The translations under genes and the position numbers were made by a program. Below, one piece after another: positions 1-6,730 of a stretch of DNA of 6,730 nucleotides (its first letter is position 1; each line of letters starts with the position of its first letter). Below the pieces are notes generated by a model, which ran no database searches, was not told where the DNA came from, and was given only the letters and a program-made list of their open reading frames with translations. Source of the DNA: Elusimicrobiota bacterium (GTDB lineage: Bacteria; CG03; SLGR01; PWQF01); the NCBI GenBank assembly GCA_003557485.1, contig PWOI01000181.1:1-6730 (forward strand). Direction: 5' to 3'.

Positions 1-3
1 ATA

Positions 4-79
4 TGGTGGCGGGGGTCAGAATCGAACTGACGACACCCTGATTTTCAGTCAAGTGCTCTACCGACTGAGCTACCCCGCC
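4..79 (-). tRNA. tRNA-Phe (anticodon GAA)
   Basis: Read on the minus strand this folds into a complete 76-nt tRNA. The acceptor stem is GGCGGGG paired with CCCCGCC, and positions 8-9 are TA. The D stem is GCTC/GAGC. The anticodon stem CTTGA/TCAGG (one T-G pair) closes the loop CTGAAAA, giving anticodon GAA, which reads the Phe codons UUC and UUU. The variable loop is GTGTC. The T stem is GTCAG/CTGAC around TTCGATT. The discriminator is A and the 3' CCA is genomically encoded at the left edge of the window. The anticodon and all four stems are directly visible, so the identity is firm. Its promoter lies immediately upstream on the same strand. Confidence 0.97.
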
Positions 80-96
80 ACCGATAAGTGAGAATA

Positions 97-125
97 CTTA
101 TACAAATATATGCTTATTTTGTCAA
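97..125 (-). promoter_or_regulatory. sigma-70-type promoter of the tRNA-Phe gene
   Basis: On the minus strand a perfect -35 hexamer TTGACA (120-125) is separated by exactly 17 bp from a -10 hexamer TATAAG (97-102, five of six consensus bases). The predicted transcription start near position 90 leaves only about 11 nt before the mature 5' end of the tRNA at 79. That geometry is typical of a stable-RNA promoter. It lies in the gap after the stop codon of the upstream minus-strand gene, so the tRNA is probably transcribed independently. Confidence 0.85.
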
Positions 126-160
126 TTATGCCTTTTCTTTTCACGGAAACCTCAAGGAGT

Positions 161-916
161 TCACCATTTTTTCTTACGCTTACCGTGGCGTCTTTCATGC
201 GTTCCCAGGTATGGTTTAAAGGAATCTTCAAGCACATTGAGCATATTCTTAGTAATATGCATAGAGGTATAAAAAGCAAAAGCGTCAAGAGATATTATAG
301 CATTTATAGTAGCGTCTTTGACCAGCATCTTATTAAGCTTATCGCAGAAATACCTGTTAAGAGTACTGACGTCATTAAATATATTTACAAGATCATTGAA
401 ATTCCAATCAGGCTCACCTCCCCATTTTTCAACGAAATACTGCGCAAGGAGATACATTGTAAGCACCCTGTACTTTCTTTCCCTTAAATTCGCAAACGGA
501 AGATGGATACGAACCATTGGTTTGAGTTTTGACAGTATAGGACAACCGGTAGATACCATAAGTATCCCTATAAGCGCCTTTATTCCGTCATGAAGAGAAG
601 TTTTCTTGTAAAACTGACCCGACTCAGAATCTATGTATACATCTACTATTTCCATTGATTCTGAATTCCGAAACTCCTCTATCACATCCGCGATCTGAAT
701 AATTACCGGACAGTAGGTGTTTTTTTCGGAATCAAGGGTGCAATTAGGGCACTTGAAATTTTCAAGAAGACCCCAGTCAGGGTATTTATAATGCTTGTTT
801 TCTATAAGATCAAGAGTCTGATAATCAAGCCGGACAATAAATTTTTTCTCGGTCTTATCTTCAAAAGCAAACCTGTACTTGTAAACTATATCTTTTTCTG
901 TTTTTTTATTACTCAT
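161..916 (-). CDS. Conserved protein of unknown function with CPNC/CP cysteine motif
   Basis: This is a soluble 251-residue protein with no signal peptide or membrane segment. The N-terminal third (about 8-40) looks like a beta-rich domain (YKYRFAFED, KKFIVRLD). A cysteine cluster CPNC at 56-59 followed by C69-P70 suggests a metal site or a redox-active pair. A further conserved-looking stretch (about 116-143) contains TGCP (C125) and RIHLPFA, and the rest is helical. The pattern matches an uncharacterised family I have seen in deltaproteobacterial genomes. I recall the label DUF6901, but that needs a Pfam search. The last 13 residues are very basic (ERRHGKRKKKW) and probably lie outside the domain. 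The ATG at 914-916 has no good Shine-Dalgarno sequence. A TTGAAA-16-TATAAT promoter lies 39 bp upstream. No function is assigned. Confidence 0.85.
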   Translation of the reverse strand: MSNKKTEKDIVYKYRFAFEDKTEKKFIVRLDYQTLDLIENKHYKYPDWGLLENFKCPNCTLDSEKNTYCPVIIQIADVIEEFRNSESMEIVDVYIDSESGQFYKKTSLHDGIKALIGILMVSTGCPILSKLKPMVRIHLPFANLRERKYRVLTMYLLAQYFVEKWGGEPDWNFNDLVNIFNDVSTLNRYFCDKLNKMLVKDATINAIISLDAFAFYTSMHITKNMLNVLEDSFKPYLGTHERRHGKRKKKW

Positions 917-954
917 AAAGTTCAGATATTTTTTTCTGTATTTTTGTGAGTCAG

Positions 955-982
955 ATTATATTATTTTCTATAATGTTTTCAA
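955..982 (-). promoter_or_regulatory. Predicted promoter for the CPNC-motif protein gene
   Basis: On the minus strand a -35 TTGAAA (977-982), a 16-bp spacer and a perfect -10 TATAAT (955-960) predict a start near 948. That gives a leader of about 32 nt before the ATG at 916. The promoter lies just outside the left inverted repeat of the IS256 remnant and overlaps the read-out tail of the transposase remnant. The DNA is very AT-rich, so a chance match is possible. Confidence 0.55.
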
Positions 983-997
983 TAGCCGAACACGTTA

Positions 998-1024
998 GGT
1001 AACGTAAAGTATTTTGTGTAATTT
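998..1024 (+). repeat. Terminal inverted repeat, transposase-3' side
   Basis: The sequence starts GGTAACGTA and ends TTGTGTAATTT. It is the inverted counterpart of 1511-1537 with five mismatches, all in the middle. It lies inside the open reading frame of the transposase remnant. Confidence 0.75.
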
Positions 1025-1510
1025 CGAAATGAGCTCCATTCTCCCAGATACAGTTGAACCTATTGAAGACTGAAAATATTATCCGTTCTACACTTGAGCG
1101 ATTTTCAAAACAGTTGATTGGCCGGACTCTTCGTCTTACTTCCCGAAACATTCTCTCTATTGAGTTTGTCGCCTTGGTTTTTACATGGTAGTTTTCCGGC
1201 TCATCTAAAAATGCTACCAGGTTCTCGTAATCATCTTCTATGCATTTCACTGCGTTAGGAACCAGGTCTCGCCATTTGTTGGCCAAGCTCTTGAACTCGC
1301 TCAAAGCTTCCCTTTTGCTTTTGGCATAATATATCTTCCTGGCATCCTTAATACACTCATCATGGTACTTCTTCGGCAATCTAGAAGACACGTTCCGCAT
1401 TTTATGCGCCCAGCAGCGCTGGATCTTTGCCAAGGGGAATACAAGTTCTACGGCGTTTTTGAGCCCTTTGTTTCCCACTAGGAGAATAGCCCATTTTTTG
1501 TTTTCAAGCA

Positions 1511-1537
1511 AAATTACACAATTGATTATACGTTACC
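1511..1537 (-). repeat. Terminal inverted repeat, transposase-5' side
   Basis: Read on the minus strand it begins GGTAACGTA and ends TTGTGTAATTT, matching 998-1024 at 22 of 27 positions. It abuts the TTG that opens the transposase fragment, which marks the internal deletion. Confidence 0.75.
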
Positions 1538-1552
1538 TTCTTTATTCTTTGC

Positions 1553-1581
1553 TTGCCTTGGAGAAGATTATTCATTATAAT
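1553..1581 (+). promoter_or_regulatory. Predicted promoter for the TPR-SGNH / YfhO gene pair
   Basis: A -35 TTGCCT (1553-1558) is followed after exactly 17 bp by a perfect -10 TATAAT (1576-1581). The predicted start near 1588 gives a leader of about 150 nt before the first gene. It lies 15 bp outside the IS256 remnant and points away from it. The remaining 1590-1735 stretch is AT-rich, and I see no convincing operator, riboswitch or attenuator in it. Confidence 0.6.
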
Positions 1582-1726
1582 TTACTTGGTAACTGTTAAA
1601 AATAGAATCCACATATTGAAGGAAACACTCCAGTTTTAAAAGTCAGTTATTTTGAAAAGTATTATTAAAAATGACAAAACCAGTAATTGAATTTATCCAT
1701 TATCCGAGTTATCAATTTTTGTAATT

Positions 1727-1739
1727 AAGGGCTGCAATA
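1727..1739 (+). promoter_or_regulatory. Shine-Dalgarno sequence and possible ATA start of the TPR-SGNH gene
   Basis: AAGGG at 1727-1731 is followed after 5 nt by ATA (1737-1739), in frame with the gene and preceded by a stop at 1722-1724. Starting here gives MKKLHNIFRKRNFIL, a typical positively charged N-terminus before a membrane segment. The nearest conventional alternative, TTG at 1746, is about 14 nt from the same AAGGG, which is longer than usual. No in-frame ATG occurs before the membrane segment. Confidence 0.5.
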
Positions 1740-1745
1740 AAGAAA

Positions 1746-3674
1746 TTGCATAATATTTTTAGAAAAAGAAATTTTATTCTCACAACAGTATTGTTGTTTG
1801 TGTTATTTACAGGTTTTATAGTTGCAGCAATATTAAATTTTAAATCTACTCCAAAAAATATCCCATTCCGAACCGAAACATGTAAATCAGACCCATACTT
1901 AATAGTTTATTTTGGAGGCACTTTAGACACAAAAAACTTTCCTGTTTTTCTACAGGAAATACTTGATGAAAGCAGCAGAGACAGAATAATTTCTATAATT
2001 GACAAAAGTTTTAAAAACTCCAGCAGCTCTTATATTCTGAATCAGCTTCCTCATACCATAGAAAAATATGAGCCTGACATGGTTATTGTTATGGCTGGAA
2101 TTAATGACTTGAAGGCAAAAGAAAGTTTTCGCGAAAAAAAAATATATCATGAAAGTACTTTCCGCAGTTTGATAAGAATAAAAAGATTCTACCTGGATTC
2201 TTTAAGACGCAGGATTGAGAAACTTATTAATACCCAACAAACAGCTGTTTCAGATAAAAGCCCTTTGGAATACTATGAAAAAAGGTTCCCTGACAGAAGT
2301 ATGAATAAATTTTATGAGACCCAAAACAAATTCAAAAGAGCTCTTATTTTAAACCCCCACAATCACTTGGCATATATTAGTTTAGGGATCCTTTATCGTG
2401 ACTGGCATCAGTTAAATAGAGCCGAAGCCGCTTTTATGAAAGCTACGGAGCTTGTCCCCGATGATTACCGGGTGTATCTTGAACAAGGAATTCTTTACCG
2501 TGTTCAGGGTCGGTTTTCAAAGGCGGAAAGTGCATTTATCAAAGCAGCGGAAATAAACCCTGGTAATTATAGGGTTTTTTTTGAAAGGGGTTTGTTATGC
2601 CTTGAACGCGGTTTATATGAAGTTGCGGGAGAGTTTTTCAGAAAAGCTGTTTCATTAAACCCGAACAGTTATCGGGCGAATGTCCAATCGGGTATTATAG
2701 CCCGCGAAATGAAAAAATATGAAGATGCTGAATCATTGTTTTTGAGGGCAATTAAATTAAATCATAATGAGTACCGGGCTCTCCTTGAGTTAGGTCTGCT
2801 TTATAAAAAATGGGAGCGTCCTATAGAAGCAGAAATGTTTTTAAAACGGGCTGTTGAACTTTATCCTGTAGGGCACAGGCTTTACTTAGAGCGAAGTACC
2901 GCCTACCGTAACAGGGGGCGCATAGAAGAGGCGGAAGGTCTTCTTGAAATCGCAATCAAGATTATTCCTGAGACATTAGGACCGCATCTGGAACTGGGAA
3001 TACTTTATCGCAATCAGGGACGTTTTTCAGAAGCGGAAGAACTTATCCTGAATTTTAAAGAATTAATTCCTGAATACTACATGGCATACGCAGAACTTGG
3101 GTGGCTTTACTGGCGCCGGGGCCGGTTTGAAGAGGCTGAATTGCTTTTTAAAAAAGCCCTACAAAGCAATCCTGAACTTTCCCGGGCATATTTTGAGAAA
3201 GGCCGGCTTTATGAGACTTTGGGACGTTTAGCTGAGGCGAAAATCGCACTTAGAAAAGCAGTCTCTCTTAACCCTGAAAACGAGCAGGCTTATCTTGCTT
3301 TGGATAAACTTTTCAGCGCGCCAAACCCTGTAGAATTTATAAATGGAGAAGAGCCGGATATAACAGTCAAGAACTATAAGAGTATTAAAACTAAGCTTGC
3401 GAACAGGGGCATAGTTTTTATATGCATGCAGAATCCAATGCTAAATATCGAATCGTTTAAATCTATATTTGAAAGTGATTGCGAGAGTGTTATATTTATT
3501 GACAGCGGAAATATCTTTTGGGATGCCTTAAAGGATGAAAGAAACTCGGATTATCTTATAGACACACATAGGTGGAAATTCGAACATCGTACAGCTAAAG
3601 GCCAAAGGGCTCTTGCCGAGTATGTTGCGGGCGTAATCTTGAAAATCGCAGATTCAGACAAAGATAAAAACTAA
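1746..3674 (+). CDS. Membrane-anchored TPR protein with split, degenerate SGNH-hydrolase-like domain
   Basis: Residues 10-31 form a single N-terminal membrane anchor after a basic KRNF, so the rest is probably extracytoplasmic. Residues 50-122 resemble the first half of an SGNH/GDSL hydrolase, ending in PDMVIVMAGIND (110-121) with the block-III GxND intact. The nucleophile block reads GGTLDT (57-62), without the GDS Ser, and the block-II Gly region is replaced by KSFKNSSSS. Residues about 190-523 are TPRs. The loop Pro-type motif recurs every 34 residues from about 206 to 512, giving nine full units plus half units at each end. The second half of the hydrolase fold follows: VFICMQNPM (557-565), then FIDSGNIFWDAL, then KFEHRTAKGQRALAEYV (611-627). 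There the His is kept, but Lys stands where the DxxH Asp is expected. I infer a scaffold-type pseudo-hydrolase. The next gene begins 37 bp downstream, probably in the same operon. The listed start is TTG. An ATA at 1737 has a better-placed ribosome binding site. Confidence 0.88.
   Translation: MHNIFRKRNFILTTVLLFVLFTGFIVAAILNFKSTPKNIPFRTETCKSDPYLIVYFGGTLDTKNFPVFLQEILDESSRDRIISIIDKSFKNSSSSYILNQLPHTIEKYEPDMVIVMAGINDLKAKESFREKKIYHESTFRSLIRIKRFYLDSLRRRIEKLINTQQTAVSDKSPLEYYEKRFPDRSMNKFYETQNKFKRALILNPHNHLAYISLGILYRDWHQLNRAEAAFMKATELVPDDYRVYLEQGILYRVQGRFSKAESAFIKAAEINPGNYRVFFERGLLCLERGLYEVAGEFFRKAVSLNPNSYRANVQSGIIAREMKKYEDAESLFLRAIKLNHNEYRALLELGLLYKKWERPIEAEMFLKRAVELYPVGHRLYLERSTAYRNRGRIEEAEGLLEIAIKIIPETLGPHLELGILYRNQGRFSEAEELILNFKELIPEYYMAYAELGWLYWRRGRFEEAELLFKKALQSNPELSRAYFEKGRLYETLGRLAEAKIALRKAVSLNPENEQAYLALDKLFSAPNPVEFINGEEPDITVKNYKSIKTKLANRGIVFICMQNPMLNIESFKSIFESDCESVIFIDSGNIFWDALKDERNSDYLIDTHRWKFEHRTAKGQRALAEYVAGVILKIADSDKDKN
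2313..3314 (+). repeat. TPR-coding tandem array, 34-codon (102-bp) period
   Basis: The protein repeats every 34 residues without a single insertion or deletion. The loop before each first helix falls at residues about 206, 240, 274, 308, 342, 376, 410, 444, 478 and 512 (NPHN, VPDD, NPGN, NPNS, NHNE, YPVG, IPET, IPEY, NPEL, NPEN). Units share LYR at the end of helix A and GR(F/I)xxAE at the start of helix B. DNA copies have diverged at synonymous sites, so the array is old and functionally conserved, not freshly amplified. Confidence 0.9.
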
Positions 3675-3711
3675 TATAGGTGAGATGCATAATTAAAGAA
3701 TTAATAAGAAT

Positions 3712-6501
3712 ATGTCAAGCGATAATAAAGAATTAAAAAAGAATATAATTAAAGCCGGATTGGTTTATCTGGTTTTGATATCGGCGGCATATTTCCCAAT
3801 TGTATTCTGCAACAGGACACTGTCTATCGCTTCACGTTACCCATGGTTTAGGGGAGATAAATCACAGGAATTATTTGTTGAGTCTGATCTGCCCAATACT
3901 TTTAATGTAGACATTGCCCATCCGGCAGCTTACGAAGAGGTGCTGGATGTTTTTATAGGCAACCAGCTGAGAAAGGGTAAAATTCCGTTATGGAATCCTT
4001 TTCTGGGGTGCGGCATGACAATGATAGGACAATTCAGCACCCGGCTTATATTCCCTTTCCAGATGCTGCAGAATATATGCGGCTGGAACTGGCGAGATTT
4101 TTTTCTTCTTTTTAGGATATTTGCTGCTGCCATGGGTGTTTTTATTTTTTTAAAGGTTCTTGGACTCGGTTTTTATTCTTCCCTATCAGGAGGATTAATG
4201 TTCGGTCTTTCCGGCACAATGACCATTATGTTGACTCTTACTGAAATGAGCAATAACTCAATGATCTTACCTTATCTCTTGCTATTCAGTGAACTTCTTA
4301 ACCGTAAACCTGCATTCAAAAATGTAGCTTATTTAAGTATAGCAACCGCCCTTCTTATCCTGGCCGATCAACCGGAGGTCTCTTTTTACGCGCTTATTCT
4401 TGTTGTCTCATACTATATTTTCAGAATGAGAGCTTTCAAAGACGGCATATCAGGAAAAAAAAGGGGGGGGTGTTTAATCTCTTCAATGTTGCTGGGATTG
4501 ATCATTTCATCTCCTTTGTTTATACCTTTTCTAATCAACCAGGGGGCATATTATCATCTTCATCCACCCGGAGGCACTATGGGGGTTCAAGCCCCCACTC
4601 CTATCACAAATCTTATAGGTATAGTATTCCCGAGTTTTATGAGGTGGCGGGTTCCGGCATCATCTTTTACTATGAACTTTGGTTGGGATTATCTGGCCGG
4701 TTACACCGGAGCCGCTGCTGTTTTTTTTATATTGGCCGGATTTAAGAAAAAATGGTGGGGTTACGGAACATACCTATTTTTTTTGATTTTCGGAACCGTA
4801 ATACTTTTGAAAAACATAGGGTTTCCTGTTATAAGCTGGATAGGGTATCTTCCGGTATTTGATCAGGTATGGACACCCCGCTGGGCGGGTCCTGCTTGGA
4901 ATATATCCCTTGTTATTGCAGCAGCGATGGGGCTGGAGGCTGTATTATGTTATAATAAAAAACAACCTTCTCAAAATATAATAACCCCTTCTATTAATTC
5001 TTTATCATTATGTTTGGGAAGCATTGCCATAGCATCAGGGTTTGCAACAAGCGCAGCAATTTGGACTTTCGGTATACTGCCTGTGAATATTTTAAGTTTT
5101 GCTGTAGCGATCAGATGGCTTTTCTTTGTTGCAGGTTTAGTTCTTATTGGTTTTGCGATCAGGAAAATGAAGTACTATTACATATTTCTATGTATTCTCT
5201 TATATCTTATCTTGGCTTTCATAGAATTTCCTTTTTCATTGCTTCAGGTTGGCGCTATTAATATTTTTGATATTTCTGACCCTTTTGTACACCTGTCCGT
5301 ATTGATGGGCATGCTTGAAGCTGTTCTTGCCGGCATAGGAATTCCATTTATCCTTCTTCTGCTTTTAAATAAAGAATACCGTAACATTGAAGAGAAAGGA
5401 TTTATAATAACTGCAGTAATTACATTTGAGTTGTTCTTTAATCTTACTCTTGGGTTTGATGAAACCGCCAGGGCTGTTAGGCTTTTGATATATACTGTGC
5501 TTTATGCGGTTTTTATTTTATATGCTATAAAAAAAGATAACTCCCTAAAACGCGGGAGGATTGCTTTTATTTCTGCAGTCGGGTTAATACTTACAGGTTA
5601 TATAGGCTCAGGATCTTTACCTGAGAGAGATAAGCCCTTTAAGTATCCCTCAGCACTAAGTGATTATGACGGGATTTCACGTGTTATGGGAATACAAGGC
5701 GTAACATTCCCCAACTCTGCGGCAATTTACGGTATAAAAGATATTAAATCAATAGTAAGCACCTCTATAGAAAGGTTTCAGCTTTTTCAGGATTACTGTC
5801 TTTCCGTTATTCCTCAAGGAAAATATAAGAGCCTATGGTTTACGGGTGTGTTTGACAAAACAACAGGGCTGGATATATCGGATAATATAAGAGAAAGAAG
5901 CAGTTATTATTCTCTTGCCGGAATAAGCAGTTATCTTTCATCCCAATACGAGGAATTACCTGATACAATTCTGGCTGAAGACGGTGTTATGAAAAGATAC
6001 AAAAACCTGTCAGTTATGCCCAGAGCTTTTATTGTATCCGACTGGTCTTTCTCCGATTCCCCTCATTCTTCGTTAGACTGGATGCTTCGTAATCCTGATA
6101 ACTTTCATAACAAGGCTGTAATAGAAAACATATATAGCGATATTCCCGGCCTTCCGGAAGAAATTAAGGAAGAGTTGGATTATGAGATAGAATTTCTGGA
6201 TTACGGGCTGAATTCAGTAACTTTGAAGGTGCGTTCTTCTTCAGCGGGGCTTCTTGTTCTCACTGATACTTTTCATCCGGAATGGGTTGCCAGAATAAAC
6301 GGCATAAAACAACGAATATACCCCGTAAACCTGAGTTTCAGAGGGGTTTTTATTGAGCCCGGAATAAATAAGCTGGAGTTCAGATATGAACCTAAAAGTT
6401 TTTACATACCTTTATTTATATCAATACTTACTCTATGCGGTATACTGGCCGCTATGCTCATAAGTCATTCAGTTGAAAAGCATAAAAGATTTAAGAAATA
6501 A
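3712..6501 (+). CDS. YfhO-family large polytopic membrane protein
   Basis: The 929 residues begin with a membrane helix (about 12-33). The family-typical GKIPLWNPFLGCGM (89-102) in the first external loop corresponds to the YfhO pattern of PLWNP followed by a Gly-rich stretch. About 15 further hydrophobic segments run to residue 632, with ADQPEVSFYALIL (218-230) aligning to the usual GxPQxxFY-like motif. An extracytoplasmic domain spans about 640-895 and includes PNSAAIYGIKDIKS (667-680), HPEWVARING (855-864), and RIYPVNLSFRGV with IEPGINKLEFRYEP (868-894), the classic YfhO C-terminal signature. One last helix (about 897-917) and a basic cytoplasmic tail follow. B. subtilis YfhO acts with CsbB in N-acetylglucosamine decoration of lipoteichoic acid, and the fold is GT-C-like. 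A surface-glycan role here is inference. No flippase or polyprenyl-glycosyltransferase gene is in view. The gene contains an A8G8 run at 4455-4470. The ribosome binding site before ATG 3712 is weak. Confidence 0.9.
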   Translation: MSSDNKELKKNIIKAGLVYLVLISAAYFPIVFCNRTLSIASRYPWFRGDKSQELFVESDLPNTFNVDIAHPAAYEEVLDVFIGNQLRKGKIPLWNPFLGCGMTMIGQFSTRLIFPFQMLQNICGWNWRDFFLLFRIFAAAMGVFIFLKVLGLGFYSSLSGGLMFGLSGTMTIMLTLTEMSNNSMILPYLLLFSELLNRKPAFKNVAYLSIATALLILADQPEVSFYALILVVSYYIFRMRAFKDGISGKKRGGCLISSMLLGLIISSPLFIPFLINQGAYYHLHPPGGTMGVQAPTPITNLIGIVFPSFMRWRVPASSFTMNFGWDYLAGYTGAAAVFFILAGFKKKWWGYGTYLFFLIFGTVILLKNIGFPVISWIGYLPVFDQVWTPRWAGPAWNISLVIAAAMGLEAVLCYNKKQPSQNIITPSINSLSLCLGSIAIASGFATSAAIWTFGILPVNILSFAVAIRWLFFVAGLVLIGFAIRKMKYYYIFLCILLYLILAFIEFPFSLLQVGAINIFDISDPFVHLSVLMGMLEAVLAGIGIPFILLLLLNKEYRNIEEKGFIITAVITFELFFNLTLGFDETARAVRLLIYTVLYAVFILYAIKKDNSLKRGRIAFISAVGLILTGYIGSGSLPERDKPFKYPSALSDYDGISRVMGIQGVTFPNSAAIYGIKDIKSIVSTSIERFQLFQDYCLSVIPQGKYKSLWFTGVFDKTTGLDISDNIRERSSYYSLAGISSYLSSQYEELPDTILAEDGVMKRYKNLSVMPRAFIVSDWSFSDSPHSSLDWMLRNPDNFHNKAVIENIYSDIPGLPEEIKEELDYEIEFLDYGLNSVTLKVRSSSAGLLVLTDTFHPEWVARINGIKQRIYPVNLSFRGVFIEPGINKLEFRYEPKSFYIPLFISILTLCGILAAMLISHSVEKHKRFKK
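4455..4470 (+). repeat. A8G8 homopolymer tract inside the YfhO-like gene
   Basis: Eight A (4455-4462) directly followed by eight G (4463-4470) encode GKKRGG at residues 248-253, a basic loop between two membrane helices, probably cytoplasmic. Losing one G puts TAA (4475-4477) in frame at once. Gaining one G moves translation into a frame that stays open to 4745. Poly-G of this length is a classic slippage substrate. Confidence 0.9.
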
Positions 6502-6565
6502 AAGTGGCTGTGCATATCCTCTTATGTTCGAAACTGGGCAGTTAATAAATCCAAAGAATAAATAC

Positions 6566-6611
6566 TGCCGCTACGCTAACGCTCCGCTCTTCGCTGTCGC
6601 TCATCACTCCG
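6566..6611. repeat. GC-rich CGCT-iterated segment at the IS21-like boundary
   Basis: In otherwise AT-rich DNA, CGCT recurs six times in about 35 bp (6570-6602) at spacings of 5-7 bp. The block directly abuts the IS21-type terminal repeats. It starts at TG (6566), which could be the real element end, since IS21-family ends are TG...CA. It may instead be a target or host repeat. There is no coding signal. The 6502-6565 stretch before it shows no terminator hairpin. Confidence 0.5.
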
Positions 6612-6618
6612 TGCAAAT

Positions 6619-6638
6619 GGCAAATGGAAATGCACCTT
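6619..6638 (+). repeat. IS21-type terminal repeat, copy 1
   Basis: GGCAAATGGAAATGCACCTT, identical to copy 2 at 18 of 20 positions. It is probably a transposase (IstA) binding site. Confidence 0.65.
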
Positions 6639-6642
6639 GCGC

Positions 6643-6662
6643 GGCAAATAAAAATGCACCTT
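6643..6662 (+). repeat. IS21-type terminal repeat, copy 2
   Basis: GGCAAATAAAAATGCACCTT, 24 bp after copy 1 in the same orientation. It lies 22 bp outside the stop codon of the IstB-like fragment. Confidence 0.65.
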
Positions 6663-6684
6663 TTTCAGAAAACAAAAAAATGGC

Positions 6685-6730
6685 TTACTCCTCCTTTTCT
6701 TTCTGAATCCGGTACGACTTCCCGCTCAAA
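6685..6730 (-). CDS. istB: IstB-like ATPase of IS21 family, C-terminal end only (partial)
   Basis: Fourteen codons are visible on the minus strand, reading LSGKSYRIQKEKEE and then TAA at 6685-6687. IstB helper proteins characteristically end in a short segment of the form GxSYRLK plus basic residues after the final strand, and GKSYRIQKEK fits it. IstB is the AAA+ ATPase that assists the IstA transposase in target selection. The assignment rests on this short motif together with the adjoining terminal repeats. The rest of the gene lies beyond the right edge, so its integrity cannot be judged. Confidence 0.6.
   Translation of the reverse strand, partial: LSGKSYRIQKEKEE

Follow-up and report, generated by a model that had tools for sequence, protein, structure and literature searches.

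The window, by which the whole analysed stretch of 6730 bases is meant, is an entire contig of a draft genome (86.6% complete, 212 contigs) and ends just after a pair of genes on the forward strand. The first of these genes (1746..3674, +; TTG start) encodes a protein of 642 amino acids, which the open reading frame list, the sequence and Pfam together indicate to be a TPR-interrupted SGNH-fold protein. The second gene (3712..6501, +), located 37 bp downstream, encodes a YfhO-like multi-TM protein of 929 amino acids. Its C-terminal match to PF09586 (E 4.7e-5, 22.4 bits) is below the gathering cut-off of 28.5 bits, and we take the protein to belong to the GT-C kind of glycosyltransferase. On the opposite strand, ~230 bp upstream of the TPR-SGNH gene, lies the remnant of a Mutator/IS256-type transposase (951-1511, -) whose profile match is confined to positions 233-376 of 379 and which no upstream frame continues. 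The remnant adjoins a gene for a DUF6901 protein (161-916, -; E 1.3e-69), to which no function is assigned.

The window protein begins with a hydrophobic segment at residues ~12-32 (1779..1841, +), seen in the sequence and within a model helix at residues 2-33, that is likely a membrane anchor or uncleaved signal. Its relatives likewise carry a single N-terminal hydrophobic segment, and we infer an extracytoplasmic, membrane-tethered location for the window protein. The first part of the SGNH fold, comprising strands and blocks I-III (residues 45-125; 1878..2120, +), was placed using PF13472 and positions 8-120 of acetyl xylan esterase. Alignments locate block I at GGT (57-59; 1914..1922, +), within YFGGT at 55-59, the block II region at DKSFKNS (86-92; 2001..2021, +) and block III at GIND (118-121; 2097..2108, +). 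The helix that follows block III (residues 134-164; 2145..2237, +) corresponds in the model and the alignments to the LRIYKL-type helix of relatives, and a further modelled helix (186-202; 2301..2351, +) leads into the TPR array (207-512; 2364..3281, +). After the last TPR, a modelled helix (513-524; 3282..3317, +) precedes the second part of the SGNH fold (541-635; 3366..3650, +), which the alignments resolve into a helix, the strand VFICMQNP, the strand VIFID and the block V helix. Strands are predicted in this C-terminal region at 556-560 and 581-585. Block V reads DTHRWKFEH (606-614; 3561..3587, +), and its helix follows His614. The sequence VFICMQNPM begins at residue 557 and the segment HRTAKGQRALAEYV occupies residues 614-627, so that the two SGNH halves, counted from GIND to VFICMQNPM, are ~436 residues apart. 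The positions that the first-pass annotation had given for GIND, VFICMQNPM and the HRTAKGQRALAEYV helix are all correct.

The TPR array was recognized by Pfam, by a window-derived TPR model, by the structure model and by Foldseek. Its 34-residue helix-turn-helix repeats exceed curated cut-offs, with a Pfam TPR_1 match of E 2.9e-43 over 8 stretches, and NCBIfam reported only sub-threshold TPR families for the window protein. The window-built model divides the array into exactly nine units, from 207-240 to 479-512, at a constant pitch of 34 residues, in agreement with the earlier description of an indel-free nine-unit array. Mean pairwise identity among the nine repeats is 35%. When the whole window protein was compared with a collection of genome contigs, only a TPR protein was matched (L012).

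Three paralogues are present on another contig (C102) of the same genome: a degenerate copy (L009:8392-9945), an intact-looking copy (L009:16854-18329) and a truncated copy (L009:86-841, -). The last stops after about two TPR-like units, ends ...RGHHIPQAG and is without the second SGNH half; located near the contig end, it is either a truncated gene or an assembly edge. The window contig has a G+C content of 38% and C102 of 46%. In addition, positions 16769-19990 of L009 on C102 are 100% identical over 3222 bases to L050, a contig (G003:C76) of a genome from a different family of the same order. Because of this identity bin mixing is possible, and the contig may be shared or mis-binned. Two SGNH proteins of the ordinary kind, without interruption, are also encoded in the same genome.

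Taken alone, the window protein is ambiguous as an SGNH protein because its N half by itself matches Lipase_GDSL_2 (PF13472) weakly (E 0.0012; 19.8 bits at profile positions about 18-88, below the cut-off of 32.9 bits). The N halves of relatives are clear, with 37.3 bits for the truncated paralogue and 66.7 bits for L054:9401-11218, both above the cut-off, and the C half of one relative alone matches PF13472 positions 86-177. The match of the halves to SGNH/GDSL profiles that the first-pass annotation had anticipated is thus found most clearly in the relatives. With the TPRs spliced out, three relatives match PF13472 in a single stretch, at positions 1-177 of 178 (71.9 bits), 1-178 of 178 (52.3 bits) and 1-176 of 178 (27.5 bits). 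The N halves of the same three relatives gave 50.7, 41.1 and 25.9 bits, ending at positions 87-98, and a control in which the C half was shuffled gave 54.3, 41.9 and 24.4 bits, adding little. The gain from splicing is small for the intact-looking paralogue (25.9 to 27.5 bits). Halves joined in reverse order scored nearly as high (69.4 bits), as two separate stretches. Because the reversed halves score almost equally, the PF13472 score demonstrates the SGNH-like nature of both halves, while their order and continuity are a separate and weaker point. Since profile fragments are expected to keep most of their score when reversed, the case for one fold lies in the halves being complementary, consecutive parts of it.

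The spliced window protein still stops at PF13472 position 88, and the SGNH assignment of its C half therefore rests on the family. This half is 29-37% identical to the C halves of its two paralogues. A whole-domain match to the curated SGNH profile is reached by spliced relatives, and the window protein enters through the family. The spliced-core family profile matches numerous SGNH enzymes of solved structure, and within a single chain of acetyl xylan esterase (4oap) its N half covers 8-120 and its C half 157-211. A spliced relative also aligned with an ordinary GDSL esterase gene of the plasmid collection in a single alignment (95% coverage, 24.6% identity, E 4e-4). In L092, both half-profiles match weakly (21 and 27 bits) with 26 residues and no array between them. 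According to the spliced-profile alignments, the insertion site is bounded on the N side by strand 3 (block III) with the helix that comes after it, and on the C side by the helix and strand that lead into block V. The continuous PF13472 matches of the spliced relatives and the span of the family profile on acetyl xylan esterase bear out the proposal of the first-pass annotation that the flanks are two halves of one SGNH fold. On these sequence comparisons, we consider it very probable, for the architecture and the one-domain homology jointly, that the two flanks belong to a single SGNH domain, which the TPR array interrupts between block III and the strand that precedes block V.

A single-sequence AlphaFold2 model of the window protein predicted the TPRs well and residues 30-184 and 526-642 at pLDDT below 50. 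All matches listed from a Foldseek search with this model were solenoids of TPR or similar helical repeats. The low model confidence of the flanks, together with the weak Pfam match, the missing active-site residues and the long branch of the window protein, would suit a protein whose flanks are no longer SGNH-folded and which functions as a TPR scaffold with decayed ends. This reading is unlikely, however, in view of the conserved hydrophobic and structural core positions, the identity of the C half to those of its paralogues and the invariant Pro, Asp and His. Moreover, the paralogues of the same genome keep both SGNH halves wherever the gene is complete.

We infer that the two flanks of the window protein pack into a single core. 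A nine-repeat TPR solenoid separates its own ends by tens of angstroms, and the linker on the C side has only ~16 residues (525-540), a geometry that could also be accommodated by a domain-swapped dimer in which halves of two chains pair and the TPR array bridges two SGNH cores. The range of insert lengths among relatives would be tolerable for such a swap. The linker on the N side, however, has ~65 residues including a long helix and could bridge the gap within one chain, and we regard the swapped arrangement as very unlikely. Packing within one chain is the reading that we prefer.

The architecture that the first-pass annotation had singled out as distinctive is real and far exceeds what chance would give, but it is not unique to the window. 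In the complete open reading frames examined, the order of parts is an N-terminal hydrophobic segment, PF13472 positions 1 to ~75-107 (once to 149), TPRs and a conserved C-terminal block, which in the close family ends ...F.D.FaGDFGHcT.kGn.llAeniA. The insert between the halves is ~110 to ~430 residues long across relatives and usually consists of TPRs; in L096 the two profile matches are ~110 residues apart. Among the 17 members measured, the distance from Ser or Thr to His ranges from 352 to 555 residues, with the window protein the longest. Searches with the C-half profile found the family in 4 of 16 genomes of the phylum of the window, in 9 genomes among 386 broader relatives, and in 1 of 2, 3 of 39, 3 of 7 and 17 of 191 genomes of four other phyla. 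Both halves were confirmed within one open reading frame in members of all five phyla, and one of the 3 of 7 matches is the array-free L092. Copy number is high in some genomes, with 10 copies in G270 and 9 in G388. The loci L054, L076, L079 and L081-L084 represent this expansion, and several of the genes are grouped in adjacent clusters of a single contig. A complete TPR-SGNH gene of G007 is adjoined by a further N half, fragmented and with a TPR stretch (L048 2-2957, -), that is near-identical to it in blocks I-III, probably as the result of a recent tandem duplication.

A tree of the cores has long branches, including that of the window protein, and the four sequences of its genome group only weakly (82/89), so that the window protein and the degenerate paralogue are not claimed as sisters. 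The plasmid collection contained no TPR-split homologue; ordinary GDSL-type esterases were found with one query and nothing with the other. No model in Pfam or NCBIfam covers the combined TPR-in-SGNH architecture, no account of an SGNH domain interrupted by TPRs came up in a search of the open-access literature on SGNH/GDSL and TPR, and neither tetratricopeptide repeats nor insertions are mentioned in an SGNH review of 2022. Overall, the occurrence of the architecture across the surveyed genomes and phyla, often in multiple copies, reveals that it is real, recurrent and patchy. Judged by sequence comparison, this is an unnamed bacterial family with a TPR solenoid inserted in an SGNH domain, distributed patchily over at least five phyla.

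The catalytic motifs vary among the members of this family. In the 17 members with both halves, the block V His is always present and the nucleophile is Ser in 15. It is Thr in the remaining two, the window protein (GGT) and the degenerate paralogue (GDT), which also has GFHN in place of GIND. The intact-looking paralogue has the motifs GEST, GIND and GDFGH, and for this reason the family is regarded as primarily enzyme-like. Most members, in which Ser and His are kept, probably have ester activity towards a glycan or a lipid-linked substrate. The window protein has Thr59 where the nucleophilic Ser of block I is expected, and has lost the block II Gly (DKSFKN, compared with DKGxxG in most close relatives). 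The Asn of block III (GxND) is retained as Asn120. In block V, His614 is kept, as is Asp606 at -8, which is nearly invariant among close family members, and Lys611 stands at -3, where close relatives mostly have Asp. Because Thr59 replaces Ser, the block II Gly is lost and Lys occupies the position at -3 from His, the window copy is probably catalytically inactive. The degenerate paralogue, likewise with Thr for Ser, is probably non-hydrolytic too. The (pseudo)enzyme core of the first-pass annotation is therefore a likely description of the window copy, but not of the family, most members of which keep Ser and His.

Thr59 could in principle act as the nucleophile. The window protein would then be a working esterase or acyl transferase that uses Thr59, His614 and Asp606 and whose TPR array serves as a platform for substrate or partner; the retained His614, Asn120 and Asp606, the intact open reading frame and the Ser and His of the relatives are consistent with such an enzyme. 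We consider it quite unlikely, since both copies with Thr are otherwise degenerate, the window protein in the block II Gly and the paralogue in GFHN, and since an acyl donor of the AlgX/PatB/OafA type was not evident from searches for MBOAT and AT3. MBOAT was found in none of the 16 genomes of the phylum, and AT3 in a single one, which lacks the TPR-SGNH family. As the four family-positive genomes have neither MBOAT nor AT3, an O-acetyltransferase role of the AlgX/PatB/OafA type was also considered and rated less likely.

Both copies with Thr lie directly upstream of homologous YfhO-like genes. The gap is 76 bp at the degenerate paralogue, whose YfhO-like neighbour is just over the PF09586 cut-off (29.1 bits) and 58% identical to that of the window. 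In the paralogue operon, the TPR-SGNH gene is followed by the YfhO-like gene, a GT2 gene and a gene for a further membrane protein with overlapping ends. Most relatives are without a YfhO-like neighbour; the pairing was seen twice, and the two pairings may, and probably do, stem from one duplication. The intact-looking paralogue (L009 16854-19983) is convergent with a carbamoyltransferase gene (Carbam_trans_N/C) in a cluster of GT2, radical SAM/SPASM and large membrane proteins.

In the model that we propose for the window protein, the SGNH flanks would together build a single core at the outer surface of the cytoplasmic membrane, with the TPRs projecting from it. The solenoid would sit in the connection from strand 3 (block III, GxND) to strand 4 of one alpha/beta/alpha domain. 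The dead SGNH core may retain a glycan- or partner-binding surface, the TPRs may recruit further envelope components, and the protein would in this way scaffold a YfhO-type extracytoplasmic glycosylation module. We give the whole model, a membrane-anchored one-domain TPR-SGNH protein whose dead window copy scaffolds a YfhO-type glycosylation module, a probability of about 0.5. Two systems are relevant to this role. Extracellular glycosylation of lipoteichoic acid in Bacillus needs both CsbB (GT2-type) and YfhO (PMC5836110). Alginate is bound in Pseudomonas by a complex of AlgX, an SGNH-like protein, with the TPR protein AlgK (PMC9734138). Together with the membrane anchor and the YfhO-like neighbour, these precedents suggest that the window protein could be an adaptor for the YfhO-like protein, an assignment that we hold tentatively. 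The cell-envelope adaptor suggested by the first-pass annotation is thus plausible from its anchor and partner.

In the handling of envelope polysaccharides, SGNH enzymes do the tailoring and TPR proteins organise the export. In the present family the two would be interleaved in a single chain, whose length and catalytic state differ from paralogue to paralogue. Active and dead copies with short and long arrays offer a natural series for learning how a solenoid can be accommodated in a Rossmann-like core and what purpose the members without activity serve. The family also deserves a name, as annotation pipelines likely label its genes plain TPR or GDSL. More speculatively, the family might represent a widespread, undescribed envelope class with a TPR solenoid of variable length within an SGNH domain, whose dead branch would be a dedicated GT-C (YfhO-type) adaptor and a one-chain counterpart of AlgK-AlgX.

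The SGNH/GDSL hydrolases (PF13472; acetyl xylan esterase 4oap/3w7v, TesA 1ivn) have the same block order of I, II, III and V. Unlike them, the present family has an insert of the lengths given above, usually of TPRs, between blocks III and V, and the Ser is lost in the window. The OafA/OafB AT3-SGNH acetyltransferases (PMC7448272) and PatB likewise have a membrane-linked SGNH domain, which in their case acts on envelope glycans. They have an AT3 or MBOAT acyl donor and no TPR insert, whereas no such donor was found in the genome of the window. The CsbB-GtcA-YfhO systems (PMC5836110) share with the loci described here a YfhO-like protein and an adjacent GT2, the latter in the paralogue operon. 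They differ in that here a TPR-SGNH gene precedes the YfhO-like gene, and the YfhO match of the window is below the cut-off. The family list of the window protein does not include AlgX (PF16822), which the C half of one relative matched at E 0.11, below the cut-off. As in the present family, AlgX-AlgK (PMC9734138) brings together an SGNH-like protein and a TPR solenoid, there in the export of an envelope polysaccharide; in that system they are two separate proteins and the SGNH core has no TPR interruption, whereas here the solenoid and the two SGNH halves share one chain.
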